Below, in pieces: positions 1 to 64,000 of a stretch of 64,000 bases of DNA. Where the stretch lies: assembly GCF_000299415.1 (NCBI RefSeq), contig NZ_AMPG01000002.1:558001-622000 (forward strand), in the 5' to 3' direction. Numbering within the stretch: position 1 is the stretch's first letter; every line of letters begins with the position of its first letter. The notes beneath the pieces are model-generated. The model ran no database searches, had not been told where the DNA came from, and worked only from the letters and a program-made list of their open reading frames with translations. The position numbers and the translations under genes are program-made. Source of the stretch: Candidatus Microthrix parvicella Bio17-1. Lineage in GTDB: Bacteria; Actinomycetota; Acidimicrobiia; Acidimicrobiales; Microtrichaceae.

Positions 1-404
1 CGATGGCCGATGCGGATCTGGTGAAGGCCAACGGCGCCATCATGGTGGGCGCAGGAGTGTTGTTTTCCCTCGGCAGGTTCCCGCGCCTCTCGGCGCTGGT
101 GCTGGCGGGCACGCTCGTACCAACCACGTTGGCGGCGCATGCGTTCTGGAACGAGGAGCCGGACACCCAAGCCCGAACGATGTCTCGCATTCAGTTCGAG
201 AAGAACGCGTCGATCCTGGGCGGGCTGTTGCTGGCCACCGTCGACACCGAGGGCCGTCCCGGCCTCGGCTGGCGGGCCCGACGGGCCGCCAAGGACACCG
301 AGCGGATGGTCAACACCGCCCAGCGCGAGGCCAAGCTGGCCGGCTCCTTGGCACAGGCCAGGCTGGAGTCCGCGGCCCAACCACTCAAGGCCGCACTCGG
401 CTGA
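1..404 (+). CDS. DoxX family membrane protein, 5' end cut by window
   Basis: This is the C-terminal part of a DoxX-like integral membrane protein. Two hydrophobic segments are visible, about residues 12-28 and 30-47, followed by the NASILGGLLLATVD stretch characteristic of DoxX proteins. A charged Ala/Arg-rich tail of about 60 residues follows. The first in-frame ATG is at base 3, but family members normally have a further N-terminal helix of 40 or so residues, so the true start lies outside the window. DoxX proteins are inner-membrane proteins of poorly defined, partly redox-related roles. The family call is by eye; function is not assigned. Confidence 0.7.
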   Translation, partial: MADADLVKANGAIMVGAGVLFSLGRFPRLSALVLAGTLVPTTLAAHAFWNEEPDTQARTMSRIQFEKNASILGGLLLATVDTEGRPGLGWRARRAAKDTERMVNTAQREAKLAGSLAQARLESAAQPLKAALG

Positions 405-470
405 GTTCACAACCACGGGACGCCAGTGTTCTTGCATGATTGGGCAAGCCGACCTTCGCCATGGCGCCGG

Positions 471-513
471 TCACCGACGGTGATCACCAACGAGCACGTG
501 GCATACTCGTGGC
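471..513 (+). promoter_or_regulatory. Operator and promoter of the left toxin-antitoxin pair
   Basis: Two overlapping palindromes, TCACCG-A-CGGTGA (471-483) and GGTGATCACC (479-488), lie just upstream of the antitoxin. A -10-like CATACT at 502-507 ends six bases before its ATG (514), and no Shine-Dalgarno sequence is present. This suggests a leaderless, autoregulated transcript. Autoregulation is usual for type II modules; here it is inferred from position. Confidence 0.45.
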
Positions 514-750
514 ATGGCACGAGTTCGGGTCAGCACCACGGTCGACGAACAGCTGCTCGCAGCTGCTCGTTCGGCGTCTCCAGATGCTCGTGACTCGAAG
601 CTTCTCGACGAAGCCCTCGCTGCCTTCGTGGCCAAGCATCGGACCGATGAGGTCGATCGAAGCTACGAGGTGTACGACCGCCGACCGCTGAGTGAACCTG
701 ACGAATGGGGCGACCTCGATTCTTTCCATCGCGCAGCCAAGGCTTCGTGA
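514..750 (+). CDS. Type II antitoxin for MazF-like toxin
   Basis: This 78-residue acidic protein begins with a short beta strand and helix (ARVRVSTTVDEQLLAAARS) typical of ribbon-helix-helix DNA-binding antitoxins. Its charged C-terminal half (EVDRSYEVYDRRPLSEPDEW) would wrap the toxin. The stop codon overlaps the GTG start of the downstream MazF-like toxin (GTGA, 747-750), so the two are translationally coupled. Inferred role: neutralise the toxin and repress the operon through the palindromes upstream. I do not recognise the exact antitoxin subfamily. Confidence 0.75.
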   Translation: MARVRVSTTVDEQLLAAARSASPDARDSKLLDEALAAFVAKHRTDEVDRSYEVYDRRPLSEPDEWGDLDSFHRAAKAS

Positions 751-1085
751 GCGAACTCCCCCAGCGGGGCGAACTGTGGTGGTGTGAGCTGCCCGAGATC
801 GCGCGCCGACCGGTTGTTGTGCTCTCCCGCGCCGAGGCGATCCGTCGGCTGAAGCGAGTCATCGTTGCCCCGTGTACCACGACAATTCGTGACCTCGAAA
901 GCGAAGTGCTCTTGGAGCCAGGCGAGGATCCGGTGCGGAGAACGACCGCTGTCAACCTCGACTCGGTAGAAAGCGTCAGCGTGGGAGCGATGGTCGAACC
1001 GGTCGGGCGCCTTTCGGAGTTCCGAATGCGCCACATCTGCCAGGCGATGGCGGTTGCCGTCGGATGTGACTCGGCGTTCGGGTAG
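747..1085 (+). CDS. MazF/PemK-family toxin (predicted mRNA endoribonuclease)
   Basis: This 112-residue protein shows the MazF/PemK pattern. It opens with RGELWWCELPE, continues with RRPVVVLSRAEAI and VIVAPCTTTIRD, and has the late TAVNLDSVESV strand before a C-terminal helix. Family members cut single-stranded RNA at short motifs. The GTG start at 747 is chosen because it overlaps the antitoxin stop and places the protein at normal MazF length; an upstream in-frame GTG at 705 would read through the antitoxin gene. It looks intact. Confidence 0.8.
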   Translation: MSELPQRGELWWCELPEIARRPVVVLSRAEAIRRLKRVIVAPCTTTIRDLESEVLLEPGEDPVRRTTAVNLDSVESVSVGAMVEPVGRLSEFRMRHICQAMAVAVGCDSAFG

Positions 1086-1088
1086 ACG

Positions 1089-2606
1089 ATGGGTGCCTCG
1101 ATCAACTCGGCGACCGGGCCGCTCGGCTTGGCGGTGGACCGCTTTTGCGGCAACGTCACCACCGCCCTGGTCGAGGTCACCCACTCGGTGGGCAACACGT
1201 CAGATGCGTCCAACGTGGCCAACATCGCTTCCGATGGAGACCTGGCGGGCGACGTGTCGGTCGAGGCCTACCGCATCGCCTGCGCCTTCATCGACAGCGA
1301 CGGCCGCCATTCCGACGACGAGCTGTGGCCGCTTATCGGCGTCTTCGGCGGCCGCTTCGACACCCAACTGGCGGGCGCCACCCCCGCCAAGGTGCGCGAG
1401 ACCGACCTGCTGCGGGGCGCCCGGCGCTGGCTCGACCGGCCCAGCGACCTGTTCGAGATCCTGCTCGGCGCCGACCGTCTCGACGGTGGCGAACGGGCGC
1501 TCGGGTACTACCGGGACGCCATGGCCATCGCCCACACAGTGGTGGATCTGGACATCATCTGCACCGAGGGCGAGTTGGCTGCGCTCGATGCCTTCCGCAA
1601 CCGCCTGCTGGGACGAATCGGGACGGTCGGTCCGGGCAACCATGCCACCCGGGCGAACCGCATCGCCACCGACGCTCCCGACGTCGACGCGCCCTCCACC
1701 AACGCTTCCGCCACACCCGCGTCCGACGCACAAACCGCCACGGAGGCCGCGCCCGATGTCCACGAGCCCGAGCCGCTGCCGCCGCCTCGCCCCCTCGAGG
1801 AGTTGATGGCCGAGCTGGACGGCCTGATCGGGTTGGCCGAGGTGAAGGCCGAGGTGCGGCGCCTCACCGACCTCATCCGGGTGGGCCGGATGCGGGCCGA
1901 GGTTGACCTTCCGGTCGCCGACCGTTCGAACCACCTGGTGTTCACGGGTAATCCCGGCACCGGCAAGACCACGGTCGCCCGGCTGCTGGCCCAGATCTAC
2001 CGCACCCTCGGGGTGGTCGAACGGGGGCACCTGGTCGAGGTGGACCGCACCTCCCTGGTGGCCGGGTTCGTCGGCCAGACCGCCCCCCTGGTCACCAAGC
2101 GCTTCGACGAGGCCGACGAGGGCATGTTGTTCATCGACGAGGCCTACTCGCTGATCCGAGGCTCGGAGAGCGACTTCGGGCGGGAGGCCGTCGACACGCT
2201 GGTGAAGCTGGTGGAAGACCGCCGCGATCGAGTCGTCGTCGTGGTCGCCGGGTACCCCGACGAGATGACGGCGTTCCTCGACGTCAATCCGGGACTGCGC
2301 TCTCGATTCCCGCGCACGGTCTTCTTTCCCGACTATTCCACTCAGGACCTGCTGGCGATCTTCGACCTGCTGGCCGACAAGAACGGCTACGAGCTGGCCG
2401 ACGACGCTCGGGCCCGCCTCACCGAGGTGCTCGATGCGGTGCCTCGCGAGGAGGGCTTCGGCAACGGGCGCCTGGCTCGAAACCTGCTGGAGGAGACGAT
2501 GGCGTGTCAGGCCAGCCGAGTGGTCGCCCTCGACGGCCCCACCCGCGACGACCTGGCCCTGCTCACCGCCGCCGACATCCCGGCCACGGCCCCCGGCCAC
2601 CGATAA
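1089..2606 (+). CDS. AAA+ ATPase, EccA/CbbX-like, with TerB-like N-domain
   Basis: This 505-residue protein has a C-terminal CbbX/SpoVK-type AAA+ domain (about 235-490). Walker A GNPGTGKT is at 287-294, Walker B MLFIDEA at 346-352, and an arginine-finger segment PGLRSRFP follows. The N-terminal 180 residues contain an acidic repeated helical pattern (ACAFIDSDGRHSDDELWPL and CTEGELAALDAFRNRLL) resembling TerB-like domains rather than the TPR domain of EccA. A Pro/Ala-rich linker (about 188-232) joins them. EccA-type ATPases serve type VII secretion; a WXG100 pair lies 56 kb away, so a link is only inferred. It starts three bases after the toxin stop. Confidence 0.8.
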   Translation: MGASINSATGPLGLAVDRFCGNVTTALVEVTHSVGNTSDASNVANIASDGDLAGDVSVEAYRIACAFIDSDGRHSDDELWPLIGVFGGRFDTQLAGATPAKVRETDLLRGARRWLDRPSDLFEILLGADRLDGGERALGYYRDAMAIAHTVVDLDIICTEGELAALDAFRNRLLGRIGTVGPGNHATRANRIATDAPDVDAPSTNASATPASDAQTATEAAPDVHEPEPLPPPRPLEELMAELDGLIGLAEVKAEVRRLTDLIRVGRMRAEVDLPVADRSNHLVFTGNPGTGKTTVARLLAQIYRTLGVVERGHLVEVDRTSLVAGFVGQTAPLVTKRFDEADEGMLFIDEAYSLIRGSESDFGREAVDTLVKLVEDRRDRVVVVVAGYPDEMTAFLDVNPGLRSRFPRTVFFPDYSTQDLLAIFDLLADKNGYELADDARARLTEVLDAVPREEGFGNGRLARNLLEETMACQASRVVALDGPTRDDLALLTAADIPATAPGHR

Positions 2607-2634
2607 CACAGCCCCGGGCCACCAGTGACGATCT

Positions 2635-2843
2635 ACGCGTAGAGGACAGCCCGCCAGAACTCGTCGTGTTGTGCCTCGGCGGTCACCGCCAAGAGCTGCC
2701 ACGGCGGTCGCTGCGCCGTCCTACATCTGCTGCGACGTCTCGAAGTCCCACTCGTCCCGGTGGCCGAAGTGGGCCTGCCTCGGTTTGAGGAACTGCGGCA
2801 CCACATACTGAGACCGGGTGAGCGCTTGAAAGTCCATCCGTAA
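2635..2843 (+). pseudogene. Frameshifted remnant of an unrecognised small protein
   Basis: Two neighbouring frames look protein-like and join with a single-base shift. One reads LVVLCLGGHRQELPRRSL, ending near 2712; the other, from about 2721, reads LHLLRRLEVPLVPVAEVGLP and continues to a TAA at 2841-2843. No start codon with a ribosome site is visible and the first frame runs on to a stop near 2786. I infer a gene broken by an insertion of one base or a sequencing error. The family is not recognised. Nothing else is seen between 2607 and 2887. Confidence 0.35.
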
Positions 2844-2887
2844 CAACGGGGTGAGCATATGAACGAAGACACTCAAGAGGTCGGGTC

Positions 2888-3256
2888 ATGAGCGCCAGGG
2901 TGTGGACCCGCAGGGCGTACGAGGAGCCGACGCACAACGATGGCTATCGGGTCCTGGTCGACCGACTGTGGCCTCGCGGCGTGTCCAAGGACCACCTGCA
3001 GATCGACGAGTGGTGCAAGGAGATCGCACCGACCAACGAGCTGCGCAAGTGGTTTGGGCACGACCCGGAGCGGTGGGATGAGTTCGCCGAGCGGTACCGA
3101 ACCGAACTCTGCGATCACGAAGACCTGGTAACCGCCCTGGTCGAGCGCACCGAGGATGGCCGGGTCACGCTTGTCTACGGCGCAAAGGACACCGAGCACA
3201 ATCAGGCGGTGGTTCTGGCTCAGGTGCTTGAAGACCGGCGCTTGGCGACCGCCTGA
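2888..3256 (+). CDS. DUF488 family protein (YeaO-like)
   Basis: This 122-residue protein matches the short DUF488 family. It shows the N-terminal RVWTRRAYEEPTHNDGYRVL strand, the signature DRLWPRGVSKD, then EWCKEIAPTNELRKWFGH and a C-terminal VTLVYGAKDTEHNQAVVL. The family is widespread, often induced by stress or associated with heavy-metal or uracil-containing substrates in the literature, but no activity is settled. Length equals the family norm, so it appears intact. It stands alone between the remnant above and the envelope block downstream. Confidence 0.85.
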   Translation: MSARVWTRRAYEEPTHNDGYRVLVDRLWPRGVSKDHLQIDEWCKEIAPTNELRKWFGHDPERWDEFAERYRTELCDHEDLVTALVERTEDGRVTLVYGAKDTEHNQAVVLAQVLEDRRLATA

Positions 3257-3323
3257 CTGCGCCGCCGTTCCATCGGCGAGGCGCAGGCCGCGCTGGGCCT
3301 ACCTCCGGTAGCCTACGTCTCTC

Positions 3324-4304
3324 GTGATGGCACGCATTCTGGCCCTGGTGGCCGCAGTTGGGTTGGTCGCCGGTGCGGTGGTGCTGCGCGGTGCCATCGA
3401 CGGGCGCGGCGATGGGCCGAGTGCCGAACCTTCGCTCGGGGTCCTGTGGTGCGATCCGCTCCTGGCCGATGCCTGTGCGGCTGCCGCCGACGGGGCTGAA
3501 GTGAAGCTGATCGAACCCGGTGACGCCTTCGACCGGCTGAGCGACCTCAACTCCAAGGATGACCCGCCCGCCCTGTGGGTCACCGCCGGGGACTGGTCTT
3601 CAATGCTGGCCGTCGCCAACCCAAACACCGAGGTCCCGACCTTTGGGACGCCTGCGCAGGTGGCCTCCACCCCGCTGGTCGTGGCGGCCAAGGGTGACAA
3701 CCTCAAGCTGCTCGATGTTGCATGTCCCAAGACGGTGACCTGGAACTGCCTGGCGGATGCCACCGGGAAGGACGCGACGGATCTCGGAGGGGCGGCGCCG
3801 CTGGGCGAGTTTCGCCTCGGCCACGTGGTGCCGCCGTCCTCGGCCGGGCTGGTCACCCTCGCCGGTCTCGCAGGCACCATCCCCGCTGACGATGCACCGC
3901 CCGACCGAGACGACGTCACCTCTCAGGCCTTTGGCGGCTTGCTCGGCCGGATCGACTCCGGCGAGCTGGGTGTCTCCTCCAGCTCAGCGGTCAAGAAGTT
4001 CACGACAACGCCGGGAGCGGCCTCGGTGCTGATTGCGCCCGAGGCCGAGATCACCGGTCCGGCCACAGCCCGCGGCTACGAGGTCCGTCCGGTACAACCC
4101 GTTGTCAACCTCACCGCGCAGGTGTCCGCAAGGACGACTTCACCCAACGACGACGCCCAGCCACCGTCGGCCGAGGCTGTGACCGACTTCACCGATCGTC
4201 TCGGCACCGGTTTGACCACCGCCGGGTGGGAGCCACCCAGCGACGCGGACCCGACCGACCCGGGGCTTCTGGCCGCGCTGCTGGAAAGTTGGAACGCCCA
4301 ATGA
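3324..4304 (+). CDS. Exported solute-binding-like protein of unknown ligand
   Basis: This 326-residue protein has a hydrophobic N-terminal segment (ILALVAAVGLVAGAVVLRG), then a soluble domain with features of periplasmic-binding folds: PPALWVTAGDWSSML, TPLVVAAKGDNLKLL and a C-terminal helix ending LLESWNAQ. It lacks an obvious lipobox cysteine, so it may be membrane-tethered by the first helix. GTG at 3324 or ATG at 3327 can start it; a TAGCCT box lies at 3309-3314. It is followed 37 bases later by a VWA/solute-binding lipoprotein with which it may share ancestry of the binding domain. Family uncertain. Confidence 0.6.
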   Translation: MMARILALVAAVGLVAGAVVLRGAIDGRGDGPSAEPSLGVLWCDPLLADACAAAADGAEVKLIEPGDAFDRLSDLNSKDDPPALWVTAGDWSSMLAVANPNTEVPTFGTPAQVASTPLVVAAKGDNLKLLDVACPKTVTWNCLADATGKDATDLGGAAPLGEFRLGHVVPPSSAGLVTLAGLAGTIPADDAPPDRDDVTSQAFGGLLGRIDSGELGVSSSSAVKKFTTTPGAASVLIAPEAEITGPATARGYEVRPVQPVVNLTAQVSARTTSPNDDAQPPSAEAVTDFTDRLGTGLTTAGWEPPSDADPTDPGLLAALLESWNAQ

Positions 4305-4341
4305 GCCGGCGGAGCCAAGCACCGACCATCACCTGGAGACT

Positions 4342-6183
4342 TTGATGACCCAAGATCGCGCCACCCGACGCTTCCCCACCCAGCGACGCCAAGGCACCAC
4401 CCGAGCCGGGGTTGCGCTTTTGGCCGTGGCCCTTCTGACGGGTGCCTGCGGGGGCGGTGGCGGTGGCGAACAGGCCGCCGAGGATGACAACTGCACCAAG
4501 GTGCCGGCCGCGGTCAGTTCAGAGAAGATCGACCTGATGAAGGAGTTGGCCGAGGATTTCAATCGCGCCTGGGACGGCCAGGGATGCGTTCGGGTGGAAC
4601 CCGAGTCGGTGTCCTCCGGCCGTGCGGCCACGGCGCTGGCCGATGGCTGGAACTCGGCCGAGATGGGCACGGAGCCCGTGCTCTGGTCGCCGGCGTCCAG
4701 CAGTTGGGGCGCCATCACAAACCAGCGTTCCAGCGATGGCGGCAACAAGTTCACCGTGCCGAACGATCCACCAACCTTCATGCTGACCCCCCTGGTGATC
4801 GCCATGCCACAACCAATGGCTGATGCGCTCGGCTACCCGGAGAAGCCGGTGGGCTGGAAAGACCTGCTGGCGCTGTCCACCGAGACCGATGCATGGGCGA
4901 AGCGGGGTCACCCTGAGTGGGGACAGTTCAAGCTGGGCAAGACCAACCCCAACTACTCCACCTCCGGCCTGTCGGCACTTGTGGCCCAGAATTACGCGGC
5001 CGCCGGGGCGAAAGACAACCTGCCGGTCGAACAACTGAAAGCCAAGAAGGTCGTTGACTTCAACAAGGGCATCGAGTCGTCGGTGGTGCACTACGGCGAC
5101 ATCACGATGACGTTTCTCAACAACTGGTTTCGGGCCGACCGGCGCGACACGGCGCTCACCTACGCCTCCGCCGTCGCCGTCGAGGAGAAGTCGGTGATCG
5201 ACTACAACTCGGGTAATCCCGATGGCGTACTCGACCCCGGGGAGAAGCCCCGCAAACCTCGGATCCCTTTGGTGTCGATCTATCCAACCGAGGGCACGCT
5301 GTACTCCGACAACCCGCTGTACGTCGTGAGCGGGACCCAGGCTCAGAAGGATGCCGCCGACAAGTTCATCAAGTTCCTCCAGGAGCCGACCAACCAGAAG
5401 AAGGTGCTGGCGTTCGGCTTCCGTCCGGGCAACCCCGAGGTGCCGGTTGGTAACCCGATCGTGGCCAAGAACGGGGTGGATCCCGATCAGCCGGCCACCA
5501 CCTTGCCCGTGCCCGACCCGAAGGTGCTCGACGCAATCCTGAACGCCTGGGACACCCAACGAAAAGGTGCCCGGGTGCTGATGATGCTCGACGTCTCCGG
5601 TTCGATGAGCGAGCCGGCCACCGCCGGCGACCCGGGCGGCCCCACCAAGCTTGACCTGGCCAAGCAGGCGGCCAGCACGGCGTTGGACGAGTTCAAGGCC
5701 GACGACGAGGTGGGGCTGCGAACCTTCACCACCGACGAGAACACCGGCCAACCGGTGTACGACGACCTGGTGGAGATCAAGGAACTGGGCGCCAACGCCG
5801 AAGGCCTCCGCACCGCGCTCCGGGAGCTCAGGCCCCGCAACGGCACCCCACTTTTTGGAGCCGCCGAGCAGGCGTTCGACGAGATCAAGAGCGGTTATGA
5901 CCCGACGCGCATCAACGCTGTGATCCTCTTGACCGACGGCATCAACGAAGACGGTGATCCCGCTGACGACGACGCTCAGTTCAAGGCTCTGACCAACAAA
6001 CTGCGTGCCGGTAGCGAAGGTGAAGCGGCGACACCCGTCCGCATGTTCACCATCGCCTACGGTGAGGGGGCCTCGACCGGTCAACTTTCGGCGATCGCCG
6101 AGGCATCCGACGCGGCGGCGTACGACTCGAGCGATCCGGATGCGATCGATCGGGTGTTCACCGCAGTCGTGTCCAACTTCTGA
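4342..6183 (+). CDS. Lipoprotein with solute-binding domain plus VWA domain
   Basis: This 613-residue protein starts with a signal peptide and lipobox (LLTGAC, then a Gly-rich linker). Residues about 50-400 form an extracellular solute-binding domain (KIDLMKELAEDFNRAW, LVIAMPQPMADALGYPEKP, LYVVSGTQAQKDAADKFI). Residues about 410-613 form a von Willebrand factor A domain with an intact MIDAS motif, DVSGS at 417-421, followed by the conserved TPLFGA and LLTDG strands. VWA domains bind protein ligands through a metal ion. TTG 4342 or ATG 4345 are possible starts. A fused receptor of this type on the outer face of the membrane, followed by a coiled-coil membrane protein, suggests a sensing or assembly role; none is established here. 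Confidence 0.8.
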   Translation: MMTQDRATRRFPTQRRQGTTRAGVALLAVALLTGACGGGGGGEQAAEDDNCTKVPAAVSSEKIDLMKELAEDFNRAWDGQGCVRVEPESVSSGRAATALADGWNSAEMGTEPVLWSPASSSWGAITNQRSSDGGNKFTVPNDPPTFMLTPLVIAMPQPMADALGYPEKPVGWKDLLALSTETDAWAKRGHPEWGQFKLGKTNPNYSTSGLSALVAQNYAAAGAKDNLPVEQLKAKKVVDFNKGIESSVVHYGDITMTFLNNWFRADRRDTALTYASAVAVEEKSVIDYNSGNPDGVLDPGEKPRKPRIPLVSIYPTEGTLYSDNPLYVVSGTQAQKDAADKFIKFLQEPTNQKKVLAFGFRPGNPEVPVGNPIVAKNGVDPDQPATTLPVPDPKVLDAILNAWDTQRKGARVLMMLDVSGSMSEPATAGDPGGPTKLDLAKQAASTALDEFKADDEVGLRTFTTDENTGQPVYDDLVEIKELGANAEGLRTALRELRPRNGTPLFGAAEQAFDEIKSGYDPTRINAVILLTDGINEDGDPADDDAQFKALTNKLRAGSEGEAATPVRMFTIAYGEGASTGQLSAIAEASDAAAYDSSDPDAIDRVFTAVVSNF

Positions 6184-6230
6184 CCCCGATCGTCCCAGCC
6201 GGCCTGGGAGAAGGCAACGCTCACGACGCC

Positions 6231-7088
6231 ATGAGTTTCCGTGACCGCTTCTACACGCCCCAGGTGGCTCGGGCGATGACCGGCCCGGCCGGCATCGTGG
6301 CGGGCGGTGTCGGCGCGGCGGTCGGTGTTCTCACCGGGCTGGGGCCGATCGGCGCCGTGGTGGGCGCAATTGCGGCCTGGGTGATTCGCGTGGGCGTGGC
6401 CGTCCCCCGCCCCGAGCGGGGCTCGACGACCCGGATCGATGCGTTTGCGTTGAACGAGCCGTGGAAGCGCCTGGTTCGTGACGCCCAGCAGGCGGAACAG
6501 AACTTCCAACGAGCGTTGCACGGTACCCCCCAAGGTCCCCTGCGAGATCGATTGGGCGAGATTCGTGCCCACCTCAATGAGGGCGTGGCCGAGGTCTGGG
6601 AAATTGCCAAGTCGGGCAACGCCGTCGGCATGGGACGCGCGCAGATCAACCGACCGGCAGTCGAGGGCGAGTTGGCCGAGACACGTCGGCTACGCGCTGC
6701 GGCAGACTCCCCCAGCCTTGCGGCCACCGAAGAGGCTCTGCTGATGCAGTTGGCCACCGCTGACCGCATGGAAGCGACGCTCACCGAATCAGAGAGCCGC
6801 CTGCGACTTCTCAACGCCCGGTTGGACGAGGCGGTCACCAGGGCCATCGAGTTGTCGGTCAGCCAGGCCGACTCCACTGCCGCAGGCTCGCTGCGCGCCG
6901 ACGTGGCGGGCATCGTGGACGAGATGGAGGCCCTCCGCCAGGCGATGGTGGAGGTCCGGGCATCCGACGCCACGGTCCCCAAGGCACTCCCGGACCTCCC
7001 ACCCCCGGTCTCCCAAACCCAACCGCCCCAAACCCAACCGCCCCAAACCCAACCGCCCCAAACCGGACAAACCGGGGAGGGCACGTGA
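6231..7088 (+). CDS. Membrane-anchored coiled-coil protein with Pro-rich tail
   Basis: This 285-residue protein of unrecognised family has a glycine-rich hydrophobic N-terminal hairpin (about residues 16-57, GIVAGGVGAAVGVLTGLGP then IGAVVGAIAAWVI). A long helical, coiled-coil-rich region follows to about residue 245. The tail contains three copies of the pentapeptide QTQPP (DNA repeat 7012-7064). Its stop overlaps the GTG proposed for murJ, so the genes are co-expressed. The layout, with a membrane hairpin, coiled coil and proline tail, fits a scaffold tied to the VWA lipoprotein upstream and the envelope genes downstream, but this is inference. Confidence 0.65.
   Translation: MSFRDRFYTPQVARAMTGPAGIVAGGVGAAVGVLTGLGPIGAVVGAIAAWVIRVGVAVPRPERGSTTRIDAFALNEPWKRLVRDAQQAEQNFQRALHGTPQGPLRDRLGEIRAHLNEGVAEVWEIAKSGNAVGMGRAQINRPAVEGELAETRRLRAAADSPSLAATEEALLMQLATADRMEATLTESESRLRLLNARLDEAVTRAIELSVSQADSTAAGSLRADVAGIVDEMEALRQAMVEVRASDATVPKALPDLPPPVSQTQPPQTQPPQTQPPQTGQTGEGT
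7012..7064 (+). repeat. 15-bp in-frame tandem repeat, 3.5 copies
   Basis: The unit CCCAAACCCAACCGC occurs at 7012-7026, 7027-7041 and 7042-7056, with a partial fourth copy to 7064. Because the unit is 15 bases, copy-number change would add or remove QTQPP pentapeptides at the C-terminus of the coiled-coil protein without a frameshift. Confidence 0.95.
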
Positions 7089-9214
7089 CCACCACCGTGC
7101 CGGGGCAAGCAGCATCGCCACGCACCGACGGTCAGGCGGCAGGTCGACGGACGCGCACCTGGGTGCACGCGAAGGACTCACCAACCGGGTGCCGCTACCT
7201 CGTGCCGCCCCCGCTGGTGGCTGGGGTCGACTGGGTTCCCTCGGGACTGGTTCGCTTTGCAGGACGCGAGCGCGCCGACCGTCAACGGGTGGCCAGCGTC
7301 ACCCACACGGGTGCCTCGCCGGTGGTGTCCCCGCCGATACCCATGCCTCATCCGGAAATGATCGGCCCGGTGGGAGTGCCCGGCGAGATCGGGTCCGAGG
7401 GCGCATCGATGAACGACGTGATCCTCGTCGAAGACGACGGCCCCGCCTTCAGCGATGACTCCGGCGGCAACCAGGACGCGGCGCGTGCCAATGAACCGGT
7501 GGGGGTGCCCGTCGAGGACGACCCGGAGATGGTGGCCGCAGGCGAAAAGGACCTGGTGCGGGCGGCAGCCAACCCGGCGTTGGGCACCGTGTTGTCGCGC
7601 GTCACCGGCGTGCTCCGCTGGGGCGCCATGGCGTATGCCCTGGGCCGCACTGGGCTCGCCGACGCCTACGGCATCGCCAACAACACCCCCAACATCATCT
7701 ACGAGCTGGTGGTGGGCGGCGTGTTGTCCTCCACCCTGGTACCGCTGTTCGTCAACACCCGTCGTCGCACCCGCCGAGGCGAGTTCGATGACGGCGCATC
7801 CGCGATCATCACCGTGTCGTCGCTGGCGCTGCTGGTGCTTTCGGTCGTAGGCGTGTTGGCGGCGCCCTGGGTGGCCAAGGCCTACACCCTGGGCTTGGAG
7901 CCGGGTGCCCGGGCCGCCCAGCTGGAACTGACCGTGCCGCTGATGCGGCTGTTCCTTCCTCAGATCTTCCTCTATGGCATCGTCAGCCTGGCCACGGCGG
8001 TGCTGCACAGCCAGCACAAGCTGTCGATCCCCGCCTACACCCCGATCGCCAACAACCTCGTGGTCACGGTCATGTTCGTGGCCGCCCGCCCGTTGGTGCA
8101 ACGGGTGAGTGAGGGGTCCGGCTCACTGAATGCCCTCCTGCTGGTCCTGGGCATCGGCACCACCCTGGGTGTGGTCGCGCAAGCCTTGCCGCTGATCCCG
8201 CCCATGCGCGACGGCGTGGTGCGGCTGCGCTGGAACCTCGCTCCCACCCACCCGGTGGTCAAGCGCCTGATCCGGCTGTCCGGTTGGACCATGGGCTACG
8301 TGGTGGCAAACCAGGTCTCGCTCTACGTGGTGACCAACCTGGCCAACTCGGGGCCCGAAGGCACGGTGGCCACCTACCAATATGCGTTTGCGTTCTTTCA
8401 ATTGCCCCATGGGCTGATCGCAGTGAGCCTGATGACCGCCGTCCTACCCCGTCTGGCCACCTCGTTCGTCGATGGCGATTTGACCTCCTACCGCGCCAAC
8501 TTTCGCGAGGGTCTCAACGTGTTGTTCACGGTGGTACTGGCCGCCGCAGCGGGTTACGTCGTCGTGGCCCAACTGCTGATCCAAGTGGTGTTTCAACGCG
8601 GCGCCTTCAGCGCGTCGGGCACCGACGAGACCGCCCGCACCCTCATCGCCTTCGCCGTCGGGTTGCCGGCGTTCTCCACCTACCTGTACGCCATTCGGGC
8701 GTTTCACGCCCGCCAGAACACCCGCACCCCGTTCTGGATCAACGTGGGCGAAAACGGGCTCAACATCGTGCTGGCGGTGCTGCTCACCACCCGCACCGCC
8801 TCCGGGCTGGCGGTTGCGTTCAGCGGGGCGTATCTCATCGCTGCGGTCATCAGCGTGCTGGTGCTCAACTTCCAGGTGCGGGACCTGCTCGACCGCAGTC
8901 TGTTCACCATGATGGGCAAGGCGACCGTGGCCGCTGTGGCCACCGTGGCAGGCGCCCTGATCCCCACGCTGCCACCGTTGTCGGCGCTGGACTGGGCGCC
9001 CGCTCAGCTGATCCTGCGCGTGGTGTTTGGGGCGGTCGCGTTCGTCCTGGCGGTCGCCCTGCTGCGCATCGAGGGCCTGGACCGCTACGTGTCGGTGCTT
9101 CGGCGCAAGATCGGGCCGTTCGTACCGAGTGCCGTCGAGCGGTTGCTGGCGCGGACCACCCCTTCAACCCCTGGAGCCTCGGGTAAGCCGGACCAACCGG
9201 ATGGCACCGCCTGA
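7085..9214 (+). CDS. murJ: MurJ, lipid II flippase
   Basis: This MOP-superfamily membrane protein moves lipid II across the cytoplasmic membrane for peptidoglycan synthesis. The conserved core starts near residue 155 (LVRAAANPALGTVLSRVTGV) and contains about 14 transmembrane segments with motifs LADAYGIANNTPNIIYEL and VLSSTLVPLF. The frame opens at GTG 7085, overlapping the previous stop, giving 709 residues. That adds a low-complexity N-terminal extension of about 150 residues absent from ordinary MurJ proteins (about 520-550 residues). An internal ATG at 7409 (MNDVILVEDDG) is an alternative start, leaving an acidic 45-residue extension. The C-terminus is Pro/Ser-rich. Confidence 0.88.
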   Translation: MTTTVPGQAASPRTDGQAAGRRTRTWVHAKDSPTGCRYLVPPPLVAGVDWVPSGLVRFAGRERADRQRVASVTHTGASPVVSPPIPMPHPEMIGPVGVPGEIGSEGASMNDVILVEDDGPAFSDDSGGNQDAARANEPVGVPVEDDPEMVAAGEKDLVRAAANPALGTVLSRVTGVLRWGAMAYALGRTGLADAYGIANNTPNIIYELVVGGVLSSTLVPLFVNTRRRTRRGEFDDGASAIITVSSLALLVLSVVGVLAAPWVAKAYTLGLEPGARAAQLELTVPLMRLFLPQIFLYGIVSLATAVLHSQHKLSIPAYTPIANNLVVTVMFVAARPLVQRVSEGSGSLNALLLVLGIGTTLGVVAQALPLIPPMRDGVVRLRWNLAPTHPVVKRLIRLSGWTMGYVVANQVSLYVVTNLANSGPEGTVATYQYAFAFFQLPHGLIAVSLMTAVLPRLATSFVDGDLTSYRANFREGLNVLFTVVLAAAAGYVVVAQLLIQVVFQRGAFSASGTDETARTLIAFAVGLPAFSTYLYAIRAFHARQNTRTPFWINVGENGLNIVLAVLLTTRTASGLAVAFSGAYLIAAVISVLVLNFQVRDLLDRSLFTMMGKATVAAVATVAGALIPTLPPLSALDWAPAQLILRVVFGAVAFVLAVALLRIEGLDRYVSVLRRKIGPFVPSAVERLLARTTPSTPGASGKPDQPDGTA

Positions 9215-9223
9215 GCCAGGCTC

Positions 9224-9229
9224 TATGCT
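9224..9229 (+). promoter_or_regulatory. -10 element of pspA
   Basis: TATGCT ends seven bases before the GTG at 9237, the spacing expected for a leaderless mRNA. No -35 box is obvious. Confidence 0.5.
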
Positions 9230-9236
9230 CGTCGTC

Positions 9237-10079
9237 GTGTTCAAATCGATCAAGCGCTTCTGGAAGTATCTGACCACCAAGCTGAACATGAGCTTCGATG
9301 CGAATGCTGACCCCAAGGTCCAGCTGGAGCAGGCGATCACCGAGTCTCAGCAGCAACACAAGATGCTGGTGGAGCAGGCGGCGACGGTCGTCGCCAACCA
9401 GAAGCAGACCGAGATGCGCCTTGACACCCGCATGGACGACCTCGAAAAGCTGACAGCCAACGCCCGCCAGGCGGTGCTGATGGCCGATGAGGCCACCCGC
9501 TCGGGCGATACCGCCAAGGCGACCGAGATGACCTCGGCCGCAGAGGCGTTCGCCAACCGACTGATTGCGATCGAGGCCGAGATCGAGCAGCTCAAAGGCA
9601 TGCACCTGCAGGCCACCCAGGCCTCCGATCAGGCCAAGGCCGCCGTGGCACAGAACAGCTCGAAGCTTCAAAAGAAGCTGGCCGAGAAGCAGCAGCTGCT
9701 CAGCCAGCTCGACCAGGCCAAGATGCAGGAATCCATGAACAACGCCATGACCAGCCTGTCGGCCACGGTCGGCGACGACGTGCCCACCTTGGATCAGGTT
9801 CGGGAGAAGATCGAGGGGCGATACGCCAAGGCTCAGGGCGTGTCGGAGCTCCAGGGCCAGTCGGTCGAGTCGAAAATGCTCGAGGTGGAGCAGGCCACCC
9901 GGAACGTGGAGGCCCAGGCTCGGCTTTCCAAGATTCGCAGTCAGTTGGGGCTCGACACCGGTACTGCCGACGCATCCGCGGTCGAAGCGGCACCCGCAGC
10001 CCAGCCCGACGCAGCCCAGCCCTCAGCCACCCAGCCCGATGCTCCCGACACAGGCGAGGCCCAGCCTTCCGCCGGGTAA
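9237..10079 (+). CDS. pspA: PspA/IM30 family membrane-stress protein
   Basis: This 280-residue protein is an ESCRT-III-like PspA/IM30 homologue. It has a short amphipathic N-terminal helix (FKSIKRFWKYLTTKLNMSF), then nearly unbroken coiled coil to about residue 235 (QLEQAITESQQQHKMLVEQA, QNSSKLQKKLAEKQQLLSQL). Family members bind stressed membranes and form rods or spirals. The C-terminus after about residue 240 is a disordered Ala/Pro/Gln tail. GTG 9237 is preferred over ATG 9225 because a TATGCT box would place the transcript start near it and because PspA proteins begin directly with the amphipathic helix. It follows murJ by 22 bases. Confidence 0.82.
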   Translation: MFKSIKRFWKYLTTKLNMSFDANADPKVQLEQAITESQQQHKMLVEQAATVVANQKQTEMRLDTRMDDLEKLTANARQAVLMADEATRSGDTAKATEMTSAAEAFANRLIAIEAEIEQLKGMHLQATQASDQAKAAVAQNSSKLQKKLAEKQQLLSQLDQAKMQESMNNAMTSLSATVGDDVPTLDQVREKIEGRYAKAQGVSELQGQSVESKMLEVEQATRNVEAQARLSKIRSQLGLDTGTADASAVEAAPAAQPDAAQPSATQPDAPDTGEAQPSAG

Positions 10080-10099
10080 ACCTCGCAGACGGACGTCCC

Positions 10100-11203
10100 T
10101 CAGCCCTCGGGGAGCACCACCAGGTCGTCCCGATGGATCGCCACCGGTGACACATCGGCGGGCACCTGCGAACTCCGGCGCCCCGCCACCAGCAGTAGGT
10201 CGCTCGCCGAAATCCGGCTGATTCCCTTCGCAAAGACAGCGCCGTCGGCGTCGGCCACCTCGACCGCATCGCCCTCATCGAACCCGCCGTCCGCCGACAC
10301 GACGCCCGCCGGCAACAGCGACGAACCGCCGGTCAACAAGGCAGCGCGCGCCCCAGCGTCCACCGAGATCCGACCGGCGGCGCCGACGGCGAAGGCGATC
10401 CACACCTTGCGAGCAGGCAGACGTCCTTGGCGCGCTCGCACCGTGGTGCCCACGCCCGGCTCGCCGGTCACCGCGTCGAGGAGTACCCCTGAACGGTCGG
10501 CCTGGGCGATCACGGTGCGCACGCCGGCCCAGGTGGCCATCTTGGCCGCCGCAAGCTTGGAGGTCATTCCGCCGGTGCCGCGGTTGGACCCGGAGTCGCC
10601 CGCAAGCGCCTCCAGTTCACGATCAACCTGCGCAATGTCCTCGATCAACGAAGCGGAAGCGTCCAGCCGGGGGTCTGCGGTCAAGAGACCGGCCTGATCC
10701 GTCAGCAACACCAGCACGTCTGCAGCCAGTGCCTGGGCCAGCAACGCAGCGATGCGGTCGTTGTCGCCAAAGCGAAGCTCATCGTCGGCCAGGGCATCGT
10801 TCTCATTGACGATGGGCAGCACCCCCAGCTCGAGCATGGCCTCAAGGGTGGCACGTGCATGCAAATACTTGTCCCTGGCACCAAAGTCGGTCGGAACCAC
10901 CAGGAGCTGGCCCACCACGGTGTTGTGATGCTTCCCGAATACGGCGCCGTAGCGCTCCATCAGGTGCACCTGGCCCACCGAGGCGACGGCCTGGAGCACG
11001 CGCGGGTCGCGAGGACGCTCGTCGCCGCCGAGGCCCAACGCCGGCAGGCCGGCGGCAACAGCGCCAGAACTGACCAGCACCACCTGATGACCGGCGGCAT
11101 GCACCGCTGCCACCTCCCGCGCCACCGTCTCGATGGCATCGGACCGCAGCCGCCCGGCGTCATCGGTCACCGACGACGTGCCGATCTTTGCGATTACCAA
11201 CAT
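10100..11203 (-). CDS. proB: Glutamate 5-kinase (ProB)
   Basis: ProB catalyses ATP-dependent phosphorylation of glutamate, the first step of proline synthesis. The 367-residue protein has the amino acid kinase domain (VIAKIGTSSVTDD, VLVSSGAVAAG, LGVLPIVNENDALADDELRF, GDNDRIAALLA, GTGGMTSKLAAAKMA) and a C-terminal PUA domain from about residue 270 (ARKVWIAFAVGAAGRISVDA). ATG at 11203 is chosen because it directly precedes the first beta strand; upstream in-frame sequence lies in obgE. It is downstream of obgE on the same strand with a 40-base gap, the usual obgE-proB arrangement; proA is not present here. Confidence 0.95.
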   Translation of the reverse strand: MLVIAKIGTSSVTDDAGRLRSDAIETVAREVAAVHAAGHQVVLVSSGAVAAGLPALGLGGDERPRDPRVLQAVASVGQVHLMERYGAVFGKHHNTVVGQLLVVPTDFGARDKYLHARATLEAMLELGVLPIVNENDALADDELRFGDNDRIAALLAQALAADVLVLLTDQAGLLTADPRLDASASLIEDIAQVDRELEALAGDSGSNRGTGGMTSKLAAAKMATWAGVRTVIAQADRSGVLLDAVTGEPGVGTTVRARQGRLPARKVWIAFAVGAAGRISVDAGARAALLTGGSSLLPAGVVSADGGFDEGDAVEVADADGAVFAKGISRISASDLLLVAGRRSSQVPADVSPVAIHRDDLVVLPEG

Positions 11204-11243
11204 GACAGGTATCGACCCGGCAGGCACCCACGGCGCAGCGCGC

Positions 11244-12515
11244 TCAACGGAGGTCGTCCTCGCCGTACTCAAACGACATGGCGCCAATGTGCACCATGTC
11301 CCCAACCTTGGCACCGGCCTTGCCCAATGCCTTGTTGACCCCAAGCTTGTTCAACCGTCGCTGCGCCTCGGCCAGCGCGTCGGGGTTGGTGAGATCCGAC
11401 AAGGCCACCGCCCGCTGGGCATCCCGACCCACCACGCGGAGCGAACCGTCGATCTCACGTACCACCCGAATGCCCTCGGGCTCGGGGCGATGCACCACGT
11501 AGGCGCTCGGGTCCTCACCGGACTCGCGAGCCTCCTCCACCGCGCGGCGCATGGCGCCGACGAACTGCCTGGTCCCCTGCCCGGTCACCCCCGAGACGGC
11601 CAGCCAGCCCTCGGCCTCGGCCTCGGCTGCCTCCTCCGGCGCCAAATCGGCGCGTGCTGCAACCCGGATTTTGGTTCGATCGAGAAGTTCAGGCCGATAG
11701 TCGAGCAGCTCGCCCAGCAGCACCCGCTCCTGCTCGTGCCGATCGGCCTCATGCATGCGTGCGCCGGGCGGGGCCACGTCGGCCATGATCACCAGCACCC
11801 TGGCCCGCTCGATATGACGGAGAAAGGCGTGGCCCAGGCCCCGACCCTCTGCTGCACCTTCGATCAGGCCAGGGATATCTGCCACGACCATCTCAAACCC
11901 ATCATCGGTGCGAACCACCCCGAGGTTGGGCACCAGGGTGGTAAACGGGTAGTTGGCGATTGTGGGCTTGGCCGCCGAGATTGCCGCGATCAGCGTGGAT
12001 TTGCCCACATTGGGAAACCCGACCAGCGCCACGTCGGCCATCAGTTTCAGCTCGAGGACCAGAAAGCGTTCCTCGGTGTATTCACCTTGCTCGGCAAAGT
12101 CGGGGGCACGGCGCCGGTTGGACAGGAACCGGGCGTTGCCGTGGCCGCCCCTGCCCCCCTCGCCCGCCAGCCACCGGTCACCATGGCCGACCAGGTCGGC
12201 CAGCACCGTGCCATCGCGTTCGCGCACCAGGGTGCCTTCGGGCACCGGCACCAGCAGGTCCTCGCCCGCTGCACCGTGCATGCCCTTACCACCGCCATGG
12301 TTGCCACTGGTGGCCTTTCGGTGCGGATGGTCCCGAAACGCCAACAGCGAGGCCACGTTCCGGTCGGCCACAAACCAGACGTCGCCGCCCTTCCCGCCGT
12401 CCCCGCCGTCCGGGCCCCCTCGGGGCGTATGTGCCTCGCGGCGGAACGCCACCGCACCCGCGCCGCCCTCACCTGCCTTTACGAACACCCCGGTCTCGTC
12501 AACAAAGTTGCTCAC
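11244..12515 (-). CDS. obgE: Obg family GTPase (ObgE/CgtA)
   Basis: This essential GTPase associates with the large ribosomal subunit. The 423-residue protein contains the glycine-rich Obg fold (VKAGEGGAGAVAFRREAHTP, GGDGGKGGDVWFV), then the G domain with P-loop GFPNVGKST, switch region TTLVPNLGV, DIPGLIEGAAEGRGLGHAFL, and the C-terminal OCT domain (FEYGEDDLR end). The GTG at 12515 (VSNFVDETGVFV) is preferred to the TTG further upstream because it matches Obg N-termini and a TACGCT box at 12522-12527 ends six bases before it. Unlike many genomes, rplU-rpmA are not upstream; a divergent GH43-like gene is. Confidence 0.95.
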   Translation of the reverse strand: MSNFVDETGVFVKAGEGGAGAVAFRREAHTPRGGPDGGDGGKGGDVWFVADRNVASLLAFRDHPHRKATSGNHGGGKGMHGAAGEDLLVPVPEGTLVRERDGTVLADLVGHGDRWLAGEGGRGGHGNARFLSNRRRAPDFAEQGEYTEERFLVLELKLMADVALVGFPNVGKSTLIAAISAAKPTIANYPFTTLVPNLGVVRTDDGFEMVVADIPGLIEGAAEGRGLGHAFLRHIERARVLVIMADVAPPGARMHEADRHEQERVLLGELLDYRPELLDRTKIRVAARADLAPEEAAEAEAEGWLAVSGVTGQGTRQFVGAMRRAVEEARESGEDPSAYVVHRPEPEGIRVVREIDGSLRVVGRDAQRAVALSDLTNPDALAEAQRRLNKLGVNKALGKAGAKVGDMVHIGAMSFEYGEDDLR

Positions 12516-12521
12516 CGGGAC

Positions 12522-12527
12522 AGCGTA
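12522..12527 (-). promoter_or_regulatory. -10 element of obgE
   Basis: On the minus strand TACGCT is followed by six bases and the GTG at 12515, predicting a leaderless obgE-proB transcript. Confidence 0.5.
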
Positions 12528-12597
12528 GAAGGCACCCCTCCTTCGGGACGTACCGAGATCCACGTCGGCCCTGCTTCATCTCCCGGACCATGACCGC

Positions 12598-12603
12598 TAG
12601 AAT
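12598..12603 (+). promoter_or_regulatory. -10 element of the GH43-like gene
   Basis: TAGAAT matches the bacterial -10 consensus at five of six positions. It lies 30 bases before the ATG at 12634, so a leader of about 24 bases is expected. It is divergent from the obgE promoter. Confidence 0.4.
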
Positions 12604-12633
12604 CGCATCTCTGCTCGCCGCACGGATGGCGAC

Positions 12634-14181
12634 ATGCCACCACCGACGGCCCCAGGCGGACGTTTCGTGACTCCACCCACCACCTCCACCAGTGACTCCC
12701 CGGTGCGCCCCGCAACCAACGAGGTGGACGTCGACGGTCCCCTTCCGCAGCCCACGGAGCCCACACGTGAGGCCGACGATCTGCCCGCCTCCGACGGCGA
12801 TCCGATCTCCGAGCCGAACAACCCAACGCCCCACAGGCGGCGCATCCCGGCGCTGGTCGCAAGCGTGGTGCTGATCATCGGTGGGGTGGTGGCCATTCGT
12901 GCCTACACCGAGCGGGTTCAAGCCCAGCGCAACGCCGAGGCCAAGCTTGCCACCGCCAGGGACACGATGGCCGAGATGCAGCGACAGACCGCCGAGCTCC
13001 AGGCGGCAGACGCCGAGCTGCGCCAAACCACCGAGGACGCACGCACCACCTCGAAACTGGCCGAGGCCGACTCGGCCGAAGCCCGGGCGGCCCTCGGAGC
13101 GCTGGAGGAGCAACGCCAGGCCCTCCAGCAGCAGATGGTGGCAGCCGACAGCGGCCGCGGCCTCCAAGCCCTGTACAACGGGCGGATGAAGACCTGCATT
13201 GACGGCCTCAACCGGGCGGTCAACCAGATCTCGGTTGGCGATGCTTCGGGCGGCGCCTCCACCCTCGGCACCGTTCAGGACGACTGTGCCGCGGCAGAGG
13301 CCGCCGGACCATCCGCGATGCCCTACGACTTCCCCGACCCGTTCGTGCTCATCGATGGCGCCACCTCCTACGCATATGCGACCAACGCGGGTGGCGGCAA
13401 CGTGCAACTGGCCACCAGCACCGACCAAAAGACTTGGAGGTTCGTCGGTAACGCGCTTCCCAAGCTTCCGAACTGGGTGGAACCCAGTGCCACCTGGGCT
13501 CCTGCGGTGGTCAAGCTGAACGGCAACTACGTCCTCTACTACTCGGCCCGCAAAAAGGGCCAGAACATGCAGTGCGTCTCGGTGGCGGTGGCCAAGACCC
13601 CCAAGGGGCCCTTCGTCGACAGCTCCACCGGGCCGCTCGTTTGTCAGGAGGACCAGGGTGGCAGCATCGACCCCAGCCCGTTCGTCGACCTCGACGGAAC
13701 GCCGTACCTGCTGTACAAGTCCGAGGGCACCCCGGTGGGTCGCTCCGGCGCGCTGTGGAGCCAACAGCTCAACCCGCAGGGCACCGGGTTTGCCGGTTTC
13801 CCCACCCTGTTGCTGACCGGCGACCCGGGTGGCTGGGATCACGGGGTGATCGAGGGACCATCGATGTACCGCGATCAGGAGGGGCGGCTGTGGATGTTCT
13901 ACTCCGGTGCCGGATGGAGTAGCGACCAGTACGCCGTCGGCATCGCCGGCTGCCCAAACGGGCCTGCCCAACCATGCGCACGGGCCAACGCCAAACCCAT
14001 CCTGAAGACCAACGATCGGGTGGTGGGGCCCGGCGGGCTCGAAGCATTCCGGGAAGCCGACGGCACCCCCAAGGTGGTGTTCCACGCCTACCAGCCGGGC
14101 AAGGTGGGCTACCCGAACAACCGGGTGCTGGTGATCGGCACCCTCAAGTTGGACCACGACAGCGTCTCCCTGGATTACTGA
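12634..14181 (+). CDS. Membrane-anchored GH43-like glycoside hydrolase
   Basis: The 515-residue protein has a 70-residue cytoplasmic Pro/Thr/Asp-rich N-terminus, one transmembrane helix (about 74-91, LVASVVLIIGGVVAIRAY), an extracellular coiled coil (about 95-175) and a five-bladed beta-propeller domain (about 225-515). The three acids of GH43 catalysis are all visible: D235 in FPDPFV, D346 in SIDPSPFVDLDG and E407 in VIEGPS. GH43 enzymes cleave arabinose- or xylose-containing glycans. A role in remodelling the organism's own surface polymer is inferred from the membrane anchor. ATG 12634 is the first in-frame start after the -10 box. Confidence 0.82.
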   Translation: MPPPTAPGGRFVTPPTTSTSDSPVRPATNEVDVDGPLPQPTEPTREADDLPASDGDPISEPNNPTPHRRRIPALVASVVLIIGGVVAIRAYTERVQAQRNAEAKLATARDTMAEMQRQTAELQAADAELRQTTEDARTTSKLAEADSAEARAALGALEEQRQALQQQMVAADSGRGLQALYNGRMKTCIDGLNRAVNQISVGDASGGASTLGTVQDDCAAAEAAGPSAMPYDFPDPFVLIDGATSYAYATNAGGGNVQLATSTDQKTWRFVGNALPKLPNWVEPSATWAPAVVKLNGNYVLYYSARKKGQNMQCVSVAVAKTPKGPFVDSSTGPLVCQEDQGGSIDPSPFVDLDGTPYLLYKSEGTPVGRSGALWSQQLNPQGTGFAGFPTLLLTGDPGGWDHGVIEGPSMYRDQEGRLWMFYSGAGWSSDQYAVGIAGCPNGPAQPCARANAKPILKTNDRVVGPGGLEAFREADGTPKVVFHAYQPGKVGYPNNRVLVIGTLKLDHDSVSLDY

Positions 14182-14200
14182 ACAGCGTCGGTGCGATCGT

Positions 14201-14217
14201 GGGCGCCTGAAGCGCCC
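14201..14217 (+). terminator. Short hairpin after the GH43-like gene
   Basis: GGGCGC-CTGAA-GCGCCC forms a 6-bp GC stem with a 5-base loop 20 bases after the stop. No T-run follows, so it is a weak terminator candidate. Confidence 0.3.
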
Positions 14218-14268
14218 GAACGGTGCGGGTGGGCCCTACGACCGAACTTGGTTGTCACTGCAGCTCCC

Positions 14269-14274
14269 TAGGAT
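14269..14274 (+). promoter_or_regulatory. -10 element of the dGTPase-like gene
   Basis: TAGGAT ends seven bases before the ATG at 14282, consistent with a leaderless transcript. Confidence 0.5.
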
Positions 14275-14281
14275 CGGCCCC

Positions 14282-15508
14282 ATGAGCAGAACGTCCCCAC
14301 CGGAACGTCAGACCTCGGTCGCCGACGGCGAACGAACCCGAGCCTGGGCCGCAACGATGGGCGGTCATCAGCTGGCCCCCGGGCATGCCGACGAGCCGGG
14401 CGTGCGCTCGGCTCACGCGGGCGGCACCTTGCGCATCGGCCAGGCCGCGGGTGCGTCTCAGGCATCTGCTCCAGCCAACCGGGATGCCCGCGAACAGGCC
14501 GAGCACGCCTGGATGGCCCCGGGCGCCACCCGATCCGAGGGTGCCGGCCACCGGCGACGACAGGAGGGGCCCGACCCCGAGCGCACCTGCTTCGAGCGCG
14601 ACCGGGACCGCATTCTCCATTCCCCCGCCTTCCGCCGCCTGGCTGGAAAGACCCAGGTGTTCATCTTCCCTGACGATCATCAACGCACCCGCCTGACCCA
14701 TGCCCTCGAAGTGGCCCAGGTTGCTGTGGCCATGGCCACCGCCCTCCGCCTCAACGTGGCGTTGACCGAGGCGATCGCACTGGGTCACGACTGCGGACAC
14801 GGCCCTGGTGGGCATGCGTCAGAGGACGCGCTGGGCCCGTACCTCGACGAGGGCTACGACCACGCGGTGTGGGGCGCCGATGAGGTGCTCACCCCGCTCA
14901 ACCTGTGCACCGAGACGCTTGACGGCATCCGCAACCACAGCTGGTCCCGCCCGCGGCCCGCCACACCCGAGGGTCTCGTGGTCAGCTGGGCTGACCGCAT
15001 CGCCTACACCGCGCACGACTTCGAGGACGCGGTCACCGCCGGCATCGTCGACCACGGCGCCCTGCCACCGCAGGTGGCCGCCTATGGGGACAGCGTGCGG
15101 TCCGGGCAGCTGCGGGCATTTATTGCCGACGTGATCCATGTGGGGCGCACACACGGCGTCGTGGGCATGACCGACGAGGCATCCGGCGCGCTCGCAGCAT
15201 TCCGACGGTTCAACTACGAGAACATCTACCTGCGCCCCGCATCGGTCGTCGCCGCCGACTCCGTGGTCGCGATTTTGTCGGCGCTCGTCGAGTACTACGC
15301 CGACCGACCCGGCACGCTGCCCCCCGACGTGTTGACCGGCCAAGCGGACGGTCCCGTACCCACAGCGGGCTCGACCCAGGCGCTCCGGGCGGCGGTTCGC
15401 TGGGTGGGCGGCATGACCGATCGCTACGCCTGTGCAGAAGCCCTCTCAAAGCTCGGTTGGGACCCGGCCAAGCTTCCGACCGGCGTCGACACCATGGGCC
15501 TCCGCTAG
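14282..15508 (+). CDS. dgt: dGTP triphosphohydrolase-like HD protein
   Basis: This enzyme family hydrolyses dNTPs to nucleoside and triphosphate. The 408-residue protein shows the family entry motif RDRDRILHSPAFRRLAGKTQ, first metal histidine in RTRLTHALEVAQVA, the HD pair in ALGHDCGHGPGGH, and the later ligand aspartate in SWADRIAYTAHDFEDA. The first 95 or so residues are a low-complexity extension not seen in typical bacterial Dgt proteins. ATG 14282 is preferred to the TTG at 14252 because of the -10 box. Its stop codon overlaps that of the convergent dehydrogenase (CTAG, 15505-15508). Nucleotide specificity cannot be told from sequence. Confidence 0.88.
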   Translation: MSRTSPPERQTSVADGERTRAWAATMGGHQLAPGHADEPGVRSAHAGGTLRIGQAAGASQASAPANRDAREQAEHAWMAPGATRSEGAGHRRRQEGPDPERTCFERDRDRILHSPAFRRLAGKTQVFIFPDDHQRTRLTHALEVAQVAVAMATALRLNVALTEAIALGHDCGHGPGGHASEDALGPYLDEGYDHAVWGADEVLTPLNLCTETLDGIRNHSWSRPRPATPEGLVVSWADRIAYTAHDFEDAVTAGIVDHGALPPQVAAYGDSVRSGQLRAFIADVIHVGRTHGVVGMTDEASGALAAFRRFNYENIYLRPASVVAADSVVAILSALVEYYADRPGTLPPDVLTGQADGPVPTAGSTQALRAAVRWVGGMTDRYACAEALSKLGWDPAKLPTGVDTMGLR

Positions 15509-16434
15509 TCCGAACCTGCGCTGTCATCGGGCTCGACCGGGAGCTCGATGCCGGGGAGTTTCAGCTGGGGGTTCTCGCCCGCGAAGGCACCGCGAGCCCG
15601 TTCGGCGGCCATGGCGATCCAGTCGTCCCCGGTAAACACCCAGAATCGGCGCTCCAGCACCGCCGACCACACCAGGTCGGCCACCTCCGACGGGTCCATC
15701 CCCGACGCGATCAGTTGGGCGACCATCGCTCCAGGACCGTCCGCTCCCTCCTCGCCTTCGGACAGCCCGCCTTCGCCAAACATCGTGGGGCCACCATGAC
15801 GCTGGGGCCGGTTGCGGCCGGCTTCGTAGATGCGGGTGCGCACCCAGCCCGGGCAGAGCACCGAGGCCCCCACCTCGGGATGGCTGAAGGACAGCTCGTG
15901 ATAGAGCGCTTCCGACAAGGCCACCACACCGTGCTTGGCGACCGAGTACGGCGACATGAACGGCGGGGAGGTCAGCCCCGCCATCGAGGCGGTGTTGACG
16001 ATGTGGCCTCCGCCCGACCGGACGATCAGCGGCACGAAGGTCCGGACGCCGTAGACGACGCCCCAGAGGTTCACCTCCATCACCCACTGCCAGTCGGACA
16101 TGGGCACCTCCCACGACAGGCCACCGGCAGAGACCCCGGCGTTGTTGCACACGAGGTGCACGGCGCCAAAAGCGTCCATGGTCGCCTCGCCCAGGGCTGC
16201 GACCTCGTCGGCGGAGGCAACATCGACTCTCACCGGCAGGGCTCGGGCGTCAGCGACGAGCACACCTTCGTCGGCCAGTTGACCAGCCACCTCGACCGCC
16301 GCGGGTTTGTCGACGTCGGCCACCACGATCGACATGCCGGCCTCGGCGAACCGGCGGCACAATGCAGCGCCGATTCCTGACCCGCCTCCGGTGACCACCG
16401 CCACCCTGCCCGCCCAATCCTGCGCTTCACTCAT
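15505..16434 (-). CDS. Short-chain dehydrogenase/reductase
   Basis: The 309-residue classical SDR has the dinucleotide motif VTGGGSGIGAALCRRF, NNAGVSAGG, the catalytic Ser in NTASMAGL and the YSVAK tetrad segment. Adjacent D in VVADVDKP after the second strand suggests NAD(H) rather than NADP(H). A C-terminal extension of about 60 residues ends in acidic sequence. ATG 16434 follows a GGGGGAA ribosome site; the longer upstream frame lacks family similarity. Substrate unknown. It converges on the dGTPase gene with overlapping stops. Confidence 0.88.
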   Translation of the reverse strand: MSEAQDWAGRVAVVTGGGSGIGAALCRRFAEAGMSIVVADVDKPAAVEVAGQLADEGVLVADARALPVRVDVASADEVAALGEATMDAFGAVHLVCNNAGVSAGGLSWEVPMSDWQWVMEVNLWGVVYGVRTFVPLIVRSGGGHIVNTASMAGLTSPPFMSPYSVAKHGVVALSEALYHELSFSHPEVGASVLCPGWVRTRIYEAGRNRPQRHGGPTMFGEGGLSEGEEGADGPGAMVAQLIASGMDPSEVADLVWSAVLERRFWVFTGDDWIAMAAERARGAFAGENPQLKLPGIELPVEPDDSAGSD

Positions 16435-16468
16435 GTGTTCCCCCGTCGTCAGCGCCCAAACGCGCAAC

Positions 16469-16495
16469 CGCCCGGCCGCATCGAGCGGCCGGGCG
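16469..16495 (-). terminator. Strong GC hairpin downstream of ahcY
   Basis: CGCCCGGCCGC-ATCGA-GCGGCCGGGCG is a perfect 11-bp stem with a five-base loop, about 86 bases beyond the ahcY stop and upstream of the dehydrogenase start. There is no strong T-run on either side, so it may be a factor-independent terminator of the GC-rich actinobacterial type or an mRNA end stabiliser. Confidence 0.5.
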
Positions 16496-16580
16496 ATCAA
16501 CTTAGGTCAACCTGTCGGAGTGAAAGCTCCCGTGCACCGGTCGGGTTTCCACCGCAACCAGGCACCGCTCCAGGAGTATC

Positions 16581-18029
16581 TCAGTACTTGTAGTGGTCGG
16601 GCTTGTACGGCCCGGCCTTGGGGATCTCCAGGTACTCGGACTGCTCGTCGGTGAGCTCGGTCAGCCGCACGCCAAGGGCGTCGAGGTGGTAGCGGGCGAC
16701 GTCCTCATCGAGCTGCTTGGGCAGGCGGTGCACACCAAGCGGGTAGTCCTCCAGCCGCTGATGGAGCTCCATCTGGGCCAGCACCTGGTTGGAGAACGAG
16801 CAGCTCATCACGAAGCTGGGGTGGCCGGTGGCGTTGCCCAGGTTGAGCAGGCGCCCCTCGGACAGCATGATGATCGAGTGCCCATCGGGCCAGGTGAACT
16901 CGTCCACCTGAGGCTTGACGGTCACGCGCTGAATGTCGGACGAGCGCAGCAGGCCGGACATGTCGATCTCGTTGTCGAAGTGCCCGATGTTGCCCACGAT
17001 CGCCTGGTGCTTCATGGCGGCCATGTGATCGAGGGTGATCACGTTCTTGTTGCCGGTGGAGGAGATGAAGATGTCGGCGGTGCCGATCACATCCTCGAGG
17101 CGGGCCACCTGGAAGCCCTCCATGGCGGCCTGAAGGGCACAGATCGGGTCGATCTCGGTGACGATCACCCGAGCGCCCTGGCCCTTGAACGACTGGGCGC
17201 AGCCCTTGCCGACGTCGCCGTAGCCGGCGACGACTGCGGTCTTGCCGCCGAGCATCACGTCGACGGCGCGGTTGATGCCGTCGATCAGGCTGTGGCGGCA
17301 GCCGTACAGGTTGTCGAACTTGGACTTGGTGACCGAGTCGTTGACGTTGATGGCCGGGAACAGCAGCTCGCCGGACTCGAACATCTGGTAGAGGCGGTGC
17401 ACGCCGGTGGTGGTCTCCTCGGTGACGCCGTTGATGCCGGCGCCGATCTTGGTCCAGCGGTTGTTGTCCTCGGCCAGCGACGCAGTGAGCGAGGCCAGGA
17501 TGACCTTCCACTCGTCGGGGTCGTCCTCGTCGGCCTCGGGTACCTCACCGGCGGCCTCGTACTTGGTGCCGTTGTGCACGTAGAGGGTGGCATCGCCACC
17601 GTCGTCGAGGATCATGTTGGGGCCACCGGTTTCGGTGCCGGGCCAACGCAGCGCCTGCTCGGTGCACCACCAGTACTCCTCGAGCGTCTCACCCTTCCAG
17701 GCGTACACAGGCACGCCGTCGGGGGCGTCGGGGGTGCCGTTGGGGCCCACCGCAATGGCGGCCGCGGCATGGTCCTGGGTGGAGAAGATGTTGCAACTGG
17801 CCCAGCGCACCTCTGCGCCCAGGGCGGTCAGCGTTTCGATCAGCACGGCGGTCTGGATCGTCATGTGCAGCGATCCGGTGATCTGCGCTCCCTTGAGCGG
17901 CGCCTCATCGGTGAACAGGGCACGAATGGCCATCAGGCCGGGCATCTCGTGCTCGGCAAGCTCGATTTCCTTTCGGCCGAAACCGGCCAGGGAAAGGTCG
18001 GCCACCTTGTAGTCGGCGGGGGTCAGCAT
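16581..18029 (-). CDS. ahcY: S-adenosylhomocysteine hydrolase
   Basis: This enzyme reversibly splits S-adenosylhomocysteine to adenosine and homocysteine, completing the methyl cycle. The 482-residue protein is full length. Visible are the substrate motif [30 protein letters not shown], the NAD-binding [14 protein letters not shown] and the C-terminal PDHYKY signature in which Lys/Tyr reach the neighbouring subunit. It starts at ATG 18029 behind a good ribosome site (AGAGGAG). The 77-base gap to the isomerase shows no SAH-riboswitch core. It ends the minus-strand block that begins with manB. Confidence 0.97.
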
Positions 18030-18106
18030 GGGTAACTCCTCTTTCTTCAGTGATCGTGGGTTCTTGAGAGGTGGTGGGGGTGATGCGGTACCAGGACAGC
18101 GGGCGG

Positions 18107-19162
18107 CTACCCGGCCAGGTAGGCCTTCAAATCAGAAATGGCCGGGATGGGGCCCGGATCGACGCCGGCTTCAGCCGCCATCCACAGGCTCACCAGGTCT
18201 CCGAATGCAGCCAAATCGTAGAAGTTGGCCAGCGAGCCGTCACCTTTGGCGCGTACCTCAAAGATCTCGGCCACCACCTCGGCGGTGATCTGAGCCAGGA
18301 AATCGAATCGACGTGACACGTTGGGATGTTCGCCGTCATGCCGCAGATACACCATGGAGTTCACCTGGCGGGTGACGTCGCCGTGCTGTCCCCAGGCGCA
18401 GATCTCGTTGTGGCACACCTCGGGGACGCTGCCCCAGTAGGCGGGTGCCTTGGCGTTTTCGTTGACCTGGCCTTTCCACCGATAGGCCGCCAACTCGCCG
18501 GTACGACCACCTCCGTAGATGATCGGCTGGGTACGTTCGATGTGACGCGCCAGGGTGCGAGCCTCGTTGTCGGTGTCGCCCGACGCACCGGCGTTCGCGC
18601 CAAGACGGCCCGCAACGGCTTCGATGGCGGCGTCCACCGCAGCGGCGGTGTCGTTCAAGAGCCCGAGACGCGTCGCCAAAACCACGGGGGTCAGGCCCAC
18701 CGCCCCCAGTGCAGCGCGGGGCAGCGGAATGCCCTTGGGGAGGCCACACACCCCTCCACCGGCTGCCGACACGAGGTCGCCAAGCGCTCCCCCGGTGGTC
18801 ACTGCGACCACGGGTGCACCGGCTGCGACCGCGGCCTCGGCGGCCACCACCGTCTCTTCGGTGTCGCCGGAGAACGACACGGCCATCACCAGGGTGTGAG
18901 GCCCCACGTGGGAGGGAAGCTCGTAGTGCCGGCTGACCTCGACCGGCACCCGACCATGCTCGGACGCCACGAGGGCCATGATGTCGCCCGAGATCCCCGA
19001 GCCGCCCATGCCGAGGACCAGGATCGACGTGACCGCTGACGCATCCGGCAGTCCATCGACCGATGATGCAAGTTCGACCGCCGCAGCCATCTGGTCGGGT
19101 AGCCCAAATGCGGCATCGAACATACCCAGCGTGTCCAACACGCCGGTGTCCGTCGGGCTCAC
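18107..19162 (-). CDS. Bifunctional phosphoglucose/phosphomannose isomerase-like SIS protein
   Basis: The 351-residue protein has two SIS domains: [18 protein letters not shown] with [10 protein letters not shown] in the first, and [20 protein letters not shown] with [11 protein letters not shown] in the second, including the glutamate and histidine region ([10 protein letters not shown]) of the bifunctional family. It would interconvert fructose-6-phosphate with glucose-6-phosphate and/or mannose-6-phosphate, feeding the phosphomannomutase gene two positions upstream. The GTG start at 19162 overlaps the Trm112-like stop (GTGA), showing translational coupling. A SIS protein beside manB is also the mycobacterial arrangement (recalled). 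Confidence 0.85.
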
Positions 19163-19419
19163 GTGGCTGCGTCTTCGGACGACCCGCCGTCGAACGTTGG
19201 CTTGATGCCCTCGGAGGAGACCTTGGCCATGATGCGCTTGGCCTCGTCCGCATCGACGGTCTCGGCCTCCTCGATCAGCATCACCGGAATGTCGTCTTCG
19301 ATGCGGTAGCGGCGGGTGAGACGCGGGTTGTACAGCGCGTTTTCATCCTGCAGGTAATACAGCGGGCCCTTGTCCTCGGGACAGGCCAGCACTTCCAAGA
19401 GCACGGGGGAGAGCGCCAT
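19159..19419 (-). CDS. Trm112-like small protein (UPF0434)
   Basis: The 86-residue protein shows the Trm112 fold signature: VLLEVLACPEDKGPLYYLQ, YNPRLTRRYRIEDDIPVMLI and EEAETVDADEA. Eukaryotic Trm112 is an activator of methyltransferases; bacterial members are small and of unclear role. Only one cysteine of the ancestral zinc site remains (CPED), so zinc binding is doubtful. ATG 19419 follows a clear AAGGAG ribosome site and sits 106 bases after manB; it is coupled to the isomerase gene. Confidence 0.82.
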   Translation of the reverse strand: MALSPVLLEVLACPEDKGPLYYLQDENALYNPRLTRRYRIEDDIPVMLIEEAETVDADEAKRIMAKVSSEGIKPTFDGGSSEDAAT

Positions 19420-19525
19420 GTTGATGACTCCTTGATTCGAGAGTGGCTGGGTCGAGGCCGGGTGGGACGATGCTGATGGTTCCAAGCACGACCTCAGGCT
19501 CCGGCGCATCCTATGACGTGCGCGC

Positions 19526-20905
19526 TCAGTCGGTCTCGCCCCGGACGAGGGCCAGCACCTCGGCGGAGTGACGCTCCATCGACGCCGTGTCGGCCGCCTC
19601 CAGGTTGAGTCGCAACAGCGGCTCGGTGTTGGAGGCCCGAAGGTTGAACCACCAATCGCCCAGGTCGACGGTGAGCCCGTCGAGGTGGTCGCGGCGGCTT
19701 CCCATGAACGCCTCCTCCACACGAGCCATCGCGTCGGTGGGGTCGGTGACCGTGGAGTTGATCTCGCCGGACGCCACATATCGCTCGTACGGCTTGCGCA
19801 GCTCGGACAACGGCTGTCCGCTGCGCGACATCTCGGCCAGCACCACGAGCGCCGCGATCAGGCCGGAGTCGGCCCGGTAGTTGTCGGCAAAGTAGTAGTG
19901 CGCCGAGTGCTCCCCCCCGAACAGGGCATCGCGGTCGGCCATGACCGCCTTGATGAAGCTGTGCCCGACACGGGTGCGGACCGCCACGCCGCCGTGTTCG
20001 GCAATGGCCTCAGGAACCGCCTTGGACACGATGAGGTTGTGGATGATCGTCGCACCGGGGTGATCCGCCAGCATTGCTGCGGCGATGATGGCGGTGGTGG
20101 TGGAACCCGACAGCCCCTGGCCCAACTCATCCACCAGGAAAACCCGGTCGGCGTCACCGTCGAAGGCCAGCCCCACGTCGGCGCCAACCTCCAACACCCG
20201 GGCGCGCAGGTCCGCCTGGTTTTCGGGCTGCAGCGGATCGGCGGGATGGTTGGGGAAGGTGCCGTCCAGTTCCCCGAACATCACCTCCAAGCGGGGCTTC
20301 AGGCCATCAAAGACAGCCGGAACCACCAGACCGCCCATGCCGTTGGCGACGTCGGCCACCACCGACAGTGGGCTGAGGCCGTCGACGTCCACAAAGCTGC
20401 GGACGTGCGCAACGAAATCGGCCAACACGTCGGTGGTGGTCAGCGAACCGGGCGAACCCTGCGGCGCCAGTTTGTTTCGGGCCAGGTCACGCACCCGATC
20501 GAGGCCGGTCTCCAGGCTGAGGGGCCGTGCGCCGGAGCGGCAGAACTTGATGCCGTTGTAACCGGCGGGATTGTGGGAAGCGGTGAACATGGCGGCCGGC
20601 GCATCCATCGATCCGCTGGCGAAGGAAACCTCGTCGGTGGAGCACAGCCCCAGGTCCACCACATCGAGTCCCTGGCCGGTGACACCCCGCGCAAATGCCT
20701 GCACGAAGTCCGTACCGCTGGGCCGCATGTCCCGCCCCACCAACACACGGTCCGGCGCCCGCTCGTCCGCCGGCATCCCGTCGGGCAGCCCGAGCAGGAA
20801 CCGGGCGAATGCCGCACCGATGCGCTCCACCAGTTCCTCGTCCAGCTGTTCGGGCACGAGGCCTCGCACATCGTAGGCCTTGAAAATGCCGTCCAGGTCT
20901 GCCAC
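19526..20905 (-). CDS. manB: Phosphomannomutase/phosphoglucomutase
   Basis: The enzyme converts mannose-6-phosphate to mannose-1-phosphate (possibly also glucose phosphates), the entry to GDP-mannose. The 459-residue protein contains the phosphoserine loop TASHNP (Ser about 110), the metal loop DGDADR, the sugar-specificity loop GGEHSAHYYF and the phosphate-binding end RASNTEPLLRLN. GTG 20905 (VADLDGIFKAYDVRG) is chosen over the TTG at 20935 because a TAGTGT box ends seven bases before it and the first strand follows at once. It supplies the gmd/rmd/fcl pathway encoded further along. Confidence 0.95.
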   Translation of the reverse strand: MADLDGIFKAYDVRGLVPEQLDEELVERIGAAFARFLLGLPDGMPADERAPDRVLVGRDMRPSGTDFVQAFARGVTGQGLDVVDLGLCSTDEVSFASGSMDAPAAMFTASHNPAGYNGIKFCRSGARPLSLETGLDRVRDLARNKLAPQGSPGSLTTTDVLADFVAHVRSFVDVDGLSPLSVVADVANGMGGLVVPAVFDGLKPRLEVMFGELDGTFPNHPADPLQPENQADLRARVLEVGADVGLAFDGDADRVFLVDELGQGLSGSTTTAIIAAAMLADHPGATIIHNLIVSKAVPEAIAEHGGVAVRTRVGHSFIKAVMADRDALFGGEHSAHYYFADNYRADSGLIAALVVLAEMSRSGQPLSELRKPYERYVASGEINSTVTDPTDAMARVEEAFMGSRRDHLDGLTVDLGDWWFNLRASNTEPLLRLNLEAADTASMERHSAEVLALVRGETD

Positions 20906-20912
20906 GAAACCA

Positions 20913-20918
20913 ACACTA
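20913..20918 (-). promoter_or_regulatory. -10 element of manB
   Basis: Minus-strand TAGTGT is followed by seven bases and GTG 20905, indicating a leaderless mRNA and supporting that start. Confidence 0.5.
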
Positions 20919-20979
20919 GTGGTGGGTGCGGACAACCTCCCAGGTGAGCGACCACGAACCGGGCGGCCGGGGGCCGGCG

Positions 20980-23910
20980 CTACGCAGGAGGAGGGTCCCC
21001 GTCGATCTCGGCGGGCTCCTGCGCCGAGATCATCCAGTCGGGCGATGGTTCGGCGGTGGCGTCGGGATCCGTTCCGCCGTCGGGTTGATCGCCGATCACC
21101 GGCCCGTTACCGGCGGCCGGCGGCGGGCCGTCGATCGGGCCGACCGGATCGGACCGGCTGATTCGCGCGAGAACCCGGATGTTCCGCCGAAGCTTGCTGT
21201 GTCCCGTCTCAACGAGCGCCTCACGCGGGGTCGGATCGCCGGGTTCGGCATCCCCGGCAAACTGCCACGCCCTTGGGAATCGGGGCGTGCGAACGACGAG
21301 CAACAACACGACGATGACCACACCGGCCAACGACAGCGCCATCCCCAACCACTCCACGCCGCTGCGGCCGTAGCTGAGCGAGACGTTCTTCTGGGTTGGC
21401 ACGACCACCATCAGGTTGGGCGCCACTCGATACGGGCCTTCGGCGCCGTCGGCTCGCCAGTTGGGGAAATAGCTGGTCTTCACCAGTACCGGCTTGCCCA
21501 CCTGATCCACCGTGAAGCTCATCGACTGCTGCTCAACGACGATGTTCGAGACCTTGGCCGGAGTGATCGGAGTTCCCGGCACCGCCCCCTGACAAGCGAA
21601 ACCGTAAGGCGATTCGGGGCCCACCTCATCGGCTCGGGCACCACAGCGCACCCGGGTCCAGTCCTTTGGCCCATCGGCCGCCAGGAAGGTGCTCCAGTTT
21701 GCAGTGTCGCCGTACCAGGCGACCGTCGGGTCCAGCCAGTGGGCGTGATCGGCTGCCACATCGGTCATCACGATCGGCTCGTGGTCCAGACCGCTGACCA
21801 GCTCCGATCCAGCCACCTCGAACACCACCCATGGCTCGGAGAGCACTCCGGAGTCGCCCGCCAGGTTCTGGCTGGGGACCTCAGCCACCTCGGTCAACGG
21901 CGCATCGGGCCCTTCGGTGAGGGCGCGGGCTTGTTGGGTCGCCTCCTCGCTTCGGCTGAGGTAGTACTTCACGCCGTACAGCTGCAGACGCTTCACGCCT
22001 TCAGCGACGTCGAGATCCTCATAGGGCAGGTCACGCTGGGGTCGGGACGGTTCCTTGGACAGCAGCGACTGGTTGAGGAAGTGAAACGGGGTGGTCATGG
22101 AGGCCTCGAAGTAGAGCCCCTCCATCGAGCCGATGCAGCCATCGGTGAAGTACGGCAGCAGCATGGGCGCCATCGGGGTGCCGTAGTCCTCGATCTGCTT
22201 GTAGTACTCCCACATCGCCCGCCCACAGCCCCGCTCCTTGCCCACCCGTGCCATCGTCGACATCAGCGCGCTGTACTCCGGGTAGCGCTCCTTGGCCTGG
22301 AGACCACCGAAGTTCCAACTGGCCCAACCCGTGGCCTTGTTGGACTGGGTCGAGAGGAACGGACCGAACTGATGGCCGCTGAGCTGCGGCACCGACGACT
22401 GGTCCTCCACCACGGTGGGGGCGTTCACGCTGGTGGACTTTGCACTGGGGGGCAATCCGATGGGCAGCCCAACCGCCAGAAACACCGTGATGACGGCGGC
22501 GCCTGCCAGGATGCCTGAGACAACCGGCTGCAGGCGTTCCCGCTTGGTCACAAATGCGGCGAGCGCCCCGATGAGCAACGTCACGGCCACGGCGGCCAGC
22601 AGGTCGAGCGAAAGTATGTAGAAGGGCAGCACGCGGGCGTTCCAGAACCGGCCCTGGGGCATCAGAATGAAGCCGCCGACGCCAAACAGCGACCAGAGCG
22701 CAAAGGTCAACCCGGCCCGATTTGCCCTGACGATGCTGAGCACCGCGCCAATGACCGCCAACCCAAAGATGATCTCGTGGTAGGGCATGGCGTTGGGCAA
22801 CAGGTATTGCCAATACGTGCTCGCCGCGCCGTTCACGGCCGGACCCACCTTCTCCCAACCCATGTCGTTCAGGTAGTCACTCCGCAGGTAGAACGGAACT
22901 ATCCAGAACGCCGAAAGCAACGCCCCGGTGGGCATCACCACCATGAGCCACTTCATCTGGCGCCAACCCGGACGGAGCAGGAACATCATGGCGGTTGCCC
23001 CGACGGCGAAGAACAACGGGATGACGTGACACAGGGCCACCAGTCCCAGAAGCGTCGCGGCGATGGCCCGATGCCTGCCGGTGCTCAAACCCCTGGCAAC
23101 CACGCCCAGGAACACGAGGGTGACGGCGAACGCAATCGAGAATGAAAACTCACCCGCCATGGTGGAGGCGACGTTGCCGCCGTAGATCGTGAAGTGCGAG
23201 TCCCACACGAAGGCCAGCGCGGCCATCGACATCAGCATTGGGCCGGGGAATCGAAGACGCAAGGAGGTGCCCAGGAAGAACGCCGCCCAGGGCATGGCCA
23301 GCAGGCCCGACACGCTGACCAGCTTGAACGCCACGTTCGGGTCGACGTCGACGCACAGCGGCAGAATCACCACCGCCGCCACCAACATGGCGGCCCGCGC
23401 CAGACGGGCCGTGAACATCGACCAGCCGTAGACCAGGCCAGGTACCAGGACCACGAGCAGTGGGAGGCCGATCAGCGGTGGCAACCCCGCATCCAGCATC
23501 ACGATCGCCAGCGCCGGAACCACCATGTAGAAGGTGTAGGCAGGAAAGCCCGCATACCAGTCCTGGCTCCACCCCGAGAGGCGCAGCGACGGCAGCAGGA
23601 TGTCTTTCAGGTAGTCCGGGCCCCACACGTGTGCCCCCATGTCGCCGCCCGTCGGGGTGCTGGTCGACAGCAGGCCCCCACCGCGATTCAGCGTCGCGAA
23701 AATGAAGATCGTGCAGGCCGCCAGAACCACGTAGTTGGCCGCTTGCGCCGCGTCGAAGCCGGACGGCCAGGTTGGAAGAAGTCGCCGGTCGGCTTCGCCG
23801 GCAGTGGGATTCCGGGGCGCGCCGTGTTCCAATTCAAGTTCCGAGATTCCGGCGGGGGTCTGGTCTTGGGCTGGCGCGGCGGGCGCGGGGGGATCAACCA
23901 CGTCGGTCAT
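20980..23910 (-). CDS. Large multi-pass membrane protein, YfhO/PTPS-related type
   Basis: The 976-residue protein has a 60-residue Pro/Ala N-terminus, then at least a dozen hydrophobic segments to about residue 500. The first outer loop carries a conserved-looking acidic motif, TPTGGDMGAHVWGPDYLKD, as in GT-C glycosyltransferases. A soluble domain of about 340 residues follows, closed by SYFPNWRADG and a final transmembrane helix (about 860-880). This layout resembles the YfhO and 6-pyruvoyl-tetrahydropterin-synthase-related membrane families, which are thought to modify surface glycans. No activity can be assigned. The last 90 residues are cytoplasmic, Pro/Asp-rich. Confidence 0.7.
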   Translation of the reverse strand: MTDVVDPPAPAAPAQDQTPAGISELELEHGAPRNPTAGEADRRLLPTWPSGFDAAQAANYVVLAACTIFIFATLNRGGGLLSTSTPTGGDMGAHVWGPDYLKDILLPSLRLSGWSQDWYAGFPAYTFYMVVPALAIVMLDAGLPPLIGLPLLVVLVPGLVYGWSMFTARLARAAMLVAAVVILPLCVDVDPNVAFKLVSVSGLLAMPWAAFFLGTSLRLRFPGPMLMSMAALAFVWDSHFTIYGGNVASTMAGEFSFSIAFAVTLVFLGVVARGLSTGRHRAIAATLLGLVALCHVIPLFFAVGATAMMFLLRPGWRQMKWLMVVMPTGALLSAFWIVPFYLRSDYLNDMGWEKVGPAVNGAASTYWQYLLPNAMPYHEIIFGLAVIGAVLSIVRANRAGLTFALWSLFGVGGFILMPQGRFWNARVLPFYILSLDLLAAVAVTLLIGALAAFVTKRERLQPVVSGILAGAAVITVFLAVGLPIGLPPSAKSTSVNAPTVVEDQSSVPQLSGHQFGPFLSTQSNKATGWASWNFGGLQAKERYPEYSALMSTMARVGKERGCGRAMWEYYKQIEDYGTPMAPMLLPYFTDGCIGSMEGLYFEASMTTPFHFLNQSLLSKEPSRPQRDLPYEDLDVAEGVKRLQLYGVKYYLSRSEEATQQARALTEGPDAPLTEVAEVPSQNLAGDSGVLSEPWVVFEVAGSELVSGLDHEPIVMTDVAADHAHWLDPTVAWYGDTANWSTFLAADGPKDWTRVRCGARADEVGPESPYGFACQGAVPGTPITPAKVSNIVVEQQSMSFTVDQVGKPVLVKTSYFPNWRADGAEGPYRVAPNLMVVVPTQKNVSLSYGRSGVEWLGMALSLAGVVIVVLLLVVRTPRFPRAWQFAGDAEPGDPTPREALVETGHSKLRRNIRVLARISRSDPVGPIDGPPPAAGNGPVIGDQPDGGTDPDATAEPSPDWMISAQEPAEIDGDPPPA

Positions 23911-23962
23911 CCCACCATCGTGCCATGAGCACCTGGGTTCTCCTCATCGGAGGCCCCGGTGA

Positions 23963-24772
23963 TCAGCCCGCCAGCAACGGACTTGAGACGCCCCACAGCA
24001 CCAACAGGCTGCAGAGGTTGAACACTCCGTGGGCCACGATGGACGGGCCCAGCCTCCCCGAGCGCCAGACGAGCCCACCCAGCACCACGCCCACCAGCGT
24101 CAGTCCGGGCAGTTGGATGAGGTCGGCCCCGGTTGCGATGTGGCTGAGGGCGAAGAACGCTGCGACGGCCACCAGTCCGGCCACGGCGCCCCAACGGTGC
24201 CGCAGGCCGGATTTCGCCGAGGTGCCCTCGGCCAGCTGCATGGCGGTGCGCTGCGCCACCCCCCGGTAGTACATCTCCTCAACGACGGGAGCACCCACCG
24301 CAACCATCACCACCAGGACCACCTTTCCCAGCACGCCGGGCGACGCGTTCACCAACTCTCGGGCTGACGCCGAGGGGTCGCCGGACACCCCGGCGTTCTC
24401 CAACACCCGGTAGAGCAGGTTCACCCCCCAGTGCAGTCCGAACCCCGCCACCAGGCCCACACCAAGGTCCTGTGGAGCGAACCCCCATCGCACGAACCCG
24501 CTCAGCCGCTCCCCCTCACGGCGGGCCATCCACCAGAGACCTCCCACGGTGACCCCCCAGAACGGAATCTGGCTGACCACCAGCGAACCGGCCGACAATG
24601 GCGCGCCCGGATCGACGAATGGCGCCACCAGCAACCCGGCGACCAGACGCGACCCAAGCCACAGTCCCGCCAACCACAACAGGCGGGTGACCGCCACGTC
24701 GGTGCCCGGCCGACCGTCGGATGTGGTTTCGTTGTGCGTTGGGGCCGCGTCGCGATGCGATCGCCGACTCAT
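23963..24772 (-). CDS. CPBP-family intramembrane metalloprotease
   Basis: The 269-residue protein has about eight transmembrane segments and the three CPBP (Abi/CAAX protease-like) motifs: EEMYYRG with the catalytic glutamate pair, FFALSH, and VAHGVFNL. Such proteases include CAAX prenyl endopeptidase relatives and bacteriocin-immunity proteins. ATG 24772 starts seven bases after the DUF3499 stop, so the two are cotranscribed. All three motifs are intact, so activity is likely; substrate unknown. Confidence 0.85.
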   Translation of the reverse strand: MSRRSHRDAAPTHNETTSDGRPGTDVAVTRLLWLAGLWLGSRLVAGLLVAPFVDPGAPLSAGSLVVSQIPFWGVTVGGLWWMARREGERLSGFVRWGFAPQDLGVGLVAGFGLHWGVNLLYRVLENAGVSGDPSASARELVNASPGVLGKVVLVVMVAVGAPVVEEMYYRGVAQRTAMQLAEGTSAKSGLRHRWGAVAGLVAVAAFFALSHIATGADLIQLPGLTLVGVVLGGLVWRSGRLGPSIVAHGVFNLCSLLVLWGVSSPLLAG

Positions 24773-24779
24773 GGGACGG

Positions 24780-25145
24780 CTAACCGGCAGCGAGATGCGT
24801 CACGGACGACTGACGATCGTCCGCTGCGAGGGAGTCGGAGCGCCGGTCGACCAACCGCCAGCCCTTGGGGACCGAGACGGAGTCCGCGTGGAGCGAGCAG
24901 AGGTCGTGCACCATGGGGTGCCCATCAACGGTGAGGTCGTCCAGCCAGACCGAGCCGGAGTCGTACGAGTAGGACATGGTCGCCGACGCAGCCGTGGAAC
25001 AGTAGGGACGAGCACACACCCTGCTGGTGGACCGGCGCCGCTCGGCGGCCCGTGACCCGGAGTAGTCCCTGTCCGCCTGGGCGCGGTCCGAGCGTGCATT
25101 GCCTTGGTGAGCACCGCCAACGTGACCACTCCCGGAACGACTCAT
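24780..25145 (-). CDS. DUF3499 family protein
   Basis: This 121-residue protein matches the actinobacterial DUF3499 family. After a disordered 45-residue N-terminus comes RVCARPYCSTAASATMSYSY, then HPMVHDLCSLHADSVSVPKG and GWRLVDRR. The conserved cysteines and histidines (CxxxxC and CxxH) suggest a small metal site. ATG 25145 is supported by a TACGGT box six bases upstream; the longer frame upstream crosses the ftsH promoter. The family usually sits near manB in actinobacteria, as here. Function unknown. Confidence 0.8.
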   Translation of the reverse strand: MSRSGSGHVGGAHQGNARSDRAQADRDYSGSRAAERRRSTSRVCARPYCSTAASATMSYSYDSGSVWLDDLTVDGHPMVHDLCSLHADSVSVPKGWRLVDRRSDSLAADDRQSSVTHLAAG

Positions 25146-25151
25146 GGCACC

Positions 25152-25157
25152 ACCGTA
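25152..25157 (-). promoter_or_regulatory. -10 element of the DUF3499 gene
   Basis: Minus-strand TACGGT plus six bases precedes ATG 25145, a leaderless arrangement. Confidence 0.45.
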
Positions 25158-25258
25158 CCGGCAGCGGTCACACCAAGCGGGGGACCCTGACCGCCAATCG
25201 GGGCTGGGACGACCCACAGTCTCAGCCGCTGTGCATCGTCGAGCAGGGGTCCACCCCG

Positions 25259-25264
25259 TACACT
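25259..25264 (+). promoter_or_regulatory. -10 element of ftsH
   Basis: TACACT ends seven bases before the ATG at 25272. No ribosome site is present, so a leaderless transcript is predicted. Confidence 0.5.
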
Positions 25265-25271
25265 TCACCGG

Positions 25272-27269
25272 ATGGCAGAGCAGACCCGACCTCCGCAACC
25301 CTCAGGCCAGGGCAAACAACCGAACGCCGGCGGCCAATCCTCCGGTGGATTCCTTGGCGGCAAGCTGCCCAGCTGGTCGATGTTTGTGTTGTTGGCGGTG
25401 GTGATCGGCTCGGTGCTGTGGTTCTCCAGTGCCGAGCCCAAGTCCAACGAACTCCGCTACGACCAACTGGTCACTCAGATCAAGCAAGACAAGATCGAGT
25501 CGGTGACGTGGGACAACACCACCGGCAAGATCGAGGGCACCTTCGCAGGCACCGGCGACAAGACCTTCACCTCCACCGGGCCCGCTGAGGCCCCCCAGGG
25601 GCTCGAGGCGCTGCTGAAAGAGAACAACGTCGAGTACACCTTCGAGACACCTCAGCAGAGTGGGCTTCTGTCCCTGCTGTCCATCATCCTGCCGTTTGCG
25701 TTGATCCTGGGCTTCTTCGCCTGGATGCAGCGCCGTGCCTCAGGCCAGATGTCGGGGGTGATGTCGATCGGCCGCTCGAAGGCCAAGACCTACTCCTCCG
25801 AGCGGCCCGGCACCACGTTCGCCGACGTGGCCGGGTACGACGGCGTGAAGATGGAGATCAAGGAGGTGGTCGACTTCCTGAAGGAGCCCGACCGCTTCGC
25901 AGCGATCGGCGCCCGCATTCCCAAGGGCATGTTGCTGGTCGGCCCGCCCGGCACCGGGAAGACCCTGATTGCACGGGCGGTCGCCGGTGAGGCGGGGGTG
26001 CCGTTCATGTCGGTCACCGGCTCGGACTTCATGGAGATGTTCGTCGGCGTCGGCGCATCCCGGGTACGCGATCTTTTCGAGTCGGCACGCAAGGCCGGCC
26101 GCGCCATCATTTTCGTCGACGAGATCGACTCGATCGGCCGTAAGCGCGGCGCCGGCATGGGCGGCGGCCACGACGAACGTGAGCAGACCCTCAACCAGAT
26201 GCTCAGCGAGATGGACGGGTTCGAAGCGACCGAGGGCATCGTGATGATGGCGGCGACCAACCGCCCCGACATCCTCGATCCGGCTCTGCTCCGACCGGGA
26301 CGCTTCGACCGCCAGGTGGTGGTGCCGCTGCCAGAGCTGGAGGATCGGCGCCGCATCCTCGAGGTCCATTCGAAGTCCAAGAAGATGTCTCCGGACGTCG
26401 ATCTCAACCTGGTCGCCCGGGGCACACCCGGCATGTCAGGTGCCGATCTGTCCAACCTGGTCAACGAAGCCGCGCTGTTTGCGGTTCGCAACGGCGAGAA
26501 CGAAATCCACGCCCGTCACTTCGAGGACGCACGGGACCGGGTGATGATGGGTCAGCGACGCGAGTCGATGGTGCTCTCCGAAACCGAGAAAGAGGCCATC
26601 GCCTATCACGAGGCCGGCCACGCCGTCTGCGCCGCCGTGCTGCCCGAGATGGACCCGCTGCACAAGGTCACCATCATTCCCGCAGGCATGGCGCTCGGCG
26701 TCACGATGACGCTGCCCGACGAGGAGCGCCACATCCACCGTCAGAATTTCATCGAGGACCGCCTGGTCATGATGCTTGGCGGACGCACCGCCGAGGAGAT
26801 CACGTTCGAAATGGTGTCAACAGGCGCCGCTGACGACCTGGTGAAGGCAACCCAACTGGCGCATTCCATGGTGAAGGAATGGGGCATGTCCGAACGGGTC
26901 GGCCCCATGGCATGGGGCACTCAGGGTGCCGTGTTCCTCGGCGACGACATGATGCAGACGAAGAGTTACTCCGACGAGATGGCCCGGGTCATCGACGAGG
27001 AGACCGAGAAGATCCTGCGGCGGGCACAGAGCCGCTGCCGGGAACTCCTTCGCACCGAGCGAAACGGCCTCGACCTGGTGGCACGGCAACTGCTGGAACA
27101 TGAGACCATCGACGGGGCCGAGGTGCTTCGTCTCGTCAAGGTGGGCCGCACCGGCGAACCGGGCCATCCGCCCGATCCAGGCACGGCACTACCGTCGGCC
27201 ATACTCGGCCAGGCCGCAAACGGCGCCGGAATGGACGCCCCGATCCAGGACCCCGCCGAGGTTCACTGA
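25272..27269 (+). CDS. ftsH: FtsH ATP-dependent zinc metalloprotease
   Basis: FtsH is a hexameric membrane protease that degrades membrane and regulatory proteins. The 665-residue protein has two transmembrane helices (about 36-54 and 137-155) flanking a small extracellular domain, an AAA+ module with Walker A GPPGTGKT at 224-231, [11 protein letters not shown], the second region of homology [20 protein letters not shown], and the protease zinc motif HEAGH at 446-450. The tail ends in a disordered stretch. It is complete and divergent from the DUF3499 gene. Confidence 0.97.
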
Positions 27270-27290
27270 GCAGGTGGGCCAATCCCCCGC

Positions 27291-27710
27291 TCAGGTCTCC
27301 CTCGCCGCCGCAACGGCATCCCACAACTCAATCGTCTGAACCGGACCGAGGAAGCTGCCCACCACGGTGCCCTCTGCGTCGGCGATGATCGTGGTGGGCA
27401 CGCCATCGATGCGGTAACGGGTGTGGCTCTCGGGCTGTTCCTGAACCGACACGGCACACACCGCCACCTCATCGGAGGACAGCGGGAGTGCGCGCTCGAC
27501 CACACCGGCACAACCATCACACGTGTCCGAGGTGAACACCACCACCAGCCAGGGGCGATCCGGATGATCGAAGTCGGGTCGAGCCACTCGGGCAGGGACC
27601 GTGAAGCCGCTGGGGGTCGGCACCGCGTCGCTGCCACGACGGCGTGAGGCCACTGACACCAACACCGTCAGCACCACCACCACCGCCACCACGATCACCT
27701 GTAGCAGCAC
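27291..27710 (-). CDS. Membrane-anchored thioredoxin-like protein
   Basis: The 139-residue protein has an N-terminal transmembrane helix (residues 2-20) and a thioredoxin fold with active-site CDGC (Cys64 and Cys67) in VVVFTSDTCDGC and the cis-proline loop IDGVPTTIIAD. It probably acts outside the membrane as a thiol-disulfide exchange protein. It lies two bases downstream of the DUF5719 gene and may assist its cysteine-containing exported product; that pairing is inference from position. Confidence 0.82.
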   Translation of the reverse strand: MLLQVIVVAVVVVLTVLVSVASRRRGSDAVPTPSGFTVPARVARPDFDHPDRPWLVVVFTSDTCDGCAGVVERALPLSSDEVAVCAVSVQEQPESHTRYRIDGVPTTIIADAEGTVVGSFLGPVQTIELWDAVAAARET

Positions 27711-27712
27711 CG

Positions 27713-29332
27713 TTACCCCGCAGCGTCGCCGGAGTCGGAGAGGGAGAGGGAGATCACCGTGGCTGCGTCGGGTACGGCCGGGCCCGACGAGTAATCACCC
27801 GCCGTCGCATCGACCAGGCGCTGCTCCACCTGGACCGGAGCGGAGGAGCGAAGCTCAACCATCGCCAGGTTGGGCAACTTCAGTTGGCGCAGGTTGACGG
27901 CCAACTGATCGCTGGGCTTGACGGTGAGGTCTTCAAACCCCTTGGCCTCGGTCACCTTCCCCCCACCGTGAACGAGCAGTTTGATGGAGGTCGACTCGGT
28001 GGGTGACGGGTTGTCCACCAACAACCAGCCCTCATCCTGTCCGGTGAGCCGAAGCCCACCCGACCACCAGCGATCGGCTGCCAACGGCAGCGCCGGCGAG
28101 ATGCTCACGCCGGTCGCAGGTGCGGGCCGAACCTGTTGCCCCGAGGTTTTGGTGTCACCACGTTTGGCCACGCTGACCAGCACCCGGGCGGAGGCAACCC
28201 CGGTGTCGGACACCACCAGCCCGTGGTGGAAACCCTCCGCTGGGAGGCGCTGATCATTGTCGATCCGAATGGTCTCGGCCCGCCCCGGGGGAATCACCTT
28301 TGCCAGCGGCTCGATATCCCCCCGTGGCTGACCAAACTGTGTGATCCAGATCGGTTGAACGTCGGCGTTGCCCTTGGACGGGTTCAACACCACGTATTGC
28401 TCGATGACGCCACCCTGAGAGAACCCGTCCACAAACGCGGCCTGGCGAGTCGGCTCGGGGCTCCCCGACACCAGGGCCACGCCCTGACGTTTCACGGGCT
28501 GCTTTCCGATCTCCTCCTTGTCCACCTTGCCGTCGCCGCCCTCACCCGACTTCAGGTTGAACTCCAGGTTGGCCTGCGAGAACGTTTGCACCACCTCGGC
28601 GATCAACAAGCCGGAGCGGGTGCGAACGCTGACCGACAACCGATCTCGTCTCGGAGCGCGTTCGTTCAGGTTGATCACCTTCACCCCGCCTGCCGGCACG
28701 CTCTCTCCGCTCAGTTCGGCGGGCACCCGCACGTAATCCGCAGTCGACAAGGTGACATCGACGCTGACCGCAACCGGGTAGGGATTGAAGAGGAAGAGCC
28801 GGGCGGTGGCGTCCTTCTCGGTGTTGACGAATGGAAAGTCCCATGAGCCCGAAGGACGTGAGGTGCACGGCACCTGCGAGGCCCCCGTCCTGTTGGACAA
28901 CCGGTGCGACACGGTGACCTCACCCGAGCGAACATCCACCACGACCGCCGCAGACGTCTTCTTCGACAGGGTTGCGACGTCCTCCACGATGACCGAGTGA
29001 GCCGGCAACTTGAGCTGCTTGGCCGGTTCGGCGGCGGCCTTGGGGCTGAGCGGAACCGCACTGATCTGGACGGCCACCTCCTTGCCCGAGCCGTTTGAGA
29101 TGAACACCTCGTGCTTCCCGGCGTCGCCCTCTCTCACCCGGGTTGCAGCGCAGTACCAGGTGGAATCCAGCGTGCCGGGCGGATCCGCCGTCACCATCTG
29201 GTTCAGCAGGCCGAAGCGCTGTTCAGCCTGCACGGTGGCGGAGTTGTCCCGTGGGTCCGACAGGTTGACCGCCGACAGGCCGGCCAAAACGCCGACCACC
29301 ACCGTGATCACGGCCATGCGTACGAACTTCAT
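27713..29332 (-). CDS. DUF5719 family exported protein
   Basis: The 539-residue protein has an uncleaved-looking N-terminal helix (MAVITVVVGVLAGLSAVNL) and an extracellular all-beta region with two cysteines (STWYCAATRV and QVPCTSRPSG). The pattern of repeated VFISN, LFLFNPYP and VVLNPSKGNADV strands fits DUF5719 proteins, which in actinobacteria are found next to large GT2 enzymes. Its ATG overlaps the GT2 stop (ATGA at 29329-29332), so they form one translation unit with the thioredoxin gene. Role unknown, likely accessory to glycan export or display. Confidence 0.72.
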   Translation of the reverse strand: MKFVRMAVITVVVGVLAGLSAVNLSDPRDNSATVQAEQRFGLLNQMVTADPPGTLDSTWYCAATRVREGDAGKHEVFISNGSGKEVAVQISAVPLSPKAAAEPAKQLKLPAHSVIVEDVATLSKKTSAAVVVDVRSGEVTVSHRLSNRTGASQVPCTSRPSGSWDFPFVNTEKDATARLFLFNPYPVAVSVDVTLSTADYVRVPAELSGESVPAGGVKVINLNERAPRRDRLSVSVRTRSGLLIAEVVQTFSQANLEFNLKSGEGGDGKVDKEEIGKQPVKRQGVALVSGSPEPTRQAAFVDGFSQGGVIEQYVVLNPSKGNADVQPIWITQFGQPRGDIEPLAKVIPPGRAETIRIDNDQRLPAEGFHHGLVVSDTGVASARVLVSVAKRGDTKTSGQQVRPAPATGVSISPALPLAADRWWSGGLRLTGQDEGWLLVDNPSPTESTSIKLLVHGGGKVTEAKGFEDLTVKPSDQLAVNLRQLKLPNLAMVELRSSAPVQVEQRLVDATAGDYSSGPAVPDAATVISLSLSDSGDAAG

Positions 29333-32300
29333 GGCTGTTCCTCGTCTGGTTCGTCCTCGCTGAACAGCGACGGCTGGGAGTCGCGCCGCCTGGTGCGACG
29401 GCGAACCACCGGTCGGTCGTCATCAATGGCGGAATCTGAGGTGGCCGGCTTGTCCAGGGACGGGGCAGCCCCGCCGGAATCACTCTGGATGGCCTCGGCA
29501 GGATCTTTGGCCGAGCCCTCTGGGTCTGGCTCGGCGCCGTCCTGGGGAACTCCTGCACCGCCGGTGCGGCCTCGCACCAGGCGAAGCTTGGGACGCGAGC
29601 GTCGACCCCCGCTGCCGGCCGGGTGATCAGCCGATGCAGTCGCAGGCGTCTCGGGCTGGTCGGGCGTTTCGGGCTGGTCGGGCGTTTCGGGCTGGTCGGG
29701 CGTTTCGGGCTGGTCGGGCTGGTCGGAGGTCGATGTGTCGATCATCTCCGGTGACTGCTCGGTCGCCGCCCGATCCTCGGGCAACACGACGTTGCGGCGG
29801 CGACGACGCTTGAACGCCGGGGGCTCTGCCAGCCAATCAGGCTCGAGCTCGCCGGGATCCCAGTCGATCTTGTCGTTCACCAAGTGGGTCTCGGCGTCGG
29901 CAGGCGGCACGTCGACCGTCGGCAGGTCCGTCGGCGGCGCCTGGGCTTCTTGTGCGGTAACGGTAGGGCCGGCTTCCGGCACGGTCTCGTCGGATCCGGT
30001 CGTGGAGCCGTCGGTACCGGTCGTGGAGTCCTCGAACTCGGACAGGTCCGGCTCCTCGCGTGCCTCCAACGGGTCGCCGAACTGCTCCGGGACGTGCTGG
30101 TCGTAGCCGGCGTCATCGCCCTCGACGACGAATTTCGGCAGCTCGGTGGTGGGCAACTGCGGACCGCCCACTTCTGGCTCCTGTTCGCGACGCAGGCGTC
30201 GATCGGCAACCCGCTCCTTGCGAGCGGCCCAGGCGCGCCGCATCCCGCCCATGTCGTCGACGGAGTCCCGGCGGCTGCGCACCACGCTGATGGCGCCAAG
30301 CAACGCCAACAGCTGGAGGACCACCGCCAGGCTGCGAACCAACGGCGGCGAGTAGGTCAGCGATGCGGCCCCGCCGGCGGTCACCTTGGATTGCGACGCC
30401 CACCCGAACACGGGGGCCTGAGGCACCTCGTCACCGGCGACGGTCAGAGTCCAGTTGGCGTCATGAGTGCGGGCCACGTAGAGCTCGACGTCGGCCGCCA
30501 ACCTGCCGGTGCCCTCATCCGCCCGGGTGCCTTGGGGCAGCGCGGCTTTGGCGGCGGTGAGGTTGGTGGTCAGCACCGACCCCAAGCCGTCTCCAGCATC
30601 ATCGAACGTCCCCGCCGGTACCGTGGCCACCTCCGGGGTAAACGCCGAGTTCTCATAGATGAACAGCGACTCCGACACCGACAATCGGGACAGGTCGAGC
30701 TGCTCATCCAGTGCGTTCACCGTGCTGGCGGGCGGTTCCACCACCGCTTTTCCCTTGTCGTAGGCGAGTGGAGCGCCCGATCTGGCAACCACCACGTAGT
30801 TGATGCCCATGGCGCCCAGCAACCGGCCCAGGCGGGTGGTCTTTCCCTCCACCGCATCCTCGAGCGCATCGTTGAGCGCCTCGGTGCCCACCGAACGTGG
30901 CCCTTCAAACCAGTCACCCACCCGGGGGAACAGGCCCTCGGTCGTGGCAAAGCTGGATCCGTTGGACAGCTCCCAGGAACCCAACGGAAGGACGTCGGCG
31001 TTACCCAACCACAACGTCCGATACTGGCCCTTGGGCGCCTGCGAACTCAACGTGCTCACCACGGCCAGGTTGTCCTCCTCCGGCAGACCCCAACGGCCGT
31101 TCGCCGATCGGGCCACCCAGGCAAACGAAGCCACCACCATCAATGCCGCCGCCAACATCGAGAACACCTGGCGAAATCCAAAGTCGCTACCGGCGACGTC
31201 ACGCTCGAAGGCCGCCAGTCCAGCACCGATGGCCAACGACAGACCGAGCACCGGCAGCATCAACAGCACCTCGGGCGGTGGCAACGTGGGCCCGATGCGC
31301 GCCTCGCCCATCCAAGCCAACACCCAGCCGACGAGGGCAATGGCCCAACCCTGAGCCGCCAGCCTGAACCGCCATTCACGTCCCACGAGGATGGCGAACG
31401 CACCGGCCAGATGCAGCCCCACCAGCACCACACCGAAACTGTTGGGGCCAGTGTCAAGCCACACCAGGTCACGCAACGCAAGGGGACCGCCCGCGATGCT
31501 CGCCGGCCCGACGATCTGCCCCCACTTGGGCCACGGCACAACAAGCTCCATGGCCCAGGGCAGGTGGAGCGCAAAGGCCACGACCGAGCCGCCGATCGCC
31601 GTGGGTATGACCCGCTCCCAGCGGGCCAGATCGGAACGATCCGCCAGGCCCACCGCCGCCATCACCAGTGCGATCAGCAGGACCAGAAACGGAGCCACCG
31701 GCAGCACCGCGGCGACTGCAGCGGTCACCATGCCAAGGGCGACGGTGGCCCGCAGACCGCTGAGCGTTCGAAACTCCGAACCGGCAAAGGGCATCGCACC
31801 GGCGGAGCGTCCCAGCAGGCCGACGATCCACGGAAGGGCGGCCCACAGGCCAAGCGCACCCCAGCGGCCCTCGGCGATGGCGTTGTAGGGCACCGGGGTG
31901 ATCACGTACGCGACCATCATCAACGCACGTGTCTTGCTGCTCGAACCGCCCCTGGCCATCCACCAGGCGCCCAGCACGCCCGCAGGTAGACAACCGATGA
32001 TCAAGAGGTTTCGTACCAGTCCCTCGCCTCCGAACAGGGCCGTCGACAGCACGCCCATGATCCCCACCAGGGTGGGCGTGGCAGAGGTTGCACCCAGCCC
32101 CGTCGTCCGCCACCCGTTCCAGTATTCCCGCAACATCGACGACCACGGCGCCGTCGTGGCGGAGAACTCGCGCACCACCGGGATGTCGCCCAAAATGATG
32201 CTGCGGCTGCCGATGATCAGCACGATCGCCACCAGCACCGCCGAAAGCGCCGCAATCTGGGATGGCCCCTCACGCAGGCGTTGCACCACGGTGCGCGACT

Positions 32301-33435
32301 GTTGGGCGCCGGTGTTGAAGCGTGCAGCGCCCTCCCCCACCGTGCCACGCACGAACGCCGTCACCCGGGCAGATCCGCCTACCTGATAGTTGCGGATATC
32401 CGAGTCGGTCGCCCGACGGAACTGCTTGACCTGAGCGCGTCGGGCGAGCGACCCTCGCAGATGCGAGAGGTTCCAGGTCCACGCCAGCGCCACGTCGGCA
32501 GCGCGCACCAGGCGGAACGCCAACAGATTCAGCACCAGATCGCCCAGCGAGAACAGCACCGCCTGAGGCAATACCCGCAACAGATGGCCGGTCGAGTAGT
32601 TGGTCAGCACCATGCGCGCCCGATGGGCGTACTGGCTGCGCAGACGTTCCTCGGCCGGAACGCTGCGCAACGTGGCCTCCCGGTGGCGAACGACCGCAGA
32701 CGGGGTCACCACCACCCGGGCGCCGGCGAGGTGGGCCCGCCAGCACAGGTCGGTGTCCTCCTCGTAGGCGGAGAAGTCCGATGGAAAGCCGTCGATGGCC
32801 TCAAAGAGGTCGGCCCGCACCAACATGGTGGCGCCGTCGACGGCGAATGTGTCCCGAACCGCATCGTGCTGGGCCTGATCCAGTTCGCCTGCCTCGGCAA
32901 CCGGCGCCGGGAACGCGAACTTGTCGATCGCCCGGCCGACATCGAGCAGCATCTCGGGCTCGTCCCAATCGACGAACTTGGGCCCAACCACACCGGCATT
33001 GGAACGAAAAGCCTCGGCGACGAGCGCAGAAACCGCGTCAGGTTCCAGATACACGTCGTCGTGGCAGAACAGGTAGAACGAAGCGCCGTTAACCACCGCC
33101 GGCGCACGGTTGGCAGCGGCCCCAAACCCACGGTTGGCGGCCAGGCGCACCACGTGGGCCTGGGGGTACACGGCCTTCACCCTGCCCTCCACCGGCGACT
33201 CGCTCTGGTTGTCCAGCACCAGGACCGCCAGGTTGGAGTAGTCCTGGGCCTGCAACGACACCAGTGTGGTCTCGAAGTTCTCGTCCGGATTGTGGGTCAC
33301 CAGCACGGCCACCACCGCGGGCGCGCCCTTGCCCGACGTGGGGGCACGGAGCGCGGGAGCGCTCTGAGGTGTGTCTTGGGGGTTGTTGTCCCGGGTCGAG
33401 ATAGTGAGACCTCCACGTGCGCGGCTCGACGTCAT
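29329..33435 (-). CDS. GT2 glycosyltransferase fused to large membrane domain
   Basis: This 1368-residue protein has an N-terminal GT2 domain (about 40-290): VAVLVTHNPDENFETTLVSL, LDNQSESP, NRGFGAAAN, the metal motif CHDDVYL and the acceptor region YEEDTDLCWRA. About a dozen transmembrane helices follow (about 300-790), then an extracellular domain with a final helix near residue 1090 and a 270-residue cytoplasmic tail that is acidic and Pro-rich with DQPETP repeats. It probably transfers a sugar to a lipid-linked acceptor. Such fusions are found beside DUF5719 genes in actinobacteria. Start ATG 33435; -10 box at 33457-33462. Confidence 0.85.
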   Translation of the reverse strand: MTSSRARGGLTISTRDNNPQDTPQSAPALRAPTSGKGAPAVVAVLVTHNPDENFETTLVSLQAQDYSNLAVLVLDNQSESPVEGRVKAVYPQAHVVRLAANRGFGAAANRAPAVVNGASFYLFCHDDVYLEPDAVSALVAEAFRSNAGVVGPKFVDWDEPEMLLDVGRAIDKFAFPAPVAEAGELDQAQHDAVRDTFAVDGATMLVRADLFEAIDGFPSDFSAYEEDTDLCWRAHLAGARVVVTPSAVVRHREATLRSVPAEERLRSQYAHRARMVLTNYSTGHLLRVLPQAVLFSLGDLVLNLLAFRLVRAADVALAWTWNLSHLRGSLARRAQVKQFRRATDSDIRNYQVGGSARVTAFVRGTVGEGAARFNTGAQQSRTVVQRLREGPSQIAALSAVLVAIVLIIGSRSIILGDIPVVREFSATTAPWSSMLREYWNGWRTTGLGATSATPTLVGIMGVLSTALFGGEGLVRNLLIIGCLPAGVLGAWWMARGGSSSKTRALMMVAYVITPVPYNAIAEGRWGALGLWAALPWIVGLLGRSAGAMPFAGSEFRTLSGLRATVALGMVTAAVAAVLPVAPFLVLLIALVMAAVGLADRSDLARWERVIPTAIGGSVVAFALHLPWAMELVVPWPKWGQIVGPASIAGGPLALRDLVWLDTGPNSFGVVLVGLHLAGAFAILVGREWRFRLAAQGWAIALVGWVLAWMGEARIGPTLPPPEVLLMLPVLGLSLAIGAGLAAFERDVAGSDFGFRQVFSMLAAALMVVASFAWVARSANGRWGLPEEDNLAVVSTLSSQAPKGQYRTLWLGNADVLPLGSWELSNGSSFATTEGLFPRVGDWFEGPRSVGTEALNDALEDAVEGKTTRLGRLLGAMGINYVVVARSGAPLAYDKGKAVVEPPASTVNALDEQLDLSRLSVSESLFIYENSAFTPEVATVPAGTFDDAGDGLGSVLTTNLTAAKAALPQGTRADEGTGRLAADVELYVARTHDANWTLTVAGDEVPQAPVFGWASQSKVTAGGAASLTYSPPLVRSLAVVLQLLALLGAISVVRSRRDSVDDMGGMRRAWAARKERVADRRLRREQEPEVGGPQLPTTELPKFVVEGDDAGYDQHVPEQFGDPLEAREEPDLSEFEDSTTGTDGSTTGSDETVPEAGPTVTAQEAQAPPTDLPTVDVPPADAETHLVNDKIDWDPGELEPDWLAEPPAFKRRRRRNVVLPEDRAATEQSPEMIDTSTSDQPDQPETPDQPETPDQPETPDQPETPATASADHPAGSGGRRSRPKLRLVRGRTGGAGVPQDGAEPDPEGSAKDPAEAIQSDSGGAAPSLDKPATSDSAIDDDRPVVRRRTRRRDSQPSLFSEDEPDEEQP
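29645..29716 (-). repeat. 18-bp in-frame tandem repeat, four copies
   Basis: Plus-strand unit GGCGTTTCGGGCTGGTCG occurs at 29645, 29663, 29681 and 29699, the first with one change. It encodes hexapeptide PETPDQ repeats in the cytoplasmic tail of the GT2 fusion. Copy number can vary without changing frame. Confidence 0.95.
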
Positions 33436-33456
33436 CGCACCGCCCGGCAGGGATTC

Positions 33457-33462
33457 AGACTA
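33457..33462 (-). promoter_or_regulatory. -10 element of the GT2-DUF5719 operon
   Basis: Minus-strand TAGTCT lies 21 bases before ATG 33435, giving a short leader of about 14 bases. It faces away from the GT39 promoter in a 107-base divergent gap. Confidence 0.35.
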
Positions 33463-33530
33463 ATCGACCGGAGAGACGACTCAGGTCACCCATCGCCCCG
33501 CTCAACGCCCACCCACCAGGCCATGGGCGG

Positions 33531-33536
33531 TAGGAT
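33531..33536 (+). promoter_or_regulatory. -10 element of the GT39-like gene
   Basis: TAGGAT ends six bases before GTG 33543, predicting a leaderless mRNA and supporting that GTG. Confidence 0.5.
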
Positions 33537-33542
33537 CGGCTC

Positions 33543-35216
33543 GTGCAGGACGTCGCAAGCGAGCCTGTGACCGACCCCGAATCCACACGCCGGGTGCTGA
33601 ACCCCAAGGTTGCGGCCGTTTTCCTCGCCGTCAGCGCGTTCATCCCACGGTTGCTGACCGCGGGCCACCACCTCACCTACGACGAGCTGGTCTGGATGCG
33701 TCGTACGGTCCGCTACTCGGACGCGCTCACCACGCTCGACCTGGCCGGCATGACTGCGGCGCGGGGCGACCAGGTGGCCACCTTGCCGGGGGTACCCACC
33801 ATGATCGTCGGGTCGGTCGCCCGGTTCTTCTACGGAGCAGCCCAAAAGCTCGGCGCCGTGTCCGATGAGCCGTTCGCACGAGCGTGGACAGGACTCCAGA
33901 GCGCACAGATCGCTGTTGCCATCGCCACGAGCCTGCTGATCGGGCTGCTCGTGCTGCTCACCTGGCAATGGCTCGGAGCCCTGCCCGCCATGACCGCCGG
34001 GTTCTTCCTGGCGACCGAACCCTTCCTCGTGGCACACGGCGCCGTCCTCCATACCGATGAGCTGCTCGGGCTCTTCGGCGCCTGCACCGTGGTGCTGCTC
34101 GCACGCCTGCTCGGGCGAGGCGGCCCTCCTCTCGCGAGACCCACGATGACCGCCGTCCTCGCCGGCGTCCTGGCGGGGCTGACGGTCCTGACCAAGCTCT
34201 CCGCACTCGCGTTCGCTCCCGGAGCCGTGCTCTTGACCTGCTGGGTCGCGTGGCGACGGGTTGTCGCCTCCAGGCGAACGGAGAGCGGATGGCGCAGTGG
34301 TCTTGCGTCCGCCTTCATACCCGTCGCGCTCGTCTGCCTGGCGGGTGTGGCGACCATCGCGGTGCTCTGGCCGGCGATCGTCGTTGCACCCGGAGATCAG
34401 CTGGGGGTGCTGCGCAGTTCCGCGAAACTGGCCGATGCCGGACAGTTCAGCCTGTTCCGGGACGAGATCACCTTTGCTCCATCCGGGCGCTTCTACTTCG
34501 TCACCGCACCGTTTCGGATGACGCCCTGGTTCATGCTCGCAACCTTGATCCTGGTCCCGCTCGGATGCTCAGACCGCCGTCGGCGCCAACAGTTTCTGAC
34601 CCTCGTCCTCTTCATCGCCACGGTCGTCGTCGTTTTGACCGTGACCCCGAAGAAGATCGACCGCTACATCATCGAGATCGTGCCGCTCCTGGCCATCGCG
34701 GTCGGAATCGGCGCTGCGAGGCTGGTGGACCTGCTCCGAACCGGCCGCATCGGGGCCATCGGGACGGCATCGGCTCGCAGGTACCCACAGGCGCTTTCGA
34801 TCGCGGCGGTGGCCGCTCTCATCGCCGCAACCGGGTATTCGATTCACGTCAGCCCTTGGGGTGGGATCTACTTCAACCCGTTGCTCGGCGGGTCGGATCG
34901 GGCCGAGGCGCTGTTGGTCGTCGGCTGGGGCGAAGGCATCAGGGACGCCGGCGACATCATCGCCGAGCGCGAAGCCGGCGCCTGCGACGACATCATGGTG
35001 GCGATGGCCTTTCCGTACTTCGACCAGGCGATCACCTGCGGTCGAGCGACCCAAACCGGAAACCCGGCCGACTACCGGATCATCTACATCAACGACCGGC
35101 AACTGGACCTGTACGGGAAGGTGGCGGAGTTCAGGGCCAACAACACGCCGGTCGGGGTGGTCGAGGAGCGCGGAATCGTGCTGGCGGAGGTCTACGACCT
35201 TCGCCGGGTTGATTGA
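33543..35216 (+). CDS. GT39/ArnT-like polyprenyl-sugar glycosyltransferase
   Basis: The 557-residue integral membrane protein has about ten to twelve transmembrane helices and the acidic first-loop motif LTYDELVWMRR typical of GT-C enzymes of the protein-mannosyl/ArnT group. A second acidic site is HTDELLG. These enzymes transfer sugars from polyprenyl phosphate to outer-surface acceptors. The C-terminal 130 residues form a soluble domain (WGGIYFNPLLGG, ACDDIMVAMAFPYF). GTG start chosen on the -10 position. It begins the plus-strand polysaccharide genes. Confidence 0.8.
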   Translation: MQDVASEPVTDPESTRRVLNPKVAAVFLAVSAFIPRLLTAGHHLTYDELVWMRRTVRYSDALTTLDLAGMTAARGDQVATLPGVPTMIVGSVARFFYGAAQKLGAVSDEPFARAWTGLQSAQIAVAIATSLLIGLLVLLTWQWLGALPAMTAGFFLATEPFLVAHGAVLHTDELLGLFGACTVVLLARLLGRGGPPLARPTMTAVLAGVLAGLTVLTKLSALAFAPGAVLLTCWVAWRRVVASRRTESGWRSGLASAFIPVALVCLAGVATIAVLWPAIVVAPGDQLGVLRSSAKLADAGQFSLFRDEITFAPSGRFYFVTAPFRMTPWFMLATLILVPLGCSDRRRRQQFLTLVLFIATVVVVLTVTPKKIDRYIIEIVPLLAIAVGIGAARLVDLLRTGRIGAIGTASARRYPQALSIAAVAALIAATGYSIHVSPWGGIYFNPLLGGSDRAEALLVVGWGEGIRDAGDIIAEREAGACDDIMVAMAFPYFDQAITCGRATQTGNPADYRIIYINDRQLDLYGKVAEFRANNTPVGVVEERGIVLAEVYDLRRVD

Positions 35217-35260
35217 TCACCCGGACCACCGCCGGCTGACCGCAATCGCGCTCACCCTCC

Positions 35261-35266
35261 TATGCT
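35261..35266 (+). promoter_or_regulatory. -10 element upstream of rmd
   Basis: TATGCT ends six bases before a GTG at 35273, which opens an 18-codon ORF rather than rmd itself. The rmd GTG is 53 bases further on. Confidence 0.45.
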
Positions 35267-35272
35267 GTCGCC

Positions 35273-35329
35273 GTGCCCCGCTTTGTGCCCACCCCGTCCG
35301 TGTCCGGCCCGGCGCCGCAATCCCGGTGA
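35273..35329 (+). CDS. Possible leaderless 18-codon upstream ORF coupled to rmd
   Basis: GTG at 35273 opens a frame of 18 codons (VPRFVPTPSVSGPAPQSR) whose TGA at 35327-35329 overlaps the rmd GTG as GTGA. The -10 box places a transcript start at about the GTG. Leaderless short ORFs of this kind are known in mycobacteria. The peptide is proline-rich, so ribosome pausing could affect rmd translation; that is inference. It may be a regulatory device, not a functional protein. Confidence 0.4.
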   Translation: MPRFVPTPSVSGPAPQSR

Positions 35330-36234
35330 GGGCGCTCGTCACCGGGGCCGGCGGATTCGTCGGCGGTCACCTCACCGCCCACCTCGAATCCTCAGGCGAC
35401 GAGGTCATCGGCTGGGACCGCACGCTGGAGGGCCTCGACATCACCGACGGTCCATCGGTGGCCAAAGCGCTGGCCGAGGTTCGCCCCAACGCCGTGTACC
35501 ACCTGGCGGGCGACGCCGACGTGGGAGGGAGTTGGGACCATCCGGCCGCCACGTTCCGGGCCAACGCCGAGGGCACCCTCAACGTGCTGATGGCCTGCCG
35601 GGATGCCGGGGTGGAACGCGTGCTGGTCGTCGGCTCGGCCGATGTCTACGGCCGGGTGGACGCAAGCGATCTGCCCATCACCGAGACGTGCCCGCTTCGC
35701 CCGGTCAGCCCGTACGCCGCATCCAAGGTGGCCGCCGACTTTCTGGCCGTCCAGGCCGGCCTGGGCTTCGGTTTGGAGGTCATCCGCACCCGCCCGTTCA
35801 ACCACCTGGGCCCCGGGCAGTCACCGCGTTTCGTTGCGCCGGCCCTGGCGCAGCGGGTGGCGCAGGCCGAGGTGGGTGGCGGCGGCAACATCGCGGTGGG
35901 CAACCTCACCCCGAAGCGCGACTTCACCGACGTGCGCGACGTGGTGCGCGCCTACCGGTTGTTGGTGCTCGACGGGCAGCCCGGTGAGGCCTACAACATC
36001 TGCTCGGGTGCTGCGGTGGCCGTGCAACAGCTGGTTGATGCTTTTATCGAACTGGCCACCGTCGACGTTCGTCTCACGTCCGATCCGGACCTCCAGCGTC
36101 CGGTGGACATTCCCGTGTTGCTGGGTGACGCCTCAAAGATTCGTGCCGCCACCGGCTGGACCCCCGAGATTCCGTTGGCGACCACGCTCGCCGATCTCAT
36201 GGCCACCGCCCGCGCCCGCGTCGCCACACCCTGA
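35326..36234 (+). CDS. rmd: GDP-6-deoxy-D-mannose (GDP-D-rhamnose) reductase
   Basis: The 302-residue extended SDR has the Rossmann motif VTGAGGFVGGHL, the NHLGPGQSPRFVAPALAQ segment diagnostic of Rmd-type enzymes, catalytic YAASK and the C-terminal GDASKIRAATGWTP. It would reduce GDP-4-keto-6-deoxymannose, the Gmd product, to GDP-D-rhamnose. GTG 35326 is the only canonical start in this frame after the GT39 gene, and it overlaps the stop of the short upstream ORF. Gmd is 650 bases downstream across a divergent regulator. Confidence 0.85.
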   Translation: MRALVTGAGGFVGGHLTAHLESSGDEVIGWDRTLEGLDITDGPSVAKALAEVRPNAVYHLAGDADVGGSWDHPAATFRANAEGTLNVLMACRDAGVERVLVVGSADVYGRVDASDLPITETCPLRPVSPYAASKVAADFLAVQAGLGFGLEVIRTRPFNHLGPGQSPRFVAPALAQRVAQAEVGGGGNIAVGNLTPKRDFTDVRDVVRAYRLLVLDGQPGEAYNICSGAAVAVQQLVDAFIELATVDVRLTSDPDLQRPVDIPVLLGDASKIRAATGWTPEIPLATTLADLMATARARVATP

Positions 36235-36309
36235 ACCAACCGGGCAACTCGGAACCCCGCCGGAGCGCGCACGCTGCTCCCGGGTACAGAGCGGTCGGGG
36301 TGGGAGCCG

Positions 36310-36789
36310 TCAGGGAGCGATCCGGCCCAATCGTGCAACGCGTTGGCGCGCCTCATCCAGTTGCCCGCGGCACCGCGGGTCCAGCACCCGATCCCCCAAC
36401 TCGTCCAGCCGTGACCGCCACTCGGCGACCACCCGGCGGGTCAGGTCGGGCGACTCCAAGCGAGCCAGCCACATGAGATCCCGCTCAAGCAGCGACATCT
36501 CGAGATCGATCTCGGTGTGCCGAGCAGCAACGAGGGGCAGCCGGTCGCTCTTCTGCGGCGGGTAGATGGTGCCCCGCACCAGATCATGGGGCTCCACATC
36601 AAACATCCCGGCCAACAGCACCACCGTGCGCTCCGACGGCACCGAGCGGCCAGATTCCAGGTTGGCCAACGCCACTCGGGAGATCGCCACCCGTTCGGCA
36701 AGCTCCGCCTGCGTCCAGCCGAGAACGGCACGACCGCCGGCGATCCTCTGCCCCAACGAGGCCGGCGATGCGTCCGGGGGCTCCAACAT
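36310..36789 (-). CDS. XRE-type helix-turn-helix regulator
   Basis: The 159-residue protein has an N-terminal XRE/Cro-CI DNA-binding domain (about 11-68): LGQRIAGGRAVLGWTQAELA, ERVAISRVALANLESGRSVP. A helical C-terminal half of about 90 residues is rich in Arg/Leu/Asp (LERDLMWLARLESPDLTRRV) and may mediate dimerisation. ATG 36789 is supported by a TATCTT box seven bases upstream. It is divergent from gmd across a 96-base gap and is therefore a candidate regulator of the sugar-nucleotide genes on either side. Confidence 0.85.
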   Translation of the reverse strand: MLEPPDASPASLGQRIAGGRAVLGWTQAELAERVAISRVALANLESGRSVPSERTVVLLAGMFDVEPHDLVRGTIYPPQKSDRLPLVAARHTEIDLEMSLLERDLMWLARLESPDLTRRVVAEWRSRLDELGDRVLDPRCRGQLDEARQRVARLGRIAP

Positions 36790-36796
36790 GCCGCCA

Positions 36797-36802
36797 AAGA
36801 TA
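36797..36802 (-). promoter_or_regulatory. -10 element of the XRE regulator
   Basis: Minus-strand TATCTT with seven bases to ATG 36789, a leaderless arrangement. Confidence 0.5.
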
Positions 36803-36840
36803 CACCCGCTGAAGATCATGGCCCAGCGCACCGGTGTTAA

Positions 36841-38823
<1,983 letters not shown>

Positions 38824-38827
<4 letters not shown>

Positions 38828-39549
38828 CCGGGCTGCAACTGCTGCCGATCCCCGGGATCCCCGAGGTGCGCCCAGGTGACGACCTTGGCGCCTTGGTCGC
38901 GGACGGCGCACTGGCCTCGGTTGGCCTGCTCGACGGCGACGTGGTGGTCGTCACCCAGAAGGTCGTCAGCAAGGCCGAGAACGCCCTGGTGGCGATCGAC
39001 CCCACCGACCCCCACGCACACAGACGGCTGGTCGCCGGCCAGTCCCGTCGCATCCTGCGTCGACGGGGCGACCTGGTGATCTCCGAGACCCACCACGGGT
39101 ATGTGTGTGCCAACGCCGGCATCGATGTGTCCAACGTGGAGCCGGGCACCGCCGCGTTGCTTCCGGAGGACTCCGACCGGTCGGCGCGCCGCCTCCGCGA
39201 CGTGTTCGTGCACCGTTACGGCATCGCCTGTGGAGTGATCGTCTCGGACACCTTCGGTCGGCCCTGGAGGCGCGGCGTCACCGACGTGGCGCTGGGCTCG
39301 GCGGGAATCCGTCCCATCCTCGACCTGCGGGGCACCAACGACGCGCTCGGTCGTGAGTTGGCGGTCACCGAGGTGGGCCTGGTGGACGAATTGGCCGGTG
39401 CCGCCGACCTGGTGATGGGCAAGTCATCCGGAATCGCAGCCGCCATCGTGCGTGGTGTGGAACCTGCATGGCTGGACGTGAGCGACCTCGACGTCGACGG
39501 CGTGGTGCCCAACATCGTGCGCTCCCCCGCCGAGGATCTCTTCAGGTAA
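38824..39549 (+). CDS. cofE: Coenzyme F420:L-glutamate ligase
   Basis: CofE adds glutamate residues to F420-0 using GTP. The 241-residue protein has the family opening LLPIPGIPEVRPGDDL, then VVVVTQKVVSKAEN, DLVISETHHGYVCANAGIDV and IVSDTFGRPWRRGVTDVALG. GTG 38824 overlaps the cofD stop. Mycobacterial FbiB has an additional nitroreductase-like C-terminal domain of about 200 residues; here the protein stops after the ligase, as in archaeal CofE. The enzyme that reduces dehydro-F420 must be elsewhere. Confidence 0.95.
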
Positions 39550-39557
39550 CGCGCGCC

Positions 39558-41003
39558 TCACCGAAGCGGAATCCAGTTGCCGTGAAAGCCCAGCGGCACC
39601 CGCACGGGCAGATGCACCTGGGCCACGGCACCCGCGGTGGGATCCTCGGCCGGGAGCACATCCAGGGTGGTGGTGCCCTCGGCCCGGTCGCCGACCAGCA
39701 TCAGGTACCAGCCGTCGTCCTCGGCGGCGCCGTCGCTGCGGGGCACGAACACCGCCTCCCCGGGGGCGCGACCGGCACCCATCGGCACGTCGGTGGCCGT
39801 CACCGCGTCCGTACGCTCATTGGGGCCCGACAGGTCACCGCCCAGAAAGTCGTAGCGCACCAGCCCCGAGTCCTCCCACGCCAGGTTGTCACCGCCCGAC
39901 GACAGCACGTTGGCCCAACCGAACCGGGCGGGTCGCCCCACCAGGCGCTCGTCGACCCGGGGAAACTCGATGGGCCGATCGTCCAACCGGGTCTCCCGAA
40001 CCGGCCCGCTCGGTTCGCCATCGGGCCCAAGCCGCAGGCGCCAGCGCCACAACGATGACGGGCCCTCGTCAGGCCCGTGCAGGTCGGTGCGAAACATCGA
40101 GGGATGACGCACGACGTCCAGTGTCACCTCGAGGGAACCGTCAGCGACCCGGGACTCGCGGGCGTTCATCGGGTGAAAGACGTAGCAGGGGTCCACATCG
40201 AACCAGCGCACCTCCTCCGGTTGCCCACCCAGGGGCATCACCCCCACCCGCGCTCCGTACGCGTCGTCCCACACGTACGGAAACGACGACGTGCCGGCGG
40301 CGACCACATCGAGGTTGAAGGTGACCGGAAGGTCATAGATCACCAGATGCCCCTCGGTGATCGAGCAGTCATGGCACATCGGGTTGCCCGGCACCGGAAC
40401 GTCGACCCGGTGGATCACCGCCCCCCGGGTCGGGTCGATCACCGTGTACTCCAACACGTTGGGTCGTGCCCAGTGGTAGCCGATGGCATGCAGCAGGCCG
40501 GTCCCGGGGTCCACTTTGGGGTGGGCGGTGTAGCCGTGGGGCAGGCTGCCCCCCAGGTCGGTGTGAGCAATGGTGTCCAGCCGGTCACCCAGTTCCACCG
40601 GCCGGGCCCCCGCCTCAACGATGGCCAGCGTGCGGCCGCCCAAGCCGATGACGTTGGTGTTGGCGGTCTCCATGCCGCCGTGGCGATCCCCCGGCGCCGC
40701 TGCCTCCCCCAGCAGTTCGCTCACCTTGGTCGAGCGGACCCACCTGTTGCGGTACCACTCGGCCCGGCCGTCTCGTAGGCGCAGCCCGTGCACCATGGCG
40801 TCGCCGAGAAACCAGTGGTAGGTCGCCGGGTCGACCGGGCCTAGCGGATTTGGCCCATTGCGCAGGTAGCGACCGTCGAGTTCGGGTGGCAGCGTTCCGG
40901 TGACCCTGAGGTCGGTCAGGGTCACCTCCTCGGCGACCGGCGCGTAGGCGCCCTCGAGGTAGCGGTTGCTGGGCGGACTGGTTTCCGGGGCAGAGGCGGC
41001 CAT
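39558..41003 (-). CDS. Carotenoid cleavage oxygenase family protein
   Basis: The 481-residue beta-propeller protein belongs to the Fe(II) carotenoid/stilbene oxygenase family. Histidine ligand regions are visible: LPHGYTAHPKVDP, CHDCSITEGHLVIYDLPV, YVFHPMNARE and the C-terminal GFHGNWIP. The family entry LDGRYLRNGPNPLGP is also clear. It would cleave a conjugated double bond of a carotenoid or related compound with O2. ATG 41003 follows a TACCGT box by five bases; the longer open frame upstream is on the strand opposite the dehydrogenase gene and is not family-like. Confidence 0.92.
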   Translation of the reverse strand: MAASAPETSPPSNRYLEGAYAPVAEEVTLTDLRVTGTLPPELDGRYLRNGPNPLGPVDPATYHWFLGDAMVHGLRLRDGRAEWYRNRWVRSTKVSELLGEAAAPGDRHGGMETANTNVIGLGGRTLAIVEAGARPVELGDRLDTIAHTDLGGSLPHGYTAHPKVDPGTGLLHAIGYHWARPNVLEYTVIDPTRGAVIHRVDVPVPGNPMCHDCSITEGHLVIYDLPVTFNLDVVAAGTSSFPYVWDDAYGARVGVMPLGGQPEEVRWFDVDPCYVFHPMNARESRVADGSLEVTLDVVRHPSMFRTDLHGPDEGPSSLWRWRLRLGPDGEPSGPVRETRLDDRPIEFPRVDERLVGRPARFGWANVLSSGGDNLAWEDSGLVRYDFLGGDLSGPNERTDAVTATDVPMGAGRAPGEAVFVPRSDGAAEDDGWYLMLVGDRAEGTTTLDVLPAEDPTAGAVAQVHLPVRVPLGFHGNWIPLR

Positions 41004-41008
41004 GGCCA

Positions 41009-41014
41009 ACGGTA
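41009..41014 (-). promoter_or_regulatory. -10 element of the carotenoid oxygenase gene
   Basis: Minus-strand TACCGT, five bases before ATG 41003. It shares bases 41013-41014 with the -10 box of the divergent dehydrogenase. Confidence 0.45.
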
Positions 41015-41018
41015 ACCT
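41013..41018 (+). promoter_or_regulatory. -10 element of the divergent dehydrogenase gene
   Basis: TAACCT ends seven bases before ATG 41026. The two start codons are only 22 bases apart and the two -10 boxes overlap. Confidence 0.45.
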
Positions 41019-41025
41019 TGGCTCC

Positions 41026-42033
41026 ATGGTTTCGTCCGTGAATCGCCCCCCGTCACCCGAACGCCTCGACGGTGCCGTCGCGGTGATCACCGGTTGCAAC
41101 TCCGGCATCGGGCTGGAGACGGCGGTGGCCCTCGCCTCACGGGGCGCCCAAATCATCGGTGCGGTCCGCAACCCGGCCAAGGGCGAGCGGGCCCTGGCCC
41201 AGATCATCGAGCGGTCCGGGAGTGATGCGGTGGAGATGCGGCCGCTGGACCTGGCCGACCTCAACACGGTGACGGCGCTGGTCGACTCGCTCGGCGGTGA
41301 GCCGATCGACCTGCTGATCAACAACGCCGGCATCATCCAGGGGCAACGCACCGAAACCGCCCAGGGCTTCGAGACCACCTTTGGCGTCAACCATCTGGGC
41401 CACTTCATGCTGACCCGTCTGCTTCTTGCCCAGCTGCGAGGCGTGTCCGACCCCGCACCCGAGGATCCCCTGCAACGGCGGGCGATACCCAGCCGCATCG
41501 TCAACCTGGCGTCCGGCGCCCACCACTACGCCCGTGGCGGCATTCGTTTCGATCGCCTCGCACGCCGTCACGGCCGCTTCAACACCTTCGGCGTGTACGG
41601 CGAGTCGAAGCTGGCCAACGTGCTGTTCACCCGCAGCCTGGCCGACAGGCTGGACCCGGCCCGGGTGGTGGCACACTCGGTGCACCCCGGCGGGGTGGCC
41701 AGCGAGTTCGGCATGGATGGCGATGTCTCGTCCCGCCTGGAACGGTGGATCCGTCCCATCGAACAGCGCGTGCTGATCACCCCGGAGCAGGGCGCCGAAA
41801 CGTCGGTGTTCGTTGCCACCTCGGTGCTGTGCGGCCGTTCGAGCGGCATCTACTGGGTGCGCAAGCGTCCAGGCACGCTCAGCCGCTGGGCCCGCTCCAC
41901 CGCCCACGCAGAGCACTTGTGGGACCTCTCCGAACGACTACTCGCTCAGGCCGGGTTCGCCGTACCACCCGTGCCGGTGACCACCCCGGTGTCCGGAGAG
42001 CCGCCGCTGACGGCGGGCTTCGCCCTCGGATGA
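41026..42033 (+). CDS. Short-chain dehydrogenase, retinol/protochlorophyllide reductase-like
   Basis: The 335-residue SDR has ITGCNSGIGLETAVALASRG, NNAGIIQGQR, FGVNHLGHFMLTRLLL, the catalytic serine in NLASGAHH and YGESKLANVLF. This pattern matches the retinol dehydrogenase/WWOX/protochlorophyllide-reductase branch. Given the divergent carotenoid oxygenase, a substrate such as a retinal-type aldehyde is plausible but inferred. ATG 41026 is chosen on the TAACCT box; an ATG at 41002 would start inside the oxygenase start codon. Confidence 0.88.
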   Translation: MVSSVNRPPSPERLDGAVAVITGCNSGIGLETAVALASRGAQIIGAVRNPAKGERALAQIIERSGSDAVEMRPLDLADLNTVTALVDSLGGEPIDLLINNAGIIQGQRTETAQGFETTFGVNHLGHFMLTRLLLAQLRGVSDPAPEDPLQRRAIPSRIVNLASGAHHYARGGIRFDRLARRHGRFNTFGVYGESKLANVLFTRSLADRLDPARVVAHSVHPGGVASEFGMDGDVSSRLERWIRPIEQRVLITPEQGAETSVFVATSVLCGRSSGIYWVRKRPGTLSRWARSTAHAEHLWDLSERLLAQAGFAVPPVPVTTPVSGEPPLTAGFALG

Positions 42034-42046
42034 GTTCGAGTGGGGC

Positions 42047-43063
42047 TCACTCGGGCCAGGAGTCCCGCGGCGGGCATACGCCGTCGATCAGTTCCGTCCC
42101 GGCGGGCACCGACTGCCCAAAGCCGACGACGCTGTGTTCGCTCAGGCTGGAGCGCTCGGAGATCGTGGAACGCCCTCCCACCAGCGAGTCCAGCACCGTG
42201 GCTCCGGCGGCAATCGTTGATCCCGCCAGCACGACCGATCGCTCCACCCGTGCGCCGGCTGCCACGACGACCTCGGCCCCGATCACCGAGTCGATCACCT
42301 GGGCGTCCGGGTGTACCCGCGCCGAGGCGTGCACGCCGACACCGCTGAAGGTCCGCTTTCCGGCCAGCACGTCCAGGTTGGCCTGAAGCAGCGTCTCGGG
42401 TGTGCCGGCGTCCAGCCAGTAGGCATCGCTTGCCAGCGCGTACAAGGCCCGGTCGGCGGCCAGCGCCGGAAACACCTCCCGCTCAACCGACACCCGTCGG
42501 CCGGGCTCGATGCGGTCGAGAACCGAAGGCTCCATCACGTAGGTTCCGGCGTTGATGTTGTTGGAGGGCGCCGTGCCAGGTTCGGGCTTCTCAACGAAGT
42601 CGATCACCGAGTGATCATCCCGTGTGGGCACAACGCCGAAGCGTGACGGGTCGTCCACCGGCGTGAGCGCAATCGTGGCCTCGGCGCCGCAGCGCTCGTG
42701 GTGGTTCCACAGTTCTGTCACATCCAGGTCGGTGAGCACGTCGCCGTTGACCACCAGGAACCGCTCGTCCAGCCCGGATTCCTCGGCGGCAAAGCGGAGG
42801 GCGCCGGCGGTGTCCAGGGGCTCGGGCTCGACCGCATAGTGCAAGGTGACCCCGGCGCAAGAGCCGTAGGGGTAGGCCTCGACGAACGTGTCGGGGCGAT
42901 ATCCCAGCGACAGCACCACCTCGGTGACACCCGACTTGCCCAGGCGCCCCACAACCCGCTCGAGCATGGTGGTGTGCACCACCGGCAACATCTGTTTTGG
43001 CAGGGTCAGCGTGAGGGGACGCAGACGGGTGCCGAAGCCCCCAACCAACACGATGGCGCGCAC
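42047..43063 (-). CDS. Mannose-1-phosphate guanylyltransferase-like NDP-sugar pyrophosphorylase
   Basis: The 338-residue enzyme has an N-terminal nucleotidyltransferase domain with VLVGGFGTRLRPLTLTLPKQ, LVVNGDVLTDLD and VEKPEPGTAPSNNINAGTYV, and a C-terminal left-handed beta-helix (about 245-320) of hexapeptide repeats such as DAQVIDSVIGAEVVVAAGA. This two-domain form is the actinobacterial GDP-mannose/NDP-sugar synthase type. It probably makes GDP-mannose from the ManB product, connecting manB to gmd; nucleotide and sugar specificity cannot be proven by eye. GTG start 43063, 14 bases after the upstream gene. Confidence 0.88.
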   Translation of the reverse strand: MRAIVLVGGFGTRLRPLTLTLPKQMLPVVHTTMLERVVGRLGKSGVTEVVLSLGYRPDTFVEAYPYGSCAGVTLHYAVEPEPLDTAGALRFAAEESGLDERFLVVNGDVLTDLDVTELWNHHERCGAEATIALTPVDDPSRFGVVPTRDDHSVIDFVEKPEPGTAPSNNINAGTYVMEPSVLDRIEPGRRVSVEREVFPALAADRALYALASDAYWLDAGTPETLLQANLDVLAGKRTFSGVGVHASARVHPDAQVIDSVIGAEVVVAAGARVERSVVLAGSTIAAGATVLDSLVGGRSTISERSSLSEHSVVGFGQSVPAGTELIDGVCPPRDSWPE

Positions 43064-43077
43064 GGGCGTGGGCCTGA

Positions 43078-43980
43078 TCAGCCGGCGGCCGAGGTGGCCG
43101 GCGCCTTCTCGGTTGGCGCCGCAGTGCTTGGAGCAGCATCGGTCGGAGCCGCATCGGTGGGTGGCTTGATGGGCGCCGGTACCGATTCTCCCGTGACCGG
43201 CGGAACCACACCCTGATCACCCGAGCCGGGCGCACCGCTTCCGTCGGGCTCAAGCTGATCGCTCGGGTTCTTCAGTTCCTCCATGCTGGGCGGCAACAGG
43301 TCACCCTTGCGCTTGGAGGCCACGCTGTCGACCTGGCTCGCCGGCAGGAACGCCATGGTCCAAGCCTGACCGTCGGTGCGAATGGACAGGCCGTCGAAGC
43401 CCTCTTTGTGCACGGTTGGCACGGTCTCGGGCCCGGCCTGGGGTGGGTACTCCAACAGCACCCATTGGCCCTTCTCGGTCTTCTTCTTGGCCTTATCGCC
43501 CACGTTGCAGGTGTCCTTGCCGGACTGCCAGGTCTTTTTCTTCTCAGTGGATCCGGCGGGCAGCACGACCTTTTGGCCGGTTGCCTCCAGGCCCACCATT
43601 TCGAAGAACTTGCCCATCTGGGCGTTGCCGCCCGAGGAACTTTGCAGGTAGGGGTGGATGTGGATGAGGCCATCGGCATGGGAGTGAATACCGGTGGTGT
43701 CGGGGCCGGCATCGCTCAGCGGTTCGATGAACTTGTCACACAGGTAGATGCCGAAGGCGTTGTGGAAGTGGTCGCCCGGGCTGCCCGGCAGGTTCACCTT
43801 GGGGCTGGACACCGCAGCGGCCCGATACGAGCCGCGGGCGAAGATGATCAGGGTGACACCGACCACGGTGATGGCCACCAGGAGCAGTGCGAAACCCACG
43901 GGGCGCCGTTGGCCGGCGGCGCGGGTGACGCCGGCTCGCTGGACGCGCTGGATCTTTCGGAGGGAGCGCTGAGAATCCAT
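43078..43980 (-). CDS. Membrane-anchored His-rich protein of unknown function
   Basis: The 300-residue protein has one N-terminal transmembrane helix (about 28-48, FALLLVAITVVGVTLIIFAR) and an extracellular domain with a striking histidine-rich block: GDHFHNAFGIYLCDKFIEPL followed by GIHSHADGLIHIHPY. Two cysteines (YLCDKF and DTCNVGD) could pair. The last 65 residues are Pro/Ala/Thr-rich with TDAAP repeats. I do not know a named family. The His cluster suggests metal binding. It is read in the same operon as the downstream pyrophosphorylase. Confidence 0.7.
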   Translation of the reverse strand: MDSQRSLRKIQRVQRAGVTRAAGQRRPVGFALLLVAITVVGVTLIIFARGSYRAAAVSSPKVNLPGSPGDHFHNAFGIYLCDKFIEPLSDAGPDTTGIHSHADGLIHIHPYLQSSSGGNAQMGKFFEMVGLEATGQKVVLPAGSTEKKKTWQSGKDTCNVGDKAKKKTEKGQWVLLEYPPQAGPETVPTVHKEGFDGLSIRTDGQAWTMAFLPASQVDSVASKRKGDLLPPSMEELKNPSDQLEPDGSGAPGSGDQGVVPPVTGESVPAPIKPPTDAAPTDAAPSTAAPTEKAPATSAAG

Positions 43981-44068
43981 GAGTGGTCCACGCTACTGCA
44001 CCGGGGCGGCCGAGCCACCAGTGCGCCCGCCCCAACCTCCACGTCCTCTCAGCTGGAGTCGGCTGGAG

Positions 44069-45349
44069 TCAGGGCCGGGCGATCAGTCGGGCAAAGAGGT
44101 CCTCGTAGGCCTCGGCGACCGACGCCGGGGACAACCAGCGTTCCACCCAACTCCGTCCCGACGCTCCCATCGACCTTCTGCGATCCGGGTCGTCAACCAA
44201 CGCCGCAATGGCGTCGTGCAGTTCGTCCACCGAGCCCGGGGTCGCCGCCAGGCCTGCTTCGGCGTCGGCGAGCACCCGGGTGACCTCGGTATCGGCATCC
44301 ACCGAGGCCACCACCGGACGACCGGCGGCGAGGATCGAATACATCTTGGACGGCACCGACGACCGTGCCAGCCCGTGCTTCAACAGGATCGTGTGAATGT
44401 CGGCGGCAGCCAGCACCTCCGACAACCGTTCCCTCGGTTGCATCGGCACGAACACCACATTGTCCAGCCGGGCTGCGGCGCGCCTGACCGATTCCAGCGT
44501 GGTGCCGCCACCGTTGATGACGAACACCACATCACTTCGATCAGCCATACGTCGGGCCACCTCGACGAGCAGTTCCACCGGTTGGGACAAGCCGATGTTG
44601 CCCGCGTACGTCACCACCGTGCGGTCACCGAGGCCGAACTCGCTGCGGTAGGCCACGTCGGTGCTGCCGGGCCTCACCCGCTCGGTGTCCACGAAGTTCG
44701 GGATCACCTCCACTTTGCTGTCCCCGCCGGCGACCCTGCCGGGGACGGCCTCGGTGGATCCGTCGAACGCCGGGACCTCACCCAGCTTGGCCGCCACGTT
44801 TCGCTTGAGGTCCTCGGACAGCACGGTCACCGCATCGGCCCGGCGGTATAGAAACCGCTCGGCCGCCGAGGCGGCCCTGATCACCCGCTGGTTGGTGATC
44901 GCGCCCACCTCCACCGCCACGTCCGGAAACACGTCCTGGATGTTGAAGACGAACGGAATCCGGCGGGCCCGCGCCACCAGCACGCCGGGAAAGCCCAGCG
45001 GCAACGGGGGCGACATGGCCAGCACCACATCGGGACGCCGGCGGATGAACAGGCTGCGCAGCGTCGCCAGGGCGGTGAAGCCCCCGAAGGCCAACGCACG
45101 GGCCGGGATGTTGGACTTGTCGGTTGGAAACGGGTGAAGTCGGCTGACGGCCCCCCACTCGGTCGCCTCCGTGCGCACCAAACGGCCGCCCCACCCGGGC
45201 TCCACCCGATGGTTGCGGTACCAGGGCAACGCGGTGATCACATGGATCGTATGCCCGCGGTCGGCAAGACCACCCACGATGGAGGTGATCACCTCGCCGG
45301 TGGGAGCCACATCCGGCGCAAAGTGAGGCGCGATCACCAGCACCTTCAC
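44069..45349 (-). CDS. GT4 glycosyltransferase (WbuB-like)
   Basis: The 426-residue GT-B enzyme begins KVLVIAPHFAPDVAPTGEV, carries an N-terminal acceptor-binding domain with FNIQDVFPDVAVEVGA, and a C-terminal donor domain with VVTYAGNIGLSQPVELLVEV, FVPMQPRERLSEVLAAADI, and SVPSKMYSILAAGRPVVASV. These match the WbuB/WcaL-type GT4 enzymes that add aminosugars or deoxysugars in O-antigen synthesis. GTG 45349 places the first beta strand at the N-terminus; the upstream frame enters the next gene. Last gene of a three-gene GT4 run. Confidence 0.9.
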   Translation of the reverse strand: MKVLVIAPHFAPDVAPTGEVITSIVGGLADRGHTIHVITALPWYRNHRVEPGWGGRLVRTEATEWGAVSRLHPFPTDKSNIPARALAFGGFTALATLRSLFIRRRPDVVLAMSPPLPLGFPGVLVARARRIPFVFNIQDVFPDVAVEVGAITNQRVIRAASAAERFLYRRADAVTVLSEDLKRNVAAKLGEVPAFDGSTEAVPGRVAGGDSKVEVIPNFVDTERVRPGSTDVAYRSEFGLGDRTVVTYAGNIGLSQPVELLVEVARRMADRSDVVFVINGGGTTLESVRRAAARLDNVVFVPMQPRERLSEVLAAADIHTILLKHGLARSSVPSKMYSILAAGRPVVASVDADTEVTRVLADAEAGLAATPGSVDELHDAIAALVDDPDRRRSMGASGRSWVERWLSPASVAEAYEDLFARLIARP

Positions 45350-45380
45350 GAGGTCTGTCCACTGGTGGGAAATTGGTGTG

Positions 45381-46601
45381 TCACGGGGTCTCCCATGCGG
45401 CACGGTGCAGGTCCACGAGGGCCCGTGCCGAGTCGGTCCAGTCGAAGGTGGCGGCCACCCGAAGCCCTGCGGCAATCAGGTCGTCGCGACGGTGGGTGTC
45501 GGTGCGAACACTCTGGACTGCCGCAACCCAGCCCGCAACATCGCCCGGCGATACCCGCAGCGCAGCGCCGCCGCACGCCTCGTCCAACCCCGGATGGTCT
45601 GAGGCGATCACCGGCGCACCCGCGGCCTCCGCCTCGATGACCGGCATGCCGAAGCCTTCGTACTCCGATGGCACCACCACCGCCAGCGCCGCGCGGTACA
45701 ACTGGGCCAGGCGGGCCTGCGAGACCCGGCCAAGATGGCGGACCCGCGCGGCCAGGCCAAGCGTTTCGATGGCGGCCACCACGTCCTGATGGGCGGGCCC
45801 CGCTCCACCAGTCAGCACCAGGTGCACCTCGTCGGGCAGCGCCGCCATGACGTCGAGCAGGGCCAGGTGCCCCTTGTGGGGCCACGTGACCGCCGGGTAG
45901 AGCAGGTACTCGCCGTCAACCGGGGGGTGATCCAGGCCGATGGTGGCCTCGGCACCGGACACGGCACCGTCCACCCCACCGCCCAACTCGGCCGCCCGGG
46001 GCGGACCCCACGGGATCACCGTCACCCGGTCCGGCGAAGCGTCCAGCCGGTCGATGACGCGACGCCGAACAAACTCGGACGGCACCGCCACCCGTCGGGC
46101 CGCCCGCACCGCCCGCGGCAGGCTCCAGGCGAGGTATCGGCCTTTGACGGCCGACGTGTAGGCGGGCAGGTCCAGGGGCTGAATGTCGTGGATGGTGACC
46201 ACGCTCGGGTAGCTGGTGCGAACGGGCACCGTGCCCCCGGGGTGATGCATCAGGTGGATTCCCGCGTGACGGGCGGCCCGCTCCAACGAGGTCGACTCGG
46301 CAACGATGCGCCGCAAACGGGAGTGCGCGACCACCTCCAGTTCGGTGGTCTCGAAAGCGCCCACCACCTCAGGGTGGGCCCGGGTCACCTCGGAGGTGCA
46401 GAACAGGTGGTACCGGGCCGCATCAGCCAGTTCGCCCAGCGCTCCGAGTTGGCGCATGGTGGCCTGCTCGCTGCCTCCAACCTGTCCCGGCAACATCCAC
46501 AGCAGGTTCACCCCGACGCGCGGCCCGCTGCTCAGGTTCTCGTCTGCTCCGCTCATCCCAGCAGCCCTCATCCCAGCAGCCCTCATCCCAGCAGCCCTCA
46601 T
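45381..46601 (-). CDS. GT4 glycosyltransferase with repeated N-terminal starts
   Basis: The GT-B enzyme (406 residues from ATG 46601) has NLLWMLPGQVGGSEQATMRQ near the start, then VVTIHDIQPLDLP, LLYPAVTWPHKGHLALLDV and the donor-site PSEYEGFGMPVIEAEAAGAP. Its N-terminus is MRAAG repeated three times before MSGADENL, because a 15-bp tandem repeat (46553-46612) creates in-frame ATGs at 46601, 46586, 46571 and 46556. The first ATG overlaps the stop of the upstream GT4 gene (ATGA). Any of the four could be used. Confidence 0.9.
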   Translation of the reverse strand: MRAAGMRAAGMRAAGMSGADENLSSGPRVGVNLLWMLPGQVGGSEQATMRQLGALGELADAARYHLFCTSEVTRAHPEVVGAFETTELEVVAHSRLRRIVAESTSLERAARHAGIHLMHHPGGTVPVRTSYPSVVTIHDIQPLDLPAYTSAVKGRYLAWSLPRAVRAARRVAVPSEFVRRRVIDRLDASPDRVTVIPWGPPRAAELGGGVDGAVSGAEATIGLDHPPVDGEYLLYPAVTWPHKGHLALLDVMAALPDEVHLVLTGGAGPAHQDVVAAIETLGLAARVRHLGRVSQARLAQLYRAALAVVVPSEYEGFGMPVIEAEAAGAPVIASDHPGLDEACGGAALRVSPGDVAGWVAAVQSVRTDTHRRDDLIAAGLRVAATFDWTDSARALVDLHRAAWETP

Positions 46602-46612
46602 CCCAGCAGCTC
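46553..46612 (-). repeat. 15-bp tandem repeat across a stop/start junction, four copies
   Basis: Plus-strand unit TCATCCCAGCAGCCC starts at 46553, 46568, 46583 and 46598; the last copy has one mismatch. On the coding strand each unit carries GGGATGAGGGCTGCT, duplicating the ATGA stop/start overlap between two glycosyltransferase genes and adding MRAAG to the downstream product. Confidence 0.95.
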
Positions 46613-47725
46613 GGCATACATGGCGGCGTGAGCACGAGCACAGCGTTCCCAGGTGAACTCGGTCGACCGGCGTCTGCCCGCCTCGCCCAGCAAAGCCGCC
46701 CGATCGGGGTCGTCCAGCAGGTCCAGCACCGCAGCCTGCACCTCGCCGGGGTTGGCCGGGTCGACCAGCACGCCCGTGTCGCCCGCAACCTCGGCGGTCG
46801 ACGTGGTGGCCGAGGTCACCACCGCGGTCCCCCTGGCCATCGCCTCCAACACGGGCAGCCCGAACCCCTCGGCCAGGCTCGGTTGGGCGGCCACCTCGGC
46901 CCCGGCCAACAGCGCGTCCCGGTCGGCGGTTGGCACAAACCCCAGCCATCGCACCGATGAGGCCCGGGCCACCGATGACGCCACGTCGGCCCAGCCGGAC
47001 GGACCCACCAGCACCAGGTCCACCCCGCGCCGGTCCAACTCGGCCCCAAGCGGCAGCAGCGACGCAAGATTTTTGCGCGGCTCCAGAGTGCCCACGCTGA
47101 TGATGTAGGGGCGTTGCAACGAGTAACGCCTTCGCACGGTCGCCACGGCATCGTCGGGCAACGGCGCTGCGGCGACACCCAGCGGGATCACGCGTAGCCG
47201 GTCCCCATCAAATCCGGCATCAACCGCATCGGCAGCCGTGGCCTCACTGGAGCAGGCCACCAGTGCCGCCCGCCGTGCCAACAGCGACAGCCCGCGGCTC
47301 ATCACCGACACGCCCCGTTTGCTGAACGACCCGGGAAATCGAAGCGGAAACACATCGTGGAGGGTGGCCACCAGCGGTACTCGGCCGCGTCGAGGAACGA
47401 TCGGCGCCATCAGATGCACCAGGTCGACCGGGCCGTAGCCCGCCCCTGCGACGGCCGCCTCGATCGGGGGCCACCCCAGCCGCTGCCAGGCCGAGTTCAA
47501 CAACGGCGCGCTCATGGGTGGCCATGGGGAACGGGGCACCCGCGCCGTGGCCACGGCCGGCTCGAACCCCTGGGTCGGCGCACCGGTGCCAGGCACCACG
47601 CCAACCACCTCCGCCAGGCCAAGGCGGGCCAGCGAGCCGGTCAGCTCGATGGCGGCGCGCCCGGTCCCACCCGGGGTGGACTGCCAACAGAATTGGAGGG
47701 GGACCGCCACGGTGGGTCGCTGCAC
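46598..47725 (-). CDS. GT4 glycosyltransferase
   Basis: The 375-residue GT-B enzyme shows PLQFCWQSTPGGTGRAAIEL, VATLHDVFPLRFPGSFSKRG, ISVGTLEPRKNLASLLPL and the EX7E-type donor motif SLAEGFGLPVLEAMARGTAV. These are mannosyltransferase-like GT4 features. GTG 47725 (VQRPTVAVPLQF) gives normal length; GTG 47710 is an alternative. It is divergent from fcl with a 39-base gap and coupled to the next GT4 gene by ATGA. A polymer built from GDP-sugars is the likely target. Confidence 0.9.
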   Translation of the reverse strand: MQRPTVAVPLQFCWQSTPGGTGRAAIELTGSLARLGLAEVVGVVPGTGAPTQGFEPAVATARVPRSPWPPMSAPLLNSAWQRLGWPPIEAAVAGAGYGPVDLVHLMAPIVPRRGRVPLVATLHDVFPLRFPGSFSKRGVSVMSRGLSLLARRAALVACSSEATAADAVDAGFDGDRLRVIPLGVAAAPLPDDAVATVRRRYSLQRPYIISVGTLEPRKNLASLLPLGAELDRRGVDLVLVGPSGWADVASSVARASSVRWLGFVPTADRDALLAGAEVAAQPSLAEGFGLPVLEAMARGTAVVTSATTSTAEVAGDTGVLVDPANPGEVQAAVLDLLDDPDRAALLGEAGRRRSTEFTWERCARAHAAMYAELLG

Positions 47726-47752
47726 CGCTCCAGCGTTGCACGGCGCCGCCGG

Positions 47753-47758
47753 TACGAT
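47753..47758 (+). promoter_or_regulatory. -10 element of fcl
   Basis: TACGAT ends six bases before ATG 47765; leaderless transcript predicted. Confidence 0.5.
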
Positions 47759-47764
47759 GCAGCC

Positions 47765-48727
47765 ATGTCCGATTTCTGGAGTAGCCGCCGAGTGCTGATC
47801 ACCGGAGGCACCGGCTTTCTCGGCTCGGCGGTGCAGCGGGCGCTGGCGCCACTGAATCCTGCCGAGGTCCTCACCCCCACCTCGGCCGAATGCGATCTGC
47901 GCGACCCCGTCGCCACCGACGCCCTGTTCACCCGAACCGCGCCCGACCTGGTGATCCACCTGGCAGCGAGGGTTGGGGGCATCGGCGCCAACCGGGAACG
48001 GCCCGGTGACCTCTACATCGACAACCTGCTGATCGGCACCCACGTCATCGATGCGGCCCGCCGCCACGAAGTGGCCAAGACCGTGGCCGTGGGCACGATC
48101 TGCTCGTACCCCAAGATCACCCCGGTGCCGTTTCAAGAGACGTCGCTGTGGACGGGCTATCCCGAGGAGACCAACGCCCCGTACGGCGTCGCCAAGCTGG
48201 CCATGCTCACCCAGATTCAGGCCAACGCCGAGCAGTACGGGCAGCGGGCCGTCTACCTGTTGCCCACCAATTTGTATGGGCCCGGCGACAAGTTCAACCC
48301 CCAGGTCAGCCACGTGATCCCGGCCTTGATCCGCCGCATGGTCGAGGCCAAGGAGACCGACGCGCCGTTCATCGAGGTGTGGGGCACCGGCTCGGCCAGT
48401 CGCGAGTTCCTCTACGTCGACGACGCCGCCGCCGGCATTGTGGCCGCAGCCGAACGCTACGACGGCACCGAGCCCGTCAACCTGGGCAGCAACCACGAAC
48501 TGCCGATCTCCGAACTGGTGCCGCTGGTGGCCGAACTGGTCGGCTACACCGGCGAGATCCGCTGGGACACCTCCAAGCCCGACGGCCAGCCCCGACGAGG
48601 CGTCGACGCCTCCCGGGCCAAGGAACTCTTCGCCTGGACCGCATCCACCGGCTTCCGGGACGGTCTCACCCGCACCATCGCCTGGTTCCTCGCCAACCGG
48701 GTCGAGGCCGAGGCCCGCGCCAACTGA
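47765..48727 (+). CDS. fcl: GDP-L-fucose synthase
   Basis: Fcl (WcaG) epimerises and reduces GDP-4-keto-6-deoxymannose to GDP-L-fucose. The 320-residue protein has VLITGGTGFLGSAVQRAL, HLAARVGGIGANRERPGDLY, the catalytic cysteine/serine region VGTICSYPK, NAPYGVAKLAML and the signature LPTNLYGPGDKFNPQVSHVI. It is complete. It shares its substrate with rmd, so the organism can branch Gmd product to two deoxysugars. Confidence 0.95.
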   Translation: MSDFWSSRRVLITGGTGFLGSAVQRALAPLNPAEVLTPTSAECDLRDPVATDALFTRTAPDLVIHLAARVGGIGANRERPGDLYIDNLLIGTHVIDAARRHEVAKTVAVGTICSYPKITPVPFQETSLWTGYPEETNAPYGVAKLAMLTQIQANAEQYGQRAVYLLPTNLYGPGDKFNPQVSHVIPALIRRMVEAKETDAPFIEVWGTGSASREFLYVDDAAAGIVAAAERYDGTEPVNLGSNHELPISELVPLVAELVGYTGEIRWDTSKPDGQPRRGVDASRAKELFAWTASTGFRDGLTRTIAWFLANRVEAEARAN

Positions 48728-48756
48728 ACCTGGGTTGTCGACCCGCACCAGCCGGG

Positions 48757-49725
48757 TCAGGCCTGACCGGCCAGCCAATCGGCGTAGCGTGCCAGCCCGT
48801 CCATCAAGCCCACCTTGGGTTCCCAGCCAAGCAACTCCCGCGCCCGGGTGATGTCGGGCTGCCGTTGGGTGGGGTCGTCCGCCGGAAGCTCGAGGTGCAC
48901 CACCTCTGCCGAGGTACCGGTCACCCGTCTCACGGCCTCCACCAGCTCGAGCACCGAGAATTCGGTGGGTGTGCCCAGGTTGACCGGCATCTCCACGTCG
49001 CTGTCCAGCAGCCGGATCAGGCCGTCGACGGTGTCGTCGACGTAGCCAAACGATCGGGTTTGAGTACCGTCGCCGTACACCGACATGGGACGCCCCTCCA
49101 TCGCCTGGGTGAGCAGATTGGACACCACCCGGCCATCCTCGGCCCGGAGCCGCGGCCCGTAGGTGTTGAAGAGGCGGGCGATTCGCACCGATAAGCCCTC
49201 CGCCCGGGCGTAGGCCATGGTGAGCGCCTCAGCAAAGCGCTTGGCCTCGTCGTAGCAGCTGCGCGGACCGATCGAGTTGACGTTGCCCAGGTAGCTCTCC
49301 GGCTGCGGGTGGACCTCGGGGTCGCCGTAGATCTCGCTGGTGGACGCCAGGAGGAAGCGGGCATGGTGCACCCGGGCCACCTCGAGTGCTTGTCGGGTGC
49401 CCTCCGATCCCACCGCCAGCGTCTCCAAGGGCCGCTGCAGGTAGGCGGGCGGCGAGGCCGGCGACGCAAGGTGGAGCACTGCGTCGATGTGGGCGGGCGG
49501 GCCGTCGGGCAACCCGCCCAGCCCCAGCCCGGTCGAAACATCGGCTTCCACGCGACCGATGCGGTCGCCGAGATGGGCCAGGTTGTCCCAGCTCCCGGTG
49601 ACCACGTTGTCCACCACCACCACCGAGTCGCCCCGCTCCACCAGTCGATCCACCAGGTGCGAGCCGACAAAGCCGGCACCGCCCGTGACGATCACGCAGG
49701 GCTGTCTCGTCGTCGGATCAGCCAC
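48757..49725 (-). CDS. uxs: UDP-glucuronate decarboxylase (UDP-xylose synthase)
   Basis: The 322-residue extended SDR has IVTGGAGFVGSHLVDRLV, the UXS-specific HLASPASPPAYLQRPLETL, ASTSEIYGDPEVHPQPESY, the catalytic CYDEAKRFAEAL and RLFNTYGPRL. It decarboxylates UDP-glucuronate to UDP-xylose, using the product of ugd, whose gene ends two bases upstream. UDP-arabinose or UDP-apiose branches are possible alternatives for this subfamily. Confidence 0.92.
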   Translation of the reverse strand: MADPTTRQPCVIVTGGAGFVGSHLVDRLVERGDSVVVVDNVVTGSWDNLAHLGDRIGRVEADVSTGLGLGGLPDGPPAHIDAVLHLASPASPPAYLQRPLETLAVGSEGTRQALEVARVHHARFLLASTSEIYGDPEVHPQPESYLGNVNSIGPRSCYDEAKRFAEALTMAYARAEGLSVRIARLFNTYGPRLRAEDGRVVSNLLTQAMEGRPMSVYGDGTQTRSFGYVDDTVDGLIRLLDSDVEMPVNLGTPTEFSVLELVEAVRRVTGTSAEVVHLELPADDPTQRQPDITRARELLGWEPKVGLMDGLARYADWLAGQA

Positions 49726-49727
49726 GC

Positions 49728-51041
49728 TCAGCTCCGGCCGATGCCGTCGTAGCGCAGCCCCGCCGCCCGCACGTCCGTGGGGTTCAGCAGGTTGCGACCG
49801 TCGATCACCGTGGCGCCGGACATCGCCTCGGCCACCTCACCAAGGTCCACCCACCGGAACTGATCCCACTCGGTCATCACCGCCAGCACGTCGGCGCCCG
49901 TAACGGCCTCCAGCGCCGTGGCCGTCACCTGCACCGATTCCAGCGACGGGTCGGATCTGCCCGGTTCGACGGTGGGGTCGTAGGCCACCACCTTGGCCCC
50001 AGCCTTGCTCAGTCGCTCCGCCACCTCCAGCGCCGGCGAGTCGCGCAGGTCGTCGGTGCGGGCCTTGAAGGTCAGCCCCCACAGCGCCACGGTGGCGCCC
50101 TCCAGCGGCCCGGCGACACCCCGACGAATTTTGTCGACTACCCGGTCGAACTGTTGGTCGTTCACCTCGACGACGCCCTTGAGCAGCCCAAAGTCGTAGC
50201 CGGCGTCGGCGGCGATGCGCACCATGGCCAGGGTGTCCTTCGGGAAGCACGACCCGCCCCAGCCCGGCCCGGGACGCAGAAACTCACGGCCGATGCGGGT
50301 GTCGTAGCCCATGCCGGTGACCACATCGGCCACGTCGGCCCCGACCGCCTCGCACACCGCCGCCACAGCGTTGATGAAGCTCAGCTTGGTGGCCAGAAAT
50401 GCGTTGGAGGCGTACTTGATCGTCTCGGCCGATGCGGGGTCGGTGATCATGATCGGGGCGTTCAGCGATGAGTACAGCTCGGCGGTGTCCAGTGCGGCGG
50501 CCCGATCGTCCGAGCCGATCACCACCCGATCGGGCTTCAGGAAGTCGGCCACCGCCGAGCCCTCCCGCAGGAACTCGGGGTTGGACACCACCGACACGTC
50601 GTCGCGTCGCAGTTCGGCGGCCACCACACGGGCCGAGCCCACCGGGACGGTGGACTTGTTCACCACCACCGTGTCGCTCGCCAGGTGCGGGCCCAGGGTG
50701 CGGGCCGCCTCCTGGATGTAGGAGAGGTCGGCGGCCCCATCGGCGCCTTGCGGGGTCGGGACGCACAGGAACACGAACCGCCGGTCGCCAACCGTGCCGA
50801 TTCCGTCGGTGGTGAAACGCAGCCGTCCCGCAGCCACCCCTTCAGCAACCAGTTCGTCCAGACCAGCTTCAAGAATGGGCAGTTCGCCACGCCTCAGTCG
50901 TTCGACCTTGGCCGCATCGATGTCGATGCCCACCACGTCGTGACCCAAGTGCGCCAGCGCCGCAGCGGTGGTCAAGCCAACGTATCCCGTACCTACAACC
51001 GCTACCCGTGCCGACACGGGATCATTGTGGCAGGTCGTCAC
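49728..51041 (-). CDS. ugd: UDP-glucose 6-dehydrogenase
   Basis: The enzyme oxidises UDP-glucose to UDP-glucuronate with two NAD+. The 437-residue protein has AVVGTGYVGLTTAAALAHLG, the VFLCVPTPQGADG strand, STVPVGSARVV, NPEFLREGSAVADFLKPDR, central helix KYASNAFLATKLSFINAVA and the catalytic cysteine in GWGGSCFPKDT. GTG 51041 begins directly after the LCP stop codon; GTG 51017 (VSARVAVVGTGY) is an alternative closer to the family N-terminus. It is the middle gene of an LCP-ugd-uxs operon. Confidence 0.95.
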   Translation of the reverse strand: MTTCHNDPVSARVAVVGTGYVGLTTAAALAHLGHDVVGIDIDAAKVERLRRGELPILEAGLDELVAEGVAAGRLRFTTDGIGTVGDRRFVFLCVPTPQGADGAADLSYIQEAARTLGPHLASDTVVVNKSTVPVGSARVVAAELRRDDVSVVSNPEFLREGSAVADFLKPDRVVIGSDDRAAALDTAELYSSLNAPIMITDPASAETIKYASNAFLATKLSFINAVAAVCEAVGADVADVVTGMGYDTRIGREFLRPGPGWGGSCFPKDTLAMVRIAADAGYDFGLLKGVVEVNDQQFDRVVDKIRRGVAGPLEGATVALWGLTFKARTDDLRDSPALEVAERLSKAGAKVVAYDPTVEPGRSDPSLESVQVTATALEAVTGADVLAVMTEWDQFRWVDLGEVAEAMSGATVIDGRNLLNPTDVRAAGLRYDGIGRS

Positions 51042-52724
51042 CTATCCGGGGCATCCGAGCGACTTTTCGTAGTCGATCGGGATGAACGCGTTGGACTCCG
51101 ACCCGACCAGGCCGGGCTCCGGCGGCGACGCCTCGCCGAACTGTGTGGTGGTCGTGGCCCCCTCGCCGCCGGTGTCGGTTGCCTCGGTGGTCGCCGTGCC
51201 GTCGTCGGGCTCCGCGCCCGCTGTGGGGGCTCCGGCCTCGTCGGTCGTCGGGGCGCCCTCATCCACGGTGGTGTCGGCGGGCGCTCCCTCGGCGGCTGCC
51301 GGAGCGGTCGCGTTGGGGTCGCCGATGGTGCTGGGCGGGTTGTCGCCCGACTCCGTGGTGGCGCCCCGTTCCACCAACTCGTTGCGCACGTTGGCGTCCA
51401 GTTGATCCTCCGGCCGGAGTTCGGCCGAAACCGTCGGTCGCAGGTCGCCCAGTTCCACCTGCACCCGCTGACCCTCCATCTGCTCGTTGAAGCGCAGCTC
51501 GATGGGCCCCTCGATCGATCGGGCGATCAACATGGCCCCGGTCGCACCCAGTGGGCCGTAGGACACCAGCGGCACGTCCCGGCTGGTGTTGTCAACGATG
51601 GTCGATGCATCAAATTCGAGCTTGCCCAGCGCCGCCGTCACGGGTCCCGCATTGTCCTCGGTATCACCGATCACGTCCACGATCACGTCCCGGGGCACGG
51701 TGGGCTTGCCGGTCTCCAGGCCCTGAAACACGCGGAGATACTTGCGGGCCTCGTCCCAGTCAACCTTCTGATAGGCGGCGCCAACGTTGTAGTCGTAGCT
51801 GGGCAGCGGATAGGTCTTCAGCTGATCGGAGCTGAAGGTGCGGAACTGCGCACCCACATCCACCAGTTGCTGCACCGAGAGTTGTTGGTCGATCTTCACA
51901 ACGTCGATCACCGAGTTGGCAACGCCCAACGCCTTGCCCGGGTTTCGGATGCCGTTCCCCAAAGCCTTGTGAATCAGCACCTTCGCAAACTGCTGTTGCC
52001 GGGGAATCCGCCCCAGGTCGCCGCGCGGGTCGGTTTGCCAAGTTCCGTCAGGCTCCTGAAACTCCAGGTGCCTTGCACGGGCGTACGCCAGTGCCTGATC
52101 CCGGCCCAGCACCTGGCATCCGGTTTCCTTCACCATCAGGCCGGTGTTTGCGTCTCGTACCGGGTTGGTGAAGTACGCCGGGATTCCACCCAGCACCTCC
52201 ACAATCTGCTTGAAGGCCCGGAAGTCGATCTGCACGTAGTGGTCCACCGACAGGCCAAAGTTGCGCTTGATGGTCTGAATCAGGTCCGATGCACCACCTG
52301 GCCCGTTGAGCGCCGAGTTGATCTTGGACTCTCGGCCCGAGGGCGAGATCGGCACCAGCGTGTCCCGAGGAATCGAAAGCAGCCACGCCTGGCCGGTTCC
52401 GGGGTCCACCCGCAGCACCATGATCACGTCGGCCAGTTCGCCGTAGTCCTCACGGCCGGCGTTGATCGGGTCCGACTTGTCCAAGGTGGCGGCGCTGTCG
52501 GTGCCGATGATCAGGTAGTTGATCGGATCCTTGGCATCCCGGGTCTCGCCACGGGTGGCCTGGCTGACCGACACGGTGTCGATACGTTGCACCAACACCC
52601 GGGTGTAGAACAGGCCGGCAGCAGCGGCCAAACATGCCACCGCCAAGAGGGCGTTAAACCCGATCAAGGCCAGCTGGGACAGCGACCTGTGTCTCTTGTG
52701 TGACTTCCAAGGTATTCGAGGCAC
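51042..52724 (-). CDS. LytR-CpsA-Psr family protein, wall-polymer ligase
   Basis: LCP enzymes attach lipid-linked glycopolymers to peptidoglycan. The 560-residue protein has a cytoplasmic start, one transmembrane helix (about 16-38), and an LCP domain with INYLIIGTDSAA, GELADVIMVLRVD, LLSIPRDTLVPI, SKINSALNGPGG and AYARARHLEFQ. A LytR_C-like domain (DVIVDVIGDTEDNAGPVT) follows, then a long Thr/Ala/Glu tail. GTG 52724 is supported by a TATCGT box six bases upstream; the track-length frame overlaps divergent pabB. Cotranscribed with ugd and uxs. Confidence 0.92.
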   Translation of the reverse strand: MPRIPWKSHKRHRSLSQLALIGFNALLAVACLAAAAGLFYTRVLVQRIDTVSVSQATRGETRDAKDPINYLIIGTDSAATLDKSDPINAGREDYGELADVIMVLRVDPGTGQAWLLSIPRDTLVPISPSGRESKINSALNGPGGASDLIQTIKRNFGLSVDHYVQIDFRAFKQIVEVLGGIPAYFTNPVRDANTGLMVKETGCQVLGRDQALAYARARHLEFQEPDGTWQTDPRGDLGRIPRQQQFAKVLIHKALGNGIRNPGKALGVANSVIDVVKIDQQLSVQQLVDVGAQFRTFSSDQLKTYPLPSYDYNVGAAYQKVDWDEARKYLRVFQGLETGKPTVPRDVIVDVIGDTEDNAGPVTAALGKLEFDASTIVDNTSRDVPLVSYGPLGATGAMLIARSIEGPIELRFNEQMEGQRVQVELGDLRPTVSAELRPEDQLDANVRNELVERGATTESGDNPPSTIGDPNATAPAAAEGAPADTTVDEGAPTTDEAGAPTAGAEPDDGTATTEATDTGGEGATTTTQFGEASPPEPGLVGSESNAFIPIDYEKSLGCPG

Positions 52725-52730
52725 CGGGAA

Positions 52731-52736
52731 ACGATA
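52731..52736 (-). promoter_or_regulatory. -10 element of the LCP-ugd-uxs operon
   Basis: Minus-strand TATCGT with six bases to GTG 52724; leaderless transcript predicted. Confidence 0.5.
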
Positions 52737-52775
52737 CCGGAGAGTCGGACCGATCTCCCCGCAAGGCCCGTCCCC

Positions 52776-52781
52776 TACGCT
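52776..52781 (+). promoter_or_regulatory. -10 element of pabB
   Basis: TACGCT ends six bases before ATG 52788; divergent from the LCP promoter in a 63-base gap. Confidence 0.5.
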
Positions 52782-52787
52782 CCAACC

Positions 52788-53963
52788 ATGGAGCCCTCTC
52801 AGGTGACCGACGCTCTCGTCGGCACCACGTGGGTGCCTCCCGGCTTGGATCCTTCGGGCCCGTGGGCGCTGGCCGGGGGGCGTTGGCACTGGGGCACACC
52901 CGAGGTGAGCGACGACCCCGCCGTGCTCGACGGAACCGGCACCTGGGTGGTGTGCCTGCCCGCCCAAGGCCCAATGGTGGGGGCAAGGTTTCCGCACAGC
53001 GCGCCTGCGATCTCTCCCCCTTCGCCCGATGCTCCTCCTTTCCCCGCAGCCGACCCGTCGGTGGCCTGGGTGACGTCCCTCGGCCGCCGGGCCCATGCCC
53101 TGCGGGTCGCCGACATCCGTGAGCGCATCGCCGACGGCGACGTTTACCAGGTCAACCTCACACGCCGGTTGGCGGGCCCGGTCCGCCAGGACCATCCCGG
53201 CACATCCGCCCTTGCCCTCACCTCACGGCTGGCGCAGGCACACCAGGCACCTCACGGCGCCACCCTGTGCCTGCCCGCGCTGGGCGTCTGGGTGGTCGGC
53301 GCTTCACCGGAGCGGTTCCTGCGAAGGGAAGGTGACCTGGTGATCTCCGAACCCATCAAGGGCACTGCCGCAAGTGCCGACCTGCTGACCGCCAAGGATC
53401 GGGCGGAGAACGTGATGATCTGCGACCTGGTGCGCAACGACCTGGGACGGGTGTGTCGGCCGGGCACCGTCGAGGTACCCGATCTGCTGCGGGTGGAGGC
53501 CCACCCATCGCTGGTGCACCTGGTCACCACCGTCATCGGGCGGCTTCGCCCCGATGCGTCCTGGGGCGAGCTGCTGAACGCCACCTTCCCCCCGGGGTCG
53601 GTCACCGGTGCACCCAAGCTTGCCGCTCTCAAGGCGATCGACCAGCTTGAGCCGACCGGACGGGGCCCCTATTGCGGCACGCTCGGGTGGGTGGATGCCG
53701 ATGCCTGCGAGGCCGACCTGGCGGTCAGCATCCGAACCTTCTGGGCCTCATCGGACGCTGCGACCAACGCCACAATCGACGCGACAAGAACGTGGCGCTG
53801 GACCTTCGGCACCGGCGGCGCCATCACCTGGGACTCGAACGCTGCCGACGAATGGGCCGAGACCGAGCTGAAGGCCGCACGCCTGATCGAGTTGGCCCAG
53901 CCGCCCCTCGCCCAGACCGGCCATCCGCTCCACCGAGGCGACACCGCACCTCAAACCTGGTGA
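52788..53963 (+). CDS. pabB: Aminodeoxychorismate synthase component I
   Basis: PabB aminates chorismate to 4-amino-4-deoxychorismate for folate. The 391-residue protein has the chorismate-binding domain from about residue 95: DIRERIADGDVYQVNLTRRL, SPERFLRREGDLVISEPIKG, KDRAENVMICDLVRNDLGRV, FPPGSVTGAPKLAALKAID and GPYCGTLGWVD. The lysine in PIKGT distinguishes PabB from TrpE (usually PIAGT). The N-terminal domain is shortened compared with typical PabB (about 450 residues). The glutaminase subunit pabA is not nearby. pabC follows. Confidence 0.88.
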   Translation: MEPSQVTDALVGTTWVPPGLDPSGPWALAGGRWHWGTPEVSDDPAVLDGTGTWVVCLPAQGPMVGARFPHSAPAISPPSPDAPPFPAADPSVAWVTSLGRRAHALRVADIRERIADGDVYQVNLTRRLAGPVRQDHPGTSALALTSRLAQAHQAPHGATLCLPALGVWVVGASPERFLRREGDLVISEPIKGTAASADLLTAKDRAENVMICDLVRNDLGRVCRPGTVEVPDLLRVEAHPSLVHLVTTVIGRLRPDASWGELLNATFPPGSVTGAPKLAALKAIDQLEPTGRGPYCGTLGWVDADACEADLAVSIRTFWASSDAATNATIDATRTWRWTFGTGGAITWDSNAADEWAETELKAARLIELAQPPLAQTGHPLHRGDTAPQTW

Positions 53964-53999
53964 CCGCAAAGCCGTGCGATGATTGGTAGACAAACACGC

Positions 54000-54872
54000 A
54001 TGGCCGACCACACCCCTACACCTCAGCTCCGGTCGTGGACGCTCATCGATGGCGAGCCGGCCGACCCGGGCATGCCCCTGGTGGCCGCCAATGATCGCGG
54101 TGTGCTCTCAGGCGACGGGGTCTACACCACGATGGCGGTGTTCGGCGGGGTGCCCTTCGCCATCTCGCGGCACCGGCGCCGCCTGACCGATTCGCTCGAC
54201 TACCTGGGCCTCAAAGCCGCCGAGGTGCCATGGGAGCGCGTCGCCTCCCTGCCGACCGAGCTCGGGGTGGCCGACGGTCGCCTGCGCATCACGGTGACCG
54301 CCGGGCCCGGCGCACCCTTGGCACCCGCCACCAACCCGACCGTGTTCGTCACGTTGAGCGAGCTGGACCCCGGCGTCCCAACGCCGGCCTTGTCGGTGGC
54401 CAACGGCGTCCATCCACGGGATTCCAGGCGTTTCGGCGCGGGTCACAAGACGATCGCCGGTGCGGCCGACACCCGCGGGGTGCTCGCCCGGGCCCGGCGC
54501 CACGGGGCCAACGAGTCCCTCCACCCCACCTCGGATCACCTCCTCTGCGAGGGCACCAGCACCAACGTCATCGTCGTCACCGGCGGCCGGGTGGAAACGC
54601 CCAGCCTCAGTACCGGGTGCCTGCCCGGCATCACCAGGCAGCTGCTGTTGGATGCCGGGTTGGTGGCGGAGGCCGAGCGTCTGACACCCCACGACGCCAC
54701 CCACGCCGACGAGCTGATCCTCACGTCGTCGGTGCGGGGCGTCATCCCGGTGGACTCGGTGGACCAACGGCCCAAGCCCGGCCGCAACGGCCCCGTGTGG
54801 CAACTCCTCGACGCCTACCTGACCCAACTCCGTGCGGCCACCCCCGACCCGCAAGCGCCGCCAGGGCCCTGA
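54000..54872 (+). CDS. pabC: Aminodeoxychorismate lyase, class IV aminotransferase fold
   Basis: PabC releases pyruvate from aminodeoxychorismate to give p-aminobenzoate. The 290-residue PLP protein has LVAANDRGVLSGDGVYTTMA, the Schiff-base lysine at about 150 in GAGHKTIAGAAD, LCEGTSTNVIVV and the TGCLPGITRQLLLDAG loop. ATG 54000 is preferred; ATG 53979 is seven codons upstream. A branched-chain or D-amino-acid aminotransferase is possible by fold, but the pabB neighbour favours PabC. Confidence 0.85.
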   Translation: MADHTPTPQLRSWTLIDGEPADPGMPLVAANDRGVLSGDGVYTTMAVFGGVPFAISRHRRRLTDSLDYLGLKAAEVPWERVASLPTELGVADGRLRITVTAGPGAPLAPATNPTVFVTLSELDPGVPTPALSVANGVHPRDSRRFGAGHKTIAGAADTRGVLARARRHGANESLHPTSDHLLCEGTSTNVIVVTGGRVETPSLSTGCLPGITRQLLLDAGLVAEAERLTPHDATHADELILTSSVRGVIPVDSVDQRPKPGRNGPVWQLLDAYLTQLRAATPDPQAPPGP

Positions 54873-54923
54873 GTGTCCGGGTCGTCAACGACCTCGGGTG
54901 CAGTCCGGCTACCGGTTGCCCGG

Positions 54924-55784
54924 TCAGCCACCCTCAGCCGCGCGCAGATGCACCACATCGCCCACGGTCACCTCGTTGCGGACGCCCTGGTCGTCGTTCA
55001 CCACCAGGGCGCCGCCTGCGGTGATCGACGTGGCCGTTCCGACCAGCACCGAGGTGGGCAGCTCCACGCGCACCCGTTGCCCCAAGGTGGCCGACCGTTC
55101 GTGAAGGGCAGCCTGGAATGCGGCGCCATCGCCCACCAGCAGGCGCCGCCACCAACGCTGGTATCGGACGAGCAGCTCGTGGGCGAGCGCTCGGCGGTCG
55201 ACGGTCCGGCCGATCAGCAGGTTCAGCGAGGTGGCCTCCGGCAGGTCACTGCGGGGCGACTCCCAGCCGGTGTTGATGCCGATACCCAGCACCGCCACCC
55301 GCCCGGTGGTGCCGGAGCTGGTGGTGACGGAGCTGGTGGTGACGGAGCTGGCGGCGGCGGCGGGTCCTCGCGGATCGTCGAAGGACTCCCCCAGGATGCC
55401 GCCCAACTTCAGCCACCGCTGCCCGGGCGCATCTACCACCACGTCGTTGGGCCACTTCAGCCGTGGTTCCACACCCGTCACCTCGCCGATGGCTTCCAGC
55501 GCGGCCAGCCCCATTGCCAGTGGAAGGGCGCTCAACAGTTCAGGCCGGCCAGGCGCCTCGTGGGCCACGCTCAGCATCAGCGCCGAGCCGGGCCGTGCCT
55601 CCCAGCGACGGTCCAGACGTCCCCGGCCTGCGGTCTGTTCGTCTGCAATCGCCACCACACGGGGGGCCGCAGTGGCGGGCAGGTCGGCCACCATCGCCCG
55701 CACCAGGGTGTTGGTGGAGTCGCATCGCTCCACCCAGCGGATCCCACCAAATCCGGCCGGATCAGGAACATCCGGGCCGCTCAC
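54924..55784 (-). CDS. birA: Biotin-protein ligase (BirA), group I
   Basis: The enzyme makes biotinyl-AMP and transfers biotin to carrier lysines. The 286-residue protein has the biotin loop TAGRGRLDRRW (GRGR at 53-56), LKWPNDVVVD, LKLGGILGES and VLGIGINTGW. There is no N-terminal DNA-binding domain, so it is a ligase only. An insertion of about 15 residues (SSVTTSSVTTSSGTT) in the middle arises from a 15-bp repeat (55306-55350). It is divergent from the acyl-CoA carboxylase gene whose product it would modify. Confidence 0.93.
   Translation of the reverse strand: MSGPDVPDPAGFGGIRWVERCDSTNTLVRAMVADLPATAAPRVVAIADEQTAGRGRLDRRWEARPGSALMLSVAHEAPGRPELLSALPLAMGLAALEAIGEVTGVEPRLKWPNDVVVDAPGQRWLKLGGILGESFDDPRGPAAAASSVTTSSVTTSSGTTGRVAVLGIGINTGWESPRSDLPEATSLNLLIGRTVDRRALAHELLVRYQRWWRRLLVGDGAAFQAALHERSATLGQRVRVELPTSVLVGTATSITAGGALVVNDDQGVRNEVTVGDVVHLRAAEGG
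55306..55350 (-). repeat. 15-bp in-frame tandem repeat in birA, three copies
   Basis: Plus-strand units GTGGTGMCGGAGCTG (M is C in the first copy, A in the others) start at 55306, 55321 and 55336. They encode Ser/Thr/Val pentapeptides inserted between conserved strands of BirA. Confidence 0.93.
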
Positions 55785-55843
55785 CCAGACTCATTTCTCG
55801 ACAAAGTGGCACAACACCCGGGCACCCGGCAACGATAGGCCAC

Positions 55844-57622
<1,779 letters not shown>

Positions 57623-57662
57623 CCAAACCCAGCCCGCTACACCGGGGTTCAACCTTCGAGTG

Positions 57663-57938
57663 CTAGCTGGCCGAGGCCTGCTCCTGTCCACGGGCCTGCT
57701 CGGTGAGCATCTTCTCGCCCGAGCGCAGGCTGGCCGTGGCCGCCTCCGATGACTTGCGCAGTTGCCCGTCGATCTGGGCGCTGCGATAGGTGTCGGCGTC
57801 CTTGCCGACCCACATCACCGCTCGGCTCTTTGCCCGAAGATCGTTGACGTTGCCGTCGATCTCGGCCGCCTTCTTGGCCAGGTAACCGGCCAGGTCGTTC
57901 ATCTGTACCGGGTCCCCACCCAGTTCGCTGTCCGCCAT
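57663..57938 (-). CDS. WXG100-family protein
   Basis: The 91-residue helical-hairpin protein has the WVG turn (W43-V44-G45) flanked by amphipathic helices, like EsxA/EsxB substrates of type VII secretion. The C-terminus (EKMLTEQARGQEQASAS) does not show a clear YxxxD/E signal. A second WXG100 gene lies 132 bases upstream on the same strand. No EccB-E or EccC components are visible in the window. A ribosome site CAGGAG precedes the ATG, inside a repeat region. Confidence 0.78.
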   Translation of the reverse strand: MADSELGGDPVQMNDLAGYLAKKAAEIDGNVNDLRAKSRAVMWVGKDADTYRSAQIDGQLRKSSEAATASLRSGEKMLTEQARGQEQASAS

Positions 57939-57948
57939 GTTCTTGCTC

Positions 57949-57996
57949 CTGTCGTGTTGGTTGCCTGTCGTGTTGGTTGACTGTCGTGTTGCTGGC
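57949..57996 (-). repeat. 16-bp tandem repeats in the leader of the WXG100 gene
   Basis: Plus-strand units CTGTCGTGTTGGTTGC, CTGTCGTGTTGGTTGA and a diverged third copy CTGTCGTGTTGCTGGC start at 57949, 57965 and 57981. On the mRNA strand each carries ACGACAG, the last one forming part of the ribosome-site region (ACAGGAG) just before the start codon. The gap 57939-58070 holds nothing else. Confidence 0.85.
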
Positions 57997-58070
57997 TGTT
58001 GTGATGCTGCTTGTCGGGTTGGTCGGATCTCACCGCAGTTCGACCGGTTCTCGGTCGACGCGACGCCGCG

Positions 58071-58337
58071 TCAGCCGGCCGACGTGCGCTCCTGTTGCAC
58101 CCGCTGGGTCTTGGCCATCTCCCGCAGCTGCTCGTATCCCGACACCAGCTTCTGCAGCTGGCTGCGGGCCGAGGGCCAGGTCGACGACTTGAACTTGTTG
58201 GCGTCCGGCCCGCGCCAGTCCACCTTGGCCACGCGACCGTCCAGGTCCGAGATCACCGCTCGCACCCGCTTCGCTTCGGCATCGAGGCTCGTCTCGAACG
58301 TCCTCATCTGTGCCGGGTTCATGCCCATGAAGGCCAT
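58071..58337 (-). CDS. WXG100-family protein
   Basis: The 88-residue protein has two amphipathic helices with the WRG turn at 41-43 (AKVDWRGPDANKF), the canonical WXG100 layout. ATG 58337 follows a strong AAGGGAGAG ribosome site; a TACGGT box lies at 58368-58373. Probably pairs with the downstream WXG100 protein as a heterodimer, as for ESAT-6/CFP-10; the partner assignment is inferred from order and size. Confidence 0.8.
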   Translation of the reverse strand: MAFMGMNPAQMRTFETSLDAEAKRVRAVISDLDGRVAKVDWRGPDANKFKSSTWPSARSQLQKLVSGYEQLREMAKTQRVQQERTSAG

Positions 58338-58357
58338 GTCCGCTCTCCCTTCGTTGA

Positions 58358-58504
58358 GTGTTGCCTCACCGTAAGAGGATCCGACCGGCCTGTCATCGGG
58401 CATCGCGACCCGTGGACGAGTCGTTGGCGTTGTCGCAGGATGAAGACGATCTGGCAGAGAGCCACCATGTCCGAGTCGACATGGACGACCTCCGTGCGTG
58501 GTGA
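58358..58504 (+). pseudogene. Remnant of a MazE-type antitoxin
   Basis: An open frame ends VDESLALSQDEDDLAESHHV then RVDMDDLRAW, which resembles the toxin-binding tail of actinobacterial MazE-like antitoxins. The DNA-binding N-terminal half is absent; upstream of 58412 the frame is unlike the family and starts 21 bases beyond the neighbouring WXG100 start. It overlaps the toxin remnant by 11 bases, the normal antitoxin/toxin overlap. Confidence 0.5.
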
Positions 58505-58686
58505 CATCCACCGGCTGCGCTCCACTCCCGGAGCCCGGGGGCATGAACAGCCGGGGGATCGATGTATTGATCGAACAAACCGCTGCGGTGGCGCCGGAGC
58601 GGTTGGGAGCCCTGATCGGACGGGTCAGCCATGACGAACAGACGGCGATTGATCACGCCCTGCTGCTCGCACTCCAGCTGGACTGA
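58494..58686 (+). pseudogene. MazF/PemK toxin with central deletion and frameshift
   Basis: From GTG 58494 the frame reads VRGDIHRLRSTPGARGHEQPG, a typical MazF/PemK N-terminus. From about 58558 the next frame reads VLIEQTAAVAPERLGALIGR and continues to a TGA at 58684-58686, a typical MazF C-terminus. The central 60 or so residues, including the VVLS and TTT-type strands, are missing and the two ends are in different frames. The gene cannot make a toxin. The helicase gene on the opposite strand ends inside this remnant. Confidence 0.6.
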
Positions 58687-61600
58687 TTGCAACGTTGGCC
58701 TCGACACGAAACGCGCAGAGGTTGGCCACCAGACGCATGGTCGACACGCTTCCTGCCTTGACGTTGAACAGGTTCGGCGTGCTGACGAGGAAGGCCAGGC
58801 AACGAGCCCTGCTGATCGCCACGTTCAGCCGGTTCTGCGAGAACAGAAAGCCCACACCTCGAGGCGCAGCAGCGGCGCTCGACGCGGTCATCGTGTAGAA
58901 AACCACCGCCGCCTCCTGGCCCTGAAACCTGTCGACGGTTCCCACGGGGACGTCTCCAAGTCCACGATCGAAGAGCGTCCGACCGATGAGGTTGACCTGG
59001 TCGTTGTAGGGGGCCACCACCATGATGTCCGCAGCCTCCAACGGCCGGGTTTCGCCATGCTGATTCGTCCAGACCGTTCCCAGCATCCGGTCGACCTCGC
59101 GGGCGACGACCTCGGCCTCCTCGACCGATTCGGTGGAGCAGCCGTCGTGACGCACCGGCAACCATCGCAGCCCGGTGCCGAACTCCGTCGTCTGCTGCGC
59201 GCAGGTCTCGTGGCTCACCAACCGGCCGTCGTAGACCCGCTCGGAGATGAACCGGCACACGTCCGGATGCATGCGACGGGTCATGTCCAGAAACACGCCC
59301 CGCTCGGCGGGCATGGTCGCCTCGTCACCCAGGACGTGCTCCAGCACGCTCGCCCCGCTGCCGCCGGGGTGGGAGGCCTGAGCCACCTGCGGCAGCTGCA
59401 AGGGATCGCCCAGCAGGATCAGGTTGGTGGCCGAACCGGATGCAGCCAGCGCGTCGGCAAGCGACAGCTGGCCGGCCTCGTCGACGATCAGCGTGTCCAC
59501 CGGTGCGTTGCGTAGATCCTTCCCGGCGAACAGCCAGGTGGTTCCGGCCACCAGGTTGTACTTGGCGTTGGCACACGCCTTGTTGCCGCCCGAGTACGTC
59601 ACGCCCGTCAGACCCCCAGATCGTGGCTCGGGCCCGCGTCGAACGGCTCTCAGCAGCTCCGGGTCGCCGTGCTCCCGGCACACTGCCACCACGGCGCTCA
59701 GGAGGTTGTCGATAGCGCTGTGAGAGAACGCCGTGACGCCAACCCGCTGCCCCGAGCGGATCAGCTCCGCGATCAGATGCGCACCGCTGTAGGTCTTGCC
59801 GGTGCCCGGCGGCCCCTGGACCGCCACGTAGCTGTTGTCCAGATGCGGCGCCCAGCGGCGCATCTCGTCGAGGTCCCCGGTGAACGTCCCATCGGCGGGG
59901 CCCTCGCCGTCCACGAACCGGGGCAGCTCCCTCCGCAGCAGCGCCAACGACACCGGGTTGGGCGCTCCGGCCGTGTCCGGGCCGATCAGCCGGGCGGCGA
60001 AGTCGTCAAGCGCTTCCGGTTTTGGCTTGCGCGCCACCCAGTCGTTGAACACGATCGCTTCCGGCAGCACGCCCAGTTCCTGGCAGCGCTCATTCCATGC
60101 CAGGTCGATGACGCCGCTGCCAAGCGAGTCCACGCCGGCGTAGCCGGTCTGCCCGTCGGGCGCCTCGAACATGAAGCGACCTCGTGAATTGATCGACGGA
60201 TGGATCTCCTGGTCGGGAAACGAAAACCGCATGGCCGGGTCAATGGCCCCACCATGCCCTTTGTGAACCCTTGGGATCTCGGCCTCCCAGACCATCGACC
60301 CGATCACGAGCGGATCCTCAAGCACCGAGTTTACCGAACCGGTCAGGCGAGACATCCGCTGCACCTTGTGAGCGCTCCACTCCCGCTGCCAATAGCCGAG
60401 TACGTCGGCGAGCAGGTGCTCATCGGTGTCCGGGCCGAACGCCTTCAGCGCCGCCACCCGGGCCTCGAGCTCCTCAGGCAGCTCGTCCGGGGTCAGCTCG
60501 GCGTCTCGCCAGTCGTGAGCGTCATCTCGCTGCTCCACCAGCCAGTCCCCCAGCGCCCGGGTCGCCCGCACATCGTCGGCGTTGTAGTCGGCGATCCGGT
60601 CGAGCGAGGCCTGGTCACCATCGGCCATGAACTCCTCGTAGGCCACCACGGCCCCAGCGCCCTGCCCGATGTCCTCGCCCCGCTGGTAGCCCGCCAGCAC
60701 CTCAAGGTGTTTCAGCCCGTACGACTCAACGCCCACCTGCATGCCGTCGCGGATGACGGCCAGCAGGTCGACGAACGCACCGGTGCCCACCAGTTCGTCC
60801 AGCAGCAGCTCACCTACCCCGTGCTGACGGGCGAGGCGTTCCAGGGTGGACCGCTCGGTGTGGTTGTAGTGGTACACGTGCATGCCCGGCCGCCGCCTCC
60901 GTCGCTCGGCCAGGTACTCGATCAGCTCGCCAACCTGCTCACCTTCCTCGTCCAGGTCGTGGGCCCAGCGGGCGTGGTAGGTCCAGGCGCCCCCGGCTCC
61001 GTCTCCCGCATCGTCGCGGCAAAGCCAGCCAAACAGGAAGAACAGTCCGCCCGAGGGTCGCCAGAACGGGTGGCCCTCGAAGTCGAGAAACACGTCGCCG
61101 TCGTCGGGCTCAGGCAGTTGTTCGTAACCCAGCGACCCGGGTAGGCCGTCCGGCGGCTCGATCAACCGAAACGGGGGCGGCGCCTCCCCCGGCCCAGTTC
61201 GAGCCGCCCGTTGCAGCTCGGCCTGGCTGGCCATCCGCAACAGTCGATCCGGATCGACGCCCTCCAGCTCCGAACCAGGGGAAACTTCGGCCAGGGCCTC
61301 CACCGTCTCGATGCCGGCCGCTTCCAACGGCGCCAGGTCGACGGTCCGCACGCCGGCCACCAGGTGCACCGCATCCTCCGCCCGCCAGCGGTCCTCGCAC
61401 ACTGAAGCGAAGTCGCAGATCTCGCAGTGATCACAAGGAATCGGCGTGGTCTCAGCTTCGCTCATCAGCGAGTTGGAGCCGGATCGCAGGTGGCGCCAGT
61501 ACGGCATCACGTCGTTCGTCCGGATCGTCTCGAACTCGCCCGACCCCAGCCACAGGTGCATCTGTGCAGGCAGCGTGCCGGTAAGCGCCTCGATCGCCTC

Positions 61601-62056
61601 GGCGTAGAAGCACAGCTGCAACACGTGACCGGGTTTCGCTTCCGAGCGAGCCAGCTTGGCGTCGACCGGCTCGTAGCTCACCTGCCCGGCCTCCTCGTCG
61701 ACCACCCGCATCACAAAGTCGGCCACGCCGCGCACCCCGTCGTGTGCGAAGGGCAGTTGGTAGATCACGTCGTGGCCCTCGGCAAACGGATCGCCGATGC
61801 GCTCCACCCAGTCGGCGAAGCTTTCGGTTGGTTGCCGGGGTGCGATCTCAAGCACCGACAAACCCTGCGCCCGATAGGCAGCCAGGCACGCAGCCTCGTG
61901 CTCCAATCCCTTGTTGGCCAGCAGCCGGGCGAACGAGCCGAAGGGCTGAGCAACCGGTGCCAGCGACCCTGCCTCCAGCCGATGCTGCAAGGTCAGCGCG
62001 TGCTCGCAGCTCAGCCATGCGGTGATCTTGGACGGGGTCAGCAGCCGAGCGGTCAC
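58625..62056 (-). CDS. TM0106-family RecB-like nuclease fused to SF1 helicase
   Basis: The 1143-residue protein has an N-terminal RecB/Cas4-like nuclease (GVADFVMRV, EPVDAKLAR) with an iron-sulfur-type cysteine set (CEHAL near residue 17 and CDHCEICDFASVC near 210). A DEDD-type exonuclease-like domain follows (VFLDFEGHPFW, VYHYNHTE, YNADDVRATRALGDWL). The C-terminus is an SF1 helicase: [46 protein letters not shown] and NVAISRAR. Architecture matches the TM0106 group, presumed DNA repair or defence. The last 20 residues (from about 58686) run antisense through the mazF remnant, so the natural C-terminus has probably been altered. Confidence 0.9.
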   Translation of the reverse strand: MTARLLTPSKITAWLSCEHALTLQHRLEAGSLAPVAQPFGSFARLLANKGLEHEAACLAAYRAQGLSVLEIAPRQPTESFADWVERIGDPFAEGHDVIYQLPFAHDGVRGVADFVMRVVDEEAGQVSYEPVDAKLARSEAKPGHVLQLCFYAEAIEALTGTLPAQMHLWLGSGEFETIRTNDVMPYWRHLRSGSNSLMSEAETTPIPCDHCEICDFASVCEDRWRAEDAVHLVAGVRTVDLAPLEAAGIETVEALAEVSPGSELEGVDPDRLLRMASQAELQRAARTGPGEAPPPFRLIEPPDGLPGSLGYEQLPEPDDGDVFLDFEGHPFWRPSGGLFFLFGWLCRDDAGDGAGGAWTYHARWAHDLDEEGEQVGELIEYLAERRRRRPGMHVYHYNHTERSTLERLARQHGVGELLLDELVGTGAFVDLLAVIRDGMQVGVESYGLKHLEVLAGYQRGEDIGQGAGAVVAYEEFMADGDQASLDRIADYNADDVRATRALGDWLVEQRDDAHDWRDAELTPDELPEELEARVAALKAFGPDTDEHLLADVLGYWQREWSAHKVQRMSRLTGSVNSVLEDPLVIGSMVWEAEIPRVHKGHGGAIDPAMRFSFPDQEIHPSINSRGRFMFEAPDGQTGYAGVDSLGSGVIDLAWNERCQELGVLPEAIVFNDWVARKPKPEALDDFAARLIGPDTAGAPNPVSLALLRRELPRFVDGEGPADGTFTGDLDEMRRWAPHLDNSYVAVQGPPGTGKTYSGAHLIAELIRSGQRVGVTAFSHSAIDNLLSAVVAVCREHGDPELLRAVRRGPEPRSGGLTGVTYSGGNKACANAKYNLVAGTTWLFAGKDLRNAPVDTLIVDEAGQLSLADALAASGSATNLILLGDPLQLPQVAQASHPGGSGASVLEHVLGDEATMPAERGVFLDMTRRMHPDVCRFISERVYDGRLVSHETCAQQTTEFGTGLRWLPVRHDGCSTESVEEAEVVAREVDRMLGTVWTNQHGETRPLEAADIMVVAPYNDQVNLIGRTLFDRGLGDVPVGTVDRFQGQEAAVVFYTMTASSAAAAPRGVGFLFSQNRLNVAISRARCLAFLVSTPNLFNVKAGSVSTMRLVANLCAFRVEANVAISPAGVRAAGRDQSPSVRHG

Positions 62057-62119
62057 CCGAACATCATGACCCGGCTGGGGCGGACCAACACCCTGCTGAC
62101 CCCAAGGCTTGAGAGCTGC

Positions 62120-62530
62120 TCAACCCCGGGTAGAGGCCGCGTCCAACGGGATTCCCATCACGGCGGCAACGCGGGTGAGGTCACCATCCTGGGCCAGCAA
62201 GGTGGCCCCATATCGCAGAGCGATGGCGGCAATCGTGCAGTCGACCATCCCTCGTGGAGTAACTCCGGCTCGTCGACACGTCCGGTAGATACGGGCGGCG
62301 GCATCGAAGTCGATGACGGCATCGAAGTTGAGCAGATCAAAGCGCCCCAAGAGCCGCCGGATGTCCTGCTCGCGTTCGTCATTTCGCGCGCGAGCAGTCA
62401 GCTCCATGATCACCGGCTGAGTAACGCCGAGGGGCTCGCTGGTGGTGATGATCTCGGTCAGTCGGCGGTCGACCTCACCACCCGTGGCTCTATCAAACTC
62501 GACCCATGCCGACGTGTCAGCGAGGATCAC
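62120..62530 (-). CDS. vapC: VapC toxin, PIN-domain ribonuclease
   Basis: The PIN-domain protein has the acidic metal ligands in VILADTSAW (Asp about 5), VIMELTARA (Glu), MVDCTIAAIA (Asp) and LLAQDGDL (Asp). VapC toxins cut tRNA or rRNA. GTG 62530 gives 136 residues, the usual VapC size, and overlaps vapB by 14 bases; ATG 62551 or 62566 would add a short basic leader. All catalytic acids are present, so it is likely active. Confidence 0.88.
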   Translation of the reverse strand: MILADTSAWVEFDRATGGEVDRRLTEIITTSEPLGVTQPVIMELTARARNDEREQDIRRLLGRFDLLNFDAVIDFDAAARIYRTCRRAGVTPRGMVDCTIAAIALRYGATLLAQDGDLTRVAAVMGIPLDAASTRG

Positions 62531-62738
62531 GCTGCGTCGGCCGGACCGCATCGGCTGGCGGCGCATCGAGGGCCTGGGCGCCCCTCATCGCCAGCGCTTC
62601 CTCACGGGACATCGGCTGACCGGCAAGATGGCGGAGCGCCAGGTCCACCGCCTCAGTCTTGGTATGCACGGAGAAGCGGTCCATGATCACCCGAACGTAG
62701 GTGTCGTCAATTTCGATGTTGGTTCGAGTTCGAGCCAT
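62517..62738 (-). CDS. vapB: VapB antitoxin
   Basis: The 73-residue protein starts with a ribbon-helix-helix pattern, ARTRTNIEIDDTYVRVIMDR, and continues KTEAVDLALRHLAGQ, typical VapB. The C-terminal tail would occupy the VapC active site. A TAGCTT box ends six bases before ATG 62738 and overlaps an inverted repeat, so leaderless autoregulated transcription is predicted. Confidence 0.88.
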   Translation of the reverse strand: MARTRTNIEIDDTYVRVIMDRFSVHTKTEAVDLALRHLAGQPMSREEALAMRGAQALDAPPADAVRPTQRDPR

Positions 62739-62744
62739 ACACCT

Positions 62745-62764
62745 AAGCTACACCTCACGTGTAG
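62745..62764 (-). promoter_or_regulatory. vapBC operator and -10 element
   Basis: Plus-strand CTACAC-CTCAC-GTGTAG (62748-62764) is a 6-bp inverted repeat. Minus-strand TAGCTT (62745-62750) overlaps it and lies six bases from the vapB ATG. A VapBC complex on this site would cover the promoter. Confidence 0.5.
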
Positions 62765-62952
62765 AGAACGTGCACGACCACGCACCGGATGAAGCCCTCC
62801 TCGGATCGAGGCACTTTCAGTACGCAACGGTCCAACGCCTCATCGGCCGCGTCAACCAGTGCGGCGTACCACTCCGAGTCGACGATGGCTGGGACCCCAT
62901 ACCGGGGTGCGCTACCCGTCGACAAAACTGCGCTTCTGTTCACGATGCCTGC

Positions 62953-63210
62953 ATGGGCACCTACAGGTTGGAGAGCTCCACTCTTCACCACGGCATCAGG
63001 GCGGACGACACGCTCCACGCGCTCAGCCATCCGATTAGAATTTGGCCGCTCGACGCCGAGCCACCCGAGCGCCCCGACGAGCGGGTGCTCGTCATCGGAG
63101 CGACCCAGACCGGACAGCTACTGGAAATTGTCTACGTACCGTCCGATACTGAACACCGAGTTATCCACTCTATGAAGCTGAGGCCGAGCACACAGGCCGA
63201 TTTCCTATGA
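62953..63210 (+). CDS. Probable toxin of a small toxin-antitoxin pair
   Basis: The 85-residue protein reads GIRADDTLHALSHPIRIWPL, then DERVLVIGATQTGQLLEIVY and HRVIHSMKLRPSTQADFL, a pattern resembling BrnT/DUF4258-like toxins with a RelE-type fold. Its TGA overlaps the ATG of the next gene (ATGA, 63207-63210), so the toxin would come first, as in brnTA or higBA. The longer upstream frame to 62701 has no family resemblance. Exact family not established. Confidence 0.6.
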   Translation: MGTYRLESSTLHHGIRADDTLHALSHPIRIWPLDAEPPERPDERVLVIGATQTGQLLEIVYVPSDTEHRVIHSMKLRPSTQADFL

Positions 63211-63440
63211 GCACCACCACGACCGAACCGACCCGGAAGAATGCGCCGAGGCCGACGCCCGACACCCCGCTGTACCCATACGGCGATTACCTGGCCGATG
63301 CTGACGGCTACCTCTACAAGCCCACCGGCGAGCCCGACATCCTCGACGGCAGACACGCCACCATCGCAGCGATCGAAGCAGAAGCTGACGACTACGCCAC
63401 CCGCCCGCTCTCAGAGTTCACCACCTACGCTGGGAAGTAG
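63207..63440 (+). CDS. Probable antitoxin partner, unknown family
   Basis: The 77-residue protein is rich in Thr, Pro, Asp and Tyr with no recognisable DNA-binding fold (YPYGDYLADADGYLYKPTGE; AIEAEADDYATRPLSEF). Its start overlaps the stop of the toxin-like gene, and size and charge suit an antitoxin. That assignment rests on position only. Confidence 0.5.
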   Translation: MSTTTTEPTRKNAPRPTPDTPLYPYGDYLADADGYLYKPTGEPDILDGRHATIAAIEAEADDYATRPLSEFTTYAGK

Positions 63441-63454
63441 CTCTAACCGGCGAG

Positions 63455-63472
63455 CCCGTCACTCTGGACGGG
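63455..63472. terminator. Hairpin between convergent genes
   Basis: CCCGTC-ACTCTG-GACGGG is a 6-bp stem with a six-base loop between genes ending at 63440 (+) and 63482 (-). It could end transcription from both sides; no T-run is present. Confidence 0.3.
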
Positions 63473-63481
63473 GTGGGAGCT

Positions 63482-63712
63482 TCAGGCCAGGCCGAGGTCA
63501 GCTTTGACTTCCTCCCAGGCGAGGAACTCGTTCTCGGCTCGGGCCAGCTCGAGTTCGCGTTGATCTACCAAGTCCTCTGCCGCCTCGTCCTGCTCCGAGC
63601 CCTCAAGGGTGACGACCTGCTCAAGGGCCTCGATGACGAACCGCTCGACACGGACTGCACGCACTGGGTCATCGATGATGGGTTGTGCGAGTTCATCGAA
63701 GTTCTTCGCCAT
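63482..63712 (-). CDS. Small acidic helical protein of unknown family
   Basis: The 76-residue protein (MAKNFDELAQPIIDDPVRAV start) is strongly acidic and predicted all-helical, with ELELARAENEFLAWEEV at its end. Size, charge and neighbourhood suggest an antitoxin, but no toxin partner is seen. ATG 63712 is chosen because a near-perfect ribosome site GAAGGAGG lies about ten bases upstream. Confidence 0.55.
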   Translation of the reverse strand: MAKNFDELAQPIIDDPVRAVRVERFVIEALEQVVTLEGSEQDEAAEDLVDQRELELARAENEFLAWEEVKADLGLA

Positions 63713-63750
63713 AGAGAGTCGCCTCCTTCGTACAGCCAAAGTAGCTGGGG

Positions 63751-64000
63751 TCAGGCCCCATCTTCTTCCTGGTCACCGCTTCCGCGCCTGCGCAGCTTCC
63801 GGCCAGAGAGCTTCCCGGAGAGCTTGCCCGTTGCCGACTTGGCATGGCTGAAGGTGTCCCCGCCGAAGGTCTTCACCGTGCCGATGCCAGCAGCCCCTCG
63901 CTCAAAGGTCGTGTCCCAGGTCTCGGAGGCAGCGTGCTTCCACTGTCTGGCCTCGGCCGATTGGAGGGACGCCTCGACCTCAAGCAACCCGTGGAATTCG
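63751..64000 (-). CDS. C-terminal part of an unknown protein, cut by window edge
   Basis: The frame is open to the end of the window (EFHGLLEVEASLQSAEARQW and on) and ends in a basic, Gly/Ser/Lys-rich tail with a repeated KLSGKLSGRKL motif and an acidic tip. A TTG at 63987 is the first possible start inside the window but the true start is probably beyond it. Family not recognised. Confidence 0.45.
   Translation of the reverse strand, partial: EFHGLLEVEASLQSAEARQWKHAASETWDTTFERGAAGIGTVKTFGGDTFSHAKSATGKLSGKLSGRKLRRRGSGDQEEDGA

Follow-up and report, generated by a model that had tools for sequence, protein, structure and literature searches.

A conserved actinobacterial PspA gene cluster with an AAA+ ATPase, exported solute-binding-like proteins and a membrane coiled-coil protein in Candidatus Microthrix parvicella

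Gene content and extent of the cluster

The window analysed here is a stretch of 64,000 nucleotides of contig NZ_AMPG01000002.1 of Candidatus Microthrix parvicella Bio17-1. It contains a conserved unit encoding an AAA+ ATPase, the solute-binding-like protein SBP1, the SBP-VWA lipoprotein, the membrane coiled-coil protein CC, the lipid II flippase MurJ as an inconstant member, and PspA (Table 1). A sequence-only reading had bounded the cluster at positions 3324 to 10079, which is too tight, as the unit starts one gene upstream with the AAA+ ATPase, a gene missing from that reading's list and encoded in 28 of the 41 relatives compared. The tight packing described for the five remaining plus-strand genes is borne out, with gaps of 37 bases between SBP1 and SBP-VWA and 47 bases between SBP-VWA and CC, a 4-base overlap of CC and MurJ and a gap of about 10 bases before PspA. 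The DUF488 gene, which lies within the unit in the Microthrix genome, is probably a passenger, and a single-sequence profile of its product gave no match in 124 mapped loci. The cluster is flanked by MazF/PemK (identified with Pfam) and proB-obg (recognised by eye), and the identified cluster genes include no helix-turn-helix gene and thus no ClgR beside PspA.

Table 1. Features of the PspA cluster, in positions of the window
Feature	Position	Strand	Evidence
AAA+ ATPase, CbbX/SpoVK/EccA kind	1089..2606	+	PF00004, AAA_lid_6, motifs read from sequence
DUF488 protein	2888..3256	+	PF22752 (2e-42)
SBP1, exported, N-terminally anchored solute-binding-like protein	3324..4304	+	alignment (n=17), hhalign to SBP-VWA
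SBP-VWA lipoprotein, solute-binding domain followed by VWA	4342..6183 (or from ATG 4345)	+	Pfam, alignment (n=22)
CC, membrane hairpin and helical bundle	6231..7088	+	alignment, predicted structure, co-occurrence
CC, predicted two-helix membrane hairpin (residues 19-57)	6285..6401	+	low-confidence part of model; hydrophobic in alignment
MurJ lipid II flippase	7085..9214 (start uncertain, GTG 7085 or ATG 7409)	+	TIGR01695, tree, codon statistics, tail lengths
PspA/IM30	9225..10079	+	PspA_IM30; sole copy found in genome

Protein families encoded in the cluster

The AAA+ ATPase (PF00004, 8e-17; AAA_lid_6, 2.1e-17) retains an intact P-loop (GNPGTGKT) and Walker B motif (MLFIDEAY). Its scores against the NCBIfam equivalogs CbbX (215.7 bits, cut-off 459.25), SpoVK (271.6, cut-off 422.95) and EccA (231.2, cut-off 466.65) all fall below the cut-offs, and by sequence it is thus assigned only to the wider clade of these proteins. 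It carries an all-helical N-terminal domain of no recognised family (residues ~7-178, model pLDDT 91.9), which is present in 28 of the 41 relatives. The domain model had no Foldseek match at E ≤0.001, and its best VIA-align match (BopN, Z 5.6) was taken as generically helical. A TerB-like nature, suggested by paired DG..E motifs seen by eye, is not claimed, as none of 14 members had a Pfam TerB match and a fold match was likewise missing. An MIT-type domain as in Vps4 is likewise not claimed, the PDB profile matches being weak and non-significant (CdvC/Vps4, E 0.06; 2v6y, E 0.56).

Two exported solute-binding-like proteins had been proposed, one of them fused to a VWA domain with an intact MIDAS, and both claims hold. 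SBP-VWA matches SBP_bac_11 (4.4e-18) and VWA_2 (3.5e-11), and its DVSGSM MIDAS (5590-5607) and lipobox cysteine C36 (4447-4449) are invariant in all 22 aligned homologues, in which the solute-binding motifs LGKTNPN and VVHYGD are, like the MIDAS, invariant or nearly so. SBP1 as a single sequence has no Pfam match; its family profile is related to the solute-binding part of SBP-VWA (hhalign, 96.3% probability, E 1.7e-9), and cysteines C43, C51, C134 and C142 are invariant among 17 aligned sequences.

PspA was correctly identified from the outset (PspA_IM30, 5.6e-29; 101.8 bits against a curated cut-off of 33.9), and no second copy was found in the genome. Aligned over 258 columns, it shares 48% identity with a single PspA of the ClgR-PspM type, whose operon was recognised by eye.

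For CC, described as a membrane coiled coil with a QTQPP tail, the structure model gives a confident helical bundle (residues 78-247) and, with low confidence, the membrane hairpin, while the QTQPP tail is unconserved in the alignment. The CC model gave no Foldseek match at E ≤0.001, and its best VIA-align match, a designed helical protein (Z 14.3), was taken as generic. An identity of CC with TelA or XpaC was considered and rejected, PF05816 and PF10112 being absent from all 41 relatives, the Microthrix genome included, and two TelA proteins aligning to CC at ≤0.5% (hhalign). Comparison with a PspM profile gave an hhalign probability of 47.5% (E 1.9e-4) over 75 columns. The score of 36.9 exceeds the highest of 40 column-block shuffles (26.1) and that obtained after reversing the columns (23.7); CC may possibly be a distant relative of PspM. 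The PspM profile (8 rows) had no match in the Microthrix genome and 10 clear matches among 296 genomes, after G098, G234 and G263 were dropped from an initial 13. Nine of these came from one family and one from another, and the separation of PspM and CC therefore follows lineage.

Conservation of gene order and co-occurrence

The order AAA-SBP1-SBPVWA-CC-(MurJ)-PspA recurs in the taxonomic order of the window and in three other actinobacterial families. Among the best 80 of 213 loci, 47 have AAA, SBP1, SBP-VWA, CC and PspA encoded by a single strand; MurJ is present in 31 of these and absent from 16. The remaining 33 loci are variant or truncated at contig ends. Several of the 80 loci lie on contigs that also belong to genomes in the 41-relative set, so that the two samples are not independent, and gene calling was crude, such that neighbours scored as absent may have been missed. 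Stop-start overlaps join AAA and SBP1 in 10 of 17 loci (with start codons chosen by the analyst) and CC and MurJ in 10 of 15. Clustering beyond chance is thus upheld by the same order in dozens of loci, and the scattering that was to have spoken against it was not seen, the genes being mostly clustered in relatives.

Across the 41 relatives, PspA was found in 36 (including G025, below the cut-off), CC in 33 (including fragments or weak matches in G002, with 30 residues, G013, at a contig edge, and G032, E 5.6e-5), AAA in 28 (G014, whose locus has a partial AAA gene at a contig end, being scored negative) and SBP-VWA in 24 (reduced from 26 by dropping the weak single-domain matches of G027 and G035, with the broken copies of G023 and G024 kept). 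With kinship ignored, the pairs co-occur (both/first only/second only/neither) at 33/3/0/5 for PspA and CC (Fisher p 7e-5), 28/8/0/5 for PspA and AAA (p 0.002) and 23/5/1/12 for AAA and SBP-VWA (p 9e-6). CC is the commonest PspA neighbour among those tested, and in 30 of the 33 CC-bearing relatives no more than 4 kb separates the two, which upholds the proposed tight linkage of PspA to the cluster; the exceptions are G015 and G023, where the two are on separate contigs, and G032.

The unit varies in its MurJ and in the SBP pair. SBP-VWA is missing from AAA-CC-MurJ-PspA loci of one family (G030, G149 and G188 of f7, the last with a weak SBP1 match) and from a CC-MurJ-PspA locus of another (G285, f19). 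SBP1-SBPVWA-CC occurs without nearby AAA or PspA, for example in L138, L145, L153 and L158, while SBPVWA-CC-PspA with AAA undetected is found in remote families (L198, CC-like at 91.2%; L193, 99.8%). The unit is split in two in G008, and the proposed sensor is therefore separable. Desertimonas flava has a rearranged form of the locus (L161). PspA alone, without AAA, CC or SBP-VWA, also occurs within the taxonomic order of the window (G038, G040).

MurJ and the link to peptidoglycan supply

MurJ is clearly identified (PF03023, 2e-82; TIGR01695, 304.5 bits against a cut-off of 235.55). A long N-terminal extension had been ascribed to it, and an open frame from GTG 7085 does place 162 residues ahead of the conserved core. 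The extension is nevertheless doubtful on two counts. The second-position GC of codons 7085-7411 is 0.63, against 0.39-0.56 in seven other measured stretches. Between the end of CC and the MurJ core, 13 of 14 relatives have space for 12-91 residues and the other one for 195 (the cut locus L036 gave no value).

The gene murJ/mviN has a usual place in Actinobacteria. In a tree, the MurJ of the operon is orthologous to one that some relatives encode elsewhere, at a kinase-trxB locus. This orthology is consistent with a wall assembly or scaffold machine instead of a sensor, in which the SBPs would bind peptidoglycan or lipid-linked intermediates outside the cell, CC would span the membrane, PspA and AAA would shape growth sites and MurJ would give lipid II, as is the presence of MurJ in 32 of the 52 clusters holding CC and PspA (among the best 80 of 213 loci) and its position next to PspA in 24 of the 41 relatives. 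MurJ is, however, absent from the other 20 of the 52 and, in families f51, f58 and f65, from every one of ten clusters. SBP-VWA is lacking where MurJ and PspA are kept together (G002, G004 and G030), and the SBP pair of Variovorax and Sphaerotilus lies with TelA, the annotation showing no wall gene up to 6 kb away. We consider such a wall machine unlikely. The adjacency of MurJ and PspA is as frequent as the presence of SBP-VWA, and MurJ is therefore not the sole variable part. The dedicated link to peptidoglycan supply proposed earlier is not supported in that form, since MurJ is so often absent from the cluster that the link would at best be lineage-specific.

Transporter and TelA contexts of the solute-binding pair

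The stated absence of an ABC permease was confirmed, with neither a permease nor an ABC ATPase among the genes of the cluster (AAA, DUF488, SBP1, SBP-VWA, CC, MurJ and PspA); as the permease is missing, ordinary ABC transport was rejected. A constant pairing of the VWA protein with an ABC transporter, which would have refuted the sequence-only reading, was not observed in seven annotated plasmid loci, whose incomplete gene tables list no permease within 6 kb of SBP-VWA, but the divergent actinobacterial homologue L205 is an apparent exception, with what appear by eye to be an ABC ATPase and permease ~1.2 kb upstream. In a Candidatus Thiodictyon locus, pstS lies ~5.5 kb from SBP-VWA. It might be supposed that the binding proteins serve plain solute uptake, or are orphans that lie near PspA by accident, with the AAA protein a general chaperone. 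In other Actinobacteria, several homologues of SBP-VWA stand without any of these partners next to them, which together with L205 would fit this supposition, but the conserved order, the stop-start overlaps and the permease-free clusters argue against it, as do the five relatives without PspA, all of which also lack AAA, CC and SBP-VWA. This explanation is very improbable.

On plasmids of Variovorax and Sphaerotilus, TelA is encoded amid genes for an SBP1-like protein, SBP-VWA and a small helical membrane protein, while Deinococcus has a homologous SBP1/SBP-VWA pair without TelA. The loci with TelA would fit a module for resistance to toxic compounds, akin to TelA/Ter systems, with PspA as the inside partner in place of TelA. 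The SBPs would bind an oxyanion or antimicrobial and the inner helical proteins would form a submembrane shield. The homology of the TelA-locus proteins to SBP1 (96.6%) and SBP-VWA (99.8%) speaks for this, as does the submembrane role proposed for TelA in PMC7824862. The small membrane protein has, however, no detectable homology to CC (4.4%), TelA lies beside SBP-VWA in two plasmid loci only, and neither TelA nor PF10112 occurs in any of the 41 relatives. We consider a resistance function as unlikely as the wall machine.

Proposed function

The reading we favour, tentatively and with slightly less than even confidence, is that of an actinobacterial envelope-stress operon of PspA, a member of the ESCRT-III superfamily, that brings along both a sensor outside the cell and a dedicated AAA+ ATPase. 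SBP1 and the SBP-VWA lipoprotein would lie on the outer side of the membrane and bind a small ligand or envelope intermediate, with a divalent metal at the intact MIDAS. Binding would be relayed to CC, which may tether or release PspA at the inner face, as is thought for mycobacterial PspM. PspA would polymerise on damaged membrane, and the AAA+ ATPase may recognise PspA or CC through its helical N-terminal domain and dismantle the polymer for reuse of PspA. In lineages with murJ in the operon, lipid II export might also be coupled to membrane stress. This reading draws on the recurrent gene order, the co-occurrence and stop-start overlaps, the type of PspA, the score of CC against PspM relative to its controls, the conserved SBP and MIDAS motifs and the SBPVWA-CC-PspA loci of remote families. 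Against it stand the genomes and loci that lack some of the partners, the split unit of G008, the low probability of the CC/PspM match and the AAA N-terminal domain without a known fold. Synechocystis PspA also counts against it, showing weak ATP hydrolysis and membrane remodelling with no AAA partner (PMC11746142). Of the surface sensing or assembly system suggested earlier, what is supported is a conserved system of the envelope whose exported parts resemble binding proteins, with no ABC permease in the cluster and tight linkage to PspA, while a dedicated peptidoglycan link would at best be lineage-specific and the MurJ extension is doubtful.

A wider proposal, which we think improbable as it stands, is that of a bacterial ESCRT-III machine gated by an extracellular ligand. 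The AAA+ protein, with its unclassified helical N-terminal domain, would be a dedicated PspA-disassembling ATPase and functional counterpart of Vps4, and SBP1/SBP-VWA a portable outside sensor of one family driving interchangeable effectors, in Actinobacteria PspA and elsewhere among the phyla TelA.

The AAA+ gene travels with PspA across a sizeable actinobacterial group, and the relationship would be testable with two purified proteins. The system would also assign a function to SBP-VWA proteins, which databases name by their domains only, and it connects PspA with TelA, both of them implicated in protecting the membrane but so far treated separately.

Comparison with known systems

No published description of this gene run was found in the main texts of the open-licence literature searched, which partly sustains the earlier view of an undescribed system; the parts, and a similar operon of PspA, AAA and a binding protein, are, however, already in print. 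The mycobacterial ClgR-PspA-PspM-PspN operon, as described in PMC11237479, is alike in its type of PspA, in a membrane partner beside PspA and possibly in a distant homology of CC and PspM, while in Microthrix AAA+, SBP1, SBP-VWA and MurJ take the place of ClgR and PspN, and PspM has no match. The same source describes an operon of PspA/Snf7, an AAA+ ATPase, an ABC transporter and a PBPB-OmpA solute- and peptidoglycan-binding protein. Both bring together a PspA-type protein, an AAA+ ATPase, not necessarily of one kind, and an outside solute-binding protein, but that operon has an ABC permease and an OmpA domain, whereas the Microthrix cluster has a VWA fusion, two SBPs and CC and no permease. 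The Variovorax and Sphaerotilus loci share the SBP1-like protein, SBP-VWA and a small membrane helical protein, with TelA instead of PspA and AAA, and with a small membrane protein not recognisable as CC.

AAA proteins of the MoxR/CbbQ kind work with a VWA co-chaperone. A jumbo-phage case of AAA-VWA pairing appears in PMC7824862. The Microthrix cluster likewise has AAA and VWA genes in one operon, but its VWA protein carries the invariant lipobox cysteine and is exported as a lipoprotein, which places AAA and VWA on opposite membrane sides; a MoxR-VWA chaperone pair was rejected for this reason, and no MoxR family is among the listed matches of the AAA protein. While the Microthrix ATPase falls by sequence in the CbbX/SpoVK clade and has only non-significant matches to Vps4/MIT, the cluster resembles the ESCRT-III/Vps4 system in that a protein of the ESCRT-III superfamily adjoins an AAA+ ATPase.

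Conserved gene order of the pspA-linked operon

The five genes assigned to 3324-10079 by the sequence-only reading, namely those coding for two exported solute-binding-like proteins (SBP1 and the VWA-fused lipoprotein SBP-VWA), a coiled-coil membrane protein (CC), the lipid II flippase MurJ and PspA, are present as described. They are preceded by an AAA+ ATPase gene (AAA); downstream, on the opposite strand, are proB and obg, which were recognised by eye and served as probes. The genome is that of a member of the Acidimicrobiia, probably Microthrixaceae-like to judge by named relatives.

Features of the locus in the window
Feature	Position	Strand	Remark
MazF/PemK-type toxin (PF02452)	705-1085		ends 3 bases short of the AAA start
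AAA+ ATPase	1089-2606	same as cluster	precedes cluster
DUF488	2888-3256	same as cluster	lies between the AAA and SBP1 genes here; a single-sequence profile detected it in none of the other mapped loci
SBP1	3324-4304
SBP-VWA	4342-6183
CC	6231-7088
MurJ	7085-9214
PspA	9225-10079
Product assigned by eye	12634-14181		coiled coil and membrane segment joined to a domain resembling a glycoside hydrolase

Mapping of 124 loci (including some contigs fetched twice) with one profile per gene shows that the order AAA-SBP1-SBP-VWA-CC-(MurJ)-PspA recurs across families of the order to which the window belongs, where proB-obg adjoins the cluster in many loci, and also in f51, f58 and f65, three families elsewhere in the phylum. 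Among 80 named loci, the best 80 of 213, all six genes occur in 31 and all except MurJ in 16, while 33 are cut or variant. As the AAA stop overlaps the SBP1 start in 10/17 loci and CC overlaps MurJ in 10/15, the AAA gene is part of the operon. Two loci (L159 and L161) carry one CC gene ahead of SBP1 and another behind SBP-VWA, with PspA on the opposite strand in L161. An Acidimicrobiia-type cluster (56% identity) occurs on a contig titled Bifidobacterium breve MAG (L097), a label that is probably wrong.

In 41 relatives compared as whole genomes, PspA is present in 36, CC in 33, the AAA N-domain in 28 and SBP-VWA in 24 (raw tally 26), while MurJ lies <2 kb from PspA in 24. CC is <4 kb from PspA in 30 of the 33 CC-bearing relatives, and the five PspA-less genomes lack CC, AAA and SBP-VWA alike (Fisher p, kinship ignored: CC/PspA 7e-5; AAA/PspA 0.002; SBP-VWA/AAA 9e-6). 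By frequency, a CC-PspA core is followed by AAA, then by the SBP pair and MurJ. CC-MurJ-PspA is kept without SBP-VWA in four genomes (G030, G149, G188 and G285), the first three also keeping AAA, and the unit is split between two sites in G008: one has SBP1-SBP-VWA-CC, and the other, next to proB-obg, has AAA, a second CC, MurJ and PspA in that order.

Relocation of murJ

Two MurJ genes are encoded in this genome. In a midpoint-rooted tree of 49 MurJ sequences, 29 operon and seven non-operon copies group together, apart from a 13-member second paralogue group; at least six of these seven derive from relatives without MurJ in the cluster. By eye, the non-operon orthologue lies near protein kinase and thioredoxin reductase genes in G028 (also a sigma factor), G031 and G039 (also thioredoxin and a ParB-like gene), the neighbourhood of murJ/mviN in other Actinobacteria. 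One and the same murJ has therefore changed place, and movement into the operon would be the simpler direction. MurJ occurs in 0/10 of the f51, f58 and f65 clusters. The second MurJ of this genome (L298:8581-10236), a long-branched member of the 13-member group, has pyrG, SteA/SteB-like, recN, nadK and tlyA lookalikes as neighbours by eye.

Conservation and homology of the encoded proteins

The lipobox cysteine and MIDAS positions of SBP-VWA are invariant in 22/22 aligned homologues and its SBP motifs nearly so, while four cysteines of SBP1 are invariant in 17/17; profile comparison shows SBP1 and the SBP portion of SBP-VWA to be homologues. The AAA protein falls in the CbbX/SpoVK/EccA clade, scoring under NCBIfam cut-offs, and its N-domain is confidently modelled as nine helices, for which structure searches with the predicted model returned no recognised fold. 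CC is predicted to form a hairpin and helical bundle (mean pLDDT 83), with only sub-threshold Pfam matches and generic matches in fold searches. Its C-terminal 75 columns score 36.9 against a profile of PspM, the membrane partner of mycobacterial PspA, built from eight rows chosen by eye for position after PspA and a ClgR-like gene (40 column-block shuffles <=26.1; reversed columns 23.7), which is suggestive, not proof, of distant relatedness. PspM is clear in 10 of 296 genomes and CC present in 20 of 296, the two samples of 296 being taken to be the same; no genome has both, but this mutual absence follows lineage. The PspA, found as a single copy in this genome (95% complete), is 48% identical to one from a ClgR-PspM-type operon.

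Beyond the phylum, the fused protein, named 'substrate-binding and VWA domain-containing protein' at NCBI, has an SBP1-like protein and TelA ahead of it and a small helical membrane protein behind it in Sphaerotilus and in Variovorax sp. SRS16 (one of the three Variovorax records that matched); Deinococcus has the same arrangement without TelA. Two- or three-sequence profiles from these taxa match SBP1 at 96.6% (322 columns) and SBP-VWA at 99.8%, the small protein matching CC at 4.4% only. A CC relative follows SBP-VWA in Miltoncostaea (Thermoleophilia; 96.1%), and on a Streptomyces plasmid the gene that comes next matches CC (70% over 51 columns). On a Candidatus Thiodictyon plasmid (L320:5857-9191) an SBP-VWA-type gene is followed by a second gene that the same profile matches weakly, annotated as substrate-binding, and by a further uncharacterised protein. 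A TerB-domain match (48.4 bits) occurs in this genome at L213 (G000:C2:82624-82956), although TelA is absent.

A putative envelope-stress system

Gene linkage and the kinds of protein encoded are established by these observations. Their simplest account, advanced tentatively and with chances slightly short of even, is a PspA envelope-stress system in which SBP1 and SBP-VWA would form a sensor outside the cell, CC would serve as membrane tether and the AAA+ protein would act as recycler through ATP-driven disassembly; a signalling direction, a ligand and contact with PspA would also be presumed. In Synechocystis, however, PspA has ATP hydrolysis activity of its own and its membrane remodelling proceeds in the absence of PspF (PMC11746142), which counts against the need for a recycler. 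A PspA-context survey (PMC11237479) covers AAA+ partners as well as one operon in which an ABC transporter is combined with a PBPB-OmpA protein; its main text makes no mention of von Willebrand/vwf, MurJ, flippase, CbbX, substrate-binding or Acidimicrob. Within the scope of that main text, the operon may thus be regarded as a variation on known PspA contexts.
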